In this document: in pieces, positions 1-64,000 of the stretch
Layout of the letters: every line of letters starts with the position of its first letter
Numbering within the stretch: the first letter of the stretch is position 1
NCBI RefSeq assembly: GCF_029245835.1
Contig: NZ_JAQWOO010000027.1
Location: forward strand, 62,001 to 126,000
Direction of reading: 5' to 3'
Source of the DNA: Algibacter sp.
GTDB lineage: Bacteria > Bacteroidota > Bacteroidia > Flavobacteriales > Flavobacteriaceae
DNA: 64,000 nt
Translations under genes and position numbers: made by a program
Notes under the pieces: generated by a model
What the model was told of the DNA's origin: nothing
Databases searched by the model: none
The model's input: the letters and a program-made list of their open reading frames with translations, nothing else

Positions 1-1462
1 GCAACCCAAAACACAATACTAAAATAGTTAGCAACTTTGATTTTTTGGCTTTCACCTTCTCTAGGTAACGTTTTAAATCTCCAAAACGAGAATGTTTAGA
101 AAACAGAATAGCCATCATCCCAAAGTATAACATAAAATAGCCAATGTAAGTTAACAATGTTCCCCAGAAATCATGATTTACAGAAAGGATTGTTCCTTTT
201 TCATCAGGATCAAAACTCGACTGAAAAAACCGGTAACCACCATGGTCTAATATATTATTCATGAATATTTTATAATCATAATCTTCTGCGCTATCATCTA
301 AAACAGTTACTTCACTTGAATATGCCGAATAACCACGCTCTGTTCCTGGATAACGCTCTGCTTCAAAATCGTTTAGTTTTAATGAGAAGGGTAACTCCAA
401 CACTTTAGAGCCATACTTTAGTGCAAAGTCTAAACCGCCAACTTGTATTTGTTTAAAATTACTGTTGGTTCCTTTTCCTCCTAATAAACCCACACGTTTG
501 GTTTCACCATTGGTTATGATATTTAATACCACCCCATCTTTATCATTTTTTAATAACTGCGATTTTTGAACGACATCAAAAACACCTTTTACAACGGGCT
601 TAGGAAACACCATTTGCATATTACCAATAACATATCTTGAACGCAAATAAAGAGGCTGCAAACTATCTTTAACCAACTTACCTTGCGCTCTGGTAGCCAT
701 AGTCATATATTCGCCTTCAAAAGGAGAATTAATACTTAACGAGTCGCCTTGATAGGTTATATTTATAGCTCCGTCTGTTGGTTTATTTAAGGCAAAAAGG
801 ACGTTGTGAATACTTGAAACCTGCCCTACTTTTAAAAAGTGATTATGAGGTCCATTATCACCAGCTTCAACTACTTTCAAATAGGATTCACCAATAGCAT
901 CAGGAATAATATCTTCTTCAGCCCCTACTATAAATTTTTCTAGTTCGATGGTAACGGGTTGCTGACCGTATTCTGTTTCAATTTTAAAATCATTATCCAA
1001 TCGTCCTGAAAAATCTACATGAGATTCAAGAAAACGCTGTTGTACTTGTCCGTTAATCTCATAATCGCCATCAATATAAGCGGTAATGTATGTTTTTTGT
1101 GAAAGGAATGTATTTTCGGTAGCGCCTTCGCGAATAGCCATCATGCCTTCAAAACTAGCATAACGTGTAATAAAGGCACCTAATAAAATAAAAATGAATG
1201 CTAAATGCAGAATAAATGTGGCCCACTTTTCCTTTTTGTACAATCTGAATCTGACAATATTTCCCGTGAAATTAATTATGAAAAATACCATAATGGCTTC
1301 AAACCACCACGCATTATAAATAAGATTTCTAGTGTATGGCGTTGGCGATGTTTCTTGTCCTGAGTCTAAAATAGTACCAGTTGCCATAGCAACAGCAAAA
1401 AGGATAAATAAAACAGCAGTAAGTCTGGTTGAAAAGAAAATATTGGCGAGCTTTTTTTGCAT
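1..1462 (-). CDS. Cytochrome c biogenesis protein, ResB/CcsA fusion type (C-terminal part outside window)
   Basis: Reverse-strand reading frame open from the ATG at 1462-1460 to the window edge (about 487 codons), so the stop lies outside. It begins MQKKLANIFFSTRLTAVLFI and has three membrane segments within about residues 9-93, a long extracytoplasmic ResB-like region, then another membrane segment near residues 431-452. The TM-TM-TM-large periplasmic loop-TM order is that of ResB. In Bacteroidota ResB is usually fused to CcsA in a protein of about 1000 residues, so the missing part should hold the haem-handling CcsA domain (inferred). Role: haem delivery and ligation to c-type cytochromes across the inner membrane. 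A perfect TAAATTTG -7 box sits upstream at 1496-1489. Confidence 0.85.
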   Translation of the reverse strand, partial: MQKKLANIFFSTRLTAVLFILFAVAMATGTILDSGQETSPTPYTRNLIYNAWWFEAIMVFFIINFTGNIVRFRLYKKEKWATFILHLAFIFILLGAFITRYASFEGMMAIREGATENTFLSQKTYITAYIDGDYEINGQVQQRFLESHVDFSGRLDNDFKIETEYGQQPVTIELEKFIVGAEEDIIPDAIGESYLKVVEAGDNGPHNHFLKVGQVSSIHNVLFALNKPTDGAINITYQGDSLSINSPFEGEYMTMATRAQGKLVKDSLQPLYLRSRYVIGNMQMVFPKPVVKGVFDVVQKSQLLKNDKDGVVLNIITNGETKRVGLLGGKGTNSNFKQIQVGGLDFALKYGSKVLELPFSLKLNDFEAERYPGTERGYSAYSSEVTVLDDSAEDYDYKIFMNNILDHGGYRFFQSSFDPDEKGTILSVNHDFWGTLLTYIGYFMLYFGMMAILFSKHSRFGDLKRYLEKVKAKKSKLLTILVLCFGL

Positions 1463-1488
1463 AATCTGAAGCCTTTTTAAAGGTTCTG

Positions 1489-1496
1489 CAAATTTA
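1489..1496 (-). promoter_or_regulatory. Bacteroidota -7 box for the ResB/CcsA gene
   Basis: TAAATTTG on the minus strand, a perfect match to the TAnnTTTG -7 consensus of Bacteroidota, 26 bases before the ATG at 1462. I see no convincing -33 TTG at the usual distance. Confidence 0.5.
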
Positions 1497-1707
1497 ATGA
1501 TTAATGTTTATTATGAAGTGTTAAAGTGTTGTAAAAAATTGATAGAAGCTAGAAGACAAGGGACTGATGACAGAAGACCGAAATTATTACGCTGAGATTC
1601 GCTGAGTTTCACAAAGATACACGGAGTTAAAATTGATTGCTTATGTATTCTGATTTTGTCGGGAAAAGCCACGAAAACCTAAAGACCGAACTTACTGAAT
1701 ACTGAGA

Positions 1708-2106
1708 CTATTTACTTCTTGCTTCAAAAATTTTTAAATATAAAAACGTTCCCATTTTTCTGGCGCGACGTTTCGCGTTTTCTGCATTATCGCCTTCAAA
1801 AAGTTCTTGTATCGTTTCAAACCAAAGGTTTAGCCACAATCCAAAGTGTAACTCTGTAATGCTATTGTTATGGTCTTTATCCACTTTTATATGAGCTTCA
1901 AGAGGGTCGCCATGATATTTATGTTCTAATTTGCGCGTCATAAACAAACTGGTTTCCCAAAAGGTAGTTAGCCTATCTAGATGGGCATCCCAATCTTTAA
2001 TGGTATCATTAAAAAAAGGCCCTAAAACAGCATCTGCTCTTACTTTTTTGTAAAATGATGATACTAATAGAAATACATCTTCTCTGGTTTCAATATCGTT
2101 TTTCAT
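1708..2106 (-). CDS. Group III truncated haemoglobin
   Basis: 132 residues, the normal size for a 2-over-2 truncated globin. The aromatic pair FF at 31-32, Trp50 and the HFGLWLNLW segment, with His87 as the probable proximal haem ligand, fit group III (trHbP). Cytosolic; members bind oxygen or other diatomic ligands, and the physiological role is usually unclear. It is monocistronic, 245 bases downstream of the cytochrome c assembly gene on the same strand, and the shared haem theme may be coincidental. Family assignment is firm; function is not. Confidence 0.85.
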   Translation of the reverse strand: MKNDIETREDVFLLVSSFYKKVRADAVLGPFFNDTIKDWDAHLDRLTTFWETSLFMTRKLEHKYHGDPLEAHIKVDKDHNNSITELHFGLWLNLWFETIQELFEGDNAENAKRRARKMGTFLYLKIFEARSK

Positions 2107-2490
2107 GATTTACAAAATTAGGTTATTTTTCTGGTTTGGATGTATTGCTGCACCTAGAAAACCAAAGATTAAAGACGGATAGCTATACGCTATTTTTTCT
2201 CCTAAAAACGCTAAGAACCAACATACTAAATAATGCGACTGCGACTATGACTGAGACTGTAACTGCGACTAAAAGCTGTTGCGCAATAGGTAGAAATGAA
2301 ACATTTACGTTCATGAATTCATTAACATACAACAGAAATGCATGAATAATAGCCCAAAGCGAGGTACGAGCGAAGACTTGTAGCCCATCGACTCCGCTCA
2401 GGATAAACTCCTAGCCCAACCCTTTTGCAATGCGCCCAAAAATTAATAATTCTGTAGCTTTCTTTCATTATTCATTAGTATTTTAGCAAT
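2107..2490. other. Gene-free spacer with decayed repeats
   Basis: 384 bases without a credible gene. It holds degenerate GAGACT/GCGACT-type hexamers at about 2237-2270 and a decayed copy of the interspersed element also present near 18308, 19431 and 45699 (about 2298-2440, ending GCGCCCAAA). A 69-codon open frame here translates the hexamers (TATMTETVTATK) and is judged spurious. Confidence 0.6.
2298..2440 (+). repeat. Decayed copy of the AACGCCC-ended interspersed element
   Basis: GAAACATTTACGTTCATGAA, then GCATGAATAATAGCCC, ending GCGCCCAAA. This matches, in order, the blocks GAAACATTTATGATCATGAA, GCATGAATAAAAGCCC and ACGCCCAAA of the better preserved copy at 45699-45902. The middle (2345-2430) does not align. 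Same orientation as the 45.8 kb copy. Confidence 0.55.
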
Positions 2491-3258
2491 ATGATTTCAG
2501 TAGTAATTTTAGGTGCCGGAAATGTTGGCACACATTTATTTAAAGGATTTAATAAAGCGAGTGAAGTTTCTGTTATTCAATGGTACAACAGAAGTTTATC
2601 AACTATACAATCGTATCAAAATTTAGTTGATATTACCGATGATTTAAAGGCGCTAAAAGACGCAGACGTATACATTATTGCTGTTAGCGACGATATCATT
2701 TCTGGGTTATCAAGCAAACTTCCTTTTAAAAATAGACTGGTGGTGCATACTTCTGGCAGTGCTAGTGTTTACGATTTGGATATGAAGCATAAACGTGGGG
2801 TTTTGTACCCATTACAAAGTTTTAGTAAGGATGCCGAAATGGATTTTGCTAATGTGCCCATTTGTTATGAAACCATTAATAAAGACTGTTATCCGATTTT
2901 GAAAAAACTTTCTGCAAGCTTGGGTAGTCCTACAAAACGCATTAATAGCGACCAAAGGCGAGTATTACATTTAGCAGCTGTTTTTGTTAATAATTTCACC
3001 AATCAGTTATACAGAATTGGACATGAAATTACCGAAAGTGAAGGTGCAGAATTTGATTTATTAAAACCGCTTATTTTAGAAACGGCTAAGAAAGTGCAAG
3101 ATATCTCGCCTTTCAGGGCACAAACAGGACCCGCAAAACGCAACGACAAAAAAACCATTAAAACACATTTAAAACAATTAGAGAGTCCGCATCATAAAGC
3201 TATTTATGAGTTGCTTACCGACGCTATTAAACACACACATGGAAGAAAAAAGTTATAA
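2491..3258 (+). CDS. Rossmann-fold and DUF2520 domain protein
   Basis: 255 residues. An N-terminal NAD(P)-binding Rossmann fold starts with GAGNVGTH (residues 8-15), followed by a helical C-terminal DUF2520 half (about 125-245), the same architecture as ProC-like or 6-phosphogluconate-dehydrogenase-like reductases. The substrate is unknown. It is the first gene of a same-strand run with the KdsC-like phosphatase, whose start overlaps its last 20 bases, so the two are probably translationally coupled. The ATG at 2491 gives a start flush with the beta-strand of the Rossmann fold. Confidence 0.85.
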   Translation: MISVVILGAGNVGTHLFKGFNKASEVSVIQWYNRSLSTIQSYQNLVDITDDLKALKDADVYIIAVSDDIISGLSSKLPFKNRLVVHTSGSASVYDLDMKHKRGVLYPLQSFSKDAEMDFANVPICYETINKDCYPILKKLSASLGSPTKRINSDQRRVLHLAAVFVNNFTNQLYRIGHEITESEGAEFDLLKPLILETAKKVQDISPFRAQTGPAKRNDKKTIKTHLKQLESPHHKAIYELLTDAIKHTHGRKKL

Positions 3259-3769
3259 AGAATATTTAGAGCATATTACCACATTTATTTTTGACGTTGA
3301 TGGCGTTTTAACCGACGGCTCTGTAACGATTACAACCACTGGCGAAATGCTTAGAACCATGAATATAAAAGATGGTTATGCATTAAAAACGGCTATTGAC
3401 AAAGGATTTAATATTTGTATTATATCGGGCGGATCAAACGAAGGGGTGCGTTTAAGGTTGAAAGCTTTAGGGGTTACCGATATTTATTTAGGCGCTCATA
3501 ATAAAATAGAACAGCTTGATGATTACTTTAATAAGAAAAATATAAAATCTGAAAATGTACTGTATATGGGCGATGATATTCCTGATTTCCCAGTTATGAA
3601 AGGTATAGGCTTACCTTGTTGTCCGCAAGATGCTGTTCCAGAAATTAAAGGGATTTCAAAATACATTTCACATAAAAAAGGTGGTAAAGGTGCGGTTCGT
3701 GATGTGATTGAGCAAGTGCTGAAAGTTCAAGGAAAATGGAACGGAAATTATGGCGCTAAGTATGACTAA
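3239..3769 (+). CDS. kdsC: HAD hydrolase, KdsC-like KDO-8-phosphate phosphatase
   Basis: 176 residues from the ATG at 3239. An upstream ATG at 3206 would add eleven residues lying inside the preceding gene and unlike family N-termini, so it was not used. HAD motifs are complete: D19-x-D21 in FDVDGVLTDG, Ser63 in SGG, Lys89, and GDD 111-113 with Asp116. The small cap-less type C0 architecture and length fit KdsC, which releases phosphate from KDO-8-phosphate in the supply of the inner lipopolysaccharide sugar KDO. The companion isomerase KdsD lies 45 kb away at 48312. The specific substrate is inferred from family resemblance. Confidence 0.8.
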   Translation: MEEKSYKEYLEHITTFIFDVDGVLTDGSVTITTTGEMLRTMNIKDGYALKTAIDKGFNICIISGGSNEGVRLRLKALGVTDIYLGAHNKIEQLDDYFNKKNIKSENVLYMGDDIPDFPVMKGIGLPCCPQDAVPEIKGISKYISHKKGGKGAVRDVIEQVLKVQGKWNGNYGAKYD

Positions 3770-3813
3770 TAGCTGTTGGCTCTTAGAAACTAAATATTTG
3801 TGATTTCTCAAGA

Positions 3814-3840
3814 AACTCTTAACTCTTAACTTCTAACTTA
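3814..3840 (+). repeat. Degenerate AACTCTT heptamer tract
   Basis: Two exact AACTCTT units and one AACTTCT variant, just before the TTG start at 3848. A short simple repeat of the kind that recurs in the spacers of this run. Confidence 0.45.
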
Positions 3841-3847
3841 TTACATA

Positions 3848-4765
3848 TTGCTTAGCATTTTAAACCTCATCCGTTGGAAAAACCTAATAATGATTGCCCT
3901 TGTGCAGTTACTTATCAAATATGCACTTCTTGAACCTTTTGGAGTACAAACAGCTTTAGATGGTGTGGGCATTTCACTTTTAATTTTTGCGACTATCTGT
4001 ATTGCTGCCGGCGGAAATATTATTAATGATATTTATGATGTTGAAACCGATTTAATAAACAAACCTAATCGGGTAATTATCGACAAATCCATTTCAGAAA
4101 AAACAGCATACAACCTATTTATTATACTTAATTTGATTGGTGTTGGCGTTGGGTTTTACTTATCGCATCGTATAGGACGAGCACCTTTCTTTTCTATATT
4201 TGTTATCATTTCCATGCTACTTTATGTGTATGCTACCTATTTAAAACGCACACTTTTAGTTGGTAATATTATTATTTCTATACTTGTTGGGTTAAGCTTA
4301 GTTATTGTTGGTATTTTTGAATTAATTCCTGCGATGACCCCTTCAAATCAACATACTCAAGTTATTTTTTTAAAAATCATTTTAGATTATGCCTTATTTG
4401 CCTTTTCCATAAATGTATTACGAGAAATAGCGAAAGATATTGAAGATATTGATGGCGATTATAAAGCAGGCATGAACACCTTACCCATTGCCATTGGAAG
4501 AGAGCGTGCCAAATACGTATTGACTGGTTTGGGTTTTTTTCCATTAATTGCTATCATTTTTTACGTAGTTTCAGATCTTTACAAACAACCTATCGCTGTT
4601 GGCTATTTTTTACTCTTTATTATTGGTCCGCTAATCTATACAAGTATTAAAACATTTGATGCTTCAACAAAAAAAGAGATGCATCATATTAGCACTATGT
4701 ACAAATGGGTTATGCTTTTTGGGATGCTTTCCTTACTTTTATACAAGTATGTTATTCTAGGTTAG
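3848..4765 (+). CDS. UbiA-family prenyltransferase
   Basis: 305 residues, about eight or nine membrane segments. The first Asp-rich motif NDIYDVETD is at 60-68 and the second DIEDIDGD at 197-204; both bind Mg-prenyl diphosphate. Flavobacterial members are commonly annotated geranylgeranylglycerol-phosphate geranylgeranyltransferase, but the aromatic or polar acceptor cannot be read from sequence; MenA is less likely because of the gene context. The start is TTG (3848): the LNLIRWKNLIM segment at the N-terminus is typical of the family and would be cut by the next ATG at 3890. It sits between kdsC and maf on the same strand. Confidence 0.8.
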   Translation: MLSILNLIRWKNLIMIALVQLLIKYALLEPFGVQTALDGVGISLLIFATICIAAGGNIINDIYDVETDLINKPNRVIIDKSISEKTAYNLFIILNLIGVGVGFYLSHRIGRAPFFSIFVIISMLLYVYATYLKRTLLVGNIIISILVGLSLVIVGIFELIPAMTPSNQHTQVIFLKIILDYALFAFSINVLREIAKDIEDIDGDYKAGMNTLPIAIGRERAKYVLTGLGFFPLIAIIFYVVSDLYKQPIAVGYFLLFIIGPLIYTSIKTFDASTKKEMHHISTMYKWVMLFGMLSLLLYKYVILG

Positions 4766-4820
4766 AATTTGTCGCGCAAAGGTGCTAAGTCGCAAAGTCA
4801 AATACAACTCACTGAAAACT

Positions 4821-4862
4821 GAGACTGAGACTGAGACTGAGACTGAGACTGAGACTGAGACT
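4821..4862 (+). repeat. (GAGACT)7 tandem repeat upstream of maf
   Basis: Seven uninterrupted copies of GAGACT, ending 14 bases before the maf ATG at 4877. The spacer just upstream (about 4771-4800) holds the related GCGCAAAGGTGCTAAG type of degenerate text. Copy number of a perfect hexamer tract here could vary by slippage. Confidence 0.9.
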
Positions 4863-4876
4863 ATAAACTAAAAAAA

Positions 4877-5470
4877 ATGCTAAACGAAAAACTAAAAAAC
4901 CATCGTATTATCCTAGCTTCAGGCTCCCCCAGAAGGCAAGAATTTTTCAAAAATTTGGGACTTGATTTTGAAATCCAGTTAAAACCTGTTAAAGAAGAAT
5001 ATCCCCCACGATTAACCCATTTTGAAATCAGTAACTATCTCGCACAATTAAAAGCGCTACCTTTTAAAGATGAATTACTTCCAAACGCTATTTTAATGAC
5101 AAGCGACACTATTGTTTGGCACAATAACACCGCTTTGGGAAAACCTCGCGATAATGAGGAGGCCTTCAACATGTTAAAATCACTAAGTAATCAAACACAT
5201 GAAGTGATTACATCGGTTTGTTTTACCACAACAACGTTCGAAAAAACATTGCATAATATTACTAAAGTAACCTTTAAGGACCTTTCGGATGAAGAAATTA
5301 ACTTCTACATAGAAAACTACAACCCTTTTGATAAAGCTGGTGCTTATGGCATTCAAGAATGGATCGGGCAAATAGGTGTTACAAAAATTGAAGGCTCTTA
5401 TTTTAATGTTATGGGTTTACCTATTCATCTTGTTTACAAAACGTTAAATACCATTGCAGAAATAGCTTAG
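4877..5470 (+). CDS. maf: Maf family nucleotide pyrophosphatase
   Basis: 197 residues, full length. The N-terminal ASGSPRRQEF loop (residues 14-23) and catalytic Asp77 in TSDTIV are the hallmarks of Maf, with KPRD at 89-92. Maf proteins hydrolyse dTTP, UTP or modified (d)NTPs to monophosphates and have been linked to division arrest. Cytosolic. It is followed after 20 bases by a lipoprotein gene, probably in the same transcript. The (GAGACT)7 tract lies directly in its leader or promoter region. Confidence 0.92.
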   Translation: MLNEKLKNHRIILASGSPRRQEFFKNLGLDFEIQLKPVKEEYPPRLTHFEISNYLAQLKALPFKDELLPNAILMTSDTIVWHNNTALGKPRDNEEAFNMLKSLSNQTHEVITSVCFTTTTFEKTLHNITKVTFKDLSDEEINFYIENYNPFDKAGAYGIQEWIGQIGVTKIEGSYFNVMGLPIHLVYKTLNTIAEIA

Positions 5471-5490
5471 CGTTGTAAATTTGCAACACT

Positions 5491-6453
5491 ATGGAAACGT
5501 TCAGAAAACTAAAGAAAATTATTAAAGCTGAAATTTTATTTTGGCAAATTATAGGTTTAGCACTATTACTTACTTCTTGCGAAAAAAAATCCACTTCAAA
5601 GGCATTGGCTATTCATTCTGATTTAAAAACGGTCGAAAAAACAGCTGTCCAAAAATATAAACCTTCATCAGCATTTAACACCTATTGGTATGCCGGAGAA
5701 GCAGAAATTTCATCCTATAAATTAGAACAAGCACGCTATGGCGAAATCCGAGAAGGAACAGCCGTTTTAGTCTATGTTACCGAAGATTTCCTTCCAGACG
5801 CACAAGTAAAAGCAGATACCAGAAACCCAAAAAATAGTCCTGTTTTAAAATTAAATGCTACTAAAAATTTCAATACAGGCGTTTATCCTTATTCGATTAT
5901 GCAAAGTACGTTCTATCCGGTTTCTAATAATAAACATGCCTTAAAAGTATCGAGTTCTATGCAAGAATGGTGCGGACATGTGTATACACAACTAAACAAC
6001 AGAGCACAGTTTGAAATCATGTCGCATTCCTATTTTGAAGGTGAAGCTGATGAAAATTTCAAACTCGATAAGGCCATTTTAGAGAATGAACTATGGACAA
6101 AATTACGCATCAACCCAAAATCATTACCAACAGGACATTTAAAAATGATTCCGTCTTTTGAATATACAAGACTAAAACACAAAACCATAAAAGCTTACGA
6201 AGCTTCCGCAACTTTAAAAGAAAATATTTACACTATTAATTACCCCGAATTAAACCGAACATTGTCAATAACATTCAACCCAGAATTTCCATATGAGATT
6301 TTAGGGTGGGAAGAAACCTTTAAAAGTGGTTTTGGGCTAAATGCTAAAACATTAACTACAAAGGCATCCAGGTTAAAAACAATCAAATCGCCTTATTGGC
6401 AAAAGAATCGTAATAAAGATGAAATTCTTAGACAAACGCTTAAATTAGATTAA
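5491..6453 (+). CDS. Predicted lipoprotein of unknown function
   Basis: 320 residues. After a charged N-terminus, a hydrophobic stretch ends in the lipobox LLTSC with Cys30 as the expected lipidated residue, so the mature protein should be anchored in the envelope. The rest is soluble, rich in aromatic residues (for example FNTYWYAGEAEISSY at about 63-77), and shows no domain I can name. Its position 20 bases behind maf suggests co-transcription, and database copies may carry a Maf label by position, but nothing in the protein resembles Maf. Confidence 0.75.
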   Translation: METFRKLKKIIKAEILFWQIIGLALLLTSCEKKSTSKALAIHSDLKTVEKTAVQKYKPSSAFNTYWYAGEAEISSYKLEQARYGEIREGTAVLVYVTEDFLPDAQVKADTRNPKNSPVLKLNATKNFNTGVYPYSIMQSTFYPVSNNKHALKVSSSMQEWCGHVYTQLNNRAQFEIMSHSYFEGEADENFKLDKAILENELWTKLRINPKSLPTGHLKMIPSFEYTRLKHKTIKAYEASATLKENIYTINYPELNRTLSITFNPEFPYEILGWEETFKSGFGLNAKTLTTKASRLKTIKSPYWQKNRNKDEILRQTLKLD

Positions 6454-6504
6454 ATTTGTAATGTGTTTGCATGTATATTTATATAAAATTTCATCTATAA
6501 TATT

Positions 6505-7056
6505 ATGTTTTTTACTTTCTTTAAAGCGTATCAAAGTGAACTAATTATATCGGGGATTCTTCTTCTCTCGTTACTTATTATTAGGTTTATTATCCATTTT
6601 ACAATAACCAAAGTAGCCCAAAAAAATGGTATTAATGATGCTCGAATCAGACTCATCAGAAGGTATATAACAGTAACTATATTTCTAATAGCTATACTTA
6701 TTGAATCTTTTATTTTCGGAACAGAATTTAAAGAAATAGCGGTTATTTTTTCATCTATCTTCGCTGTAATAGGCATCGGTTTATTTGCCATTTGGTCTAT
6801 TCTGAGTAATATAACCTCAGGAATTATTATGTTCTTTAACTTTCCTTATAAAGTTGGAGATAAAATTGCCATTCATGATAAAGATTTTCCAATTACAGCC
6901 ATTATAGAGGATATTCGGGCGTTTCAATTACACTTACGTATTGAAAATGGCGATTTAGTAACCTACCCCAACAACCTCATGTTACAAAAAGCTGTTACCC
7001 TTGTTGAAAAGGATGCTATAGATGATCATGGTGATGATGGCGCAAATGCTGTTTAA
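6505..7056 (+). CDS. Small MscS-type mechanosensitive channel
   Basis: 183 residues with three membrane segments (about 12-34, 52-68, 76-96) and then the MscS beta domain, recognisable by FFNFPYKVGDKIAIHDKDF-like text at about 112-130. It is shorter than E. coli MscS (286), keeping TM1-TM3 and the beta domain but almost nothing of the C-terminal alpha-beta cage. Such proteins gate an osmotic release pore in the inner membrane. The ATG at 6505 follows a 51-base spacer after the lipoprotein gene. Confidence 0.8.
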   Translation: MFFTFFKAYQSELIISGILLLSLLIIRFIIHFTITKVAQKNGINDARIRLIRRYITVTIFLIAILIESFIFGTEFKEIAVIFSSIFAVIGIGLFAIWSILSNITSGIIMFFNFPYKVGDKIAIHDKDFPITAIIEDIRAFQLHLRIENGDLVTYPNNLMLQKAVTLVEKDAIDDHGDDGANAV

Positions 7057-7256
7057 ATATTCCATATATTTATTGAACTCATTTTAGCTATTTGTTTTTA
7101 CCGAAAACAACATGAAATCTGTTCCGATGAGATGTTTTTTTTTTTGAAATACAAAGCATCGCTGTGGATAAGAAAAACAACGAAATATAGACGAGTTTCA
7201 GCCATTTTTTTAGGAGCTAGAAATAGTTCAAATGAGTTCAATGTATTCTATTTATA

Positions 7257-8324
7257 ATGACAAAAAACACAACGCATACCTCAAAAAAAGTATTAGGACA
7301 AATACCAGGTAGTATAATATATACTGGTAAAAAAGAGCATCAAAAACTATTTATAGAATCCTTTGATTATAATAAAGAACATTGTACCGTAAAAGAACTA
7401 GATTCTGTTCAAGAAAGCTTCGAGTATAAACTCACAGATTCTATTACATGGATTAATCTAAATGGTTTAAATCACGTTGATGAAATTGAGAAACTTGGCG
7501 CACATTACAATTTACATCCACTAGTTCTAGAAGATATTGTAAACATCTCTCAACGTCCTAAAATTGATGAGTATGACGACTACCTCTTTGTCTCATTAAA
7601 AATGTTGTATTACGATAATGAACAAAATATAATTTCAGAACAAGTTAGTTTTGTTTTGGGTAAAAACTATGTACTCTCCTTCCAAGAATCTGAAGGGGAT
7701 GTTTTCGACCAAGTAAGAGACCGTATTCGGAATGCGAAAGGGCGTGTTCGCACAATGCAATCAGACTATTTACTATACGTCTTAATTGATGCCATTGTAG
7801 ACCATTATTTTAATGTAATAGAAACTTTAAGTGATAAAATTGAATATTTTGAAACCACTATTTTTTCGGGAGAAGCCGATGACGATATTAGTCAAAAAAT
7901 CCAGAATCTAAAACGCGAAATTTTACGTGTACGTCGCAACATATTTCCACTGCGCGAAGTTATAAGTCGTATCGAAAAAAACGAAAACAAACTCATACAT
8001 AAAAAAACCATAACGTATTATAGAGATATTTACGACCATTTAATCCAAGTCTCAGAAAACATCGATATCTACCGCGAAATGATTTGGAGTTTAATGGATA
8101 TGTACATGACCTCCATTAGCAATAAAATGAACGAAGTCATGAAAGTCCTCACCATAATGGCATCCATTTTTATCCCGCTAACCTTTATTGCAGGCATCTA
8201 CGGCATGAATTTCGAATACATCCCAGAACTTAAATACAAATACGCCTATTTCATCCTTTGGGGTGTTATGATCGTGCTGTTTGTGGGTATGCTCTATTAC
8301 TTCCGGAAGAAAAAGTGGTTGTAA
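7257..8324 (+). CDS. corA: CorA-family magnesium/cobalt transporter
   Basis: 355 residues. A long cytoplasmic N-terminal domain is followed by two C-terminal membrane helices (about 293-313 and 329-348) with the diagnostic YGMNF at 315-319 in the periplasmic loop, preceding a Glu-containing EYIPEL segment. CorA forms pentameric Mg2+ channels in the inner membrane. The basic end RKKKWL is typical. It has its own 200-base upstream spacer and may be separately transcribed from the mscS-like gene. Confidence 0.92.
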   Translation: MTKNTTHTSKKVLGQIPGSIIYTGKKEHQKLFIESFDYNKEHCTVKELDSVQESFEYKLTDSITWINLNGLNHVDEIEKLGAHYNLHPLVLEDIVNISQRPKIDEYDDYLFVSLKMLYYDNEQNIISEQVSFVLGKNYVLSFQESEGDVFDQVRDRIRNAKGRVRTMQSDYLLYVLIDAIVDHYFNVIETLSDKIEYFETTIFSGEADDDISQKIQNLKREILRVRRNIFPLREVISRIEKNENKLIHKKTITYYRDIYDHLIQVSENIDIYREMIWSLMDMYMTSISNKMNEVMKVLTIMASIFIPLTFIAGIYGMNFEYIPELKYKYAYFILWGVMIVLFVGMLYYFRKKKWL

Positions 8325-8404
8325 TACCATTAATTTTTGGCGTTTCCCGTCCCGATAGTTATCGGGAGCAGTAAAAATGCTTTTTAAAACTTTTATACAT
8401 ATAC

Positions 8405-8477
8405 CGTCATTACGAGGAGGTACAACGAAGTAATCTGTTTAATTGCAGCAGATTGCTTCACGTTGTTCGCAATGACG
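8405..8477 (+). repeat. CGTCATT inverted-repeat element
   Basis: Left arm CGTCATTACGAGG...GAAGTAATCTG, right arm CAGATTGCTTCACG...CGCAATGACG. The reverse complement of the right arm reads CGTCATTGCGAAC...GAAGCAATCTG, so the 73 bases form one imperfect palindrome. Palindromes of the form CGTCATTGCGAGG are widespread in intergenic DNA of Bacteroidota. A half copy occurs at 45762-45801. Confidence 0.7.
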
Positions 8478-8539
8478 TTTGGTTTTTACATTTGGTTTTG
8501 ATGTTTGGTTTTAACGTTTGTTTTTGATGTTTTAAGACG
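8475..8539 (+). repeat. Five degenerate 13-bp tandem units
   Basis: Consecutive units ACGTTTGGTTTTT, ACATTTGGTTTTG, ATGTTTGGTTTTA, ACGTTTGTTTTTG and a decayed ATGTTTTAAGACG. The array starts in the last bases of the CGTCATT palindrome, so it may have grown from that element's end. Confidence 0.7.
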
Positions 8540-8621
8540 TTTTAAAAAGATTATAACCCTTCAACGCCGCTCAAGACAAGCGCCAAGACCGACCTCCAAA
8601 CAACTATCAAGACCTCAACAA

Positions 8622-8683
8622 AACCCTAGTACGCCTATTTATTTTTTATATTAAGTAAGAAAAGTATAGGCGTTTAGGGGGTT
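8622..8683 (+). promoter_or_regulatory. Hairpin with T-rich tail ahead of the R-M gene
   Basis: ACGCCTAT (8631-8638) pairs with ATAGGCGT (8666-8673), extended after a small internal loop by AACCCTA against TAGGGGGTT, with an AT-rich 27-base loop. A T-rich stretch follows about 50 bases before the start codon. It could be a terminator isolating the R-M gene from upstream transcription, or an attenuator-like leader. Confidence 0.4.
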
Positions 8684-8731
8684 TTTAGTATTTTTATATC
8701 AGAAAACTAAAATGAAAAACATTAAACATTT

Positions 8732-11700
8732 ATGAGCTTATTTCAGAACTCTGTTCTAAACAAATATTTAAAAGGATTAGAGTCCGAAAAAGTTAATCAA
8801 GCTTACGATAGATTTACAAGCCATTTCCATAATCCAACCATTCAAGAAAACATTCGAAACTCCAAAGAGGAGCAATACCAAGGCGAATTTCTAATTGACC
8901 TCTTTGTAAACGTATTCGGATATATTAAAAACCCAACGCCTGATTTTAATCTCACAACCGAATTAAAAAACATAAAAGGCTCTAAAAAAACTGATGGTGC
9001 CATTCTAAAAGGCGAAAAAGCACTTGCTGTAATTGAACTTAAAGGCACCAACACCACCGATTTAAGTAAAGTAGAAACCCAAGCATTTGGCTATAAAAAC
9101 AACCAACCCGGTTGTAACTATGTAATTACGTCCAACTTTGAAAAACTCCGTTTTTATATTGATAATGCCGTCGACTTTGAGGAATTTAATCTGTTTCAAC
9201 TCACCAAGGAACGCTTTGAACTACTTTGGCTATGCTTATCCTCAGAATATCTTTTAAAAGACATTCCAAAAAAAATTAAAGACGAATCGGTAACGCAAGA
9301 GGAAAACGTAACCAAAAAACTATACAAAGATTATGCAGCATTCAGAAACGAGATTTTTGATGCCATACAAAACGAAAATCGCCAATACGATAAACTCACC
9401 TTATTCAAAAAAACGCAAAAATTACTAGACCGTTTTCTATTCATCTTTTTTGCAGAAGACAGATTGCTATTACCACCCAACTCCATTCGCTCTATAATAA
9501 ACCAATGGACCGATTTACGAGATAAATATGATGAATATTTCCCGTTGTACGACCGATTTAAAAAATATTTCGGTTATATGAATACAGGCCACAAAGGGCA
9601 GCAACACGATATTTTTGCTTACAATGGTGGTTTGTTTGCGCCAGACGATATTTTAGACACTATTAAAATCAATGACGACTTACTGTATAAACACACCGTT
9701 AATTTAAGTAACTACGATTTTGAAAGCGAAGTAAGCGTCAATATTCTGGGTCATATTTTTGAGCACTCGTTAAACGATATTGACGAAATTCAAGCCGAAA
9801 TACAAGGCATTACAACCGAACAAAGTAAAACCAAACGCAAGAAAGACGGTGTTTTTTATACCCCAAAATACATTACCAAATACATTGTAGATAATACAGT
9901 AGGTAAATTGTGTGAAGAAAAGAAAATAGAACTCGACATCCAAGAAGCCGAATACGAAAAAGAACGTAAAGGCAGACAAAAAGCTACAATAAAAAAGCTC
10001 TCTCAAAAATTAGAAGAATATAGAACATGGCTATTACAAATTACCATTTGCGATCCTGCTTGTGGGAGTGGTGCTTTTTTAAATCAAGCACTAGAGTTTC
10101 TAATTGCAGAGCACCAATATATTGACGAATTGCAAGCCAAATTATTTGGTGATGCCATGATATTGAGTGAAGTTGAAAACGCCATTTTAGAAAACAATTT
10201 GTTTGGTGTCGATATAAACGAAGAAAGTGTGGAGATTGCAAAACTCTCGCTTTGGTTACGCACCGCACAAAAAGGCAGAAAACTAACCAGTTTAAACAAC
10301 AATATTAAATGTGGTAATAGTTTAATTGACGACCCAGCAGTTGCAGGCGATAAAGCCTTTAATTGGCAAACAGAATTCCCCGATGTTTTTAAAGAAACCA
10401 TAAAAAACGCCTATCATTTGGTATTTACAACCCATAACAGTCGTACCTCAAAACGTATGATAGATTATGGCATAAAAAAAGGACCAGCCTTAGAACTTAA
10501 TTTAAAAGAAGAAGTAGCGCTTACCAAAATATTTAGAGATATTGTATTAGAAAACAACTACAATATTATGGCCAATAATATCTGTAAAGACCACGTCCAT
10601 CTTATTCTGGTTTGCGAGCCCGAAGCCCTACATACCATTGCAAAAACACTAAAAGGCAAAAGCTCGTACATATACCAATCCCAGGGGTTTAAACCCCTGG
10701 GAGAACCTCTTTGGTCCCAAAAATTCTTTTTTGCACAGCTCGATGAGTTTGTATTTGCAGACCTTGCCAAAGCCCCAGGATATGTGTTTACCGACAGCTA
10801 TTTAGACACCGCCATAAATTATATAGAAAGTAACCGTAGTAAGCACCATTTGCCACAAAGCGACACGCTAAAAAACACCATTGCCGACTTTACCAAAACC
10901 AAGGAAGACGCCTTTGCTCCAGAATATACCGGTGGCTTTGATGTGGTGATTGGGAATCCGCCTTATGTGCAAATTTCTGAATTTCAAGATTATTATTCAG
11001 AGAATTATTCCACAGCAAAATGTGGGGATTTATATGCAATATTTTATGAAAAGGGAGTTGACATATTAAAAACTGAAGGTGCTTTTTCGTACATAACACC
11101 ATCTTTATTTATTAAAGGAATTAGGTATGAAGCATTAAGATTTTTTCTTTTAGAAAACACAGAAATATTACAAATTGATGATAAAGGAGATGGTGTTTTT
11201 ACAGATGTTCAAATGCCAACCGCAATTTTTGTTGCACTAAAGAATAAATTATCTAATCAAGATTGGTCAAAATATATTCCTGGGGAAAAAATAACTTCAA
11301 GAATGTTAAAAAATTCTTCACATTTAGAAGAATATAGCCTAATTAAAAGAGGACTAGAAATAGGGAAAAACAAAGTACATCCTAACAATATAAATAAAGT
11401 AAAGATAATTACAGGAGAAGATGTTGAACGATATGGTATTAAAAGTTACCAATCGATAGAGAGTCAAATATATAATGAATACAAAAAAGACAATAAGTTT
11501 TTTGAAAGTAAAAGAATCGTTATTAGAGAAACTGGTAATAGAATTACTTCTTTACTCGTTAATGAGAATGTTCAACAAAACAGAAGTTTATACTCAATAC
11601 TATTAAATAAAAAAGAATATAAATATGAATACTTTTTAGCTCTTATAAACTCTAAACTGATGCAGTTTTATTATAAATCAAATTTTGCTGCTAATACAGA

Positions 11701-12160
11701 GGTATTTCCTAAAATTAGAATAGCACAAGTAAAGAAACTTCCAATTAAATTAAGTGAAAATAATCTACAAAATATCTTAATTGACTATGTTAAACAAATT
11801 TGCTCGATTAAGGTTGAGTTTGAAAAATTAAATTTTACTCTTAATTCATTATTATCAACTAAATTTTATATCACCTCCAATCGAAAACTCCAAAACTGGC
11901 ACGATTTAGATTTTGGAGAATTTTCAAAAGAGTTAGAAAAAGCACGAAAAACAGCATCCAAAGAAAACGAAACGGAGTACAAAAAGTTAAGTTTAAGCGA
12001 AGAAGCCGAATGGATGTTATATTTTAACGAGCAAAAAGAAAAAGCACAAACACTAAAAGCAGAAATTAACAAAACCGACCAAGAAATTGATGCCATGGTA
12101 TATGAGTTATATGGCTTAACAGAAGAAGAAATAGCCATTGTAGAGGAAGCCACCGCATAA
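8732..12160 (+). CDS. Type IIG restriction-modification enzyme with inserted Y1-transposase-like domain
   Basis: 1142 residues. An N-terminal nuclease-like domain carries D88...E102-L-K104, a PD-(D/E)XK core. The gamma-class N6-adenine methyltransferase follows: DPACGSG (441-447), GVDINEE with Asp494, GNSLID from about 528, and catalytic NPPY (742-745). The C-terminal part (about 790-1142) resembles an Eco57I/TaqI-type target-recognition region ending in a coiled coil. About 180 residues (554-733) between EFPDVF and GGFDVVIGNPPY are foreign to the fold and look like an IS200/RAYT transposase: YHLVFTTHNSR, HVH at 621-623, Trp in PLWSQKF, Tyr697 in NYIESN. It would cut and modify DNA as a one-gene defence system; no separate S or R gene is nearby. 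Confidence 0.88.
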   Translation: MSLFQNSVLNKYLKGLESEKVNQAYDRFTSHFHNPTIQENIRNSKEEQYQGEFLIDLFVNVFGYIKNPTPDFNLTTELKNIKGSKKTDGAILKGEKALAVIELKGTNTTDLSKVETQAFGYKNNQPGCNYVITSNFEKLRFYIDNAVDFEEFNLFQLTKERFELLWLCLSSEYLLKDIPKKIKDESVTQEENVTKKLYKDYAAFRNEIFDAIQNENRQYDKLTLFKKTQKLLDRFLFIFFAEDRLLLPPNSIRSIINQWTDLRDKYDEYFPLYDRFKKYFGYMNTGHKGQQHDIFAYNGGLFAPDDILDTIKINDDLLYKHTVNLSNYDFESEVSVNILGHIFEHSLNDIDEIQAEIQGITTEQSKTKRKKDGVFYTPKYITKYIVDNTVGKLCEEKKIELDIQEAEYEKERKGRQKATIKKLSQKLEEYRTWLLQITICDPACGSGAFLNQALEFLIAEHQYIDELQAKLFGDAMILSEVENAILENNLFGVDINEESVEIAKLSLWLRTAQKGRKLTSLNNNIKCGNSLIDDPAVAGDKAFNWQTEFPDVFKETIKNAYHLVFTTHNSRTSKRMIDYGIKKGPALELNLKEEVALTKIFRDIVLENNYNIMANNICKDHVHLILVCEPEALHTIAKTLKGKSSYIYQSQGFKPLGEPLWSQKFFFAQLDEFVFADLAKAPGYVFTDSYLDTAINYIESNRSKHHLPQSDTLKNTIADFTKTKEDAFAPEYTGGFDVVIGNPPYVQISEFQDYYSENYSTAKCGDLYAIFYEKGVDILKTEGAFSYITPSLFIKGIRYEALRFFLLENTEILQIDDKGDGVFTDVQMPTAIFVALKNKLSNQDWSKYIPGEKITSRMLKNSSHLEEYSLIKRGLEIGKNKVHPNNINKVKIITGEDVERYGIKSYQSIESQIYNEYKKDNKFFESKRIVIRETGNRITSLLVNENVQQNRSLYSILLNKKEYKYEYFLALINSKLMQFYYKSNFAANTEVFPKIRIAQVKKLPIKLSENNLQNILIDYVKQICSIKVEFEKLNFTLNSLLSTKFYITSNRKLQNWHDLDFGEFSKELEKARKTASKENETEYKKLSLSEEAEWMLYFNEQKEKAQTLKAEINKTDQEIDAMVYELYGLTEEEIAIVEEATA
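10391..10930 (+). mobile_element. IS200/RAYT-like Y1 (HUH) domain embedded in the R-M gene
   Basis: In-frame segment encoding residues 554-733 of the R-M protein. It has the order expected of REP-associated tyrosine transposases: a first beta-strand YHLVFTTHN, the metal-binding HVHLIL motif, a KGKSS helix, PLWSQKFF, and a C-terminal helix with a Tyr in NYIESNRSKHHL. The reading frame is intact through both junctions, so it is a domain of the protein and not a disruption. No flanking repeats or target duplication were seen. Confidence 0.75.
10679..10702. repeat. Perfect 24-bp palindrome inside the Y1 domain
   Basis: TCCCAGGGGTTT followed by its exact reverse complement AAACCCCTGGGA. It is translated in frame as part of SQGFKPLGEP, in the loop between the KGKSSYIY helix and the PLWSQKF motif. 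REP-like hairpins are the usual DNA substrates of RAYT enzymes, which makes its place notable. Confidence 0.95.
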
Positions 12161-12312
12161 ACTTCACACCTTAATAATACGCAACAGACAGCACTAGCCC
12201 AAAACTGTCAACTTGACATTTTCTAAAACCTGAATGTTTTCGTATAAGCCTTTGGTATATTTTTTGAAAATTATAACTTATAAAACATTGTATAATTCAA
12301 AAATATATCATC

Positions 12313-12795
12313 ATGAAAGCACTAAAATTAATGCCTTTGTTTTGTTTGTTGTTTTTACATTGTTCAGGACAAGACAAACAAAAAAAAGCAGAAAAAACCA
12401 TTAAACCCAACGAGAATATTCAAGTAAATAAAGCATATGATGCATTTGGCAATCTTATAAAATACGATTCTATTTACTCGTATAGCTATTCTTCAAACGA
12501 CACCTTAAACAATAGGATAAAAATGCAATTTCAGAAGCATTTTAATAACCACTCCTTTTTTAACGATTCCTTTTACAACGATTTTTTTGGGAGAGATTCC
12601 ATAACAGGTGGTTTTAACTCTAAAGACTTTTTCCATGATGGATTCATGAATCAAAACGATCAAATTAAAAGCATGATGCAGCGTATGGATTCCATCCAGC
12701 AATTATTTTTTAATCAACATGCCAGACCCATCATTCCTGCAGAACCTGAAAAACAAAAACCCAGTACTGAAAAAATAAATTTCAAACAGATTTAA
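12313..12795 (+). CDS. Small exported protein of unknown function
   Basis: 160 residues. The N-terminus MKALKLMPLFCLLFLHCSGQ is a signal sequence; Cys17 could be a lipoprotein cysteine, although His at -1 is unusual for a lipobox. The mature part is polar, rich in Asn, Asp, Phe and Lys, with FFNDSFYNDFFGRDS-like low-complexity text (about 78-92) and no domain I recognise. It stands alone between the R-M gene and the PIG-L operon and is followed by a terminator at 12911. Confidence 0.6.
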   Translation: MKALKLMPLFCLLFLHCSGQDKQKKAEKTIKPNENIQVNKAYDAFGNLIKYDSIYSYSYSSNDTLNNRIKMQFQKHFNNHSFFNDSFYNDFFGRDSITGGFNSKDFFHDGFMNQNDQIKSMMQRMDSIQQLFFNQHARPIIPAEPEKQKPSTEKINFKQI

Positions 12796-12873
12796 ATATC
12801 TAGGGCTACGGTTCCCTTCTTAAGGAAGAATTAAGAGAGGTGTTTTTTACTCCTATTAAATAACACCCTTAAA

Positions 12874-12889
12874 GCCCCCTCAAGGGGGC
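12874..12889. repeat. GCCCCCT/AGGGGGC hairpin
   Basis: Seven-base perfect arms with a two-base loop in the spacer after the small exported protein. No T-tract follows, so it is not an ordinary terminator; it resembles intergenic repeat debris. Confidence 0.5.
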
Positions 12890-12910
12890 AAACCGTTAAA
12901 TAAAAATTAA

Positions 12911-12937
12911 AACCAGCGATTAAGCTGGTTTGTTTTT
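12911..12937 (+). terminator. Rho-independent terminator
   Basis: AACCAGC (12911-12917), six-base loop, GCTGGTT (12924-12930), then TGTTTTTT. It closes the transcript of the small exported protein and separates it from the PIG-L operon starting at 12967. Confidence 0.8.
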
Positions 12938-12966
12938 TATATTTGGTTTTTAGCTAAAACAAAACC

Positions 12967-15492
12967 ATGCAAAAACGTTTACTTGTCGTAGTATTAGGGC
13001 TTTTATCAATAGCCATTTTACAAGCTCAAAAACCCAAAACACCTTCATCTTCAGAAATTTACGAATCCATACAAAAACTTAATTTTTTAGGTTCGGTGTT
13101 ATACATCGCAGCGCATCCCGACGACGAAAACACCCGATTAATAGCATACATGGCTAATCAGGTAAAAGCAAGAACTGCCTATTTATCGTTAACACGTGGC
13201 GATGGCGGACAAAACTTAATAGGACCAGAAATAAGAGAACTTTTAGGCGTTATAAGAACTCAAGAACTATTGGCTGCAAGACGTATTGATGGTGGCGAAC
13301 AACTATTTACCAGAGCCAACGATTTTGGCTACTCCAAACACCCAGACGAAACTTTAAAAATTTGGAATAAAGACCACGTTTTAAGCGATGTGGTTTTAGC
13401 CATCAGACAGTTTAAACCAGACGTGATTATAAATCGGTTTGACCACAGAACCCCAGGAACTACACATGGCCATCACACCAGTTCTGCCATGTTAAGTCTA
13501 GAAGCTTTTGAACTCGCCAACGATAAATCTGCGTATCCAAATCAACTAAAACAGACTAGTCTTTGGGCACCCAAACGTTTATTTTATAACACCAGTTGGT
13601 GGCGCTATGGCAGTCAAGAAGCCTTTGATAAATTAGACAAAAGTAATATGCTTAGTTTTGATATTGGCACCTATTATCCGTTAAAAGGCATGTCTAATAA
13701 CGAGTTAGCATCTATAGCACGAAGCCAACATTTAAGTCAAGGTTTTGGTACCTTATCACAACGCGGTACGCAACAAGAATATATAGAGTTTTTAAAAGGC
13801 GAACCACTTACTGATAACGAAACTATTTTTTCTGGAATAGACACCTCTTGGAATCGCGTAAAAGGCGGTAAAGCTGTTGGTACTATTTTGAATGCCATTG
13901 AAAAAAACTTCAACTTTCAAAATCCATCAACGCATGTTTCGCAATTGGTAGAAGCCTATAAAATTCTTCAAAAAGTAGAAGACGAGCATTGGAAAACTCA
14001 AAAATCAAAAGAATTAATAGCGGTTATTGAAATGTGTGCAGGATTGTATTTAGAAGCCTCAGCAGAAACCAATTGGGCGACACAAAACGAAATGATTAAC
14101 CTTAATATAGAAGTCCTTAAAAGAAGCGACTTACCCATAGTTTTAGAGAGCTTAAATAAGTCGAGCAACCTAAATATCTCAAAGAACATCGCACTTAAAA
14201 ACAATATAAAATATAATTTTAAAGAGGTTTTAAAAATCCCAGGTGATGCACAACCTACAGCGCCTTATTGGCTAAATAAAAAAGGAACTTTAGGCATGTA
14301 TACCGTGGATGATACCAAACGTATTGGAAAACCTGAAACACCAAGAACCTCCTATATTGATTTTAATCTGTTGATTAATAATACACCAATAACATTTACA
14401 AAACCTGTTATTCAGCGTTTTTCAAAACCAGACCAAGGTGAATTGTATCGTCCGTTTGAAATTACCCCAGAAGTTTCAGCTAAAATCAACGAAAAGGTTA
14501 TTATCATAGATAATGATGAACAACGCGATATCACGGTAATTGTAAAAGCAGGTCGAGATAATCTTGAAGGCGATATTGAAATTTCGCACCCCAACGATTG
14601 GAGCATTTTTCCTAAGAAACAGAAAGTAGCCATAGCACATAAAGGCGAAGAACAGACCTTGGTATTTACGGTAATTCCTCCTAAAAATCAAAGTGAAGGT
14701 TTTATTGGTCCAGTTGTACATATTGGGGAGCACACTTATACCAAAGAACTTATTGAAATAAACTACGAGCACATTCCGTTTCAAACCGTTTTATTACCCA
14801 GCGAAAGCAAAATTGTACGTTTAGATATTAAAAAACGAGGTGAAAACATTGGGTATATTCAAGGTGCTGGTGATGTTGTGCCGGAGAGTTTAGAACAAAT
14901 TGGGTATAATGTTCGCATTATAACACCAGATGACATAAACCCTGAAATACTAAGCCGTTTTGATGCTATTGTAGTTGGTATTAGAGCCTATAACACTATT
15001 GAAGATTTAAACTTTAAGCAACAACAATTATTTGATTTTGTTGCCGAAGGTGGCAATATGATAGTACAATACAATACAAATAGAAGACTAAAAGTAGATA
15101 ATGTTGCGCCTTATGATTTAAAATTATCTAGAGATCGGGTTACTGATGAATTTGCCGAAGTTCGGTTTTTAGCCCCTAATCATGAGGTTTTAAATGTTCC
15201 GAATAAAATCACTCAAAACGATTTTGAAGGTTGGACACAAGAACGCGGGTTATACTTTCCTAATTCGTGGGGAGCAGAGTTTACCCCTATCCTATCCATG
15301 AACGATAAAGGCGAAACTGCCAAAGATGGTAGCTTGCTTATTGCAAAACATGGAAAAGGCCACTACATCTATACGGGCTTAAGCTTTTTTAGAGAATTTC
15401 CTGCTGGCGTTTCTGGTGCTTATCGCCTATTCGCAAACATGCTCTCGTTAGGAAAAAACGACATGAAACAAGATTTAAAACTAAACGATTAA
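12967..15492 (+). CDS. Exported PIG-L/LmbE-family deacetylase with C-terminal GATase-like domain
   Basis: 841 residues with a signal peptide (about 1-21). The PIG-L zinc motif AHPDDE is at 49-54 and the third ligand lies in THGHHTSS (His167-His170). The family removes N-acetyl groups from GlcNAc-containing or related amines. A middle beta-sandwich-like region follows. The last 200 residues (DAIVVGIRAYN, FVAEGGNMIVQYNT) resemble a class I glutamine-amidotransferase-like fold without an evident catalytic Cys. It heads a tight run with a 36-residue membrane peptide, an SSS symporter and an oxidoreductase, suggesting periplasmic deacetylation before import. The natural substrate is unknown. Confidence 0.85.
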   Translation: MQKRLLVVVLGLLSIAILQAQKPKTPSSSEIYESIQKLNFLGSVLYIAAHPDDENTRLIAYMANQVKARTAYLSLTRGDGGQNLIGPEIRELLGVIRTQELLAARRIDGGEQLFTRANDFGYSKHPDETLKIWNKDHVLSDVVLAIRQFKPDVIINRFDHRTPGTTHGHHTSSAMLSLEAFELANDKSAYPNQLKQTSLWAPKRLFYNTSWWRYGSQEAFDKLDKSNMLSFDIGTYYPLKGMSNNELASIARSQHLSQGFGTLSQRGTQQEYIEFLKGEPLTDNETIFSGIDTSWNRVKGGKAVGTILNAIEKNFNFQNPSTHVSQLVEAYKILQKVEDEHWKTQKSKELIAVIEMCAGLYLEASAETNWATQNEMINLNIEVLKRSDLPIVLESLNKSSNLNISKNIALKNNIKYNFKEVLKIPGDAQPTAPYWLNKKGTLGMYTVDDTKRIGKPETPRTSYIDFNLLINNTPITFTKPVIQRFSKPDQGELYRPFEITPEVSAKINEKVIIIDNDEQRDITVIVKAGRDNLEGDIEISHPNDWSIFPKKQKVAIAHKGEEQTLVFTVIPPKNQSEGFIGPVVHIGEHTYTKELIEINYEHIPFQTVLLPSESKIVRLDIKKRGENIGYIQGAGDVVPESLEQIGYNVRIITPDDINPEILSRFDAIVVGIRAYNTIEDLNFKQQQLFDFVAEGGNMIVQYNTNRRLKVDNVAPYDLKLSRDRVTDEFAEVRFLAPNHEVLNVPNKITQNDFEGWTQERGLYFPNSWGAEFTPILSMNDKGETAKDGSLLIAKHGKGHYIYTGLSFFREFPAGVSGAYRLFANMLSLGKNDMKQDLKLND

Positions 15493-15495
15493 TTT

Positions 15496-15606
15496 ATGGA
15501 AGACGCACCAGAACCAAAACAAAAATGGCATAAGCTATATTCTATTGTGCTCATTGCCAATGCCATTTATTTTATCTTTTTTTACATCATCACAAAAGCC
15601 TTTTAA
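15496..15606 (+). CDS. 36-residue single-pass membrane peptide
   Basis: A short frame MEDAPEPKQKWHKLYSIVLI... ending in ITKAF with TAA at 15604-15606. It has an acidic/basic N-terminal 14 residues and one membrane helix (about 16-33). It lies 3 bases after the PIG-L stop and 3 bases before the symporter ATG, so it fills the gap exactly and is almost certainly translated within the operon. It may be a small accessory subunit of the symporter, as some SSS transporters have, but that is inference from position and topology. It is below usual gene-caller length limits. Confidence 0.75.
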   Translation: MEDAPEPKQKWHKLYSIVLIANAIYFIFFYIITKAF

Positions 15607-15609
15607 TTC

Positions 15610-17322
15610 ATGCAAATATTAAGTTGGATTGATTGGTCGGTACTTTGCGCAACCCTGATTGCTATTGTAGCTTACGGCACATGGCAAACCCGAGGTAGTA
15701 AAAATGTAAAGGATTATTTAAGAGGCGGCAACACCTCAAAATGGTGGACTATTGGTTTATCGGTTATGGCCACACAAGCCAGTGCGATAACCTTTTTATC
15801 AACACCAGGGCAAGCCTTTAACGATGGGATGGGATTTGTCCAATTTTACTTTGGATTGCCTATAGCCATGATTGTTATTTGCATGGTATTTATTCCCTTA
15901 TACCATCGCCTTAAAGTCTATACCGCCTACGAATTTTTAGAAAACCGCTTCGATTTAAAAACCAGAACCCTGGCCGCTATTTTGTTTTTAATTCAGCGTG
16001 GTTTAGCAGCTGGAATAACCATTTTTGCACCTGCCATAATATTATCGGTCGTTTTGGGTTGGGATTTATTAACCCTTAATATTGCCATAGGCCTTTTAGT
16101 AATTATATATACCGTTTCGGGTGGTACACGCGCTGTAAACGTTACCCAAAAACATCAAATGGTTGTGATATTTATTGGGATGTTTATTGCGTTCTTTTTA
16201 ATAGTTGACAAGCTTCCTCAAGATATTACATTTTCAAAAGCCCTAGAAATAGCGGGTGCCAGTGGTAAAATGGAAGTCTTAGATTTTTCATTCAACTTAA
16301 ATAATCGCTATACCTTCTGGAGTGGCATTATAGGGGGTACATTTTTAATGTTATCGTATTTTGGCACAGACCAAAGTCAGGTGCAACGCTATCTTTCAGG
16401 GAAATCGGTTAAAGAAATGCAATTGGGATTGATTTTTAATGGACTTTTAAAAGTACCCATGCAATTCTTTATATTATTGGTTGGGGTTATGGTGTTTGTG
16501 TTTTATCAATTTAATGAAGCCCCAGTAAATTTTAATCCAACAGCAACTGAGTTGGTTTTAAATTCTGAATATGCTGAAGACTACAAAGCCCTTCAAAAAG
16601 AACAACAACAAATCTTTAGAGATAAGCAGAAAATTATTGAAGCCTTTACCAATTCTGAAAATCCTGAAGCCGCAAAATATATTTCGGCAGCGAATGCCGC
16701 TAATGATGACATAAGACAAGAAGCAAGAGCTTTAATTGACAAAGTTTCAGATAGTCAAGATATAAAAGTAGAAAGCAACGATAAAGATTATGTGTTTATT
16801 CATTTTATTTTGAATAACCTCCCACGTGGATTAATTGGTTTGTTGTTGGCCGTCATTTTAAGCGCTGCCATGTCTAGTACGGCTAGTGAACTTAATGCTT
16901 TAGGCTCTACAACTGCCATGGATTTATACAAACGAAATACCAGTGAAAAAACCGAAACCGAAATGGTAAAAGCCTCAAGATGGTTTACCTTTTTATGGGG
17001 TATTATTGCTATTGGCGTAGCTTGCGTTGCGAATCTTGCAGAAAATTTAATTCAACTCGTAAATATAATTGGCTCTATATTTTATGGGAATGTATTGGGC
17101 ATATTTTTATTGGCATTCTTTTTTAAATTTGTAAAAGGTAATGCGGTTTTTATTGCGGCGTTAATTACGCAAGTAACAGTGATTGCACTTTACTTATTAA
17201 ATGAATTTGAATATATTAATTTGCCATTTTTATGGCTAAATTTTGTAGGTTGTATTATTGTCATTGCGGTGGCGTATGTATTACAATTACTAACTCCTAA
17301 TAACAAAACAGCACATGTCTAA
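15610..17322 (+). CDS. Sodium:solute symporter (SSS family)
   Basis: 570 residues, about 13 membrane segments. The N-terminal YGTWQTRGSKNVKDYLRGG and ATQASAITFLSTPGQ segments (about residues 18-60) and the later AAMSSTASELNALGS motif are typical of SSS transporters with the LeuT fold, which carry sugars, sialic acid or similar solutes with Na+. A soluble charged insertion of roughly 80 residues lies at about 320-400. The adjacent deacetylase and oxidoreductase suggest uptake of a deacetylated amino sugar or related polyol (inferred). It overlaps the next gene by 8 bases. Confidence 0.9.
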   Translation: MQILSWIDWSVLCATLIAIVAYGTWQTRGSKNVKDYLRGGNTSKWWTIGLSVMATQASAITFLSTPGQAFNDGMGFVQFYFGLPIAMIVICMVFIPLYHRLKVYTAYEFLENRFDLKTRTLAAILFLIQRGLAAGITIFAPAIILSVVLGWDLLTLNIAIGLLVIIYTVSGGTRAVNVTQKHQMVVIFIGMFIAFFLIVDKLPQDITFSKALEIAGASGKMEVLDFSFNLNNRYTFWSGIIGGTFLMLSYFGTDQSQVQRYLSGKSVKEMQLGLIFNGLLKVPMQFFILLVGVMVFVFYQFNEAPVNFNPTATELVLNSEYAEDYKALQKEQQQIFRDKQKIIEAFTNSENPEAAKYISAANAANDDIRQEARALIDKVSDSQDIKVESNDKDYVFIHFILNNLPRGLIGLLLAVILSAAMSSTASELNALGSTTAMDLYKRNTSEKTETEMVKASRWFTFLWGIIAIGVACVANLAENLIQLVNIIGSIFYGNVLGIFLLAFFFKFVKGNAVFIAALITQVTVIALYLLNEFEYINLPFLWLNFVGCIIVIAVAYVLQLLTPNNKTAHV

Positions 17323-18286
17323 AATTATTAATTGGGGCATTATTGGCTTGGGTAATATTGCTCATAAATTTGCTACAGATTTACTAACTGTTGAAGGCGC
17401 TAAGCTATATGCTGTAGCCTCGCGACATCAAGACAAAGCAGATGATTTTGCTAAAACCTACGATGCTACAAAAGCTTATGATAGTTATGAAGCCTTAGCA
17501 AAAGACCCTAATGTTGATGCCGTTTATATTGCCACACCACACGCTTTGCATAAAGCTAATACCTTGTTGTGCTTAGAACATGGCATTGCTGTGTTATGTG
17601 AAAAACCTTTTGCTATGCATAGCGATGAAGTACGCGACATGATTGCTAAAGCCAAAGAAAAAAACGTACTCCTTATGGAAGCTCTTTGGACCTATTTTCT
17701 GCCACATTACCAATTTGTTTTAAAAGCATTAAACAATAAAACGTATGGAGAAATTAAGACACTTGAAGCCGATTTTGGCTTTTTTCGTGAGTTTGATAAC
17801 AGCTCCAGACTTTTTAAAAAATCGCTTGGTGGCGGTAGCTTATTAGATATTGGCATCTACCCTATTTTTGCGGCGCTCTCTACTTTAGGTAAACCTGATG
17901 ATATAAAGGCTGAAGCTACTTTTTTTGATAATGGTGCCGATTCATCGTGTACTATGACTTTTAACTACAAAAGCGGAGCCACTGCCAAAATAAAAAGCAC
18001 ACTTTTAGAAGCAACTCCTACCAAAGCAACTATGTACTGCGAGAAGGGCACGATTACATTGCATAGCATGTTTCATATGCCAACTACGGTAACTATGGCA
18101 TCAAACGGAAAAGAAGATACTTTAGATTTCACTGAGAATGTACATGGTTACAAATATGAAATTCTTCATTTTAACGCATTAATTCGTCAAGGTAAAACGG
18201 AAAGCGACATCATGACTTTTAAGTTTAGCAAACAGCTTATTGAGACTTTAGACCGAGTAAGAGGACTGATTGACCTTGACTATTAA
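17315..18286 (+). CDS. Gfo/Idh/MocA-family oxidoreductase
   Basis: 323 residues. The Rossmann motif GLGNIA (11-16), the ATPHALH segment (73-79) and the EKP motif (96-98), whose Lys acts in catalysis, identify the family. The C-terminal half is the alpha/beta substrate domain. Members oxidise or reduce sugars and cyclitols with NAD(P). It begins inside the last codons of the symporter gene, so the two are coupled; it probably processes the imported solute. A terminator follows at 18399. Confidence 0.9.
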   Translation: MSKIINWGIIGLGNIAHKFATDLLTVEGAKLYAVASRHQDKADDFAKTYDATKAYDSYEALAKDPNVDAVYIATPHALHKANTLLCLEHGIAVLCEKPFAMHSDEVRDMIAKAKEKNVLLMEALWTYFLPHYQFVLKALNNKTYGEIKTLEADFGFFREFDNSSRLFKKSLGGGSLLDIGIYPIFAALSTLGKPDDIKAEATFFDNGADSSCTMTFNYKSGATAKIKSTLLEATPTKATMYCEKGTITLHSMFHMPTTVTMASNGKEDTLDFTENVHGYKYEILHFNALIRQGKTESDIMTFKFSKQLIETLDRVRGLIDLDY

Positions 18287-18307
18287 ATATAAAATTTAGC
18301 AGATACC

Positions 18308-18386
18308 TGCGTTAACGATTGAACGGCCTGTTTGAGCTCCCGACTTAGGAGGAGCGAGTAGTGAAAGCGTGTTAAAACGCCCAAAA
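18308..18386 (+). repeat. Interspersed element, short copy
   Basis: Starts TGCGTTAACGATTGAACGGC, holds GAGCTCCCGACT...GGAGCGAGT and ends AAAACGCCCAAA. Both ends match the better copies at 45699-45902 (TGCGTAAGGGATTGCAGCGG; GTAACGCCCAAAT). It lies between the convergent oxidoreductase and DUF2911 genes. Confidence 0.65.
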
Positions 18387-18398
18387 AAATAACATAAA

Positions 18399-18431
18399 AA
18401 AAGCGCAACTTAAAAAAAATTGCGCTTTTCA
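18399..18431. terminator. Bidirectional rho-independent terminator
   Basis: AAAAGCGCAA (18399-18408) pairs with TTGCGCTTTT (18420-18429), with A- and T-rich flanks in both directions. It sits between the converging oxidoreductase (+) and DUF2911 (-) genes and can serve both. Confidence 0.8.
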
Positions 18432-18471
18432 ATATCTAAAAGTCTAAGAATTTAACGTTCTAATAAGTCTA

Positions 18472-19320
18472 TTACATGGCTCCCCATTCTTTTAAAGAAT
18501 CTTTATTCATTTTAACATAATCTGCATTTCCAGCTTTTTCGGCATGCATTAAAGAGGCCTTTGCAGCAGCTATGGCTCCTTTTTTGTTTCCTGCCTTAGC
18601 ATGAATTAAAGCTTGACGTCTTAAAAACCAAAAACGTGGTTTATCCTTAGTCATATCAACAGCCTTATCAATCCACTCAACAGCTTTATTAATATCTTTA
18701 TCTGCCTCTAAATAGTAAGCCGCAGCTGCATAATAATCGCCAGCGCCAGGACCATTCATAACCTTTTTAATACTTGCCGAAACAGCAGCATCAGTTGGCA
18801 CTGTAAAAGGTACCGCTACATAAGTTTTTTCCCAGATAAATTCAAGATGACCGCCATCGTTGGTTAAATGATTTATATCCATAGAAAACGATTCTACATT
18901 AAACGCCACAGGATACACTGGAACTGTTGTTTTTGCAGCAACTTTGGCATCATCCCATGTTGCAGGTGTGCCCCAGTTTTCAGTATCTGTATAGAAGAAA
19001 ACGTCCCAAGATTCCTTTCCTGGTTTTGTAAAAATAGCATAAGATCCTGCTTTTAAGGTCTGCCCATCAATAGTAGCATCTGTGCTAAAAGTTATCATTG
19101 TGTTTTTGTTGGCACCTGTTCTCCATAGTTGTCCGAAGGGTACTAAATTTCCAAAAACTTCTCTACCCTTAACCCCTGGTCTTGAATACTCCAAAGTTAC
19201 ATCTGTTAGTCCAACTTTTTGTTCCAATTTTGCCAACGGGCTAGGTTGTGGTGTTGTAATTTGTGCGTTTACCGAGAAAACTGTTGCGCAGGTCATGAAT
19301 AGTAATAGTACTTTTTTCAT
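18472..19320 (-). CDS. Exported DUF2911 protein with C-terminal TPR-like helices
   Basis: 282 residues with a signal peptide ending near VNAQ (about residue 19). The DUF2911 domain (about 30-175) includes SRPGVKGREVFG and LWRTGANKNT, recognisable family motifs. The last 90 residues, with YYLEADKDINKAVEWIDKAV and ALIHAKAGNKKGAIAAAKAS, read as tetratricopeptide-like helical pairs. The function of DUF2911 is not established; it is common in Bacteroidota envelopes. It is divergent from the aquaporin region and shares the terminator at 18399 with the operon on the other strand. Confidence 0.85.
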   Translation of the reverse strand: MKKVLLLFMTCATVFSVNAQITTPQPSPLAKLEQKVGLTDVTLEYSRPGVKGREVFGNLVPFGQLWRTGANKNTMITFSTDATIDGQTLKAGSYAIFTKPGKESWDVFFYTDTENWGTPATWDDAKVAAKTTVPVYPVAFNVESFSMDINHLTNDGGHLEFIWEKTYVAVPFTVPTDAAVSASIKKVMNGPGAGDYYAAAAYYLEADKDINKAVEWIDKAVDMTKDKPRFWFLRRQALIHAKAGNKKGAIAAAKASLMHAEKAGNADYVKMNKDSLKEWGAM

Positions 19321-19413
19321 ATTTATAGTTATTTATAATTTAGGTTTTTAACATCATAAAATTAACTATTAAAAACTCCTTTATTGTTAACAAAAGCTTA
19401 AAATAAGACGTTG

Positions 19414-19421
19414 TATATTTG
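19414..19421 (+). promoter_or_regulatory. -7 box ahead of the aquaporin gene
   Basis: TATATTTG, a perfect Bacteroidota -7 box, 185 bases before the aquaporin ATG. If used, the transcript leader contains the whole interspersed element at 19431-19592. Confidence 0.45.
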
Positions 19422-19430
19422 CAGCTTATT

Positions 19431-19592
19431 AATTTGGGCGTTACCAATCCCGATAGCTTACGATCGCTATCGGGACAGTAGGCCGGACTTTTATTCATGC
19501 TTTTCAATTTAATATTTTTGTATTCATGAACATAAATGTTTCGCTATATCTTTTGCAAAAAGCAAAAGGATGTCGCTGCAAACCCTAACGCA
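19431..19592 (-). repeat. Interspersed element, full copy
   Basis: Reads on the plus strand from AATTTGGGCGTTACC to AACCCTAACGCA, i.e. inverted relative to the 45.8 kb copy. Shared blocks in order: GGGCGTTACC, CTTTTATTCATGCTTTTC, AATTTAATATTTTTG, TCATGAACATAAATG, TTTCGCTATATCTTTT and AAAAGGATGTCGCTGCAA. A CCCGATAGC/GCTATCGGG hairpin is inserted near its left end (19449-19474). Confidence 0.75.
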
Positions 19593-19605
19593 AAAACCGT
19601 AATAA

Positions 19606-20262
19606 ATGAAACAGTACATCTCTGAAACTATAGGCACTTTTGGCATGGTATTTTGTGGTTGTGGCGCCATGACCATTAATGAAATTACAGGAGGCAGCAT
19701 CTCTCACGTGGGTGTTGCCGTTACTTGGGGACTTATCGTTATGGCCATGATTTATGCCTTTGGTGAAATCTCTGGTGCACATTTTAATCCGGCAGTAACC
19801 ATAGGTTTTGCTTTTTCCAAAAAATTCCCATGGAATAAAGTACCTAAATACATTTTAGCACAAGCTATTGGAGCAATTTTCGCCGCATTTTTATTATGGT
19901 TTTTGTTTCCCGAAAGTCAATTTTTAGGCGAAACAACACCCGCAGAAGGGTTCCCGCCATATAAAGCAGCTATTTTAGAATTTTTACTCACCTTCTTTTT
20001 AATGATTGTTATTATTAATGTGTCTACAGGTAGCAAAGAAATTGGTACCATGGCAGGTATTGCTGTTGGTGGAGTTATTTTATTAGAAGCTATGTTTGCA
20101 GGACCTATAACAAAAGCATCTATGAACCCTATTCGCTCTATTGCTCCCGCTATTTTTACAGGAAATTTTCAGTATTTATGGCTGTATATTTCTGCACCTA
20201 TCTTAGGCGCGATCGTAGCTGTATCGAGCTGTAAACTTGTTAAGGACGACAATTGCTGCTGA
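19606..20262 (+). CDS. MIP-family aquaporin/glycerol-facilitator-like channel
   Basis: 218 residues, six membrane segments and the two half-helix signatures: NPA at 61-63 and a second box NPI at 174-176 followed by Arg177, the selectivity-filter arginine. Ala to Ile in the second box is a variation seen in some families. Substrate (water, glycerol or other small neutral solutes) cannot be decided. It ends with an unusual Cys-rich tail, SSCKLVKDDNCC. Monocistronic, with the interspersed element in its upstream region. Confidence 0.9.
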   Translation: MKQYISETIGTFGMVFCGCGAMTINEITGGSISHVGVAVTWGLIVMAMIYAFGEISGAHFNPAVTIGFAFSKKFPWNKVPKYILAQAIGAIFAAFLLWFLFPESQFLGETTPAEGFPPYKAAILEFLLTFFLMIVIINVSTGSKEIGTMAGIAVGGVILLEAMFAGPITKASMNPIRSIAPAIFTGNFQYLWLYISAPILGAIVAVSSCKLVKDDNCC

Positions 20263-20292
20263 AGCAATAAATTTATCTTATAACTTTATATT

Positions 20293-20342
20293 AAATTTTG
20301 TTTAACTTTTTTATATAATTGTTAAACATTTTGTATCTTTAC
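20293..20342 (+). promoter_or_regulatory. Light-island promoter/operator module, copy 1
   Basis: TGTTTAAC (20299-20306) and GTTAAACA (20321-20328) form an 8-bp inverted repeat with a 14-base spacer, running straight into TTTTGTATCTTTA with a TATCTTTA -7 box (20335-20342). The module upstream of 29017 repeats TTTTGTTTAA and TAAACATTTTGTATnTTT with exactly the same 24-base offset. It precedes the TetR-like gene by 17 bases. Confidence 0.7.
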
Positions 20343-20358
20343 CGTAAATTAAGTTATT

Positions 20359-21015
20359 ATGGCAAAGAAGAAAACAGTTTCCAAAAACGATATCATTACG
20401 TCTTACATGGATTATGTCTTAGAGCATGATCAAAACCCAAAATCAGTATTTGCTTTTGCTAAAATGAATAATTTTGAAGAAGCGAAATTCTACGAGCACT
20501 TTGCTTCTTTCGAAGCTATTGAAAAAGGCATATTTGAAGCTTTCTTTTCAAATTCATTAGACGCTTTAAATAAGAGTGAAGACTATAATATTTTTGATGC
20601 TAGAAACAAACTCTTAAGTTTTTACTACACCTTTTTTGAAAACCTTACGGCAAATAGAAGTTATGTAAAGCATGTTTTAGATAAATACAACAAAGATCTG
20701 AAGGGTTTAAAAATGCTTTCTGGTTTAAAATCTCATTTTACCAGTTATGTTAGCCAATTGGGTATCCAAATGCTAGATATTAAACAAGAACAGATAGAAA
20801 AAATTCAAGATAATGCCTTAAAAGAATCTGCATGGTTACAGTTATTATTGACTATGAAGTTTTGGATAGATGACACCTCTTCTTCTTTTGAAAAGACAGA
20901 TATTTTTATTGAAAAATCAGTAAACACAACGTTTGATGTATTAGACATTTCATCACTTAAAAGCGTTTTAGATTTGGGTAAATTTCTATTCAAGGAAAAA
21001 TTTCAAATGAACTAG
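20359..21015 (+). CDS. TetR/AcrR-like transcriptional regulator
   Basis: 218 residues, all alpha-helical. The N-terminal 60 residues (ITSYMDYVLEHD, SVFAFAKMNNFEEAKFYEHF) have the spacing of a TetR helix-turn-helix, though the match is weaker than in classical TetR proteins; the rest would be the ligand/dimer domain. It is the first gene of the photolyase island and overlaps nothing, with the next ATG 7 bases after its stop. The palindrome in its own promoter suggests autoregulation, and the same motif ahead of 29017 suggests it controls the second sub-operon too (inferred). Confidence 0.7.
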   Translation: MAKKKTVSKNDIITSYMDYVLEHDQNPKSVFAFAKMNNFEEAKFYEHFASFEAIEKGIFEAFFSNSLDALNKSEDYNIFDARNKLLSFYYTFFENLTANRSYVKHVLDKYNKDLKGLKMLSGLKSHFTSYVSQLGIQMLDIKQEQIEKIQDNALKESAWLQLLLTMKFWIDDTSSSFEKTDIFIEKSVNTTFDVLDISSLKSVLDLGKFLFKEKFQMN

Positions 21016-21021
21016 TCGCTT

Positions 21022-22332
21022 ATGAAAACGATAGACAGCATACCAACATCTAAAATACAAAGAGCTACTAAATTAGTTTCTACTGGCGCAAAAGTTGGTG
21101 TAAACTATATTAAGTATTACGGTGATAAAATCACAAAAACTGAGGAACAAGCGAAAGCGCGCTTAAATGTTAACAATGCAACAGACATTTATGACGGCTT
21201 AAAACAACTTAAAGGTAGTGCGCTTAAAGTAGCACAAATGCTAAGTATGGAAAAAAGCATATTGCCACAGGCTTATGTTGAAAAATTCTCTTTAGCACAG
21301 TTTTCAGTACCTCCGTTATCACCACCTTTAGTTATAAAAACATTTAAAAAATATTTTGGAAATCATCCAAATGATCTATTTGATACTTTCAACGCAACTT
21401 CTGTAAACGCTGCCAGCATCGGTCAGGTGCATATAGCAGAAAAGAATGGGAAAAAACTTGCTGTGAAAATCCAATACCCAGGAGTTGCGGAAAGTATTGC
21501 TTCAGATTTAGCCATGGTTAAACCTATAGCCATTAGTATGTTTAATATTAAAGGTAAAGACTCTGATAAATACTTTAAAGAAGTAGAAAACAAATTGGTT
21601 GAAGAAACCAATTATATTTTGGAAATGAAACAAAGCAAAGACATTGCAGAATCCTGCAGTCATATTTCTAATCTTTTATTTCCAAATTATTATGAAGATT
21701 TATCTTCTGAGCGCATCATCACTATGGATTATATGGAAGGTGAACACCTTTCAGAGTTTACAGCACATAACGAAAATCAAGAAAAATCAAATAAATTAGG
21801 TCAGGCCCTCTGGGATTTCTACATGTTTCAAATTCATAACTTGAAAAAAGTTCATGCAGACCCTCATCCAGGAAACTTTTTAGTAAATGAAAAAGGAGAA
21901 TTAATAGCGTTAGATTTTGGGTGTATGAAAACCATCCCTATGGAATTTTATACACCTTATTTTGAATTAGCCATACCAGAAAACATTAATAATAAGGACT
22001 ATTTCGTTGAAAAGTTATATGAACTTGAAATACTTAGAGATGATGATAGCAAAGAAGAAATAGCCTTTTTTACTGAAATGTTTCACGAGATGCTAAGTTT
22101 ATTTACACAGCCTTTTCATCAAGATACTTTTGATTTCTCTGATGCTGGATTCTTTGGGAAAATTGCTGAATTGGGAGAACGTTATTCTAAAAGTACCGAC
22201 TTGAAAAAGATGAATGGAAATCGGGGTTCAAAGCATTTTATCTATATAAACAGAACCTTTTTTGGACTCTATAATTTGATGTTCGATTTTAAAGCACAAA
22301 ATATAAAAATTAATAATTACTTGAAATTGTAA
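21022..22332 (+). CDS. ABC1/UbiB-family atypical kinase
   Basis: 436 residues. The kinase-like fold is shown by AVKIQYPG, the catalytic-loop text HADPHPGNF and the metal-binding DFGC. The family-specific KxGQ motif appears here as KVAQ in LKGSALKVAQML, an Ala in place of Gly. ABC1 proteins act on lipid or quinone metabolism (UbiB/COQ8-like) rather than as ordinary protein kinases. Members recur beside cryptochrome genes. It ends on the A of the next ATG (22332), so it is coupled to the flavin reductase. Confidence 0.85.
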   Translation: MKTIDSIPTSKIQRATKLVSTGAKVGVNYIKYYGDKITKTEEQAKARLNVNNATDIYDGLKQLKGSALKVAQMLSMEKSILPQAYVEKFSLAQFSVPPLSPPLVIKTFKKYFGNHPNDLFDTFNATSVNAASIGQVHIAEKNGKKLAVKIQYPGVAESIASDLAMVKPIAISMFNIKGKDSDKYFKEVENKLVEETNYILEMKQSKDIAESCSHISNLLFPNYYEDLSSERIITMDYMEGEHLSEFTAHNENQEKSNKLGQALWDFYMFQIHNLKKVHADPHPGNFLVNEKGELIALDFGCMKTIPMEFYTPYFELAIPENINNKDYFVEKLYELEILRDDDSKEEIAFFTEMFHEMLSLFTQPFHQDTFDFSDAGFFGKIAELGERYSKSTDLKKMNGNRGSKHFIYINRTFFGLYNLMFDFKAQNIKINNYLKL

Positions 22333-22964
22333 TGGCATATTTTAATGAAAATGATATCGATCAATTGCATCATTTATACAAAATCAACTTATTAAATAGT
22401 TGTTCTGGATATAAATCTGCAAATCTTATAGGCTCAAATTCTAAAGATGGTTTAGAAAATGTTGCTGTTTTTAGTTCTGTAACGCATATTGGTTCTAGTC
22501 CAGCTATGTTAGGTTTCTTTTTAAGACCAACAACTGTGATTAGAAATACTTATGAAAATATAAAATCTACAGGATTCTATACCATTAACCATATTCATAA
22601 AACTATTACTGAAGATGCACATCATACCTCAGCTAAATATGATACGACAATTTCTGAGTTTGATGTTACTAGTTTAAATTCAGAATACAAAAATGATTTT
22701 ATAGCACCTTTTGTAAAAGATTCACCCATTCAACTCGCCATGCAATTTGTTGAAGAATACGATATAAAAGCCAATAATACCATTCTAGTAATTGGTAAAA
22801 TTATTGGTTTATATGTAAACGATAATCTTATTGAAAACGATGGCTTTATCAACTTATCAAAGGCCGAAGTTGCTGCTATAAATGGATTAGACGGTTATGC
22901 TGTACCTAATACCAATGCACGTTACGGTTATCAAAGACCGAAAACATTAGAAGTAAAAGACTGA
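22332..22964 (+). CDS. Flavin reductase-like (FMN-binding split barrel) protein
   Basis: 210 residues with the flavin reductase-like split-barrel pattern: SVTHIGSSPAMLGFFLRP (about 49-66) and TGFYTINHIH (about 76-85). Such proteins bind FMN and use NAD(P)H, or act in flavin-dependent chemistry. Within this island it could supply reduced flavin or handle photosensitising flavin (inferred). Overlaps the ABC1 gene stop by one base. Confidence 0.8.
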   Translation: MAYFNENDIDQLHHLYKINLLNSCSGYKSANLIGSNSKDGLENVAVFSSVTHIGSSPAMLGFFLRPTTVIRNTYENIKSTGFYTINHIHKTITEDAHHTSAKYDTTISEFDVTSLNSEYKNDFIAPFVKDSPIQLAMQFVEEYDIKANNTILVIGKIIGLYVNDNLIENDGFINLSKAEVAAINGLDGYAVPNTNARYGYQRPKTLEVKD

Positions 22965-23014
22965 TTTAAAGTATTAAATATATAAGTTAGTGATAATCCT
23001 ACTCATAACACACT

Positions 23015-24445
23015 ATGAATATTCTCGTAACAGGAGCCACAGGCTACATAGGTAAACGTATTATTCCTTTTTTATTAAATGAAGGACATACGGTTATTTG
23101 TGTTGTACGAGATAGACTTAGAGCTGATAAAAGTTACGCTGAAGAGGAAAATATTTATGTTATTGAAGGCGATTTTTTAAAACCTGAAACACTACATAAC
23201 ATCCCAAAAAAAATTGATGTAGCCTACTATTTAATACACTCTATGTCTAACTCTTCAAAAGATTTTGAATCTCTAGAAGAACGTTGTGCTTTAAATTTCA
23301 AAGATTATATTGAAACTACTAATGCTAAACAAGTTATTTATTTAAGTGGTATTACCAACGAAGAGATCCTCTCAAAACACTTAAGATCCAGAAAAAATGT
23401 TGAGAAGATATTAGCCTCAAATCAGTATGCGCTTACCATATTTAAAGCAGGTATTATTGTTGGTTCTGGTAGTTCTTCATTCGAAATTATAAGAGATTTA
23501 GTTGAGAAACTCCCATTTATGATAGCACCCAAATGGTTGAATACAAAAACACAACCTTTGGCTGTTAGAGATGTTTTATCATTTTTAACACGAGCTGCTG
23601 GTAACAAAACATTGTTTAATAAAAGCTTTGATGTTTTTGGTCCAGAAGTTTTAACCTATAAAGACATGCTACTTCAATTTGCCGAAGTAAGAGGATTAAA
23701 ACGCTACATTTTAACCGTACCAGTAATGACTCCAAAACTATCGTCCTATTGGTTATATTTTGTAACGTCTACATCCTATAAATTGGCATCATCGTTAGTA
23801 GATAGCATGGGGATTCAAATTATAGGCAAGAAAAGTGATATCAATGAAATACTGGAGGTACATCCGCTTACTTATAAAGAAGCAGTGTCATTAGCTTTTG
23901 AGAAAATAGAACAAAATAGTATTGTTTCCAGCTGGAAAGATTCTATGGTAAGTAGCGGAAGGTTAAGAAACCAGTTGCATAAATATGTAAATGTTCCAAA
24001 ATTTGGTTGTTTTAAAGATTATAAAGAGCGCCCAGTAACAAACATTGATAAGACTATTAATAAAATTTGGGCCATTGGCGGTAATACAGGTTGGTATTAT
24101 GGGACCATTTTGTGGAGGTTGCGTGGTTATATCGACAAGCTTTTTGGAGGTATAGGTTTACGACGAGGACGAACAAGTCCAACAGAATTAGATGCTGGTG
24201 ACGCCTTAGATTTTTGGCGCGTAATTTTTGCTAATAAAGAACAACAAAAACTTTTACTATATGCTGAAATGCGTTTACCGGGAGAAGCCTGGTTGGAGTT
24301 TAAAATTGAAGATAATTTATTAAAGCAAACCGCAACATTTAGACCCCGTGGATTATGGGGAAGACTCTATTGGTATAGTGTTTTGCCTTTTCATGGCTTT
24401 ATATTTTCAGGGATGATTAACAAATTAGTTGATGTCGAATCATAA
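23015..24445 (+). CDS. NAD(P)-binding SDR-like protein with C-terminal DUF2867
   Basis: 476 residues. The extended-SDR nucleotide motif GATGYIGKR is at about 6-14. The first 300 residues form an NAD(P)-binding epimerase-like domain, and the C-terminal 150 residues ([27 protein letters not shown]) are DUF2867. This two-part protein is frequently found in photolyase clusters; its reaction is unknown. It overlaps the DUF2256 gene by 14 bases. Confidence 0.8.
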
Positions 24446-24581
24446 AAAACAAAACTTACCCCAAAAAAAATGTCCTGTTTGTAAACTGTCCTTTAACTGG
24501 CGAAAAAAATGGGAAAAGAATTGGGATACTGTTAAATATTGTAGTGAACGATGCAGAAGAAACAAAACAGCACAGGCTTAG
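24432..24581 (+). CDS. DUF2256 zinc-ribbon-like small protein
   Basis: 49 residues starting [20 protein letters not shown]. Four cysteines in CPVC (14 and 17) and C-SER-C (37 and 41) with [15 protein letters not shown] between them are the DUF2256 signature, probably a metal-binding ribbon. It overlaps the preceding gene by 14 bases and the CRY-DASH gene by 31 bases in another frame. DUF2256 is often beside or fused to cryptochrome-type proteins, supporting the call. Easily missed because of size and overlaps. Confidence 0.85.
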
Positions 24582-25861
24582 TTTGGTTTAGAAATAACCT
24601 AAGAGTTCAAGATAATTATGTGCTAAATGAAGCCATAAAAAATCATAAACGTACCATTGCTGTTTATTGTTTTGATCCTAGGGATTTTGAAACCGACAAA
24701 TTTGGATTTAAAAAAACGGATAAATTCAGAGCAAAATTTCTTATTGAAACTGTTCAAGATTTAAAGTCAAATTTAAAGGTATTAAATATTGAATTATTTA
24801 TTTTTTTCGAATTACCAGAACGTTGTTTACCAAAATTAATTTCAGAATATCAAGTAACGCATATTTACTTGCAAAAAGAGTGGACAAGCGAAGAAGTAAC
24901 TGTTTTTAGTGATTTAAAAAAAGTAGTCTCAACCGATGTTATTTTCAACACCTATTACGATCAGTTTTTACACCATCCATACGATGTAGATATGCCTTTT
25001 TCTGATATCCCTCAAGTATTTACAAACTTCAGAAAACATGCTGAAAAACAAAGTGATATCAGGTTATCTGTTATTAATAATCCATCAGAACCTATTGATA
25101 CTATTAAAAATAAAACTCAAATTCCAAAATTAGAAGATTTAGGGTTTAACGATTTTGAAACACATATAAACTCTGCATTTCCATTTAAAGGCGGGGAGTC
25201 TGAAGCTACAAAACGATTGAATAATTATTTTTTTGAAACCAAAAAACTAGGATTTTATAAGAAAACAAGGAATGGGTTAATAGGAACAGATTTTAGCTCA
25301 AAATTCTCCCCGTGGTTAGCAAACGGAAGTATTTCTGCAAGAACTATTTATTGGCAAATCAAGACATTTGAAAAAGAACATTATAAAAATCAATCTACCT
25401 ATTGGTTGATTTTTGAACTTATTTGGCGCGACTATTTTAAATACATATCCTTAAAACATGGAAATAGTATTTTCAAAATTGGTGGTATTCTGAAAAAAGA
25501 ATATAAATGGAATAACGATAAAGATTTAGTTCAAAAATGGATAAAAGGTGAAACAAAATCATCTTTTGTAAATGCCAATATGATTGAACTTAAAAAAACA
25601 GGATGGATGAGTAATAGAGGGAGACAAAATGTAGCATCCTTTTTTTCAAAAGACCTAAAACTAGATTGGCGAATTGGAGCTGCTTATTTTGAATCGCTAC
25701 TTATAGATTACGATGTACATAGCAACTATGGTAACTGGATGTATGTCTCTGGTGTTGGTAACGACCCTAGAGATCGAAAATTTAATGTAAAATTACAAGC
25801 AGAGCGTTACGATGGCAATAGAAAGTTTCAAAAGTTGTGGTTGCAAGAAACATTATTTTAA
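24551..25861 (+). CDS. DASH-family cryptochrome
   Basis: 436 residues. An N-terminal alpha/beta antenna domain begins with [14 protein letters not shown]. The C-terminal FAD domain contains [39 protein letters not shown] and the DASH-specific [16 protein letters not shown] proteins bind FAD and often MTHF and repair cyclobutane dimers mainly in single-stranded DNA, or act as light sensors. The start codon lies within the DUF2256 gene. It is followed by a second photolyase-family gene after 27 bases. Confidence 0.92.
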
Positions 25862-25888
25862 AAGTTATTCTCAGTGAAACAAAAGAAA

Positions 25889-27421
25889 ATGAAAACACTT
25901 AGACTCATATTAGGAGACCAACTCAATATAAAACACTCATGGTTTAAAGAAACTAATGATGATGTTACGTATGGTCTTTTTGAAATGCGTCAAGAAACAG
26001 ATTACGTAAAACATCACATTCAAAAAGTAATCGGTTTTTTTGCCGCAATGCGTCAGTTTTCAGAAGATTTAAAATCAAAAAAACATGATGTTCACTATTT
26101 AAAAATCAATGATGAAAACAATACTCAAAATCTCACTGAAAATCTTTCACTCTTAATAAAGGAATATAATATTGAACAATTTGAATACATATTTCCAGAC
26201 GAATACAGATTAGACAAACAATTGAGTTCATTTTGTGAGGGTTTAAGCATACCTTCAAAAGCAGTTTTAGCAGAACACTTTTATACTCAGCGCGAAGACC
26301 TAGCAAATTTCTTTAAAGGGAAAAAGCAATATCTCATGGAGCATTTTTATCGAGACATGCGAAGGAAACATGATATTTTAATGGTCTCTAATCAACCTGA
26401 AGGTGGTAAATGGAATTACGATAAAAGCAATAGAAATAAATGGAAAGGCGATGTTGAAATTCCAAATTATAAAGTATTCAAAAATGATATTTCAGAGGTA
26501 AAAAAAGATATAGAAAAAGCAGATATAGTAACCATAGGTAAATTTGAAACTAAGACCTTCTCCTATCCTATTTCTAGAGTTCAGGCTTTAGAGCAATTAA
26601 AATATTTTTGTGAAGCATTATTGGTTCACTTTGGAGATTTCCAAGATGCGATGCATACAGATGAGGACTATCTATTCCATTCCCGATTATCTTTTGCCAT
26701 GAATTTAAAACTCATCTCCCCAAAAGACATTATAACAAGCGTTATGAATTATTATCGAAAACACGGTGACGCAATTCATATTTCACAAGTCGAGGGTTTT
26801 ATTAGGCAAGTTATAGGCTGGCGGGAATACATGCGAGGTATGTATTGGGCATTTATGCCAGATTACAAACAGAAAAACGAACTAGATAATCATAACAAAT
26901 TACCAGACTTTTTCTGGACTGGAAAAACAAAAATGAATTGTTTAAAACATGCCATAACAAACTCTTTAGACAACGGGTATGCACACCATATTCAACGTTT
27001 AATGATTACTGGTAATTATGCACTTTTAACACAAACGAACCCGGATGAAGTTGACGATTGGTATTTAGGGATTTATGTTGATGCTATAGAATGGGTGCAA
27101 CTTACCAATACAAGAGGCATGAGCCAATTTGCTGATGGTGGAAAAATAGCAACAAAACCTTATGTATCATCAGGCTCTTACATCAATAAAATGAGTAATT
27201 ATTGTAGCGGATGCCATTACAATAAAAGTAAAAAAATAGAAGAAGATGCATGTCCGTTTAATAGTTTATACTGGAATTTTTTAGATGAAAAAAGGAAGTA
27301 TCTCGGGAAAAATTTCAGAATGAAAATGATGTATAGTTTATTAGATAAAATGGATCCTTCTGAATTACAAAAGATAAAAGATAAAGCACAACATATCATA
27401 GCGCATCAAGATGAATACTAA
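25889..27421 (+). CDS. Iron-sulfur bacterial cryptochrome/photolyase (PhrB-type, 6-4 photolyase group)
   Basis: 510 residues from the ATG at 25889; a GTG at 25874 would add five residues and is less likely because the family begins at the LRLILGDQLN strand. Four cysteines fall at 351, 439, 442 and 455, the same spacing as the [4Fe-4S] ligands of Agrobacterium PhrB, which repairs (6-4) photoproducts. The EGFIRQVIGWREYMRGMYW segment fits the FAD domain. Flavin plus iron-sulfur chemistry, probably with a lumazine-type antenna. Its last 11 bases overlap the next photolyase gene. Confidence 0.92.
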   Translation: MKTLRLILGDQLNIKHSWFKETNDDVTYGLFEMRQETDYVKHHIQKVIGFFAAMRQFSEDLKSKKHDVHYLKINDENNTQNLTENLSLLIKEYNIEQFEYIFPDEYRLDKQLSSFCEGLSIPSKAVLAEHFYTQREDLANFFKGKKQYLMEHFYRDMRRKHDILMVSNQPEGGKWNYDKSNRNKWKGDVEIPNYKVFKNDISEVKKDIEKADIVTIGKFETKTFSYPISRVQALEQLKYFCEALLVHFGDFQDAMHTDEDYLFHSRLSFAMNLKLISPKDIITSVMNYYRKHGDAIHISQVEGFIRQVIGWREYMRGMYWAFMPDYKQKNELDNHNKLPDFFWTGKTKMNCLKHAITNSLDNGYAHHIQRLMITGNYALLTQTNPDEVDDWYLGIYVDAIEWVQLTNTRGMSQFADGGKIATKPYVSSGSYINKMSNYCSGCHYNKSKKIEEDACPFNSLYWNFLDEKRKYLGKNFRMKMMYSLLDKMDPSELQKIKDKAQHIIAHQDEY

Positions 27422-28892
27422 GCCCCAAATACATTTAGTCTGGTTAAAACGTGATTTACGTTTACATGATAATGAGGCCATTTTTAATGCTTTAAAAACT
27501 GGTAAGCGCATTTTATTCCTTTATAGTTTTGAACCTATTCTATTGAACGACACACATTACAGCAAGCGTCATTGGGATTTTATTAAGGAATCCCTAATCG
27601 ATTTGAATACGGAATTAAAAGCATATAACTCTAAGGTATTAATAGTACAATCAGATATAATAGCTGCTGTAAATCAATTATTAAACTACTATAAAATAAA
27701 TACTATTTACTCACATCAAGAAACGGGTATACTAGTCACCTTTGAAAGAGACAAAACCTTTCAGCGGTTTTGCAAAAATAACCTCATCTCATGGAACGAA
27801 AACATTAACAATGGTGTTCGTAGAGGTTTAACAAATCGTAAAAATTGGACTGAATTATCAAATGCCTTTTATGAAATTGAGCCACTTCCCTTTAACCCAG
27901 AAAAAAAACAACTCTTAACCATAGAAGAGATTGAAACCTTAGAAACCCATTTTAAACTACCAGATTTGCTAACGGATAGCAATTCTCCTTTTCAAAAAGG
28001 GGGTCGTTCTATGGGTCTTAAATACTTAAAATCGTTTTTTAAAGATCGGTATTCCAACTACATGTTTCATATTTCAAAACCAGAACTAGCCAGAAGTAGT
28101 TGCAGTAGAATTTCCCCCTATATCGCTTGGGGAAACTTATCAATTCGAGAAGTCTATCATGAAGCGTATCATTTAAAAAGCACATCAAAACATAAAAAAG
28201 CACTTGAAGCATTTATGTCTAGACTACGTTGGCAGGCACATTTTGTTCAAAAATTTGAAATGGAGCACACTATGGAAGAAGCCAGTATAAATAAGGGCTT
28301 TCATAAACTAAAAAAAAACGTATCTAAAATATATCAAGAGGCTTGGAAAAACGGTTTAACAGGCTATCCGCTTGTTGATGCTTGCATGCGTTGCTTGAAT
28401 GAAACTGGTTATTTAAACTTTAGAATGCGAGCCTTGGTCGTTTCATTTTTTACACACAATCTCTGGCAACCATGGCAAGAAGCAACAACACATTTATCGC
28501 AAATGTTCTTAGATTTTGAACCTGGTATTCACTTTCCACAATTACAAATGCAGGCAGGTGAAACGGGTATAAATATGTTGAGAATATACAACCCAATAAA
28601 AAATAGTTTAGAACATGACCCTGATGCTTTTTTTATAAAAAAATGGGTACCCGAATTATTACCGCTTGACACTGCTTTTGCGCATCAACCCTATTTAATG
28701 ACTGAACTTGAACAACAATTCTATAATTTTAAACTTGGGAAAGACTATCCTTATCCTATTGTCGATTTAGACGCTACAAGAAAAAAAGCAGGTGAGACTT
28801 TATGGAATCTCAAGAAAAACAAAAAAGTTATTGAAGAAAGTAAAAGAATCCTTAAAAAACACACTCTTAACCAAAGATCATTTAACAGCTAA
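27411..28892 (+). CDS. FAD-binding deoxyribodipyrimidine photolyase-like protein
   Basis: 493 residues, a third photolyase-family gene in tandem. The N-terminal antenna domain starts with HLVWLKRDLRLHDN. The C-terminal FAD domain has SCSRISPYIAWGNLS, LRWQAHFVQKFE, TGYPLVDACMRCLNETG and NFRMRALVVSF. It lacks the Cys set of the PhrB type and the DASH GNDPR signature. Which lesion it repairs cannot be read; its subclass is undecided. It overlaps the previous gene by 11 bases and ends the first sub-operon. Confidence 0.85.
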   Translation: MNTKPQIHLVWLKRDLRLHDNEAIFNALKTGKRILFLYSFEPILLNDTHYSKRHWDFIKESLIDLNTELKAYNSKVLIVQSDIIAAVNQLLNYYKINTIYSHQETGILVTFERDKTFQRFCKNNLISWNENINNGVRRGLTNRKNWTELSNAFYEIEPLPFNPEKKQLLTIEEIETLETHFKLPDLLTDSNSPFQKGGRSMGLKYLKSFFKDRYSNYMFHISKPELARSSCSRISPYIAWGNLSIREVYHEAYHLKSTSKHKKALEAFMSRLRWQAHFVQKFEMEHTMEEASINKGFHKLKKNVSKIYQEAWKNGLTGYPLVDACMRCLNETGYLNFRMRALVVSFFTHNLWQPWQEATTHLSQMFLDFEPGIHFPQLQMQAGETGINMLRIYNPIKNSLEHDPDAFFIKKWVPELLPLDTAFAHQPYLMTELEQQFYNFKLGKDYPYPIVDLDATRKKAGETLWNLKKNKKVIEESKRILKKHTLNQRSFNS

Positions 28893-28947
28893 ACTATTAA
28901 TAAGCAGAGTTTTAAAATAAACAATAAGTTTCATCAATAGTGAAATA

Positions 28948-29000
28948 TAAATTTTTGTTTAATGTTTACCTAAAAAAGGTAAACATTTTGTATATTTGAT
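28948..29000 (+). promoter_or_regulatory. Light-island promoter/operator module, copy 2
   Basis: AATGTTTACCT (28961-28971) and AGGTAAACATT (28977-28987) make an 11-bp perfect inverted repeat with a 5-base spacer, leading into TTTGTATATTTG with a perfect -7 box (28991-28998). An upstream TTTTGTTTAA (28953-28962) is placed exactly as in the module before 20359. It drives the sub-operon beginning at 29017, leaving a leader of at most about 15 bases. Confidence 0.75.
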
Positions 29001-29016
29001 GTATCAATAAGCAAAA

Positions 29017-29445
29017 ATGATATTAGATTCAACATACCACAATAAAGAAGAAAAGCATACTTTAAATGACTTAGTTGGAAGACCTTTTACACTTCTAGAA
29101 TCTTTAAAAATGAAAGGTGTTGGCTCTAAACGAATGATTATTGAGGATGTAAGTCCGAATTTACAATCTTATATAAACACCGTTTCAGATGCGAACTATG
29201 CGAATATAGAATTACGAAAAAATGGCATTCTAATATTCATCAATAAAGGTTTAAAAAATTTCATTTGGGGTATTCCTTATTATCAGTTGGTTATTTATAA
29301 AACCAATGGAGCAAGTATCCATGCTCAAGGAAAATTTATTCATTTTAGAAACAATAAAATGTTTAAAGAAAACAAAGCATTTTTTAGTAAAATGTTAGAT
29401 GAGAAAATAAAATACGACGAACAATATAACTTCCACCACATATGA
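29017..29445 (+). CDS. Hypothetical protein, first gene of the second light sub-operon
   Basis: 142 residues, no domain recognised. It looks soluble and alpha/beta, with a hydrophobic pair of strands (ILIFINKGLKNFIWGIPYYQ near 70-90) and a charged helical C-terminus (NNKMFKENKAFFSKMLDEK). It directly follows the shared light-island promoter and overlaps the TIGR03643 gene by 4 bases, so it is likely co-regulated with the photolyases. No function is proposed. Confidence 0.65.
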   Translation: MILDSTYHNKEEKHTLNDLVGRPFTLLESLKMKGVGSKRMIIEDVSPNLQSYINTVSDANYANIELRKNGILIFINKGLKNFIWGIPYYQLVIYKTNGASIHAQGKFIHFRNNKMFKENKAFFSKMLDEKIKYDEQYNFHHI

Positions 29446-29714
29446 ATTTATCTATAGAAGAAATAGACAGAGTTATAGAAATGGCTTGGGAAGATAGAAC
29501 CACTTTTGATGCCATAAAATTTCAATTTGGTTTAAAAGAACAGGAGGTTATTGAACTGATGAGGAAAGAAATGAAACCAAGTAGTTTCAGACTATGGAGG
29601 AAACGGGTACAGGGCCGTCAAACAAAGCATGAAAAACTGAGGGTATTTGACAAAGGTCGTTTTAAATGCAGTAGACAAAAGCAAATTACACACAATAAAA
29701 TTTCAAAACGCTAA
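29442..29714 (+). CDS. TIGR03643-type small protein
   Basis: 90 residues. The N-terminal MNLSIEEIDRVIEMAWEDRT and the FQFGLKEQEVIELMRKEM and SSFRLWRKRVQGR segments match the TIGR03643 family, small basic helical proteins found beside cryptochrome/photolyase genes. A helix-turn-helix-like shape suggests nucleic-acid binding, but that is inference. It starts with ATGA overlapping the preceding stop. The C-terminal 25 residues are strongly basic. Confidence 0.75.
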   Translation: MNLSIEEIDRVIEMAWEDRTTFDAIKFQFGLKEQEVIELMRKEMKPSSFRLWRKRVQGRQTKHEKLRVFDKGRFKCSRQKQITHNKISKR

Positions 29715-29765
29715 CGTGCTTTGATTAATGTATAATCATTAAGACAGCACATAAAAAAGAGTAAC

Positions 29766-30461
29766 ATGAAAATAAACACATTAGAAAAAGAAGCGAGTAC
29801 AAACAAACTAAATGGCTTTTCAGCTACAGACATTGGCGATGACCATCTATATACTGGTTTAGAGACGCCCATGAAGCCTGATGCCTTTAAATTGAATGAC
29901 ACCGAAAAAAAAGAGCGTATAGCAATTCTTTTCGAAGAAATTATGGATGTTATGGGATTGGATTTAACTGATGATTCTTTACAAGGCACACCAAAAAGAG
30001 TAGCAAAAATGTATATAGATGAAATATTTTCAGGTTTAAACCCAGCTAATAAACCAAAGGTTGCTCTGTTTGATAACAAATACAAATATAACCAGATGTT
30101 GGTGGAGAAGAATATTACATTCTATTCTAATTGTGAGCATCATTTTGTTCCAATTATTGGTAAAGCCCATGTTGCTTATATTTCCTCAGGAAAAGTTATT
30201 GGACTATCTAAATTAAATAGGATTGTTCAGTATTATGCTAAACGTCCTCAAGTACAAGAACGTTTAACAAATCAAATAGCCAACGAGTTAAAAACAATTT
30301 TAGATACTGAAGATGTAGCGGTTATTATTGATGCCAAACATTTATGTGTATCTTCTAGAGGCATAAAAGATGAAACATCTTCGACAGTTACTGCTTATTA
30401 TGGGGGAAATTTTAACACTTCAGAGAAAATTACAGAATTACAGAATTATATAAATAGTTAG
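29766..30461 (+). CDS. folE: GTP cyclohydrolase I
   Basis: 231 residues. Zinc ligands Cys123 and His126 in CEHHF and Cys194 in KHLCVSSRG, with QGTPKRVAKMY (73-83) and the KRPQVQERLT segment, define type I enzymes. It converts GTP to 7,8-dihydroneopterin triphosphate, the entry to folate. In a photolyase island it may boost the folate antenna (MTHF) for CRY-DASH and class I photolyase (inferred); a housekeeping copy may exist elsewhere. It is followed after 4 bases by a small helical protein gene. Confidence 0.93.
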   Translation: MKINTLEKEASTNKLNGFSATDIGDDHLYTGLETPMKPDAFKLNDTEKKERIAILFEEIMDVMGLDLTDDSLQGTPKRVAKMYIDEIFSGLNPANKPKVALFDNKYKYNQMLVEKNITFYSNCEHHFVPIIGKAHVAYISSGKVIGLSKLNRIVQYYAKRPQVQERLTNQIANELKTILDTEDVAVIIDAKHLCVSSRGIKDETSSTVTAYYGGNFNTSEKITELQNYINS

Positions 30462-30465
30462 TATC

Positions 30466-30684
30466 ATGGAATTAATTGACAAAGCATTAGAGTTTGAACA
30501 AAGAAAAATGAGATCATTATCAACCAGTGATCGTGTAAAGCTATCTAGAGAAGCAAAAGCTTTAATCTTAGATTTAAATCAAGTTTACAAGGTAAAAAAA
30601 GATGAAAAAATCATGGATATCATGAAGCGCTTAACCGTTATAAAAAGAAAAGTGGAGAAGCGACTAAAGGGAAGACTTTTATAG
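30466..30684 (+). CDS. Small helical protein, paralogue A
   Basis: 72 residues, all predicted helix and highly basic (for example IMDIMKRLTVIKRKVEKRLK). It is paralogous to the protein at 30837: about 47 of 71 aligned residues are identical, best at the start (IDKAL-FEQR) and in the C-terminal 25. It starts 5 bases after folE. I do not recognise a named family. Confidence 0.7.
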   Translation: MELIDKALEFEQRKMRSLSTSDRVKLSREAKALILDLNQVYKVKKDEKIMDIMKRLTVIKRKVEKRLKGRLL

Positions 30685-30836
30685 AGACTACCAAAAAAGA
30701 GCTTCTTACATCTGTAAATATTAAATTTTCCCTAATAATTCTATATTAAAATAGTTAATCTAGCATAATTTACTATATTGGCGATATTGGTATGCAAATT
30801 GCACCAGTAAAGTAGATTAAAGATTAAAAAAAAATT

Positions 30837-31052
30837 ATGGAGATTATTGATAAGGCTTTAGCATTTGAGCAACGCAGACACACTTTTAAAACAACAAGTG
30901 AGCGTATAGAATCGTCTAGAGAAGTTAAAAGTTTAATATTAGGCTTAAACGATATTTATAAAGAGAAAAAAGATCCAGAGATAATGGATCTGATGAAACG
31001 ATTGACTGTTATAAAACAAAAAATTGAAAAAAGGCTAAAGGGCAGGCCATAA
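30837..31052 (+). CDS. Small helical protein, paralogue B
   Basis: 71 residues, a tandem duplicate of the protein at 30466. Conserved blocks are IDKAL-FEQR, SRE-KSLIL and IMDLMKRLTVIKQKIEKRLK; residues 14-26 have diverged. A 152-base spacer separates the two, so this copy may have its own promoter. It precedes the SDR gene by 22 bases. Function unknown. Confidence 0.7.
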   Translation: MEIIDKALAFEQRRHTFKTTSERIESSREVKSLILGLNDIYKEKKDPEIMDLMKRLTVIKQKIEKRLKGRP

Positions 31053-31074
31053 CAAATAATATGCCCTGAAAACC

Positions 31075-31758
31075 ATGAAAACAATAATTATAGTTGGTGG
31101 AAGTAAGGGCATTGGAAAAGCCATTGTTACAAATTTATTAGCGCATTGTAATGTTATAAACATTAGTAGAAATGCTCCTGATATATCGCATGACAACCTT
31201 ACTCACCATCATTGCGATGTTACCAAAGATGAATTACCAGAAATTGAAGCTGCAGATGGGTTAGTTTACTGCCCAGGAAGTATCAATCTAAAACCAATTT
31301 CTAGACTAAGTATTGATGATTTTAAAGACGATTTTGAAATCAATGTGCTTGGTGCTGTAAAAGTGATTCAAAAATACCTTCCAATTTTAAAAAATGGAAC
31401 CAAACCATCTATTGTTCTTTTTAGTACCGTAGCCGCAAAATTAGGTATGCCTTACCACGCTAGTGTTGCTGTATCTAAATCTGGTGTTGAAGGTTTAGTA
31501 AAATCTTTAGGTGCAGAATTAGCGCCTACTCTACGTATTAATACTATTGCACCAACAGTTACAGATACGGAATTAGCCTCCAAATTGTTGCGAAACGAAA
31601 AGATGATAGATAATATCACTGAACGTCATCCGCTGAAAAAGTTTTTGTCACCCAAGGAAGTTGCAGACATGGCAGAATTTCTATTATCAGATAGCTGTGC
31701 TTCTATTTCGGGCCAAATATTTGAAATGGACTGTGGTATAGTTAGTTTTAAAATATAA
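31075..31758 (+). CDS. Short-chain dehydrogenase-like protein lacking the catalytic Tyr
   Basis: 227 residues. The cofactor motif GGSKGIG (8-14) and the overall length are classical-SDR. Ser117 and Lys135 are in place, but the YxxxK motif reads VAVSK (131-135), so the catalytic Tyr is a Val; a Tyr at 127 is out of register. The usual NNAG reads VYCPGS. Either the reaction differs or the protein is a binding/regulatory member. It is 3 bases upstream of the peroxidase gene. Confidence 0.8.
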   Translation: MKTIIIVGGSKGIGKAIVTNLLAHCNVINISRNAPDISHDNLTHHHCDVTKDELPEIEAADGLVYCPGSINLKPISRLSIDDFKDDFEINVLGAVKVIQKYLPILKNGTKPSIVLFSTVAAKLGMPYHASVAVSKSGVEGLVKSLGAELAPTLRINTIAPTVTDTELASKLLRNEKMIDNITERHPLKKFLSPKEVADMAEFLLSDSCASISGQIFEMDCGIVSFKI

Positions 31759-31761
31759 GCT

Positions 31762-32301
31762 ATGAATCCTCTAAAAGTATTTTTGGCCACCTTAAATTCA
31801 AAAAGTAATTCATCTACAAAAATGAATATCGATTCCATTTATGACATAAAAATTAATGATATAAATGGAAAACCTATCGATTTATCTCAATTTAAAGGCA
31901 AACATATCCTTTTTGTTAATGTAGCCTCTAAGTGTGGATTTACATCTCAATACAAAGATTTACAAAAGTTATATAATACATATCAAGATAAACTTCAAAT
32001 TATAGGTTTACCATGCAACCAATTTGGAGGTCAAGAACCAGGAGATTCTGAAGCTATAGCATCATTTTGTGAAATAAATTATGGTGTTACATTTCTGATT
32101 ACAGAAAAAATTAATGTAAAAGGCAAGCAACAACATCCACTTTATACTTGGCTCACACAAGACATTAATAACGGTGTTAAAAACTCCTCTGTAAAGTGGA
32201 ATTTTCAAAAATATTTAATTGATTCAAATGGTAAATTTATAGATTATTACATGTCTACAACAAATCCTCTGAGTTCAAAAATTACAAATCATTTAAAATA
32301 A
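31762..32301 (+). CDS. Cysteine-type glutathione peroxidase family protein
   Basis: 179 residues. Peroxidatic Cys58 in NVASKCGFT, a second Cys85 in PCNQFGGQEPG and the late KWNF segment are the family signatures; Cys replaces selenocysteine. Such bacterial enzymes generally use thioredoxin to reduce hydroperoxides, matching a photo-oxidative stress role in this island. The first 20 residues are an extra basic stretch of uncertain use; an internal ATG at 31822 would give a more typical start. Confidence 0.9.
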   Translation: MNPLKVFLATLNSKSNSSTKMNIDSIYDIKINDINGKPIDLSQFKGKHILFVNVASKCGFTSQYKDLQKLYNTYQDKLQIIGLPCNQFGGQEPGDSEAIASFCEINYGVTFLITEKINVKGKQQHPLYTWLTQDINNGVKNSSVKWNFQKYLIDSNGKFIDYYMSTTNPLSSKITNHLK

Positions 32302-32307
32302 AAAGCC

Positions 32308-32484
32308 ATGTTCGGATTATTAAAAAAGAAATCTAAAATAGAAAAACTAGAAAAAAGATTTAAAAAACTGATGCAGGAATGGCATACACTTTCTTCAGTT
32401 AATCGGTCTGCTAGTGATGAAAAATATGCAGAAGCTCAAATTATTGCTCAACAAATAAATATGCTAAAAAGTAAAGCCGCTTAA
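32308..32484 (+). CDS. Small Lacal_2735-type protein
   Basis: 58 residues starting MFGLLKKKSKIEKLEKRFKK, a single charged helical hairpin with SDEKYAEAQII in the second half. It resembles the flavobacterial Lacal_2735 small-protein family, whose function is unknown. It begins 6 bases after the peroxidase stop and so belongs to the same transcript. Too short for many gene callers. Confidence 0.75.
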   Translation: MFGLLKKKSKIEKLEKRFKKLMQEWHTLSSVNRSASDEKYAEAQIIAQQINMLKSKAA

Positions 32485-32701
32485 ATACATTTAAACATAT
32501 TTAGCAATAAATTTTGGAGTATTAGCTTATAGGAGTTGCATCATCCATAATCAACCACATATTAAAAGTTACAGGAATTAAAGAAGTAAGTTATACTTTA
32601 TAATTCATTTTATAATAGTTAAAACTAATAACTTAATATTCTTATATTCAATAAGTGAGACTAAAAAACCAATTAAATTCATCAACAATTAAATATTAAA
32701 A

Positions 32702-33163
32702 ATGAAGCTCCTCAAATACATCTTATTTTTTTTGGTAATCAATTTTGGAGCGCTTGCTATTGGAAGTTGGCTGATGGAGAATGGACCACAAACAGCATGG
32801 TATACAAATTTAAATCAAGCACCTTGGACACCACCTGGTTGGGTTTTTGGTGTAGCTTGGACTAGTATTATGATTTGTTTTTCAATATACATGGCATACT
32901 TATACAAAATGCTTTCATCAACTAATGTTATTATACTATTCAGTATTCAATTTGTTTTAAACGTTATTTGGAATTATATTTTTTTCAATCAACATTTAGT
33001 AGGTTTTGGATTTACAGTCATTCTGCTACTCACCGTTGTTGTTTCAGCATTTATGTTTTCCTATAAAAAAGAAATGGGTTTAAAAACCATGCTCATTCTT
33101 CCCTATTTAATTTGGTTGTGTATTGCAACTTCACTTAATGGCTATATTCTATTGTACAATTAA
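32702..33163 (+). CDS. TspO/MBR family protein
   Basis: 153 residues with five membrane helices and the Trp-rich pattern of TspO: WYTNLNQAPWTPPGWVFGVAW (about 33-53) and NVIWNYIFF. TspO binds porphyrins and isoprenoids in the membrane and is linked to light-dependent porphyrin degradation and stress response. Its presence fits the light island. A 217-base spacer without recognisable genes lies before it. Confidence 0.92.
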   Translation: MKLLKYILFFLVINFGALAIGSWLMENGPQTAWYTNLNQAPWTPPGWVFGVAWTSIMICFSIYMAYLYKMLSSTNVIILFSIQFVLNVIWNYIFFNQHLVGFGFTVILLLTVVVSAFMFSYKKEMGLKTMLILPYLIWLCIATSLNGYILLYN

Positions 33164-33209
33164 TTTTTAGAGATTCACTTATTCAAGGGAATAGAAAAAA
33201 TATCTATCT

Positions 33210-33674
33210 ATGAAAATATACACACTTCACAAAAAACAGAACTTACCAATTACTATAGAGCAAGCCTGGGATTTTTTATCAGATCCAAGAAACCTCAAAA
33301 CAATTACTCCTGATTATATGAGTTTTAATATATTATCAGGAGCAGACAGACCTATGTTTGCTGGTCAAATTATACAATACATTGTTACCCCAATTTTAAG
33401 TATAAAAACAAAATGGGTTACTGAAATTACACACATTGTTGATAAGCATTATTTTGTTGACGAACAACGATATGGACCTTATGCGTTATGGCATCATAAA
33501 CATTTTATTAAGGAAATTGATGGTGGTGTAGAAATGGAAGATATTATAGACTATAAAGTGCCTTTTGGTTTGCTAGGACAACTGGTTCATCCTATATTAG
33601 TGAAACCTAAATTGGAAGAAATTTTTAATTATAGAACTGAAAAATTAGAAGAACTTTTTGGCGTTTATAAGTAA
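33210..33674 (+). CDS. SRPBCC (START-like) protein
   Basis: 154 residues. LPITIEQAWDFLSDPRNLKT (about 12-31) opens the helix-grip fold, followed by long strands and a C-terminal helix (PILVKPKLEEIFNYRTEKL). These proteins bind lipids or other hydrophobic ligands. In photolyase clusters SRPBCC proteins are frequent neighbours, but their ligand is unknown. It precedes the last photolyase gene by 46 bases, a spacer that contains the CGCTTTCGCGGAAA word. Confidence 0.8.
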   Translation: MKIYTLHKKQNLPITIEQAWDFLSDPRNLKTITPDYMSFNILSGADRPMFAGQIIQYIVTPILSIKTKWVTEITHIVDKHYFVDEQRYGPYALWHHKHFIKEIDGGVEMEDIIDYKVPFGLLGQLVHPILVKPKLEEIFNYRTEKLEELFGVYK

Positions 33675-33685
33675 AATTAGGTTTT

Positions 33686-33699
33686 CGCTTTCGCGGAAA
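33686..33699. repeat. CGCTTTCGCGGAAA word
   Basis: The same 14 bases occur on the minus strand at 46990-47003 inside recQ, and a 16-base perfect palindrome of related sequence, GCTTTCCGCGGAAAGC, lies at 37911-37926 in the ABC transporter gene. Confidence 0.6.
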
Positions 33700-33720
33700 T
33701 AAAAAAAACTGAAACATTTA

Positions 33721-35025
33721 ATGAAGCAAACTGTAAATATATTTTGGTTTAGACGTGATTTAAGATTGGACGATAATGTTGGATTTTTTGAAGCCTTAAA
33801 TTCTGAAAATCCAGTGTTACCTATTTTTATTTTTGATTCTGAAATTTTAGAAAAGCTTCCAGAAGATGATGCACGTGTTACGTTTATTCATGAAACACTG
33901 CAAGACATGTGTTCAACTTTACAAAAAGAACATCATAGCAGTATTGCGATATTCCATGGCAAACCAATTGACATATATAAGGATTTAGTTGAGGAATACG
34001 ACATAGAGGCGGTTTATACTAACCATGATTATGAACCTTATGCTACAAAGCGTGATGAAATAATACAATCTTTTTTAGCTGAAAATAATATTGAATTCAA
34101 AACTTTTAAAGATCAAGTTATTTTTGAAAGAGACGATGTCGTAAAAAAAGACGGAACACCTTATGTGGTTTACACGCCCTATATGAAACTCTGGAAAGAA
34201 ACATTTAAATCTCACGATTTAAAAATTTTCCACACAAACACCCATATGAATAATTTGGTAGAACATTCAAGATTACCAAACCTGAGTTTATCTGAGGTTG
34301 GTTTTAAAAAATCCAGTCAGAATATAAAACCTTATACAGTAACGCCAATACTTATTCAAGAGTATGAAGCAACTCGAAATTTTCCCGCTAAAGACAGCAC
34401 TTCCAGACTTGGTCCGCATTTACGGTTTGGAACCGTAAGTGTTCGTAAAATGATTAAAAAAGCCATTGCTGAAAACAATGAAATATTTTGGCAAGAGCTA
34501 ATTTGGCGCGAATTTTTTATGCAAATTCTTTGGCATTTTCCACATACAAAAGAGTCAAGTTTTAAATCGAAATACGACAGAATAGAATGGCGTAATAACG
34601 AAGTTGAGTTCAAAACTTGGTGCGAAGGAAAAACAGGGTACCCTTTAGTTGATGCTGGCATGAGACAACTTAACGAAACAGGCTTTATGCATAATCGTAT
34701 TAGAATGTTAGTAGGTAGTTTTTTATGCAAACATTTACTAATTGATTGGCGCTGGGGCGAAGCTTATTTTGCTGAAAAATTACACGATTATGAAATGGCA
34801 AGCAACATTGGCAACTGGCAATGGGTTGCTGGAAGTGGTGTTGATGCTGCGCCGTATTTTAGAATTTTTAATCCTACTACTCAAATCCAAAAATTTGATA
34901 AAGATTTGAATTATATTAAGCAATGGGTTCCTGATTTTCAAGAATTCACTTACCCACAGCCTATGGTAGACCATAAGTTTGCTAGAGAAAGGTGTTTAGA
35001 AACTTACAAAGCAGCTTTGAATTAA
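33721..35025 (+). CDS. phr: Deoxyribodipyrimidine photolyase, class I CPD type
   Basis: 434 residues, full length. The N-terminal antenna domain starts VNIFWFRRDLRLDDN. The FAD domain has LGPHLRFGTVS, WQELIWREFFMQI, GKTGYPLVDAGMRQLNETG, NRIRMLVGSFL and the SNIGNWQWVAGSG flavin/lesion segment. It uses blue light to split cyclobutane pyrimidine dimers. It ends the island; a terminator follows at 35114. Confidence 0.94.
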   Translation: MKQTVNIFWFRRDLRLDDNVGFFEALNSENPVLPIFIFDSEILEKLPEDDARVTFIHETLQDMCSTLQKEHHSSIAIFHGKPIDIYKDLVEEYDIEAVYTNHDYEPYATKRDEIIQSFLAENNIEFKTFKDQVIFERDDVVKKDGTPYVVYTPYMKLWKETFKSHDLKIFHTNTHMNNLVEHSRLPNLSLSEVGFKKSSQNIKPYTVTPILIQEYEATRNFPAKDSTSRLGPHLRFGTVSVRKMIKKAIAENNEIFWQELIWREFFMQILWHFPHTKESSFKSKYDRIEWRNNEVEFKTWCEGKTGYPLVDAGMRQLNETGFMHNRIRMLVGSFLCKHLLIDWRWGEAYFAEKLHDYEMASNIGNWQWVAGSGVDAAPYFRIFNPTTQIQKFDKDLNYIKQWVPDFQEFTYPQPMVDHKFARERCLETYKAALN

Positions 35026-35113
35026 GCTATAGTATATTGTTAACGAACAGTTTTTTATATTATATAAATTAACTTCAAATAATATATAGAGTGGTTGTTA
35101 TTTTTTATTACCA

Positions 35114-35144
35114 CAAAAAAAGCTTCCAAACGGAAGCTTTTTTT
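35114..35144. terminator. Bidirectional rho-independent terminator
   Basis: AAAAAAAGCTTCC, a short loop, then GGAAGCTTTTTTT. It sits between the converging photolyase (+) and YajC (-) genes and is symmetrical enough to work in both directions. Confidence 0.85.
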
Positions 35145-35177
35145 ATAATTTGATTTTATAAAAAGTAAAATGATGTA

Positions 35178-35471
35178 CTACTTCACTTTTACTGGAGCAT
35201 TAAGTTTTGAACTCATTTCCATAGAAATGGATGATCTATCAAACTTTAATTTTCCAGCCATAGTTTCAATAACACAACTGTTATCCTTATCATTTAACTC
35301 TGAAATTTTACCGTGTAAACCACTTTTAGTGATTACTTTATCGCCACGCTTTAATTCGGCTGCAAATTTCTTTTCCTTTTTTGCACGTTTCATTTGTGGT
35401 GCAATCATAAAGAAATACACAACAACAAACATTAATACAAATGGTAATAAACTACCTATTCCTTCTCCCAT
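35178..35471 (-). CDS. yajC: Preprotein translocase subunit YajC
   Basis: 97 residues. One N-terminal membrane helix (LLPFVLMFVVVYFFMIAPQ, about 8-26), then a basic KRAKKEKKF stretch and a small beta domain with LKRGDKVITKSGLHGKI, the YajC signature. It is an accessory subunit of SecDF-YajC in the inner membrane. Eleven bases downstream of the DUF1573 lipoprotein gene, in one transcript with it. Confidence 0.93.
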   Translation of the reverse strand: MGEGIGSLLPFVLMFVVVYFFMIAPQMKRAKKEKKFAAELKRGDKVITKSGLHGKISELNDKDNSCVIETMAGKLKFDRSSISMEMSSKLNAPVKVK

Positions 35472-35482
35472 TATAAATTTAT

Positions 35483-35962
35483 TTAGCTTTTAGCTTGTAT
35501 TGGTTGTGATTTAGCAGGGTCTGGTTTTACAAATGCTGTAATTTTTACAATCTCAGAACCTTTTTCAGTGTTAGCAGTAACTGTTATAGTTTTAGTAATT
35601 TTATTTGAACCGCTTCCGTTAAATTTAACCGAAAACTCACCAGAACTACCAGGTAACAAAGGCTCTCTACTCCAATCTTGAGGTACGGTACAACCACAAG
35701 AACTTTTAATATCTGTAATAACTAAAGGGGCTTCACCCTTATTCGTGTACTTAAAAGTCGTTTCAACAGCAGTTTTAGCTTCAATTTCTCCAAAATCGTG
35801 CTCTTTTTTATCGAACTCTAGTACTGGAAATTTAGACGAAACTGCGTCTCGAGCAGCAGCAGCAGCAACATTACTCTCTTCAATTTTTTGAGTAGCGTTC
35901 TCTTTACAAGAGGTAAAAGCGATTAAACACATGGCGCTAAGTCCTAATATTATTTTCTTCAT
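35483..35962 (-). CDS. DUF1573 lipoprotein
   Basis: 159 residues with a lipoprotein signal ending FTSC (Cys19). The DUF1573 beta-sandwich (about 50-145) is shown by EFDKKEHDFGEIEAKTAVET and SSCGCTVPQDW. It is probably anchored in the outer or inner membrane facing the periplasm. Function unknown; the gene order NusB-DUF1573-YajC is frequent in flavobacteria as I recall it. Confidence 0.85.
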   Translation of the reverse strand: MKKIILGLSAMCLIAFTSCKENATQKIEESNVAAAAARDAVSSKFPVLEFDKKEHDFGEIEAKTAVETTFKYTNKGEAPLVITDIKSSCGCTVPQDWSREPLLPGSSGEFSVKFNGSGSNKITKTITVTANTEKGSEIVKITAFVKPDPAKSQPIQAKS

Positions 35963-36064
35963 GATAAATATTTTAAGATTTAAAGTTCCGCAAAAATAGT
36001 AATTATTTAAACGATTAAAAATTTTTGTATTCTTCTTAACACATCTTTGTTACTAAAACTTGTT

Positions 36065-37012
36065 TTACATGAGTCCGCGACCAACTTTTTTCAATTCTCC
36101 AGAAGCTTCATATTCCTTAACAAGCTTATCTAAAATACCATTAATAAAAATACTGCTTTTAGGAGTAGAATATTCTTTTGAAATTTCTAAATACTCATTA
36201 ATAGTTACTTTTACTGGTATTGACGGAAAGTTATTTAATTCACAAATAGCCATTTGTAACAACACAAAATCTACATTAGCAATACGATCTGAATCCCAAT
36301 TTTTTGTTTTCAGATCAATCTCTGTATTTATAGCGGTACTATTTAAAAGTGTTTTCTTGAATAAATCGATTGCAAACTGCTTGTCTTCAATATCTCTATA
36401 TAGTTTAGGTGTAAAGTAATTTTCAGCAGAGGTTTCCTTTACCTTTCTAAGCAATTTTAAAATGGTGGTGTTAACTGTTGGAAGGTCATCTAACCAGGTT
36501 AGGTTTTTATCTTCCATATAATCATAAAGCTTATCGTTTGGAGCAATAATATCTTTAAAAACATCAATAATAAAAACTTTGTCTTCTTTAAAATCAGAGA
36601 CTCTGGTTTTCATATATTCTTTGTATAAATCACTAGAGATGATATCTTTAAAAATAATATCGATATACTCACCATCTAACTCCCAATTGTTTATTTTATT
36701 GGCTTCAAGTTGATTTTTTAACGCAAGATTTTCTTTCAAAAGTTTCAATAACTGGTTGTTAACAAACTTTCTATTTGGGTCTTTATCTTCTTTAGTTGCA
36801 AGATGCTTTTTTTGCTTTTTTTGTAAATCACTTTCAGCTCTTTTTTGAACTTCAATAAGCAAAGCCATTAACAACAAATACAAGTTGTACATGTTATCAA
36901 TACTAAACAGTAAAAATTTTTGATCCTTACTAAAATCGTCACTCTCACTACCTTTAAAGGCATACATGGTTTGCATGACTTTTACACGGATATGTCTTCT
37001 ATTTAGCATCAT
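36065..37012 (-). CDS. nusB: Transcription antitermination factor NusB
   Basis: 315 residues, about twice the length of E. coli NusB. The start MLNRRHIRVKVMQTMYAF is the family opening, and the last 130 residues hold the conserved helical core (DRIANVDFVLLQMAICEL, KVTINEYLEISKEYSTPKS). The central charged extension is usual in Bacteroidota. NusB binds boxA RNA with NusE in rRNA antitermination. Two consecutive ATGs allow a start at 37012 or 37009. Divergent from the ABC transporter gene. Confidence 0.92.
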   Translation of the reverse strand: MMLNRRHIRVKVMQTMYAFKGSESDDFSKDQKFLLFSIDNMYNLYLLLMALLIEVQKRAESDLQKKQKKHLATKEDKDPNRKFVNNQLLKLLKENLALKNQLEANKINNWELDGEYIDIIFKDIISSDLYKEYMKTRVSDFKEDKVFIIDVFKDIIAPNDKLYDYMEDKNLTWLDDLPTVNTTILKLLRKVKETSAENYFTPKLYRDIEDKQFAIDLFKKTLLNSTAINTEIDLKTKNWDSDRIANVDFVLLQMAICELNNFPSIPVKVTINEYLEISKEYSTPKSSIFINGILDKLVKEYEASGELKKVGRGLM

Positions 37013-37187
37013 TACAAAGAACTTTAATTAAAAATTATGAAATACTTTCATTGTTTTTTAGTGCCGCAAAAATAACATTATATTTAAAATAAACATCACA
37101 TATTTTTTAATTATTACGGTGATTTATTTTAAGCTATATTTAACAATTAGCAGACCTTATAAATCGCCTTAATTAGCATTAATGCCC

Positions 37188-37195
37188 TATATTTG
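37188..37195 (+). promoter_or_regulatory. -7 box for the ABC transporter gene
   Basis: TATATTTG, perfect TAnnTTTG consensus, 23 bases before the ATG at 37219. The -33 element is not clear. Confidence 0.5.
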
Positions 37196-37218
37196 CTATC
37201 ATATTCCTTAGAAAGTTA

Positions 37219-38982
37219 ATGAAAGAATTAAGGCATTTAAATAAATACTTTTTTAAATATAGATGGCATCTCATTGTAGGTTCCATCATCACCATTATTG
37301 CAAGGTTATTTCTTTTATATACACCACGTTATGTAAAAAAAATATTTGTAGCTATCGAAAAATATTTTGATAAATCTATCAGTGAAGACGTTTTTAGAGC
37401 AGATTTATTAGAAGCTATTCTGTATATTATTGGAGCTGCTCTTATTGCTGCTATTCTTACTTTTTTTATGAGGCAGACTATTATAAATGTGTCGCGTTAT
37501 ATTGAATATGATTTAAAAAATGAAATTTATGCGCAATACCAAAGGCTTTCGTTAAACTTCTATAAAAAGAATAGAACTGGCGATTTAATGAACCGTATTA
37601 CAGAAGATGTATCTCGAGTTCGTATGTATGGAGGTCCAGCATTAATGTATAGTATAAATACACTTGCACTTTTTGTTATAGTTATTATTTACATGGTTAA
37701 TGCATCACCAAAACTAACGCTATATACTGTTGTACCGCTTCCTATCCTATCAGTTATTATTTATAAATTAAGTAAAGAAATCCATAAGCGAAGTACTATT
37801 GTTCAAGAATATTTATCTAAGCTTTCCACATTTACACAAGAATCTTTCAGTGGTATTTCTGTAATAAAAGCTTATGGCATTGAGCCACAAACTTCCATTA
37901 ATTTTAAATCGCTTTCCGCGGAAAGCAAAGACAAACAAATCAGCTTAGCTAAAGTACAAGCATGGTTTTTTCCTATGATGATATTACTCATTGGGACAAG
38001 TAATTTACTAGTTATTTATGTTGGAGGTATGCAATATATTAATGGAGAAATTGAGAGTATTGGTACTATTGCTGAGTTTATTATATATGTAAATATGCTT
38101 ACATGGCCAGTTGCAACTGTCGGTTGGGTAACATCCATAATTCAACAAGCTGAAGCATCACAAAAAAGAATTAATGAATTCTTAAAAATTGAACCTGAAA
38201 TTAAAAATAAAGTTGATAATCCTACTGAAATTAATGGACATATTGTTTTTAAAGATGTATCATTCACCTACGACGATACAAATATTCAAGCGCTAAAAAA
38301 TGTAAGTTTTAAAATTAATGAAGGTGAAACTTTAGCTATTTTAGGAAAAACGGGCTCTGGAAAATCTACAATTTTAGATTTAATTGGAAGGCTTTATGAT
38401 ATTGATAAAGGATCCATTAAAATAAGCAGTACTGACATTGACGAACTAAATTTAAATGATTTACGAGATAGTATTGGTTATGTACCTCAAGATGCCTTTT
38501 TGTTTTCTGATTCTATAAAAACCAATATTAAATTCGGTAAACAAGATGCTACAGATGCTGATGTTATTGAAGCGGCAAAAAATGCTCAGGTACACAAAAA
38601 CATAATTAAATTTAATAAAGGTTACGATACGGTATTAGGAGAACGAGGTATTACATTATCAGGTGGACAAAAACAACGGGTATCAATAGCAAGAGCGATT
38701 ATAAAGTCGCCAAAAATTTTATTATTTGATGATTGCCTATCTGCTGTTGATACTGAAACTGAAGAGAAAATTTTAAAAAACCTCAGCAAAATCTCCAAGG
38801 GTAAAACATCTATTATAGTTAGCCATAGAGTATCTTCAGCTAAAAATGCAAATAAAATAATTGTTTTAGACGAAGGGAAAATTGTTCAACAAGGCACTCA
38901 TGAAACACTAATTAATGTAGATGGCTATTATAAGCATTTATACTTAAAACAATTAAGCGAAACAACTTCCAACAAATTATAA
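37219..38982 (+). CDS. ABC exporter, fused permease and ATPase
   Basis: 587 residues: six membrane helices in the first 320, then the nucleotide-binding domain with Walker A GKTGSGKST (from residue 376), signature LSGGQ (480-484) and Walker B. The Walker B end reads LLFDD (D504-D505), so the usual catalytic Glu is Asp. It resembles MsbA/MdlB-type multidrug or lipid exporters and works as a dimer in the inner membrane. A perfect palindrome GCTTTCCGCGGAAAGC lies in its coding sequence (37911-37926). Confidence 0.9.
   Translation: MKELRHLNKYFFKYRWHLIVGSIITIIARLFLLYTPRYVKKIFVAIEKYFDKSISEDVFRADLLEAILYIIGAALIAAILTFFMRQTIINVSRYIEYDLKNEIYAQYQRLSLNFYKKNRTGDLMNRITEDVSRVRMYGGPALMYSINTLALFVIVIIYMVNASPKLTLYTVVPLPILSVIIYKLSKEIHKRSTIVQEYLSKLSTFTQESFSGISVIKAYGIEPQTSINFKSLSAESKDKQISLAKVQAWFFPMMILLIGTSNLLVIYVGGMQYINGEIESIGTIAEFIIYVNMLTWPVATVGWVTSIIQQAEASQKRINEFLKIEPEIKNKVDNPTEINGHIVFKDVSFTYDDTNIQALKNVSFKINEGETLAILGKTGSGKSTILDLIGRLYDIDKGSIKISSTDIDELNLNDLRDSIGYVPQDAFLFSDSIKTNIKFGKQDATDADVIEAAKNAQVHKNIIKFNKGYDTVLGERGITLSGGQKQRVSIARAIIKSPKILLFDDCLSAVDTETEEKILKNLSKISKGKTSIIVSHRVSSAKNANKIIVLDEGKIVQQGTHETLINVDGYYKHLYLKQLSETTSNKL
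37911..37926. repeat. 16-bp palindrome in coding sequence
   Basis: GCTTTCCGCGGAAAGC is its own reverse complement. It is a variant of the CGCTTTCGCGGAAA word at 33686 and 46990 and is translated within the cytoplasmic loop of the ABC permease (SLSAES). Confidence 0.7.
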
Positions 38983-39117
38983 TAAGAAAGCGTATTTTTA
39001 TTCAATTAAATGCAATGAAATCCAATATTTTAAAAAGAAAAATTAAAATCTATTGGTTATTAACGTTTTTTTTAAGATTTTTGATATTATAACTAGATAA
39101 ATAAATACGTACAAGGC

Positions 39118-39495
39118 ATGATGGAAAATGAAGAGATTTTTTCAAAAGTATTAAGAGCAGGTAGAAGAACCTATTTTTTTGATGTAAGAGCAACTAAAGC
39201 TGAAGATTATTATTTGACAATTACTGAAAGTAAAAAGTTTACTAATGATGACGGTTCGTTTCATTACAAAAAGCACAAAATATATATTTACAAAGAAGAC
39301 TTTACTGAATTTAAAGAGATTCTAGCTGAAATGACAGATTATATCATTAGAGAAAAAGGTGATGAAGTGATCAGTGAACGCCATCAAAAAGACTTTAAAA
39401 AAGAATATGAAGATGATGCCTCTAAAGTTACTGAAGCCTCTATAAAAACTGAAAAACCTGAAAGTTTTACAGACATAGATTTTGATGACATTTAA
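39118..39495 (+). CDS. PUR-alpha-like DNA/RNA-binding protein (DUF3276)
   Basis: 125 residues. EEIFSKVLRAGRRTYFFDVR (about 5-24) and the following YYLTITESKKF and HKIYIYKEDF strands are the PUR-repeat pattern found in bacterial Pur-alpha homologues, which bind single-stranded nucleic acid. The C-terminal 45 residues are acidic. Either of the two adjacent ATGs can be the start. Monocistronic with a terminator at 39520. Confidence 0.88.
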   Translation: MMENEEIFSKVLRAGRRTYFFDVRATKAEDYYLTITESKKFTNDDGSFHYKKHKIYIYKEDFTEFKEILAEMTDYIIREKGDEVISERHQKDFKKEYEDDASKVTEASIKTEKPESFTDIDFDDI

Positions 39496-39519
39496 AATCT
39501 TAAAATAAAACTATAAATA

Positions 39520-39546
39520 CCGTTGCCAAAAGCAGCGGTTTTTTTA
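39520..39546 (+). terminator. Rho-independent terminator
   Basis: CCGTTGC, five-base loop CAAAA, GCAGCGG with one G-T pair, then eight Ts. Follows the PUR-like gene. Confidence 0.75.
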
Positions 39547-39556
39547 TGCTATTATC

Positions 39557-39892
39557 TTAGCTCACACTACTACCATTTTTCACTTTCACCTCTGGCTTTA
39601 AAAGTATAACATCTTTACCATTTACAGCTCCTAATACCAAGCAATCGCTACTAAATTTAGCTATTTTCTTTTTAGGAAAGTTAACCACCGCAACGATTTG
39701 TCTATTTAGTAAATCTGCTTTTTCATAACGTGTCGTTATTTGAGCTGAAGATTTTTTAACCCCTAAATCTCCAAAATCTATAGTAAGTTGATAAGCTGGG
39801 TGTCGTGCTTCTGGGAAATCATTAACTTCAATTATAGTTCCTACCCGTAAATCTACTCTAGTAAAGTCGTTAAAAGTAATTGTGCTATCCAT
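39557..39892 (-). CDS. csaA: tRNA-binding protein CsaA
   Basis: 111 residues. FNDFTRVDLRVGTIIEVNDF (about 6-25) and the closing ISSDCLVLGA-like text of an OB-fold tRNA-binding domain match CsaA, a dimeric protein with proposed chaperone or export function and tRNA affinity. Full-length and standalone, convergent with the PUR gene and divergent from the thioredoxin-like gene. Confidence 0.9.
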   Translation of the reverse strand: MDSTITFNDFTRVDLRVGTIIEVNDFPEARHPAYQLTIDFGDLGVKKSSAQITTRYEKADLLNRQIVAVVNFPKKKIAKFSSDCLVLGAVNGKDVILLKPEVKVKNGSSVS

Positions 39893-39939
39893 TTTTTAAA
39901 AATACAAATTATCCCGAACTTTGAATAAATTATAAAGCT

Positions 39940-40497
39940 ATGTCAAGAACTCCTTCAAACATGCTTCCATTAGGAACTAAAGCACCTGAATTTTCACTTT
40001 TCGATACGGTTTCAGAAAATCCATTAAACCTTAAAGAACTAAAAGGAGAAAAAGGCACTGTTATTATGTTTATCTGTAACCACTGCCCTTTCGTTATTCA
40101 TGTTAATCCTGAAATCGTTTCTATAGCTAACGCTTTCGCAGAAAAAGGTATTGCTTGTATTGCTATTTCTAGTAACGACGTTGTTAATTACCCTCAAGAT
40201 TCACCAGAAAAAATGAAGGCGCATGCAAAAAATAACAACTACCCCTTTCCGTATTTATATGATGAATCTCAAGATATAGCAAAAGCTTATGATGCTGCTT
40301 GTACTCCAGATTTTTATGTTTTTGATGGCGATTTAAAATTATCTTACAGAGGTCAATTAGATGATTCTAGACCTGGAAATGGAATTCCTATTACTGGGAA
40401 AGATTTACGACATGCATTACATTGTTTGATTGAAGGCAAAGAAAATAACGCCATCCAAAAGCCAAGTATTGGTTGTAATATTAAATGGAGAAATTAA
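39940..40497 (+). CDS. Thioredoxin-like/AhpC-TSA family protein
   Basis: 185 residues. The thioredoxin fold has the CxxC motif CNHC at 46-49 in IMFICNHCPFV, followed by YPFPYLYDESQDIAKAYDA and CTPDFYVFD, typical of the thioredoxin-family proteins often annotated as peroxiredoxin-like. A cytosolic thiol-disulfide role is likely; the partner is unknown. Its stop overlaps the end of the convergent GNAT gene by 4 bases. Confidence 0.85.
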   Translation: MSRTPSNMLPLGTKAPEFSLFDTVSENPLNLKELKGEKGTVIMFICNHCPFVIHVNPEIVSIANAFAEKGIACIAISSNDVVNYPQDSPEKMKAHAKNNNYPFPYLYDESQDIAKAYDAACTPDFYVFDGDLKLSYRGQLDDSRPGNGIPITGKDLRHALHCLIEGKENNAIQKPSIGCNIKWRN

Positions 40498-40979
40498 TCT
40501 AATTTTAATTGCCAAATACCAACATCTTGCCATTTGCCAAATTTCAAACCTACTTCTTTTAAATTTGCCACTTGCTCGAATCCAAATTTCTCATGTAGTT
40601 TTATACTTGCGGCATTAGGGATTGTTAAAACACCTAGAACAGTATGCAAATTAGTGGCTTTTAATTGCTTCAATAATTCAGCATATAGTTTGGTGCCAAT
40701 CTGTTTTCCATGTGCGTTGTGCTGCACATATACGGTAGATTCTACCACATAGTTATACGCTGGTTTCGGTCTAAATCTACTACCGTAAGCAAATCCTAGA
40801 ATATTATTATTTTCTTCGTAAACAATAAAAGGATATTCAGCATTTATGTGATTTACTTTTTCTGAAAACGCTTCAAGGGAAAGCGCTTCAATATCAAAAG
40901 TAACGGTGGTATGCAATACATAATAATTATATATATCTAATAACTTATCAATATCGCTTATATGTACTGATCTAATCAT
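40494..40979 (-). CDS. GNAT N-acetyltransferase (phosphinothricin/methionine sulfone-type)
   Basis: 161 residues. ESTVYVQHNAHGKQIGTKLY (about 87-106) contains the acetyl-CoA loop with H-GKQIG, and the following GVLTIPNAASIKLHEKFGFE is the standard GNAT end. The closest type is the MddA/Pat group acting on amino-acid analogues such as phosphinothricin. Adjacent to the DinB-like gene with a 1-base gap, so likely co-transcribed with it. Confidence 0.88.
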   Translation of the reverse strand: MIRSVHISDIDKLLDIYNYYVLHTTVTFDIEALSLEAFSEKVNHINAEYPFIVYEENNNILGFAYGSRFRPKPAYNYVVESTVYVQHNAHGKQIGTKLYAELLKQLKATNLHTVLGVLTIPNAASIKLHEKFGFEQVANLKEVGLKFGKWQDVGIWQLKLD

Positions 40980-40980
40980 A

Positions 40981-41535
40981 TTAAAGCCAACCTTTACGTT
41001 TAATTAAATTTTCGATATGTGCGAAATGATGGTTACTATGCCACGCATAATTACCAATATTAAAATGTAATTTCACTTCTCTATTGGTTTCAGGATGAAT
41101 AAAATATTTTCCCAAATCATCATCAGACAATTTTTTTAACAAATACACCAACTTAAAATGAATGGCTCTTATATGATTTAAAGACATATCTATTGGTGCC
41201 GCTTTAGAATCTATAAGTTCTGCCCAACGATCTTCATGATATGCTTTTATAACAGGTTTATCTTCTGTTAATGCCCATTTAAAACGGGTGTAACTATGAT
41301 GATGACTATCTGAAATATGGTGAATAACTTGACGAATAGTCCACCCTTCTGGTCTGTATTGGGTATCTAACTGCTGATTTGATAAATCTTTAACCAGATT
41401 TTCTAAACGATTTGGAAAATGCTCTAGAATAGAAATCCAACTTTCAATATGTTGATTGGAAATATTATTAGGGCAATCAAACTGTCCGATAGGGTATTTT
41501 AATTGTTCTAATTCTGAAGTATTCACAAATTTCAA
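40981..41535 (-). CDS. YfiT-type DinB-superfamily putative metal-dependent hydrolase
   Basis: 184 residues. A four-helix DinB fold with His residues placed for a metal site: RQVIHHISDSHHHSY (about 68-82) and YAWHSNHHFAHIENL near the end. YfiT/BstA-like proteins are implicated in bacillithiol or other thiol transfer; flavobacterial members keep the metal site but the substrate is not shown here. Upstream member of a pair with the GNAT gene. Confidence 0.85.
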   Translation of the reverse strand: MKFVNTSELEQLKYPIGQFDCPNNISNQHIESWISILEHFPNRLENLVKDLSNQQLDTQYRPEGWTIRQVIHHISDSHHHSYTRFKWALTEDKPVIKAYHEDRWAELIDSKAAPIDMSLNHIRAIHFKLVYLLKKLSDDDLGKYFIHPETNREVKLHFNIGNYAWHSNHHFAHIENLIKRKGWL

Positions 41536-41572
41536 TTTTGAAAATAGAATCTAAAATAAGTATAAATTATGA

Positions 41573-41998
41573 TTAGGCAACTTCTAAGGTGTCGTTTTTT
41601 TTTGCCCAATTAACGGCTGTAAAAAGCGAATTGAAATTTTTTATTTTATGCTTAAAGAATAAACTTTCTACCATAAGATTGAGTTTATTACTTGGTCTTT
41701 CAGAAACCACATAATATCCTTTTAAAAAATAATTACTTTTATAAAAACTCAACCAGTCAAGTGCTACAACAGCATAAGAGTTAATCCGATTGGAAATATA
41801 AATAAGATCTTGCCCATCTGTACCCAGAAAACAAGTAACATCTTCAACAATTTGGCTAGCATGATCTTTCCAATTAAAATTAATACCACTTTTAAACTCA
41901 GAAATTACAAAGCCATTAAAAATAAACACATCGCCAAAAGCATAATTAAGTTCTTTTAATACTTCTGAATTTAAATTGGTTTCCTTTACACTTATCAT
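41573..41998 (-). CDS. Hypothetical protein
   Basis: 141 residues, alpha/beta, no recognised domain. Aromatic-rich strands such as LIYISNRINSYAVVALDWLSF (about 65-85) suggest a small soluble fold resembling SpoIIAA/STAS-like proteins, a weak impression only. A perfect TACTTTTG -7 box on the minus strand (42010-42003) ends just 5 bases before the ATG, so the mRNA would be nearly leaderless or the true start is further in. Confidence 0.55.
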   Translation of the reverse strand: MISVKETNLNSEVLKELNYAFGDVFIFNGFVISEFKSGINFNWKDHASQIVEDVTCFLGTDGQDLIYISNRINSYAVVALDWLSFYKSNYFLKGYYVVSERPSNKLNLMVESLFFKHKIKNFNSLFTAVNWAKKNDTLEVA

Positions 41999-42088
41999 AA
42001 TGCAAAAGTATATTTAGACCTTTAATTGATAAAATATATTCGACAAACCCTTAAATTAAACGCTATGCTACTTTTAGGAACAAAAAAA

Positions 42089-42107
42089 CACTCTAGAAAC
42101 TAGAGTG
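42089..42107 (-). terminator. Rho-independent terminator of the PPIase gene
   Basis: CACTCTAG and CTAGAGTG are perfect 8-base arms with a three-base loop. On the minus strand the stem is followed by seven Ts, so it terminates transcription from the PPIase gene, whose stop is at 42210. Confidence 0.85.
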
Positions 42108-42209
42108 CTTTTTAATAATTATTTTATTTTGAGTCTCTTTTGATAGAGATACTTCACTACATTCAGTATAAGCGATTCACTAACTTTAAAAAAAAAAGTT
42201 GTTCTCTGC

Positions 42210-43142
42210 TTACTTTACAGCCATTAACTCTACATCAAAAACTAGAGTAGCATCTGGTGGAATAACACCTCCAGCACCTGCACTTCCGTAGCCTAAATGA
42301 CTTGGAATTACCAAACGTGCCTTGTCGCCTACTTTTAGTAAACTAATCCCTTCATCCCATCCCGGAATAACTTGACCAACTCCTAAAGGAAAATCGATAG
42401 GTGCATTACGTTTGTATGACGAATCAAAAACAGTTCCGTCTGATAACTGACCTTTATAATGCACAGAAACTGTTTGCCCTTTTTCTGCTTTTACACCATC
42501 ACCTTTTTGGATAATTTGGTAACGCAATCCGCTTTCAGTTTTATCAAAACCTGAAGCCAATTTATCTAACTCTGCTGCTGCTGCTGCTTTAACTTCTGCC
42601 TCTCTTTTTGCTCTTGAACCTTCAAACGTTCTAAAGGCTTCAATAGGATTAAAAGCTTCAGCATCTGCTCCAACTCTAACTATTTCTAAAGTTTCAATTT
42701 TATCACCTTGTGCTATAGCATCAACAATATCTTGTCCGCTTTGTACTTTACCAAAAACGGTATGTTTCCCATCTAACCAAGCTGTTTCTGTATGGGTTAT
42801 AAAAAACTGACTTCCATTTGTTCCTGGTCCTGCATTGGCCATAGATAAAATTCCTGGTCCGTCGTGTTTTAAATCTGGATGAAACTCATCATCAAACTGG
42901 TATCCTGGATTTCCAGAACCTGAACCTTGTGGGCATCCGCCTTGAATCATAAAATCTGGAATAACTCTATGGAATTTTAAACCATCGTAATATGGTGTAC
43001 CTTGAGGTTTTACTTTGTTTTCTAGGTTCCCTTCAGCTAAAGCCACAAAATGCCCCACTGTTCCTGGTGTTTTTTTGTATTCTAAAGTAACAAGAATTTC
43101 TCCTTTTGTTGTATTGAATTTTGCGTATAATCCGTCTTGCAT
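42210..43142 (-). CDS. Fused cyclophilin-FKBP peptidyl-prolyl isomerase
   Basis: 310 residues from the ATG at 43142. A longer TTG start at 43169 was rejected because that TTG is the end of the -7 promoter box. The N-terminal cyclophilin domain (about 5-165) has [22 protein letters not shown] and [13 protein letters not shown] linker of Ala/Glu/Lys leads to the FKBP domain (about 200-310) with [18 protein letters not shown] and [12 protein letters not shown] and [13 protein letters not shown]. Two unrelated prolyl isomerase folds on one chain are the CFBP dual-family immunophilins described from Flavobacterium. Confidence 0.93.
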
Positions 43143-43166
43143 GATAGTATTTTTTATTAGAAGCTG

Positions 43167-43174
43167 CAAATATA
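43167..43174 (-). promoter_or_regulatory. -7 box for the PPIase gene
   Basis: TATATTTG on the minus strand, 24 bases before the ATG at 43142. It overlaps the alternative TTG codon and so fixes the start of the coding region. Confidence 0.6.
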
Positions 43175-43419
43175 TAAAACATACATAACTAAAACTTAAT
43201 ACTTAAGTAAAATCATAAAATGTATGTCGCAGGCATCCTTTTACAAAAATAATATAGAATGACATGAAACCTCCATAACTGATTTTGATATAACAGATAA
43301 TACTAAATGGAAGCTGCATGTGACCAATAGAAAACAAAAATAATGGACACATAAAATGATTTACAATTATAGTTTTGCACTTAACAATTATAATTTTAGT
43401 TTTACAAAAATGATTTTCG

Positions 43420-43857
43420 ATGAAATTTAGTTTAAATAAAATCTTTGGTGCTTTAGGAAATACTCGAAACAAAGAGGCAACTCTTGATGATAATCAAATT
43501 AAGGATCTTATTAACGCAATTGATGAGGAAGCCTTTGCTGTTTCAGAACAAAATATCCTATTTGCTAAAACTTCTGAATTAGGTGGCTACTTTTATGTCA
43601 TCACTATAATAGTAGGCAGTTTTAAAATTAAAACTAATAAAGGTGCAACACTTTCTTTAGAAGGAAATGATTTTGATTTAGTGTTAAATTCGGATATGGA
43701 TGAATTTGAATCCGACCATTCTAATGTATCCAATCGATATATGACCAGAATAGATTTCCAGATTGAAAAAGAAGATGTTCCAAAATTTGATAAAAAAAGT
43801 ATCAAAATTTTAAAATTATCAGCCAAAAAACAGGAGATTTTATTTAACACACTTTAA
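43420..43857 (+). CDS. Hypothetical protein
   Basis: 145 residues, soluble, no recognised domain. It begins MKFSLNKIFGALGNTRNKEA and continues as an alpha/beta fold with acidic stretches (LNSDMDEFESDHSNVS). It is divergent from the PPIase gene. The upstream 250 bases hold a weak fragment of the interspersed element (GTCGCAGGCATCCTTTT at 43228-43244). No function proposed. Confidence 0.6.
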   Translation: MKFSLNKIFGALGNTRNKEATLDDNQIKDLINAIDEEAFAVSEQNILFAKTSELGGYFYVITIIVGSFKIKTNKGATLSLEGNDFDLVLNSDMDEFESDHSNVSNRYMTRIDFQIEKEDVPKFDKKSIKILKLSAKKQEILFNTL

Positions 43858-44010
43858 GTTAATAAGTTGCTCTACTATGACTTATACTAAGTTATTTATT
43901 TTTTTAATCTACTAAAAATTTGATGATAGCGGTTTTGAAATTACTTGACTTTGTCAGAAAAAAACGATAACTTCGTTTAACAATCGATAAATTTTATTGA
44001 AACGGAAACT

Positions 44011-44018
44011 TATCTTTG
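44011..44018 (+). promoter_or_regulatory. -7 box before the potassium-channel gene
   Basis: TATCTTTG, perfect -7 consensus, 28 bases before the ATG at 44047; a TTG lies at 43997-43999, closer than the usual spacing. Confidence 0.45.
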
Positions 44019-44046
44019 CATTGTGCTTAATTTAGAAAAACGATAA

Positions 44047-44772
44047 ATGAAAGAAAAATTAAGAAATATTATAGAAGATAATAAATCCAAAAAAGGAAAA
44101 ATATTTGACTATTTTATTCAAATTTTAATTCTATTATCGCTTATTGCATTTACAATTGAAACCTTTCCCGACAACTCTAAAAACACAATTGAAACTCTAA
44201 AAACTTTTGAGTTATTATGTGTCTTAATATTTTCTGTTGAATATCTATTGAGAATTTACGTTTCAAAAAAACCATTTAGGTATATTTTTAGCTTTTATGG
44301 AATAATTGACTTCCTTGCCATTTTCCCTTTCTATCTCAAAGGAGCGTATGACTTACGAGCATTAAGAGTTTTTAGGATTTTCAGAATATTTAGAGCTTTA
44401 AAACTAATTAGATATAACAAAGCCTTAAACCGATTTCATATAGCGGCTAAAATTGTAAAGGAGGAGATAGTTCTATTTTTAATTGTAACATCTATTTTCA
44501 TTTTTCTAGCATCTGCAGGAATTTACTTTTTTGAAAACGAAGCTCAACCTGAAATATTCACTTCTGTTTTACATAGTGGTTGGTGGGCAGTTGTAACTTT
44601 AACTACAGTTGGTTATGGAGATGTTTATCCGATAACAGTTGGAGGGAAAATATTTACTTTTTTCATATTGCTAATTGGTGTTGGAATTGTTACAATTCCA
44701 GCAGGTTTAGTTGCAAGTGCTTTATCAAAAGCTAGAGAAATAGAAGAAGAAAACATAAAAAAACCTAACTAA
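44047..44772 (+). CDS. Voltage-gated-type potassium channel
   Basis: 241 residues, six membrane segments. S4-like basic repeats appear in RALRVFRIFRIFRALKLIRY (about 99-118), and the pore selectivity filter is TVGYGD (187-192) after WWAVVTLT. This is the Kv-like bacterial ion transporter layout; K+ conduction follows from the filter. It forms a two-gene unit with the TM2 protein 6 bases downstream. Confidence 0.9.
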   Translation: MKEKLRNIIEDNKSKKGKIFDYFIQILILLSLIAFTIETFPDNSKNTIETLKTFELLCVLIFSVEYLLRIYVSKKPFRYIFSFYGIIDFLAIFPFYLKGAYDLRALRVFRIFRIFRALKLIRYNKALNRFHIAAKIVKEEIVLFLIVTSIFIFLASAGIYFFENEAQPEIFTSVLHSGWWAVVTLTTVGYGDVYPITVGGKIFTFFILLIGVGIVTIPAGLVASALSKAREIEEENIKKPN

Positions 44773-44778
44773 AAAAAT

Positions 44779-45510
44779 ATGAATATACTAAACGACATCG
44801 TTAGTGGAGCATCAAGACAATTTGGAAGAGAATTTGGTCGTGCAGGAGCAAATACAATTTTAAAAGGAGCTAATTCTTACACAGTTCGAGAAATAAGTAA
44901 TTATTCGGGGAGAATAAAACCTTCTGACAGTCAAATCATAAAGGCTATTAAAGAAATTCAAAAAGTCAAATTTGTTTCAACCAATAAAGCAAATGCGTCA
45001 AGATTAATAGACATAACTGATTTAATGTTATCAAACATATCTTTTACTGGTAATGAAACTTTAAATCAATTAACTGACCTTAACGAATTAGTGAATCAAT
45101 ACAACAATAAATTTGACCACGGAAGTTCTTTAATTGATGATGACTTTAAAGACAAGAGTATTGACTATTTAGAAGATAAGCGTAATGAATTTGTTGCTTT
45201 GATGGATAAATTTAATAACGAAACAAAAGTATTTATCAATGGAAATCTTGAGTTAGCTAAACAAAAAAGAAAATCAAAAAAGACAACAACAATATTGGCA
45301 TTTCCGATTTTAGGAAGTTTAGGAATTCATAAGTTTTATTTAGGACAAATTGGACAAGGTATTTTGTATTTTATGTTTTCATTTTTACTTATTCCTGCAA
45401 TAATTTCACTATTTGAATTTATTTCATATTTATCAATGTCAACAGAAAAATTTGACACTAAATTTAATCCAGAATATAGTTATTACAATCAATTTAGAAT
45501 AACAAACTAA
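44779..45510 (+). CDS. TM2-domain protein
   Basis: 243 residues. A soluble helical N-terminal region (about 1-165) is followed by the TM2 domain: FPILGSLGIHKFYLGQIGQG and FSFLLIPAIISLFEFISYL (about 173-215), two membrane helices with the HKFYLG loop motif. Such proteins sit in the inner membrane; the function is generally unknown. Co-transcribed with the channel gene, so a link to channel assembly or ion stress is possible (inference). Confidence 0.82.
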   Translation: MNILNDIVSGASRQFGREFGRAGANTILKGANSYTVREISNYSGRIKPSDSQIIKAIKEIQKVKFVSTNKANASRLIDITDLMLSNISFTGNETLNQLTDLNELVNQYNNKFDHGSSLIDDDFKDKSIDYLEDKRNEFVALMDKFNNETKVFINGNLELAKQKRKSKKTTTILAFPILGSLGIHKFYLGQIGQGILYFMFSFLLIPAIISLFEFISYLSMSTEKFDTKFNPEYSYYNQFRITN

Positions 45511-45698
45511 GCAAAACACCGTGTAAAAAAAAAATTGCTGGTAAAAGCCAATTTACGAAAGTCAACGCGGACTTTCTATTTGTGATTTATTTGCTAACTT
45601 TAGTACTTAAAACATACAACTTTTCTTACACAAACACTTTAAACGAATCTCTCCAAAAAACAGCAATCTTAGAATTAAAACATAAGCTAGCAAGCAAA

Positions 45699-45902
45699 TG
45701 CGTAAGGGATTGCAGCGGCATCCTTTTTTAAAATAGTAAACATAGACTTTATTTAGAACTTTAATTTAACAGATAGCAACGGCCTTCGTCCTCGCTATGA
45801 CATATAAAAAAGATATAGCGAAACATTTATGATCATGAATCAAAAAATATTAAATAGAAAAGCATGAATAAAAGCCCGACCCTTATGGTAACGCCCAAAT
45901 TA
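45699..45902 (+). repeat. Interspersed element, longest copy
   Basis: Starts TGCGTAAGGGATTGCAGCGG and ends GGTAACGCCCAAATTA. Blocks GATATAGCGAAACATTTATG, TCATGAATCAAAAAATATT and AAAGCATGAATAAAAGCCCG match the inverted copy at 19431-19592. It additionally contains a half CGTCATT element at 45762-45801 (AACAGATAGCAACGG...CCTCGCTATGAC), absent from the 19.4 kb copy. Confidence 0.75.
45762..45801 (-). repeat. Half CGTCATT element nested in the interspersed repeat
   Basis: Minus strand reads GTCATAGCGAGGACGAAGGC then GTTGCTATCTGTTAAATT, parallel to CGTCATTACGAGG...GTAATCTGTTTAATT at 8405-8442. Only one arm is present. Confidence 0.55.
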
Positions 45903-45910
45903 TTTCACAA

Positions 45911-48115
45911 TTAATTTGCTACTTCACTAATAAACTTAATTCGGTATAAACGAAGCTCTTCATCATCGTAATCGCCATCAAACTCATCGATAGCGGCATC
46001 GATATCATCAGTTTCTGATTCCATAAAATATTCGTGGATTTCTTCTTGCTGGTCTTCGTCTAGAATATCGTTAAGCCAATAATCGATATTTAACTTGGTG
46101 CCTGAATATACGATAACTTCCATTTCTTTTATAAAATCTACCATAGACATGCCTTTTGATGAAGAAATATCATCTAGTGGTAATTTTCTATCGACATTTT
46201 GAATGATATAAAGCTTATTTGCGGAGTTACTACCGGTGGATTTTACAACCAAATCGTCCGGACGGGTAATATCGTTTTCCTCAACATATTTTTCGATAAA
46301 GGTTACAAAATCTTTTCCATATTTTTTGGCTTTACCCTCGCCTACACCATGAACATTACTTAACTCGGTTAGATTTATTGGATATTTTAGCGCCATATCT
46401 TCTAAAGATGGATCTTGGAAAATAACAAATGGTGGCACGCCAAGTTTTTTTGCACTCCTTTTACGCAGGTCTTTTAACATGCTCATTAAAACAGGGTCTG
46501 CCACTGCCCCACTGCCTTTTGTTGCGGTGATAATACTACCATCTTCTTGTGCGCCTTCAAAGATATGATCTTCGGTCATCATAAAGGATACTGGCTTTTT
46601 TATAAAGTCTCTACCAGTATCTTGTAATTTAATAACGCCGTAAGTTTCTATATCTTTTCTAAGAAAACCTACAACTAATACTTGCCTTAACAGGGCCATC
46701 CAATATTTGTTATCTTTATGTTTTCCTTTACCAAAAAAAGGTTGTTCGTTGGTTCTGTGTGAGTTAATTAATGCGTTTTCTTTACCTATTAAAACATTTA
46801 CTAAATCTTTAGACTTGTACTTTTCGTTAGTGCTATCTATAATTTCTAAAAGTATTTTAACTTCATCTTTGGCTTCAACTTTCTTTTTTGGATGTCTTAC
46901 ATTATCATCCATATCGCCACCTTCACCAGTTTTAGTATCAAACTCTTCACCAAAATAATGAAGGATAAATTTCCTTCTGGAAATAGATGTTTCCGCGAAA
47001 GCGACCACTTCTTGCAATAAGGCTTGCCCAATTTCTTGTTCGGCAACAGGCTTACCAGACATGAATTTTTCCAGTTTTTCTATATCTTTATAAGCGTAGT
47101 AAGCTAAACAATGGCCCTCACCACCATCACGACCTGCTCTCCCAGTTTCTTGATAATAACTCTCGATGCTTTTAGGTATATCATGATGGATAACAAATCG
47201 CACATCGGGTTTATCGATTCCCATACCAAATGCAATGGTAGCTACCACCACATCTACATCTTCCATTAAGAATTTATCTTGATGGCTAGAGCGTGTTTTG
47301 GCATCTAATCCTGCATGATATGGCACTGCGTTTATCCCGTTTACTTGGAGTACTTGTGCCAACTCTTCAACACGTTTTCTGCTTAGACAATATACGATGC
47401 CTGATTTTTTATCATTTTGTTTTATGAAACGAATAATATCGACATCTACATTTTTAGTTTTTGGTCGTACTTCGTAATATAAGTTAGGACGGTTAAAAGA
47501 GGCTTTAAAAGTTTTTGCATCTCCTATACCAAGGTTCTTAATAATATCTTCTTGAACTTTAGGTGTTGCTGTAGCGGTTAAGCCTATAATTGGAATATTA
47601 TCTCCTATACGCTTTATAATATGGCGCAGGTTTCTGTACTCTGGTCTAAAATCATGTCCCCATTCACTAATGCAATGCGCCTCATCAATGGCCATGAACG
47701 ATATTTTAACAGATCTTAAAAACTCAACGTTTTCTTCTTTAGTAAGAGACTCTGGTGCTACATATAGTAATTTTGTAATGCCATTTACTATATCTTCTTT
47801 TACCTGTTTGACTTCTGTTTTATTTAATGAAGAGTTTAATACGTGAGCCACTCCATGCTCTTTAGAAATACCTCTAATAGCATCTACTTGGTTTTTCATT
47901 AAAGCTATTAATGGCGATACTACAATAGCTGTTCCTTCTTCCATTAAAGCTGGTAATTGGTAACATAATGATTTACCACCACCAGTTGGCATAATAACGA
48001 ATGTATGTTTCCTAGCTAATAAACTTTCTATAACACGTTCTTGAAGTCCTTTAAATTTACTAAATCCAAAATGTTTTTTTAGAGCAGCATGCAAGTCACT
48101 TTTTGATATTGACAT
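45911..48115 (-). CDS. recQ: ATP-dependent DNA helicase RecQ
   Basis: 734 residues. Walker A in MPTGGGKSLCYQL (about 42-54), DEAH box in AIDEAHCISEWGHDFRPEY, helicase C with the YYQETGRAGRDGGEG arginine fingers, a zinc/RQC region and an HRDC domain (about 530-600), plus an acidic C-terminal extension typical of Bacteroidota RecQ. It unwinds 3'-5' in recombination and repair. The 14-base word CGCTTTCGCGGAAA occurs in its coding strand at 47003-46990. Confidence 0.95.
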   Translation of the reverse strand: MSISKSDLHAALKKHFGFSKFKGLQERVIESLLARKHTFVIMPTGGGKSLCYQLPALMEEGTAIVVSPLIALMKNQVDAIRGISKEHGVAHVLNSSLNKTEVKQVKEDIVNGITKLLYVAPESLTKEENVEFLRSVKISFMAIDEAHCISEWGHDFRPEYRNLRHIIKRIGDNIPIIGLTATATPKVQEDIIKNLGIGDAKTFKASFNRPNLYYEVRPKTKNVDVDIIRFIKQNDKKSGIVYCLSRKRVEELAQVLQVNGINAVPYHAGLDAKTRSSHQDKFLMEDVDVVVATIAFGMGIDKPDVRFVIHHDIPKSIESYYQETGRAGRDGGEGHCLAYYAYKDIEKLEKFMSGKPVAEQEIGQALLQEVVAFAETSISRRKFILHYFGEEFDTKTGEGGDMDDNVRHPKKKVEAKDEVKILLEIIDSTNEKYKSKDLVNVLIGKENALINSHRTNEQPFFGKGKHKDNKYWMALLRQVLVVGFLRKDIETYGVIKLQDTGRDFIKKPVSFMMTEDHIFEGAQEDGSIITATKGSGAVADPVLMSMLKDLRKRSAKKLGVPPFVIFQDPSLEDMALKYPINLTELSNVHGVGEGKAKKYGKDFVTFIEKYVEENDITRPDDLVVKSTGSNSANKLYIIQNVDRKLPLDDISSSKGMSMVDFIKEMEVIVYSGTKLNIDYWLNDILDEDQQEEIHEYFMESETDDIDAAIDEFDGDYDDEELRLYRIKFISEVAN
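46990..47003. repeat. CGCTTTCGCGGAAA word inside recQ
   Basis: Exact minus-strand copy of the word at 33686-33699, translated as part of VAFAETS. Confidence 0.6.
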
Positions 48116-48311
48116 GAATTGTTTAAAATTTTTGTTTTGTTATATCTCTATATATACAGAAATTTTGGTTGATTAATTTCATAAAGCATTTAGAGAACCC
48201 TCATATTTTTTTCGTTAGTTTTGTAACGAATTTTAAAATTACAATAAAATTCAATTTGATTTACACTAAAGATAACAAATTCTTTAAATATCAACTCAAA
48301 AAAAATAAATT

Positions 48312-49277
48312 TTGAAAGACAAAAATTCTATTATTAACATAGCGAGGCAAACAATTGAAATGGAAAGTAAAGCTATTTTAAACTTGTCTAGTTTAATAAC
48401 AGATGATTTTGCTAAGGCTACTCAACTCATTTACAAGTCAAAAGGACGTGTTATCATAACAGGTATTGGTAAAAGTGCCATTATTGCAAACAAGATAGTA
48501 GCAACGCTAAATTCTACTGGAACACCTTCTATTTTTATGCATGCTGCAGATGCTATTCATGGTGATTTGGGGTTAATTCTTAAAGACGATGTCGTAATAT
48601 GCATTTCTAAAAGTGGGAATACACCCGAAATTAAAGTTCTTATTCCGCTTATAAAAAGCGCAAAAAATAAAATGATTGCCATTACTGGTAATACAGAATC
48701 TTTTTTAGGGCAACATGCTGATTTTATCTTAAACGCTTATGTTGAAAAAGAAGCTTGTCCTAATAATCTTGCGCCAACGACTAGCACAACCGCTCAACTT
48801 GTTATTGGTGATGCACTTGCTGTTTGCTTGCTAGATTTACGTGGTTTTTCAAGCAACGATTTTGCAAAATACCATCCTGGTGGCGCTTTAGGAAAAAAAT
48901 TATACCTACGTGTTCAAGATATTTCTTCAGTAAATGAAAAACCAAAGGTTAGTCCAACTACAAACATTAAAAATGTTATTGTTGAGATCACTGAAAAAAT
49001 GTTGGGCGTTACTGCAGTTGTTGAAAATGATAAGATTATAGGTATAATTACCGATGGAGATTTACGTAGAATGTTAAGTAAGGTTGATGATTTTTCTGGA
49101 TTAACCGCAAAAGATATTATGGGTGCTAATCCTAAACGCATTGATGCTGAAGCTATGGCTGTTGATGCTCTAGAAGTTATGGAGGCAAATGATATTTCGC
49201 AATTACTAGTTGAAGAAAACGGCACGTATGCTGGGATTGTACATTTACATGATTTAATTAAAGAAGGTATTATATAA
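48312..49277 (+). CDS. kdsD: KdsD/KpsF-type arabinose-5-phosphate isomerase
   Basis: 321 residues from a TTG start at 48312; the next ATG (48360) would remove 16 residues of the family's N-terminal helix. The SIS domain (about 30-180) has ITGIGKSAIIANKIVATLNS, ISKSGNTPEI and a late NNLAPTTSTTAQLVIGDALA, and two CBS domains follow (about 205-320). It makes D-arabinose-5-phosphate for KDO, the product later dephosphorylated by the KdsC-like protein at 3239. Its stop shares one base with the tatC ATG. Confidence 0.92.
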   Translation: MKDKNSIINIARQTIEMESKAILNLSSLITDDFAKATQLIYKSKGRVIITGIGKSAIIANKIVATLNSTGTPSIFMHAADAIHGDLGLILKDDVVICISKSGNTPEIKVLIPLIKSAKNKMIAITGNTESFLGQHADFILNAYVEKEACPNNLAPTTSTTAQLVIGDALAVCLLDLRGFSSNDFAKYHPGGALGKKLYLRVQDISSVNEKPKVSPTTNIKNVIVEITEKMLGVTAVVENDKIIGIITDGDLRRMLSKVDDFSGLTAKDIMGANPKRIDAEAMAVDALEVMEANDISQLLVEENGTYAGIVHLHDLIKEGII

Positions 49278-50107
49278 TGGCAAAAAAAGAAGTTAATGAG
49301 ATGTCTTTTTTAGATCATCTTGAAGATTTACGCTGGCACCTAATTAGAATAATAACTGCTGTTGTTATCGTAGCCACGTTTGCTTTTATTTTTAGTCGAT
49401 TTATTTTCAATTCTATAATTTTCGCACCGCTAGAAATGAGTTTTCCAACTTATGATTTTCTATGTAGAACAGCTACTTTTATTGGATTAGATACCACTTT
49501 TTGTGCTGAAGAAATGCCAATGATTATACAAAACAGAACGATGGCCGGACAGTTTTCAGCAGATATTTGGACAGCTATTTTAACTGGTTTTATTATTTCC
49601 TTTCCATATACAATCTATCAACTATGGAAATTTGTTAGTCCAGGTTTGCATAGTAATGAACGTAAACATTCTCGTGGATTTATTATTATTTCATCGCTTT
49701 TATTTTTTATAGGTGTGCTCTTTGGATATTATATAGTGACACCATTATCACTTAATTTCTTAGCAAATTATAGTATCTCAGAAATTGTTGATAACCAAAT
49801 AGATATAAGCTCTTATATAGCCTTGGTAAGATCTTCTGCTTTAGCGTCAGGTTTAATTTTTGAGCTCCCCATTATTATTTATTTTTTAACCAAAGTAGGA
49901 TTAGTTACACCAGAAATACTAAGAAAATACAGGAAATATGCATTAGTTGTTGTACTCGTTCTTTCTGCAATTATAACACCTCCAGATATTGCTAGTCAAG
50001 TTATAGTAGCTATTCCAATTTTAATTTTATACCAAGTGAGTATCTATATCTCTAAAGTTGTAATAAAAAACCAATTAAAAAAAGAAAAACAACAAGCTAA
50101 ACGCTAG
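49277..50107 (+). CDS. tatC: Sec-independent translocase TatC
   Basis: 276 residues, six membrane helices. The opening MSFLDHLEDLRWHLIR is the universal TatC N-terminal signature; FVSPGLHSNERKHSRGF (about 117-133) and the late DIASQVIVAIPILILYQ also match. TatC recognises twin-arginine signals of folded cargo. The stop/start overlap with kdsD by one base indicates a shared transcript. Confidence 0.95.
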   Translation: MAKKEVNEMSFLDHLEDLRWHLIRIITAVVIVATFAFIFSRFIFNSIIFAPLEMSFPTYDFLCRTATFIGLDTTFCAEEMPMIIQNRTMAGQFSADIWTAILTGFIISFPYTIYQLWKFVSPGLHSNERKHSRGFIIISSLLFFIGVLFGYYIVTPLSLNFLANYSISEIVDNQIDISSYIALVRSSALASGLIFELPIIIYFLTKVGLVTPEILRKYRKYALVVVLVLSAIITPPDIASQVIVAIPILILYQVSIYISKVVIKNQLKKEKQQAKR

Positions 50108-50177
50108 TAAAGAATTAATCATGACGTTATAGTAGTATATATGATTTTACTATTTTTAGCGTTAAGTATATAAAAAT

Positions 50178-50918
50178 ATGATTTTAAGAGCCGAAAATTT
50201 AATGAAGTCCTACAGCGGACGAAAGGTAGTAAAGGATGTATCGTTGGAAGTAAATCAAGGTGAAATTGTTGGCCTTTTAGGACCAAATGGTGCTGGAAAA
50301 ACAACATCTTTCTATATGATTGTTGGCTTAATAAAGCCTAATGGCGGGCATATTTATTTAGATAATACCGAAATTACAAAATACCCGATGTATAAACGTG
50401 CACAAAACGGCATTGGTTATTTGGCTCAAGAAGCTTCGGTTTTTAGAAAACTGAGTATTGAAGATAATATTTTAAGTGTGCTTCAACTTACTAAATTGAG
50501 TAAAAAAGAGCAGCACGATAAAATGGAATCTTTAATTGAAGAGTTTGGTTTAGGTCATATTCGAAAAAGCCGTGGCGATTTATTATCTGGTGGTGAGCGT
50601 CGTCGTACTGAAATTGCTCGTGCACTAGCTACCGATCCTAGTTTTATTCTTTTAGATGAGCCTTTTGCAGGTGTTGATCCTGTTGCAGTTGAAGATATTC
50701 AGCGTATTGTGGCACAACTTACTAAAAAGAACATTGGAATACTGATTACCGACCATAACGTTCAAGAAACTCTAGCTATTACTGATAGAACCTATTTAAT
50801 GTTTGAAGGGGGTATTTTAAAACATGGTATTCCTGAAGATCTTGCTAATGATGAAATGGTACGAAAGGTTTATTTAGGACAGAATTTTGAATTACGCAAG
50901 AAGAAGATTCGGGAATAG
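50178..50918 (+). CDS. lptB: LPS export ABC transporter ATPase LptB
   Basis: 246 residues. Walker [10 protein letters not shown] (about 35-43), the Q-loop [17 protein letters not shown], signature [16 protein letters not shown] and Walker [12 protein letters not shown] are all present. It matches LptB, which drives LPS transfer by LptFG. It is 70 bases after tatC on the same strand, in a neighbourhood of envelope genes with kdsD. Confidence 0.95.
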
Positions 50919-51006
50919 ACGCAAAGTGCTTTTTATTAGTTAGTTTTTCTGTTGTTCCATTTTTTTTTGATTCCTGCGCAGAAAGAAAAAATACAAAACT
51001 TAAGCT

Positions 51007-51891
51007 TTATTTAAACACCCTCTTCTTTATAAAAAATAAGAGCTTCACTAATAAAAATGCCAGAAATCCAACAATTAAGCCAACAATAAAATCTCTTATA
51101 AAACCTGGTAATATTTCTAGAAAATGATGTAAAAAATCTATGTTATGGACAAAAATCCCACCGGCTACCATCAATAAAGCAATAGTTCCTATTACCGATA
51201 AACTTCTTATAACCCAAGGCAAAGTGTTTATTAAAAGATTACCAAATATATAGGATACACTTTTTTTATTGTCGTTAAGCCTCACCAGCTTTAAGCCAAA
51301 ATCATCCATCCTAACAATAAGTGCAACAATCCCATAAACTCCCACAGTAGCTATTATTGCCACTATTGAGACCACAATAATTTGAAATAATAGAGGTTTT
51401 CCAATAACGGTTCCTAGCGCAATAATTACTATTTCTACAGAAAGAATAAAATCAGTAAAAATGGCAGATTTAATTTTCATTTTTTCAGCTAAAGCACTTT
51501 CTTCTTCAGATAATACGACTTCTTCAACCTCAATAACACTTTCGTCATCATGTTTATATGGAAAGAAAAAATGAAATACTTTTTCAAATCCTTCAAAGGC
51601 TAAATAAACACCTCCTAAAATTAAAGCCAATGTAACGCCCCAAGGTGCAAAAGCACTTAATAAGAATGCAATGGGTAGTATAATTAATTTATTAAGTGCA
51701 GAGCCTTTTGTTATTGCCCACAATACGGGTAATTCTCTTGAAGCTAAAAATCCTGTCGCCTTTTCTGCATTTACAGCTAAATCATCACCTAAAATACCAG
51801 CTGTTTTTTTGGTAGAAATCTTACTCATCACCACTACATCATCCATAAGTGCAGCAATATCATCGAATAACGCAAAAAAACCTGAAGCCAT
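51007..51891 (-). CDS. DUF808 membrane protein
   Basis: 294 residues. The start MASGFFALFDDIAALMDDVV and the KISTKKTAGILGDDLAVNAE stretch are diagnostic of DUF808 (YedI-like), followed by about six membrane helices. The function is not established; an inner-membrane role is assumed. It lies 19 bases beyond the pssA stop on the same strand and may share its transcript. Confidence 0.88.
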   Translation of the reverse strand: MASGFFALFDDIAALMDDVVVMSKISTKKTAGILGDDLAVNAEKATGFLASRELPVLWAITKGSALNKLIILPIAFLLSAFAPWGVTLALILGGVYLAFEGFEKVFHFFFPYKHDDESVIEVEEVVLSEEESALAEKMKIKSAIFTDFILSVEIVIIALGTVIGKPLLFQIIVVSIVAIIATVGVYGIVALIVRMDDFGLKLVRLNDNKKSVSYIFGNLLINTLPWVIRSLSVIGTIALLMVAGGIFVHNIDFLHHFLEILPGFIRDFIVGLIVGFLAFLLVKLLFFIKKRVFK

Positions 51892-51910
51892 TTGTATCTT
51901 TTTTTAAAAC

Positions 51911-52657
51911 TTATTTTGAAGTTAAATTGTCTAAAACAGACATGAGTATATAAAGTAATATAATAATTGGAATTGCTGCAAATTGTAAAACAATTAATAG
52001 CACAATACACAAAATAATGAAGATGTAACGTGTAACATTATCTTTAAATTCATAATTTTTAAACTTTAAGGCGAATAATTTAATACCTGAATTTAGTAAA
52101 TAACAACTTAAAACTGTCAGCCCTATTAAAAACCATTTATTAAGGATGATGGTGTTTATAGCATCACTATTCTGAAATTCAATAATTAAAGGCAATGATA
52201 TAATTAGTAATGTATTAGCTGGGGTTGGTAGGCCTTTAAAAAAAGATTGTTGGTCTTCATCTAAATTAAATTTTGCCAGTCTGTATGCAGAAGCCAAGGT
52301 AATTAACAAACCTAAAAGCGGAAGTATAGGAAGATTAAATTCTAGTCCTAATGAATTAGACGCCCAATTATTTTCTGATATAATTTCTGAATCAACGGTT
52401 AATGCTAATAGCTTATACATAATTATTCCAGGCACTAATCCGCTAGTAACCATATCTGCTAGAGAATCTAATTGTAATCCTAATTCACTTTGCACCTTAA
52501 GTTTTCTGGCAGCAAAACCATCAAAGAAGTCAAAAAATACACCTAAAAACACAAATAATGCAGCTGCAACAAAATTACTATTAACAGCAAGAATCACAGC
52601 AATACTACCACACAATAAGTTTAAAAGTGTCAGTGCGTTAGGTATTTGTTTTTTCAT
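51911..52657 (-). CDS. pssA: CDP-diacylglycerol-serine O-phosphatidyltransferase
   Basis: 248 residues from the ATG at 52657; an upstream in-frame extension to 52693 adds only hydrophilic residues not expected before the first membrane helix. The CDP-alcohol motif is complete: FFDGFAARKL, then GLQLDSLAD (spread over about 46-70), with six to eight membrane helices. It makes phosphatidylserine from CDP-diacylglycerol and serine, the route to phosphatidylethanolamine. Divergent from the porin-like gene. Confidence 0.93.
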   Translation of the reverse strand: MKKQIPNALTLLNLLCGSIAVILAVNSNFVAAALFVFLGVFFDFFDGFAARKLKVQSELGLQLDSLADMVTSGLVPGIIMYKLLALTVDSEIISENNWASNSLGLEFNLPILPLLGLLITLASAYRLAKFNLDEDQQSFFKGLPTPANTLLIISLPLIIEFQNSDAINTIILNKWFLIGLTVLSCYLLNSGIKLFALKFKNYEFKDNVTRYIFIILCIVLLIVLQFAAIPIIILLYILMSVLDNLTSK

Positions 52658-52746
52658 ATTAATATATTTTGATTTTGTAAAAATAACAAACAATTTGAGT
52701 CTAAAGCAATATCTATTACTATTTGAAGTTTTAAAGAATATAAATT

Positions 52747-53844
52747 ATGTGCATCTTTGTAAAAAAATTGCGATTGAGACTTTACATCACCACATTATTT
52801 TGTGTCTTATCTGCTTCTTTATTTAGTCAAACCGTTAGAAAATATTCTAATGAGTTTATGAATATTGGTGTGGATGCTGCTGCATTGGGCATGAGTAGTG
52901 CCGTTACATCTCACACATCTGATGTGAATTCGGGGTATTGGAATCCTGCTGGATTATTAAAACTTGAAGACAGTCAATTATCTTTAATGCATTCCAGTTA
53001 CTTTGCAAACATAGCAAATTATGATTATGCAGCTTATGGGATGCCTTTAGATGATAGAAGTGCAATTGGTATTTCACTAATTCGTTTTGCCGTTGATGAT
53101 ATTTTAAACACCACACAACTTATTGATGCAGAAGGCAATATAAACTATGATAGAATTAGTTTGTTTTCTACTGCTGATTATGGCTTAACGTTTTCTTATG
53201 CCAGACAATTACCTGTCCAAGGATTGAATTACGGTGTAAACGCCAAAGTGATTAGAAGAGTTATTGGCGATTTCGCGTCCTCTTGGGGTTTTGGTTTAGA
53301 TGTCGGTCTTCAGTTTGAAACCGATAACGATTGGAGGTTTGGTCTTATGGCAAGAGATATTACTACAACTTTTAATGCCTGGGCCATTGATGAAGATGAA
53401 TTTGCTACGATTAGTGATGCCGTAGAAGGCCAGAACCAAGAATTACCGGAAAGCACTGAAATTACCATCCCAAAATTACAGATTGGAATTTCTAAATTGA
53501 TTGATTTTAATTATGATTACACCTTATTAACATCAGTAAATTTAAATGTTCGTTTTGAAGAAAATAATGATATTATTTCAACATCTTTCGCAAGTATAAA
53601 TCCTGCTTTAGGATTCGAGTTTGGTTATATTGATATGGTGTATTTACGAGCAGGCATGGGGAATTTTCAAAATGAATTACAAATTGACAATTCTGAACAA
53701 CTAAGCTTCCAACCGAGTTTTGGATTAGGCTTTAAGTATAATGGTATTCAAATCGATTATGCTTTTACTGATATTGGAGACCAAAGTGTTGCACTTTACT
53801 CTAACGTCTTTTCTCTAAAACTTGATTTTAGTATCTTTAGGTGA
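52747..53844 (+). CDS. PorV/PorQ-family outer-membrane protein
   Basis: 365 residues with a signal peptide (to about SLFSQ, residue 28). The mature protein is an outer-membrane barrel of the PorV/PorQ (UPF0164-like) type: the early NIGVDAAALGMSSAVT segment, then WNPAGLLKLE and many amphipathic strands ending at Phe-Arg. Related proteins work with type IX secretion, but whether this is PorV, PorQ or another member is not decided. Its stop overlaps the next ATG (TGATG). Confidence 0.85.
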   Translation: MCIFVKKLRLRLYITTLFCVLSASLFSQTVRKYSNEFMNIGVDAAALGMSSAVTSHTSDVNSGYWNPAGLLKLEDSQLSLMHSSYFANIANYDYAAYGMPLDDRSAIGISLIRFAVDDILNTTQLIDAEGNINYDRISLFSTADYGLTFSYARQLPVQGLNYGVNAKVIRRVIGDFASSWGFGLDVGLQFETDNDWRFGLMARDITTTFNAWAIDEDEFATISDAVEGQNQELPESTEITIPKLQIGISKLIDFNYDYTLLTSVNLNVRFEENNDIISTSFASINPALGFEFGYIDMVYLRAGMGNFQNELQIDNSEQLSFQPSFGLGFKYNGIQIDYAFTDIGDQSVALYSNVFSLKLDFSIFR

Positions 53845-55016
53845 TGCAAAAAAAACTATTTTTTTTATTTCTTTTCTTAGTTGTTGAAATAACTTTTGCA
53901 CAACAGAATCAATTATCTCCACAGGCTGAAATTAGTGTGCTTACCGTCGGACCAGGAACTTCTTTGAATGATGCTTTTGGACATAACGCTTTTAGGATTA
54001 AAGACCCTTCTTTTGGTATTGATGTAACCTACGGCTATGGTGAATATGACTTTGATGCGCCTAATTTCTATTTAAAATTTGCTCAAGGAAAACTAAATTA
54101 TTTAATAAGTAAAACTGATTTTACAAGATTTTATCAGGTTTACGTATACTACAACAGAACGGTAAAAGAACAGGTTTTAAATCTATCCCAAACGGAAAAA
54201 CAAAGACTCTATGACTACTTAATAAATAACTACAAACCTGAAAACAGACGCTATTTATACGAGTTTTTTTATGACAACTGTGCTACAAAAATTAAAGATG
54301 TAATTAATATTGCCACAAACCATACGATTGCATTTCACAACCCAAAAGATTTTGAAGACGCTACGTTTAGAACATTAATACAAAATAACCTGAACAAAAA
54401 TTCTTGGGGAAGTTTAGGTATAGATTTAGCGCTTGGTTCTGTAATTGATAAAAAAGCAACGCCAGAAGATCACATGTTTTTACCAGAAAACATATACCGG
54501 TTCTTTGAAAATGCTACAAATAAAAATACTAATGAATCACTAGTTAAAAAAAGCCATGTCTTATATTCTAAAAAGGAAATCGCTAAAGTCAGTCACTTTT
54601 TAACAAGTCCACTTTTTATTTTGGGTATTATAGCCATAATAATCCTTTACATAACCTACAATGATTATAAGAAGGAAAAACGCACTAAATGGCTAGATGT
54701 TATTCTTTTTACAGTAACTGGCTTAATAGGTGTTATGATTCTACTCTTATGGTTTGCTACTGATCATACAGGCACTCACCAAAACTACAATTTACTTTGG
54801 GGGTTTGCACTAAACATTCTAATGATTAGTCAACTTCTAAGAAAAAAAGCAAGTGCTTGGTTTGTAAAATATATTAAACTTTTAATTATCCTACTCTGTC
54901 TTTTAACACTTCACTGGAGTATAGGGGTTCAAGTTTTTGCTATTGGATTATTTCCGCTTCTCATATCATTGTTTTTACGATACATCTTTTTAGTTAAGTA
55001 TTATAACAAACAGTAA
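53844..55016 (+). CDS. DUF4105 (Lnb-like) membrane protein
   Basis: 390 residues from the ATG at 53844, overlapping the preceding stop (TGATG), so translation is probably coupled. A signal peptide is followed by the DUF4105 domain with SLNDAFGHNAFRI and FYDNCATKIKD, whose His and Cys are candidate catalytic residues, and then four or five membrane helices (about 250-380). DUF4105 proteins in Bacteroides have been linked to lipoprotein N-acylation (Lnb); assignment here rests on that resemblance. Confidence 0.8.
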   Translation: MQKKLFFLFLFLVVEITFAQQNQLSPQAEISVLTVGPGTSLNDAFGHNAFRIKDPSFGIDVTYGYGEYDFDAPNFYLKFAQGKLNYLISKTDFTRFYQVYVYYNRTVKEQVLNLSQTEKQRLYDYLINNYKPENRRYLYEFFYDNCATKIKDVINIATNHTIAFHNPKDFEDATFRTLIQNNLNKNSWGSLGIDLALGSVIDKKATPEDHMFLPENIYRFFENATNKNTNESLVKKSHVLYSKKEIAKVSHFLTSPLFILGIIAIIILYITYNDYKKEKRTKWLDVILFTVTGLIGVMILLLWFATDHTGTHQNYNLLWGFALNILMISQLLRKKASAWFVKYIKLLIILLCLLTLHWSIGVQVFAIGLFPLLISLFLRYIFLVKYYNKQ

Positions 55017-55035
55017 ACTGAGACTGTAAACTAAA

Positions 55036-56427
55036 TCATTGTCCTCTGAAGAAAATAACAGTACTTAAGGTTTTTATCAAAATATTCATATCTAGAAAAA
55101 AGCCTCTGTGTTTAATATAGTATAAATCGTATTGTAGTTTAAGTAAACTATCATCAACTGAAGCGGCATATCTTGTTTTAACTTGCGCCCAACCTGTAAG
55201 CCCTGGTTTTACGATATGTCTGGTTTCATAAAAAGGAAGCATTTGCGATAGTTCTTTTACAAAAAACGGACGTTCTGGTCTGGGACCAATTAAGCTCATT
55301 TCGCCTTTTAAAATATTTATAAATTGAGGGACCTCATCGAGTCTTGAATGCCTTAAAAATTTACCAAACAAAGTCACTCTAACATCGCCTTTTTCTGCCC
55401 AAATAGCTCCCGCATTTTCAGCATTCTTTATCATGGTACGAAACTTAATAATTTTAAAAACCTTCCCATTTTTACCTATTCTATCTTGAGAATAAAAAAG
55501 AGGACCACGATTAGCCATAACATTACCTAACAAAATAATAGGCAAGAATAAGGTTCCCATGAAAATACCTAAAAGGGATAGTATCACATCAAATAAGCGA
55601 TGAAAGAACAAATACAATTTATTCTGATTACTTCTGCTAAAGGGAAAATATTTATAAAAATCTTTACCTACAAACTGAACTGGAATACGTTGTGTTAAAT
55701 CTTCATAAACCTGAGTATATTCATTGATAGGAAAGCCTTCCTCTAATAATTTTATAAGTGTATAATAAATTTCTGAAGTAATATTTTCAGAACTATAACT
55801 CGCTACAACAATTTCAGATAAGTTTTCTTTTTTAATAACATCTCTAATCTGCTTTGGACTATATTCTGTAATAGCTTTAAACTTTACCGTAGCCGTTCTA
55901 TCTTTTTCACAATTAACAAAACCAACAATTTTGTAATTCGGATCAGAACTTTTAAACGCTTCAACAATGGTTTCAATATTAGAAATTTCGCCAATAATCA
56001 AAACTTTTTTATAAAATCTAGGGGATACTATAAAAGTTACATAAGCGATTCGCCATACAAACAAGGCAACTAGGATAGCAAAATAGAAGAATAGAATTTG
56101 AAGCCTGTTATCGGGCAAAACAGGTGTAAAGAAAGGTGTTAGCATATAAAACAAAACGGTCGTAGAAACTGTAAAAACAATACCTGCCGAAATTTTTTCA
56201 ATCTTACTAGATTTTTGTAAATCGTACAATTCAAAAATAGTCCCGAATATAGATACGTATAAAATAAGTACAAAAACCCAGCTCCAATTTTCCTTTGTTA
56301 AAGTAAAGTAATCAAAATCAAAACTATTACTTACAAAATAAAGAACTAAGAGAATAGAGAGCGCGTCAAAAATACGTAAGAGTATTTTTCGTTCAGAAAT
56401 ATTGAAATGAATCCCAGTATTCGACAT
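55036..56427 (-). CDS. Polyprenyl-phosphate sugar phosphotransferase (WbaP/WcaJ-like)
   Basis: 463 residues. About four N-terminal membrane helices, a CoA-binding-like middle domain, another membrane helix, and the catalytic C-terminal domain with DRIGKNGKVFKIIKFRTM and RLDEVPQFINILKGEMSLIG and PRPERP. It transfers a sugar-1-phosphate to undecaprenyl phosphate and so starts a polysaccharide repeat unit. It is the most promoter-distal gene of the minus-strand glycan cluster, 60 bases from the adjacent glycosyltransferase. Confidence 0.93.
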   Translation of the reverse strand: MSNTGIHFNISERKILLRIFDALSILLVLYFVSNSFDFDYFTLTKENWSWVFVLILYVSIFGTIFELYDLQKSSKIEKISAGIVFTVSTTVLFYMLTPFFTPVLPDNRLQILFFYFAILVALFVWRIAYVTFIVSPRFYKKVLIIGEISNIETIVEAFKSSDPNYKIVGFVNCEKDRTATVKFKAITEYSPKQIRDVIKKENLSEIVVASYSSENITSEIYYTLIKLLEEGFPINEYTQVYEDLTQRIPVQFVGKDFYKYFPFSRSNQNKLYLFFHRLFDVILSLLGIFMGTLFLPIILLGNVMANRGPLFYSQDRIGKNGKVFKIIKFRTMIKNAENAGAIWAEKGDVRVTLFGKFLRHSRLDEVPQFINILKGEMSLIGPRPERPFFVKELSQMLPFYETRHIVKPGLTGWAQVKTRYAASVDDSLLKLQYDLYYIKHRGFFLDMNILIKTLSTVIFFRGQ

Positions 56428-56487
56428 TCTTTATTGGGTTAATTAGAGAGACCATAAATATAGTAAGTAAATTCTATTAAAGCCGAA

Positions 56488-57501
56488 TTATTTCAAGACT
56501 TTAACCCATTGTTTTTTAATAATTTTCCAATCTAAATTTTCTACATGATTCCGAGCTTCTTCAATTATTAGGTTTGAGTTATCTGAAGATTTAATGATAT
56601 TCTTAATGGAATCAACAAAACCACTAGCCGAATTGGGCTCCACCAAGATCCCATTTTTATTATTTTCGATTAAAAAAGGAATACCACCAACATTTGTTGA
56701 CACTACAGGTAAACCCAAAGCCATAGCCTCTATGACACTAACTGGCATATTATCAAAATTAGTAGTGTTTATAAAAATGTTATAATCTTCTGAAAGTTTA
56801 ATCCATTCTTTCTTCGTTAATTTTCCTGTAAAACGAACCTCAACTCCTAATTGATCTGCATACTTCTTGGACTCCTGTAAACTCCCATCACTATCTGGAC
56901 CAACCATACAAAGTTTCACATAAACACCTTCATTTTTAAGAGATTTAAAAACTTCAATAGCTAAGTTTGGGTTGTATATTTTTGAAAAAGACCGTACCCA
57001 TAATAATCTAATATCATCAAAAATTCTTTTTTTAAAAGGATAGTTTTTAAGTTCTATTGAATTTGGAATACAAGTGATATTATTAAAACCTAATGCTTCA
57101 AAATTTGATTTGATATATAATGAAGGAGCTATGTTTAAATAGGCATTGTTAAATATAGCCTTTGATAATTTAGGTGATTTTTTTAATCGACTGGGTAAAT
57201 CTCCGCCACGTAAAATTGGTATAAATTTCAGTCTAAGCATTCTACATAACTGGCTTACAAAAAATGCGTAATAAAAATTTAAGGTACTGTAGGTGTCAAT
57301 AAGTACAAAATCTACTTTTGATCTGGACTTATAACAAACCCATAGCATGTGCAACAATCTTAATAATGTATTTTTTTTATCAGAAATAGATATTATAGAA
57401 AAACCAACCTCTCCTAATAAACGCCCTAATATTTCTACCGAAGACACATTAGCTGTTTTACTGTTATTCAACTTATTACCTATGTATAATAATCTTTTCA
57501 A
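56488..57501 (-). CDS. Glycosyltransferase family 4-type
   Basis: 337 residues, GT-B fold. The donor-binding half has RLLWVRSFSKIYNPNLAIEV and MVGPDSDGS, and the E-x7-E-like motif MPVSVIEAMALGLPVVSTNVGGIP is intact. It adds a nucleotide-activated sugar to the growing polymer; specificity unknown. It sits between the sugar transferase and the Wzy-like gene, in order with the rest of the cluster. Confidence 0.88.
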   Translation of the reverse strand: MKRLLYIGNKLNNSKTANVSSVEILGRLLGEVGFSIISISDKKNTLLRLLHMLWVCYKSRSKVDFVLIDTYSTLNFYYAFFVSQLCRMLRLKFIPILRGGDLPSRLKKSPKLSKAIFNNAYLNIAPSLYIKSNFEALGFNNITCIPNSIELKNYPFKKRIFDDIRLLWVRSFSKIYNPNLAIEVFKSLKNEGVYVKLCMVGPDSDGSLQESKKYADQLGVEVRFTGKLTKKEWIKLSEDYNIFINTTNFDNMPVSVIEAMALGLPVVSTNVGGIPFLIENNKNGILVEPNSASGFVDSIKNIIKSSDNSNLIIEEARNHVENLDWKIIKKQWVKVLK

Positions 57502-57523
57502 CTTCTTACTGCTTTATGGGTAC

Positions 57524-58894
57524 TCAAAGTTTCATCTCTTTTTTAACCTCATTTTTCTTAGCTATTATTTTCTTTTTATTTGGATATTTAAGGTCCAACA
57601 AACAAAGTCCGTAAACAAAAGCAGGTGCGGCAATACGCATAGACGAGTGATTTATGGTTAAAAACCAAAACAAGTAACAAGAATAAAAGAAAACATTTGA
57701 TTTATTTCGAATTCGAAAAAGCAGTGGTGTTATTAATAAAATACTTAAAGCTGCAACACCAAACAAACCATGTTCTGATAAAATTCGGCTCATTTCATTA
57801 TGAGATGCCGCCTGAACACCTTCATTTTTTAACCTCAACTCTTTTATCTTTCCGACACCAACACCTAAAAATGGATTTTTCAAAAACTCGTCCAGTTCAA
57901 AAGAAACTAAATCGCCTCTACCTGTTGAAATGTCTGCTTTTTCTCTACCTAGAGCATCTTCATTGGAATATCTTCTATCTATAAGTCCTTCGGTCTGCAA
58001 AGAGGAATATAACCAAATGGACATTGCTAAACCGAGAAAAACCAAAATGGTTCTACTAATTCTAAATTTAGCTTTTGAATTTACTTTTCTAAAATAAAAA
58101 AACACCAAAGCGCCTATCATAAATATTGCGGTAATTACACCTCCTCTACTAAATGTAACAATACCTCGATAACTTATTGCCGCAAGTATACATCCATTAA
58201 GTATTTTATAAAAAAGTGAGGGTGAAAGCATAAAAAATCGAAGACTAAACACAAACATACCTAAACCCAAAACCGTTGATACTTGGTTTGGTCCAAAACC
58301 ACCAGAAGCTGCAAAATTAGAGCCTGTACCTGATAATGTTTCTTTAATACCTGGTGTATATAAAAACAAGTAAGTAGTTGTTGTTAATAATGGTAGGGCC
58401 ATGAACAGCAGCACCTTTTGCATATCATTGTAAGTAATCTTTTGTTTGTAACAAAAAATTGATACAAAACCTAAACATACTGGACCACTTAAATTAAATG
58501 CAATAGCAGTTCTTATTGTGGTTTCTTCGGTGATGTTAAAACCCGCTACTATAATACCAGGGATAAGCAAAAAGATATAAATAACATATGGAATGGGCTG
58601 TCTTAGTTTTTTAGTAAATATACCCATTAAGCAAAATAAAATAACTAAATATTTAGATGTTTCGTAGAGAAAACTTCCTCCCGTCATTCTTAAAAAAACC
58701 TCAGCACCTGCCACGTAACTACATGCCATTAAAACGTATAATACTTTTTTTGATGCTTTACTATCAAGGATACGCTTTAAAAAATAAACAAAAACTACCA
58801 TCAAGTATACCTTAGAAAGCATTTCTAGATTATAGATGGCAAACCCTATAAGGATATGCAAACCAATAAGTTTTATATAGCTTAGATTCTTCAA
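57524..58894 (-). CDS. O-antigen ligase/polymerase (Wzy/WaaL family)
   Basis: 456 residues, about 11 membrane helices. The long periplasmic loop holds KNPFLGVGVGKIKELRLKNE and HNEMSRILSEHGLFG, the motif pair of the O-antigen ligase superfamily. It would polymerise or transfer the repeat unit built by the neighbouring glycosyltransferases. The C-terminal end is basic (NKKKIIAKKNEVKKEMKL). Spaced 22 bases from the GT at 57501 and 1 base from the next gene. Confidence 0.85.
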   Translation of the reverse strand: MKNLSYIKLIGLHILIGFAIYNLEMLSKVYLMVVFVYFLKRILDSKASKKVLYVLMACSYVAGAEVFLRMTGGSFLYETSKYLVILFCLMGIFTKKLRQPIPYVIYIFLLIPGIIVAGFNITEETTIRTAIAFNLSGPVCLGFVSIFCYKQKITYNDMQKVLLFMALPLLTTTTYLFLYTPGIKETLSGTGSNFAASGGFGPNQVSTVLGLGMFVFSLRFFMLSPSLFYKILNGCILAAISYRGIVTFSRGGVITAIFMIGALVFFYFRKVNSKAKFRISRTILVFLGLAMSIWLYSSLQTEGLIDRRYSNEDALGREKADISTGRGDLVSFELDEFLKNPFLGVGVGKIKELRLKNEGVQAASHNEMSRILSEHGLFGVAALSILLITPLLFRIRNKSNVFFYSCYLFWFLTINHSSMRIAAPAFVYGLCLLDLKYPNKKKIIAKKNEVKKEMKL

Positions 58895-58895
58895 A

Positions 58896-59972
58896 TTACT
58901 TAATAGTGCTTTTATAAATATTTAAAATATTGTCTAATTGAGATTTTGTTGAGAAATTTTCTTGAATATGTTTGTTGAAAGCAATTGCATGTTCTTTACG
59001 TATAACTTCATTTAAAATATAAAACTCCAAAGCCTTTTCTAATGCCCTAGCATTTAAAGGATTTACTAATAGTCCGTTAACCTTATTCAAAACAACAAGT
59101 TCACATTCTCCCACATTAGTTGCAATTACAGGTAAGTTTGCTAAACCATACTCTAACAAAGCTATTGGTAAACCCTCAGATTTTGAAGATAATACGCCTA
59201 TATCAGATGCTCTTAAAATATTGAAAATATCTGGTTGTCTTCCATATAAAAATACAGATTTATTTAGCTCCAATTTTTCTATTTTAGACTTTATATTTTT
59301 TGAATACTCGTCATCAAAATCTTTACCTACACAATGTAAAGTCCAATTAGGGTAAAGTTTAACTATATTCTTAAATGCATCAATTAATGTAAAATGATCT
59401 TTTTGAGGTCTTAAATTTGCCAAACAAACAATACGCTTACCTGCAACACCATTTAACTTTGTAATCGCCAGACTTTCATTGATAGTGGCAAAATTTGGTA
59501 AATAGGTTACATTTTTAATTTTAAGATTTTCTTTTGCCCAAGTTTCCAGAGTTCTATTTACACTAAATACATGCGAAAAGCAATTTGAGCAAATTTTTAA
59601 AATACCAAATTTTCTATTATCTAAAAACTCACTATTACCGTAGTGATCGTGCCAAATTATGTGTACGTTTTTATTTAAAATCTTTATAATAGTTGCTAAA
59701 AAAAATGAAGTTGAGTGCGCATGAATAATATCTATATTATTAGTTTTTACAAATGTATTTAAACATTTAATAGCTTTAAAATCAACAACTCTTTGTTTAT
59801 CTAAAAACAAATAACCTACATCACTTGTCAAACTTTCTTCTAAAATCCCTTCTTTTCTTGTTGCGCACAGAAAAGACTGATTTACTTTATCCGACAAGGT
59901 GTTGGCTAAATTAACAGCAACACGCTCTGCCCCGCCAGTATCCAAAGAATCTATTAACTGTAATACGCGCAT
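58896..59972 (-). CDS. Glycosyltransferase family 4-type
   Basis: 358 residues. MRVLQLIDSLDTGGAERVAV (1-20) is the characteristic GT4 opening with the GGAER loop; the C-terminal donor domain has CLANLRPQKDHFTLIDAF and SKSEGLPIALLEYGLANLPV. The second acidic residue of the E-x7-E motif is a Glu in LLEYG. One base separates it from the polymerase gene and the next gene starts immediately after. Confidence 0.9.
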   Translation of the reverse strand: MRVLQLIDSLDTGGAERVAVNLANTLSDKVNQSFLCATRKEGILEESLTSDVGYLFLDKQRVVDFKAIKCLNTFVKTNNIDIIHAHSTSFFLATIIKILNKNVHIIWHDHYGNSEFLDNRKFGILKICSNCFSHVFSVNRTLETWAKENLKIKNVTYLPNFATINESLAITKLNGVAGKRIVCLANLRPQKDHFTLIDAFKNIVKLYPNWTLHCVGKDFDDEYSKNIKSKIEKLELNKSVFLYGRQPDIFNILRASDIGVLSSKSEGLPIALLEYGLANLPVIATNVGECELVVLNKVNGLLVNPLNARALEKALEFYILNEVIRKEHAIAFNKHIQENFSTKSQLDNILNIYKSTIK

Positions 59973-61094
59973 TTATTTTTTTAATAGTTTAATAATTTCA
60001 GCTTCAAAAAATTCTAGTGTATACTTTTGAGACCACTTAACAGCCTCATCAGACATTGTTTTTAATTGTTCAGCATTAACTAAGTACTTACTAATAATCT
60101 CTATTGACTTTTCAAACTCATTTGGAATTAATATACCTCTATTGCCATAATCTAGCAGATATGGCACACAAGATACTGATGTTGAAATTGGAATTGCTCC
60201 AAAAAACATAGCTTCTGCTATTGCTTTTGGCCAACCTTCAGATTTTGAGGGTAAAATTAAAAATTGAGCTTCTTTTAAAGCCTTTTTAACTACATTTTTT
60301 TCCTGATTTCCAAATAATCTAATTTTAGAATCCAGACTATTCTCTTTCAAGTAACTAAATAAACTTGTTTTTAAATCGCCATCACCATACAAATCTAAAG
60401 TAGTGTCATGACCAATTTTATTTAATGCTTCAATAATTTTAATGGCAAATAAAGGGCGCTTACCTTCCACTAAGCTTCCTATAAAAACTACCTTTAACCT
60501 ATTAGAGTAATCTCTCGTGTTTAAAACCTCACGTTCTGTATTGCTAAATGTTGCAGTAAAAAATGATTTTATATTTTTTGTTTGATTTTTCCAATCGCCA
60601 TAAACAATAGCGGTCATGTTTTTAGTTAAAAATGTATTTGAAAGCAACCATTTTTGAATCTTATAACTAATAGGCTGTTTTGAAGCTGGATCCCAATTAC
60701 CCGCATATTTAGCGGTTTTAACTTTGCTTGGGAAAAAAATTTGAACAAAGCACCCTAGAAGGCCAATATTACCAGGACACCTTAAGTGAATGTGATCTGC
60801 GTTTTTACAAGCGCTAATAATGGCATAACAGATTAACGGGATTTTAATTATTGAATTAAAGGCTTTTGCTATACTTGTAAATTCAATTGATGGTATGGAT
60901 TTAAAAATTAAATTGTCGTGTTTGTAATTTAAATCGATAACACCTTTCTTTTTGTTTTTCTGGGGAGCAACTATAGTGACCTCGTTTACATGTTTTAACC
61001 ATAAATTCATTTCACGTACATAAGGCGCGTAAGCTGAAACCTCATCGTTATTTACTTGATGTTTAACATGTGTTATAATTAAAAACCTCATCAA
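59973..61094 (-). CDS. Glycosyltransferase family 4-type
   Basis: 373 residues, GT-B. KVVFIGSLVEGKRPLFAIKI (about 209-228) and LPSKSEGWPKAIAEAMFFGA identify the donor-binding half. Abuts the gene at 58896 with no spacer and overlaps the GT2 gene start by 4 bases (61091-61094), so it is translated from the same mRNA. Acceptor and donor unknown. Confidence 0.88.
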   Translation of the reverse strand: MMRFLIITHVKHQVNNDEVSAYAPYVREMNLWLKHVNEVTIVAPQKNKKKGVIDLNYKHDNLIFKSIPSIEFTSIAKAFNSIIKIPLICYAIISACKNADHIHLRCPGNIGLLGCFVQIFFPSKVKTAKYAGNWDPASKQPISYKIQKWLLSNTFLTKNMTAIVYGDWKNQTKNIKSFFTATFSNTEREVLNTRDYSNRLKVVFIGSLVEGKRPLFAIKIIEALNKIGHDTTLDLYGDGDLKTSLFSYLKENSLDSKIRLFGNQEKNVVKKALKEAQFLILPSKSEGWPKAIAEAMFFGAIPISTSVSCVPYLLDYGNRGILIPNEFEKSIEIISKYLVNAEQLKTMSDEAVKWSQKYTLEFFEAEIIKLLKK

Positions 61095-62086
61095 TAATCT
61101 GTCTTAGGTCTGTTAAAAAGTAAAGATAGCCATCCTGCTTTTCTTCCCAAAGCTTCGGTAAACGCTTCTTTTCTTTTATTTGTTGTTAACACATTTAAAA
61201 ACCGTACAGTGGTTAATAATAAAACGGTTAAATTCCATTTAATTCTGGATTTTAAACTTGGGTGAGGGTACTTTACACGCCATACATACCAACCGTTACG
61301 AACCACCATTTTACCATAATTAAATTTATTTGGGCGCCCTGAAACATCATGATGATGAGACAATCTTGCGTTTGTATTTACATATAGCTTTCCTAGTTTG
61401 GCTATTCTAAGTGAAAAATCAGCATCTTCGTATAAACCATAGCCTTCAAAGTATATTGAGAAAGATAAATTTTCAAAAACTTTTTTTCTATAACTAGAAA
61501 CGCCTCCCATAATCTGTTCTACAGGATATGTTTTACCAGAAGGTGGTAAAAACCCAACAGATCTTCCATGAGCAAAAGTTGGTAAAAACCCTGGAGGTGT
61601 ATCAGGTTGCAAACCAAATTTTCGTCTTAATCTAAATCTAGATGGCTCACTTCGCTCCCAGCCATCAAAATAAAATTTATCTTTATTCTTTTTATTACTT
61701 GCTTTTATCCATTCTGCGCCATTAGTAATATAGCCACCAACGGCTAAAGCGTCTGGATACTTCGTATAAGTTTCAATTAAATTTTTAAAATAGTCAGGTG
61801 TTAAAATAACATCATCATCTAAAAAACAAATTATTTTTGATTCATCTGAAACTAATTTAACACCATAATTACGTTGTTTAGTGAGTCCTCTATCTTGCTC
61901 ATCAACATTGAAATATTTTAAATTATCAAATTTGTTATTTTCAAATAATAATTTGGTTTCAGTATTAATTGAACTATCTATAATTAAAATCTCTTTAGGA
62001 TAATGGATTTGCTCCTTAATTGAAAGCATCAAACTTAGCAAAGACTGGCTTCGCATGTATGTACATATTATTAACGAGATATTCAT
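61091..62086 (-). CDS. Glycosyltransferase family 2
   Basis: 331 residues. GT-A fold: SLIICTYMRSQSLLSLMLSI at the start, DDD in ICFLDDDVILTPDYF (about 91-105), and YEDADFSLRIAKLG, the acceptor/catalytic segment. It transfers a sugar with inversion from a nucleotide donor. The following 147 bases separate it from the larger GT2 at 62234; the cluster has a possible break in transcription here. Confidence 0.9.
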   Translation of the reverse strand: MNISLIICTYMRSQSLLSLMLSIKEQIHYPKEILIIDSSINTETKLLFENNKFDNLKYFNVDEQDRGLTKQRNYGVKLVSDESKIICFLDDDVILTPDYFKNLIETYTKYPDALAVGGYITNGAEWIKASNKKNKDKFYFDGWERSEPSRFRLRRKFGLQPDTPPGFLPTFAHGRSVGFLPPSGKTYPVEQIMGGVSSYRKKVFENLSFSIYFEGYGLYEDADFSLRIAKLGKLYVNTNARLSHHHDVSGRPNKFNYGKMVVRNGWYVWRVKYPHPSLKSRIKWNLTVLLLTTVRFLNVLTTNKRKEAFTEALGRKAGWLSLLFNRPKTDY

Positions 62087-62233
62087 AAATAAACGATTGT
62101 GCTAAATATTTCCTTGTTTGGATTCAAATAAAAAACGTCTTTAATATTTTAATTCTCTTTATGTTAAGCGGAATAATGAATACGATAACACAAGATATTT
62201 TATTCAAAATATTAAAAACCTTAACCAATTTTG

Positions 62234-63769
62234 TTAACTATAACGTTCGCCTTTTTCCATTAGCCGTTTAGCATATCTTAACGATTTACTAAACTGCAGT
62301 TGTTTGTAAGGTAATTTTAATAAATTAAAAATAAATCCTTTTTTTCCCTTTTTAAAAGTATAAATAAAGAAATGTTTCCAACGCCACTCTTTAATTTGCG
62401 ATGACGTAAAATGTTTCAAAAATTTATAAGTTACTGTTGGACTAGGTACAGGGCGAATATGTTTTACTGGTTTATCTAACTCCCAAGGCTGAACCTTACG
62501 ATTCTTACCCAATATTTTAGACTGATTCCCCCAAAACCTATAGCCTCCAATAGATGGTTTTAAATGTAGATTTGGTGAAAACGGATTATTTAATAATACT
62601 TCTCCTAACTTTAAAATTCTTAACCCAAAATCTGCATCTTCTCCGTAACCCCCATCAAAATTTATATCGTTACCTACTAATTTTTTAACAATACTTCTTT
62701 TTACGCATGAGTTAGCATTACTAAACAAATGGGCTACACCAACTTTCCATCTGTGATCTTTTAAGATGGATAATTTTTCTTTTAAATCATCAAGATTTTG
62801 GTTTGTATTATCTGCCATAATATCTAGTCCATTACAAGCACTAGCGTTGTATGTTTGTAATAATCTTATATGATTCTCTACAAAGTCTGGTAATACGCGC
62901 ACATCATCATCTGCAAAAATAATATAATCACCAGTACACATTTTAATGGCTTCATTTCTTGCACGACAACTTCCTTTAGTTGTTTGCCATTTTACTTTAA
63001 CATCAAATTCAAAATTTTCTGGGTTATAATATTTTACATGGCGGTCATCTTCTGGAGTGGCATCAACAATAACGGCTTCCTTAATTAAGTAGGTTTGTGC
63101 ATTATGGTCTTGAAGTAACAACTCTGTATATTCTTGACGTCTCATTGTTGGAATAACCAAGCTTACCGTTGGATTCCCTATTACTGGGTTTAGCGGTCTA
63201 TATTTAAGAAGTGTGTTTTGCTTTTTAGAAACTTTTTTTGATGCTTTTTTTAACGCCTTATATTCTGAAAAAAAACTCAAACTCTTTCTAAATAGCATGT
63301 AATAACTGTGTTGCTTTTTAAAGTTTTTTAAGAAAAATAAATACCTGTCTTCTTTAGAAATAGATACCTCAATTTGATTTCCTGCAAATAATCCTTTTTT
63401 ATATAGTGGAATACCTCCTGAATTTCTTAACATATTAAAACCAAAATCTAATCCACTTATAACAGTTTCAGAATATTGATAATCAAAACCTCCTAATGCT
63501 TCCCAAACAGATGCTCGAACCACAAAATGATTCGCGTTTAACCTCCAACTAACACATTCTTTTAAATCTTTAAAATCATTTATAAACCACCAATACACAG
63601 CAGATTGATATACTAAGTCTTGAAAACAATCTTGAAAACCTTGATCTAGAGCACTGTGCCACAAATCGCCAGTTCCTTGAGGTAGTTCTTCTAACATCTC
63701 TATATTTGGATCTCCATGATACAACAAAACCTCACCGCTTTGCGTGTTGTATTTACTAAGTTTAATCAT
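62234..63769 (-). CDS. Glycosyltransferase family 2, with an extra partial GT2 region
   Basis: 511 residues. The C-terminal GT2 domain (about 200-410) is complete: TVSLVIPTMRRQEYTELLLQ, ADDDVRVLPDF and GYGEDADFGLRILKLG. The N-terminal 160 residues look like the back half of another GT2 domain (RASVWEALGGFDYQYSETVI, GLDFGFNML) without its donor-binding start, so this may be an eroded tandem duplication or a longer family form. The stop-side neighbour overlaps by 8 bases at 63762-63769. Confidence 0.82.
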   Translation of the reverse strand: MIKLSKYNTQSGEVLLYHGDPNIEMLEELPQGTGDLWHSALDQGFQDCFQDLVYQSAVYWWFINDFKDLKECVSWRLNANHFVVRASVWEALGGFDYQYSETVISGLDFGFNMLRNSGGIPLYKKGLFAGNQIEVSISKEDRYLFFLKNFKKQHSYYMLFRKSLSFFSEYKALKKASKKVSKKQNTLLKYRPLNPVIGNPTVSLVIPTMRRQEYTELLLQDHNAQTYLIKEAVIVDATPEDDRHVKYYNPENFEFDVKVKWQTTKGSCRARNEAIKMCTGDYIIFADDDVRVLPDFVENHIRLLQTYNASACNGLDIMADNTNQNLDDLKEKLSILKDHRWKVGVAHLFSNANSCVKRSIVKKLVGNDINFDGGYGEDADFGLRILKLGEVLLNNPFSPNLHLKPSIGGYRFWGNQSKILGKNRKVQPWELDKPVKHIRPVPSPTVTYKFLKHFTSSQIKEWRWKHFFIYTFKKGKKGFIFNLLKLPYKQLQFSKSLRYAKRLMEKGERYS

Positions 63770-64000
63770 TTTTAATTAATAATGATTTATATAAATTAAT
63801 GTTATTTTTTAATATCATATCAGGAGAAAAATTAGAAATAACATGCAACCTTCCCATTTTTCCGAAGCTTTTATTTTTTTCTTCATCTGTTAGAAGTGTA
63901 ACAATTTTATTTGAATACATGTCGTGATTTAATGGGCTTACCAAATACCCTGTTTTCTCATCTTCCATAAGTTCTGTAGCCCAACCTATATTTGACGCCA
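63762..64000 (-). CDS. Glycosyltransferase family 4-type, C-terminal part (extends beyond window)
   Basis: Only the last 79 or so codons are in the window; the frame remains open past 64000 with ASNIGWATELMEDEKTGYLV, the donor-site text that in GT4 enzymes precedes a Leu-Val-x-Pro motif (here YLVSP). The ATG at 63968 is an internal Met, not the start. It continues the minus-strand glycan cluster, and its stop overlaps the start of the GT2 gene. Confidence 0.8.
   Translation of the reverse strand, partial: ASNIGWATELMEDEKTGYLVSPLNHDMYSNKIVTLLTDEEKNKSFGKMGRLHVISNFSPDMILKNNINLYKSLLIKND

Follow-up and report, generated by a model that had tools for sequence, protein, structure and literature searches.

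The type IIG gene and its inserted domain

The window, meaning the whole 64-kb stretch of DNA analysed here, carries an open reading frame at 8732-12160 on the forward strand that encodes 1142 aa with zero internal stops. The protein was matched by the PADLOC model PDLC03609 (REase_MTase_IIG, 1344 bits) and contains the Pfam domains Eco57I, MmeI_Mtase and TaqI_C. The features discussed below are as follows.

8732-12160, + strand: intact gene for a type IIG restriction-modification enzyme of 1142 aa (PADLOC and Pfam)
8993-9043, + strand: presumed PD-(D/E)xK nuclease motif, D88 ... E102-L-K104, invariant in alignment A2
10052-10072, + strand: methyltransferase motif I, DPACGSG, residues 441-447, invariant in alignment A2
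10391-10930, + strand: Y1 HUH transposase domain present as an insert of 180 aa, residues 554-733 (Pfam, NCBIfam, PDB, AlphaFold, empty sites)
10592-10600, + strand: HUH motif HVH, residues 621-623, both His invariant
10679-10702, + strand: 24-bp perfect palindrome TCCCAGGGGTTTAAACCCCTGGGA inside the Y1 domain, in the loop that precedes PLWSQKF, with the in-frame translation SQGFKPLG
10712-10723, + strand: W-S-Q-K, residues 661-664, within PLWSQKF (W and K 87/87, Q 86/87)
10820-10834, + strand: putative catalytic Tyr697 with Asn701 (YIESN), both 87/87
10955-10966, + strand: methyltransferase motif IV, NPPY, residues 742-745, directly 3' of the insert (alignment A2)
11402-11746, + strand: TaqI_C-like specificity domain, residues 891-1005 (Pfam PF12950, E 1.2e-18)

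In alignment A2, which holds 47 full-length Y1-bearing IIG proteins, D88, E102 and K104, which we take to be a PD-(D/E)xK nuclease motif, are invariant, as are N742, P743 and P744 of motif IV, with Y745 kept in at least 90%. The top Foldseek matches of a full-length AlphaFold model (pLDDT 81) were BrxX/PglX, CamA, M.BseCI and MmeI. Architecture and motifs are like those of the MmeI/Eco57I-type IIG enzymes (PDLC03609, PDLC03598), and the window protein is predicted to be a type IIG enzyme in which a fused PD-ExK nuclease, an N6-adenine methylase and a TRD share one chain.

The first-pass annotation had proposed that about 180 residues between methyltransferase motifs III and NPPY, with the frame intact, form a Y1-transposase-like segment in the core of this enzyme, and had staked the proposal on a Y1_Tnp profile match and on conservation of the HUH motif and the helix Tyr. 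The borders proved to be exact at residues 554-733 (10391-10930), between motifs III and IV and in frame on both sides, and the insert alone matches Pfam Y1_Tnp (PF01797) with an E of 1.8e-10 (41.4 bits against a cut-off of 23). With its HUH motif, single Tyr and modelled Y1 fold, it qualifies as a Y1 HUH transposase domain in the sense of PF01797. The NCBIfam IS200 transposase model NF033573 also matches it (E 9e-13) at about 48.5-48.7 bits, under the cut-off of 55, and the PDB transposase chains 2xo6/2xm3/2xma match with an E of about 2e-5. For the NCBIfam RAYT model NF047646 the window domain scores 21.8 bits, under the cut-off of 80, and 26 of the 26 members of A3 match that model with E up to 0.01 (best 4e-16). 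By these profiles, the domain is a formal member of neither RAYT nor IS200. When a model of the insert alone (pLDDT 85.5) was compared with PDB folds, the best 28 matches were all IS200/IS605-like transposase chains; 4er8, a REP-associated tyrosine transposase with a bound REP hairpin, ranked 29th.

HVH, PLWSQKF and the helix Tyr697, which the first-pass annotation had named as the working parts, are all present and conserved. All 87 aligned Y1 rows have both HUH His, W661, K664, Tyr697, Asn701 and H705, and Q663 and K704 are each kept in 86 of them, in a set of relatives for which the HUH motif was part of one of the two search patterns and Tyr697 and Asn701 of neither. Tyr697 sits in a modelled helix (AlphaFold, residues 688-704). 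Neither the IIG half nor the Y1 half shows sequence signs of being dead. In the reading that we favor, the insert is a Y1 HUH nuclease from an IS200/RAYT-like lineage that looks catalytically intact. An HUH nuclease is thereby added to the known components of restriction enzymes, and an adenine methylase is seen to tolerate a large extra domain beside its motif IV.

Empty sites and recurrence of the Y1 domain

Alignment with IIG homologues that lack the insert places 2 residues where it stands. In L110, which is 93% identical to the window protein over residues 1-553, the site reads EFPEVF-AK-GGFDVVIGNPPY. The spacing from GNSL to NPPY is 29-36 residues in 12 of 13 genes without the insert and 45 in the remaining one, versus more than 200 residues with it. 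Three orthologue pairs with and without the insert, namely L057/L120 (N-half 0.81 and TRD half 0.82 identical), L093/L115 (0.84 and 0.84) and L070/L123 (0.87 and 0.62), all have an in-frame junction at the same place in the DNA. L072, which belongs to a different IIG subfamily, carries Y1 at the equivalent place (VFEK-GGFDIVIGNPPY). The window gene, L010 and L110 share 93% identity in the N-half, and their Y1 domains are only 39% identical (window and L010) or absent (L110).

Genes of this kind are rare. Among 299 family genomes the insert alone matched 6, and among 395 genomes of the phylum sample it again matched 6, the genome of the window included in both counts, and every match lies in an ORF of at least 621 aa, ORF length being the sole basis on which the five new phylum matches were judged. 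Scanning genome contigs gave 127 Y1 relatives, and the best 80 were kept. Among these best 80 of 127, 56 lie in IIG-like ORFs longer than 400 aa and 24 are stand-alone short ORFs, a ratio that is biased because the query alignment came mostly from embedded forms. NPPY follows the Y1 match in 54 of the 56 IIG-like ORFs, and the remaining two run off the contig end. Viral contigs, searched with a single-sequence query, yielded no relative, the plasmid and phage collections gave no match, and PHROGs gave one generic transposase family. Two Bacteroidota-like Y1-IIG genes, L029 and L072, stand in records labelled Thermus/Deinococcus group and Candidatus Methylomirabilis, which may reflect mis-binning or wide transfer.

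A Y1 tree of 88 rows calls for 8 changes among embedded, stand-alone and CobB forms, of which at least 4-5 are forced by well supported branches. The tree excludes L011/L111 (frameshift in the Y1 loop) as well as L044 and L062 (stop codons in the match), and its 65 embedded rows amount to 62 distinct genes because L121, L125 and L126 are identical to L057, L070 and L076. The CobB form is L013, a CobB/CbiA-like protein whose C-terminus bears a fused Y1 domain. The Y1 domain of the window belongs to a 19-row group (14 of the rows stand-alone, 5 embedded) with a support of 100; most records in this group are labelled Saprospiraceae. Same-site capture across several Y1 lineages, with the IIG motifs kept, is what the alignments and the tree show at the level of sequence, and by the same comparison the Y1 domain is a recurrent module, captured repeatedly at one IIG site.

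The suggestion of the first-pass annotation that this is a domesticated transposase is uncertain, and the repeated capture at one site together with the CobB fusion fits a still-mobile module at least as well. In its full form, domestication would mean that the domain acts on invading DNA, nicking it or holding it in single-stranded or hairpin form, and that the palindromes described below are leftovers. The joint conservation of the key nuclease, methylase and Y1 residues and the presence of one such gene in the window genome are in keeping with it. Nevertheless, we consider it unlikely: orthologous IIG genes exist without Y1, the tree requires repeated gain or loss, Y1 also occurs in CobB, and the palindromes are dense and mostly well kept, not decayed. 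A role in restriction cleavage or self-recognition, which had also been put forward, drew support from none of the evidence.

Palindromes in restriction genes

The palindrome at 10679-10702 is the sole one in the 64-kb window when arms of at least 9, each with 4 or more G/C, and a loop no longer than 3 are required. Of 1000 shuffles of the insert, 1 reached an arm length of 12, that of this palindrome. A single copy of AGGGGYTNNARCCCCT is present in the genome of the window, in the Y1 gene. This palindrome and its link to in-gene palindromes elsewhere escaped the first-pass annotation and became the main clue of the present analysis.

Other Y1-IIG genes carry copies of CAAGGGG..CCCCTTG in the loop equivalent to that of the window, and across the relatives the form CAAGGG(G)-core-(C)CCCTTG recurs in this loop and in other linkers. 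Altogether, 118 palindromes were found in 192 kb of IIG-Y1 ORFs, where dinucleotide shuffles expect 3.4, versus 37 in 494 kb of flanks, and at least one is present in 54 of 56 ORFs. The pattern CAAKGGN8CCMTTG, i.e., CAA(G/T)GG...CC(A/C)TTG, fits 103 of the 118, in 50 of the 56 ORFs, and 16 of the 37 flank palindromes; the other 15 ORF palindromes are mostly close variants with a few unrelated. The 13 MmeI/Eco57I-type IIG genes without Y1 that were examined as a control (40 kb) held 0 family palindromes and 1 unrelated, and 12 of the 24 stand-alone Y1 ORFs are without any ORF palindrome. Palindromes are tied to Y1-IIG genes, where they are read in frame, and are of low copy elsewhere.

The 118 copies of the strict pattern, a different set from the 118 ORF palindromes with a coincidentally equal total, fall into the three reading frames as 74, 40 and 4, and therefore it is the DNA that is conserved and not one peptide. 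Among 118 in-gene copies, 3 have a GTAG within 10 nt of the palindrome foot, as do 4 among 53 copies outside the genes. On the coding strand, the feet are commonly [TC]AA-CAAGGGG...CCCCTTG-TC[AGC]. In non-duplicate genes the -2/+2 foot is AC in 46 cases and GT in 4, and copies outside show no such strand bias (AC 9, GT 6; n=79). This strong one-strandedness within genes would suit mRNA hairpins that act in pausing or autoregulation and are bound by Y1 without any DNA chemistry. We regard that explanation as very unlikely, since the Tyr and metal ligands of HUH enzymes serve DNA chemistry, which their conservation here would imply, and since many of the outside copies are intergenic.

The palindromes vary together with the domain that carries them. 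Compared with L029 at the same site, the window copy carries a paired change, from CAAGGGG..CCCCTTG to CCAGGGG..CCCCTGG, again a sign that DNA and not one peptide is conserved. L010 has a palindrome read as SRGLNPLAT where the window, with an N-half 92% identical, has KGEK; genes whose N-halves are 92% identical lack this palindrome there, which points to a palindrome gain. Core class tracks the Y1 tree, on which it changes 30 times, whereas shuffling gives a mean of 49 (27 against 38 in a non-redundant set). When Y1 identity was compared with palindrome core in a Mantel test, the correlation was weak (r 0.094, p 0.06; partial r 0.138, p 0.03), and the tree-based count is clearer than this plain test. 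A further alternative is chance or an inherited fossil, with one old insertion and one palindrome spread by transfer of the IIG gene. Apart from the rarity of Y1-IIG genes (the 6 of 395 phylum-sample genomes, own included), the evidence speaks against it: different Y1 lineages sit in IIG backbones more than 90% identical, many genes hold several palindromes (up to 10-11), and the core found at one and the same site differs from gene to gene. It is contradicted by both tree and empty sites unless recombination explains everything, and we hold it to be extremely improbable.

Beyond the Y1 genes, the copies are few. In the 299 family genomes, with the four that carry terminator-like copies set aside, the CAAGGGG..CCCCTTG type was found in 5 of 5 other Y1 genomes, mostly within the IIG gene itself, and in 1 of 293 without Y1. 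A reading as Rho-independent terminators was checked in ten genomes found by the looser pattern AAGGGG..CCCCTT and rejected; terminator-like copies with A/T runs occur in four of them (G092, G133, G280 and G288), which were set aside, and the CAAGGGG..CCCCTTG type was retained. Of 31 Y1 genomes, 30 have between 1 and 39 matches to CAAKGGN8CCMTTG, some of which are due to chance, versus 0-2 for a reversed-pattern control. The remaining genome, that of the window, has 0 and holds the CCAGGGG variant alone, in the gene. A genome-wide, high-copy REP is ruled out by these numbers.

Among 8 family-type copies examined outside the IIG gene in G306 and G310, 6 lie outside any 60-aa ORF, and the other 2 lie in an 86-aa frame and in a long ORF resembling isoleucyl-tRNA synthetase; in G227, 4 of 4 copies are in the IIG gene. 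The parts of G323 and G316 that were examined contain at least 10 clearly coding copies outside the Y1 gene. Of the 10 among those listed, 9 fall in four type IIG genes of the MmeI-like sort that lack Y1 (L130, L138, L140 and L143) and 1 in a C39 peptidase ABC transporter (L145). Other copies in these two genomes are intergenic or in frames judged by eye; those called non-coding or upstream of a start lie close to the ends of stop-to-stop frames 114-779 aa long or in short frames. All four of the MmeI-like genes carry family palindromes in frame, and L130 and L138 are paralogues that share a contig and whose TRD halves have diverged.

Within Y1-IIG genes, the density of palindromes is uneven. 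In 53 genes, Y1 (32 kb in all) holds 62, the C-terminal tail (19 kb) 14, the N-half (90 kb) 23 and the half from NPPY to the tail (40 kb) 1; this set leaves out near-duplicates, genes without both GNSL and NPPY, and the window, the last because its CCAGGGG variant is unmatched by the pattern. A specificity-cassette device, in which the Y1 nuclease and flanking palindromes exchange TRD modules between IIG genes, would produce such a layout, with palindromes dense in Y1, present in tail and N-half, and nearly absent between NPPY and the tail. The copies at residues 492 and 942 of the MmeI-like L130 flank its methylase/TRD half, and many gene pairs share the N-half and not the TRD half, several of them also sharing the tail. 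This geometry is suggestive. However, the identity breakpoints of L130 and L138 are not at the palindromes but ~75-100 bp away, the palindrome of L140 lies within the methylase domain, its counterpart in L143 is decayed, and intolerance of the folded half would yield the same pattern. TRD-half exchange was rejected as proof of cassette swapping, since it also occurs without Y1 (L120/L127: N 0.92, T 0.31). We think a device of this kind rather improbable. The wider proposal, equally doubtful in our judgement, is that an HUH nuclease sows hairpins through restriction genes, brackets the specificity half while sparing it and so helps to rebuild or exchange specificities. If true, bacterial immunity would have a diversification system driven by a transposase.

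L076, L086 and L097 carry tandem half-repeats or have repeats next to their palindromes, a sign that the palindrome loops are unstable. In the L097 ORF (1178 aa), a long tandem-repeat expansion (ENSPLP..., NKGDESYYHNQGG...) covers residues about 495-690, between the Y1 catalytic helix and GGFDVV and adjoining palindromes, and forms a hypervariable stretch in a restriction enzyme. At L011:3609-4218, the Y1 domain of the IIG gene is frameshifted near a partly duplicated loop palindrome.

A nuclease and hairpin pair, and known systems

The explanation we favor, with somewhat better than even confidence, is a REP/RAYT-like pair living in restriction genes, in which the Y1 HUH nuclease is matched with a short REP-like hairpin, CAAGGGG-core-CCCCTTG and its variants. 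The Y1 domain, or a free Y1 relative, would bind the hairpin as single-stranded DNA, and Tyr697 would cut and rejoin it. This cutting and joining would copy or move palindromes, mainly in cis into the gene's own sequence, and in-frame copies would survive in tolerant linkers. The restriction enzyme would stay functional and would provide passenger selection and horizontal transfer. Of the roles suggested by the first-pass annotation, spreading is the one that gains support, because palindromes are linked to the domain and because orthologous IIG genes are polymorphic for its presence, with movement and Y1 activity themselves being what we infer from these patterns. The low number of copies per genome counts against the pair, as does the window genome with its one variant in the gene. 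So does the rarity of palindromes on both sides of the Y1 insert: near its borders, the strict pattern lies 5' in 5, 3' in 21 and on both sides in 3 of 61 Y1-IIG genes, duplicates included. The missed NCBIfam cut-offs, the scarcity of GTAG, the weak Mantel correlation and the half of the stand-alone Y1 ORFs (12 of 24) that hold no palindrome weigh on the same side.

Known REPtrons, in which TnpA_REP and REP co-evolve, likewise consist of a Y1 HUH nuclease with cognate, co-varying short palindromes, as outlined in PMC8266576. We observe the same here, with palindromes that are tied to the gene and co-vary with it, the Mantel signal being weak. The differences are that the domain lies inside a restriction enzyme, that the palindromes are in frame within that gene, that GTAG is mostly lacking, that copies per genome are few and that the score is below the NCBIfam RAYT cut-off. 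We call the domain RAYT-like in behavior, and not RAYT, because NCBIfam cut-offs are missed and GTAG is mostly absent. IS200/IS605 TnpA (ISDra2, IS608) gives the top fold and sequence matches to the insert. In contrast to these elements, the window insert has no palindrome at its borders, so no subterminal hairpins of the IS200/IS605 type, and is present in one copy in the genome, below the NCBIfam cut-off.

The TnpA survey, as far as its subclass descriptions go, reports REPs inserted in the transposase gene for TnpA_Y1 subclass 2.4, in Cyanobacteria and Bacteroidetes among other phyla (PMC6006769). That subclass has the motifs NH[IFV]H and YIxNNP, whereas those found here are DH[IV]H and YIxxNRxKH. 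Subclass 1.2 shares DH[IV]H and is described with WQ, Y---Q--HH and a specific C-terminal domain, in low copy, mostly in Cyanobacteria/Bacteroidetes and generally without IS ends (PMC6006769); set against this description, our domain differs in having Asn for Gln after the Tyr (Y---N--KH). The description of subclass 1.2 in the part of PMC6006769 used here mentions no link to IIG enzymes. According to the same source, a few unexpectedly long proteins were discarded from the survey as gene fusions or annotation errors. Titles and abstract openings of the PMC papers listed, a scope outside which most subscription papers fall, yielded no Y1/RAYT domain inside a restriction enzyme.

Intragenic palindromes such as the Rickettsia palindromic elements and GTAG/CGTC REPs are read in frame inside genes, which in the account of PMC3733652 are varied and include many for DNA repair. 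The coding targets seen here are, in contrast, mostly restriction genes, and the putative mover lies in the same gene. This places a candidate mover and its palindromes together, and their pairing may explain how palindromes spread through restriction genes. For REP-like palindromes in frame within protein genes, we know of no mover shown so far. With mover and palindromes in one gene and natural empty sites as controls, the question is therefore directly testable.

One palindrome of the CobB fusion also lies at a domain border. At L013:7899-9761 (-), CCAATGGGTTTCAACCCATTGG is found at the junction of Y1 and the CobB/CbiA-like cobyrinate synthase, and a second palindrome lies ~5.6 kb further, among apparent cobalamin genes.
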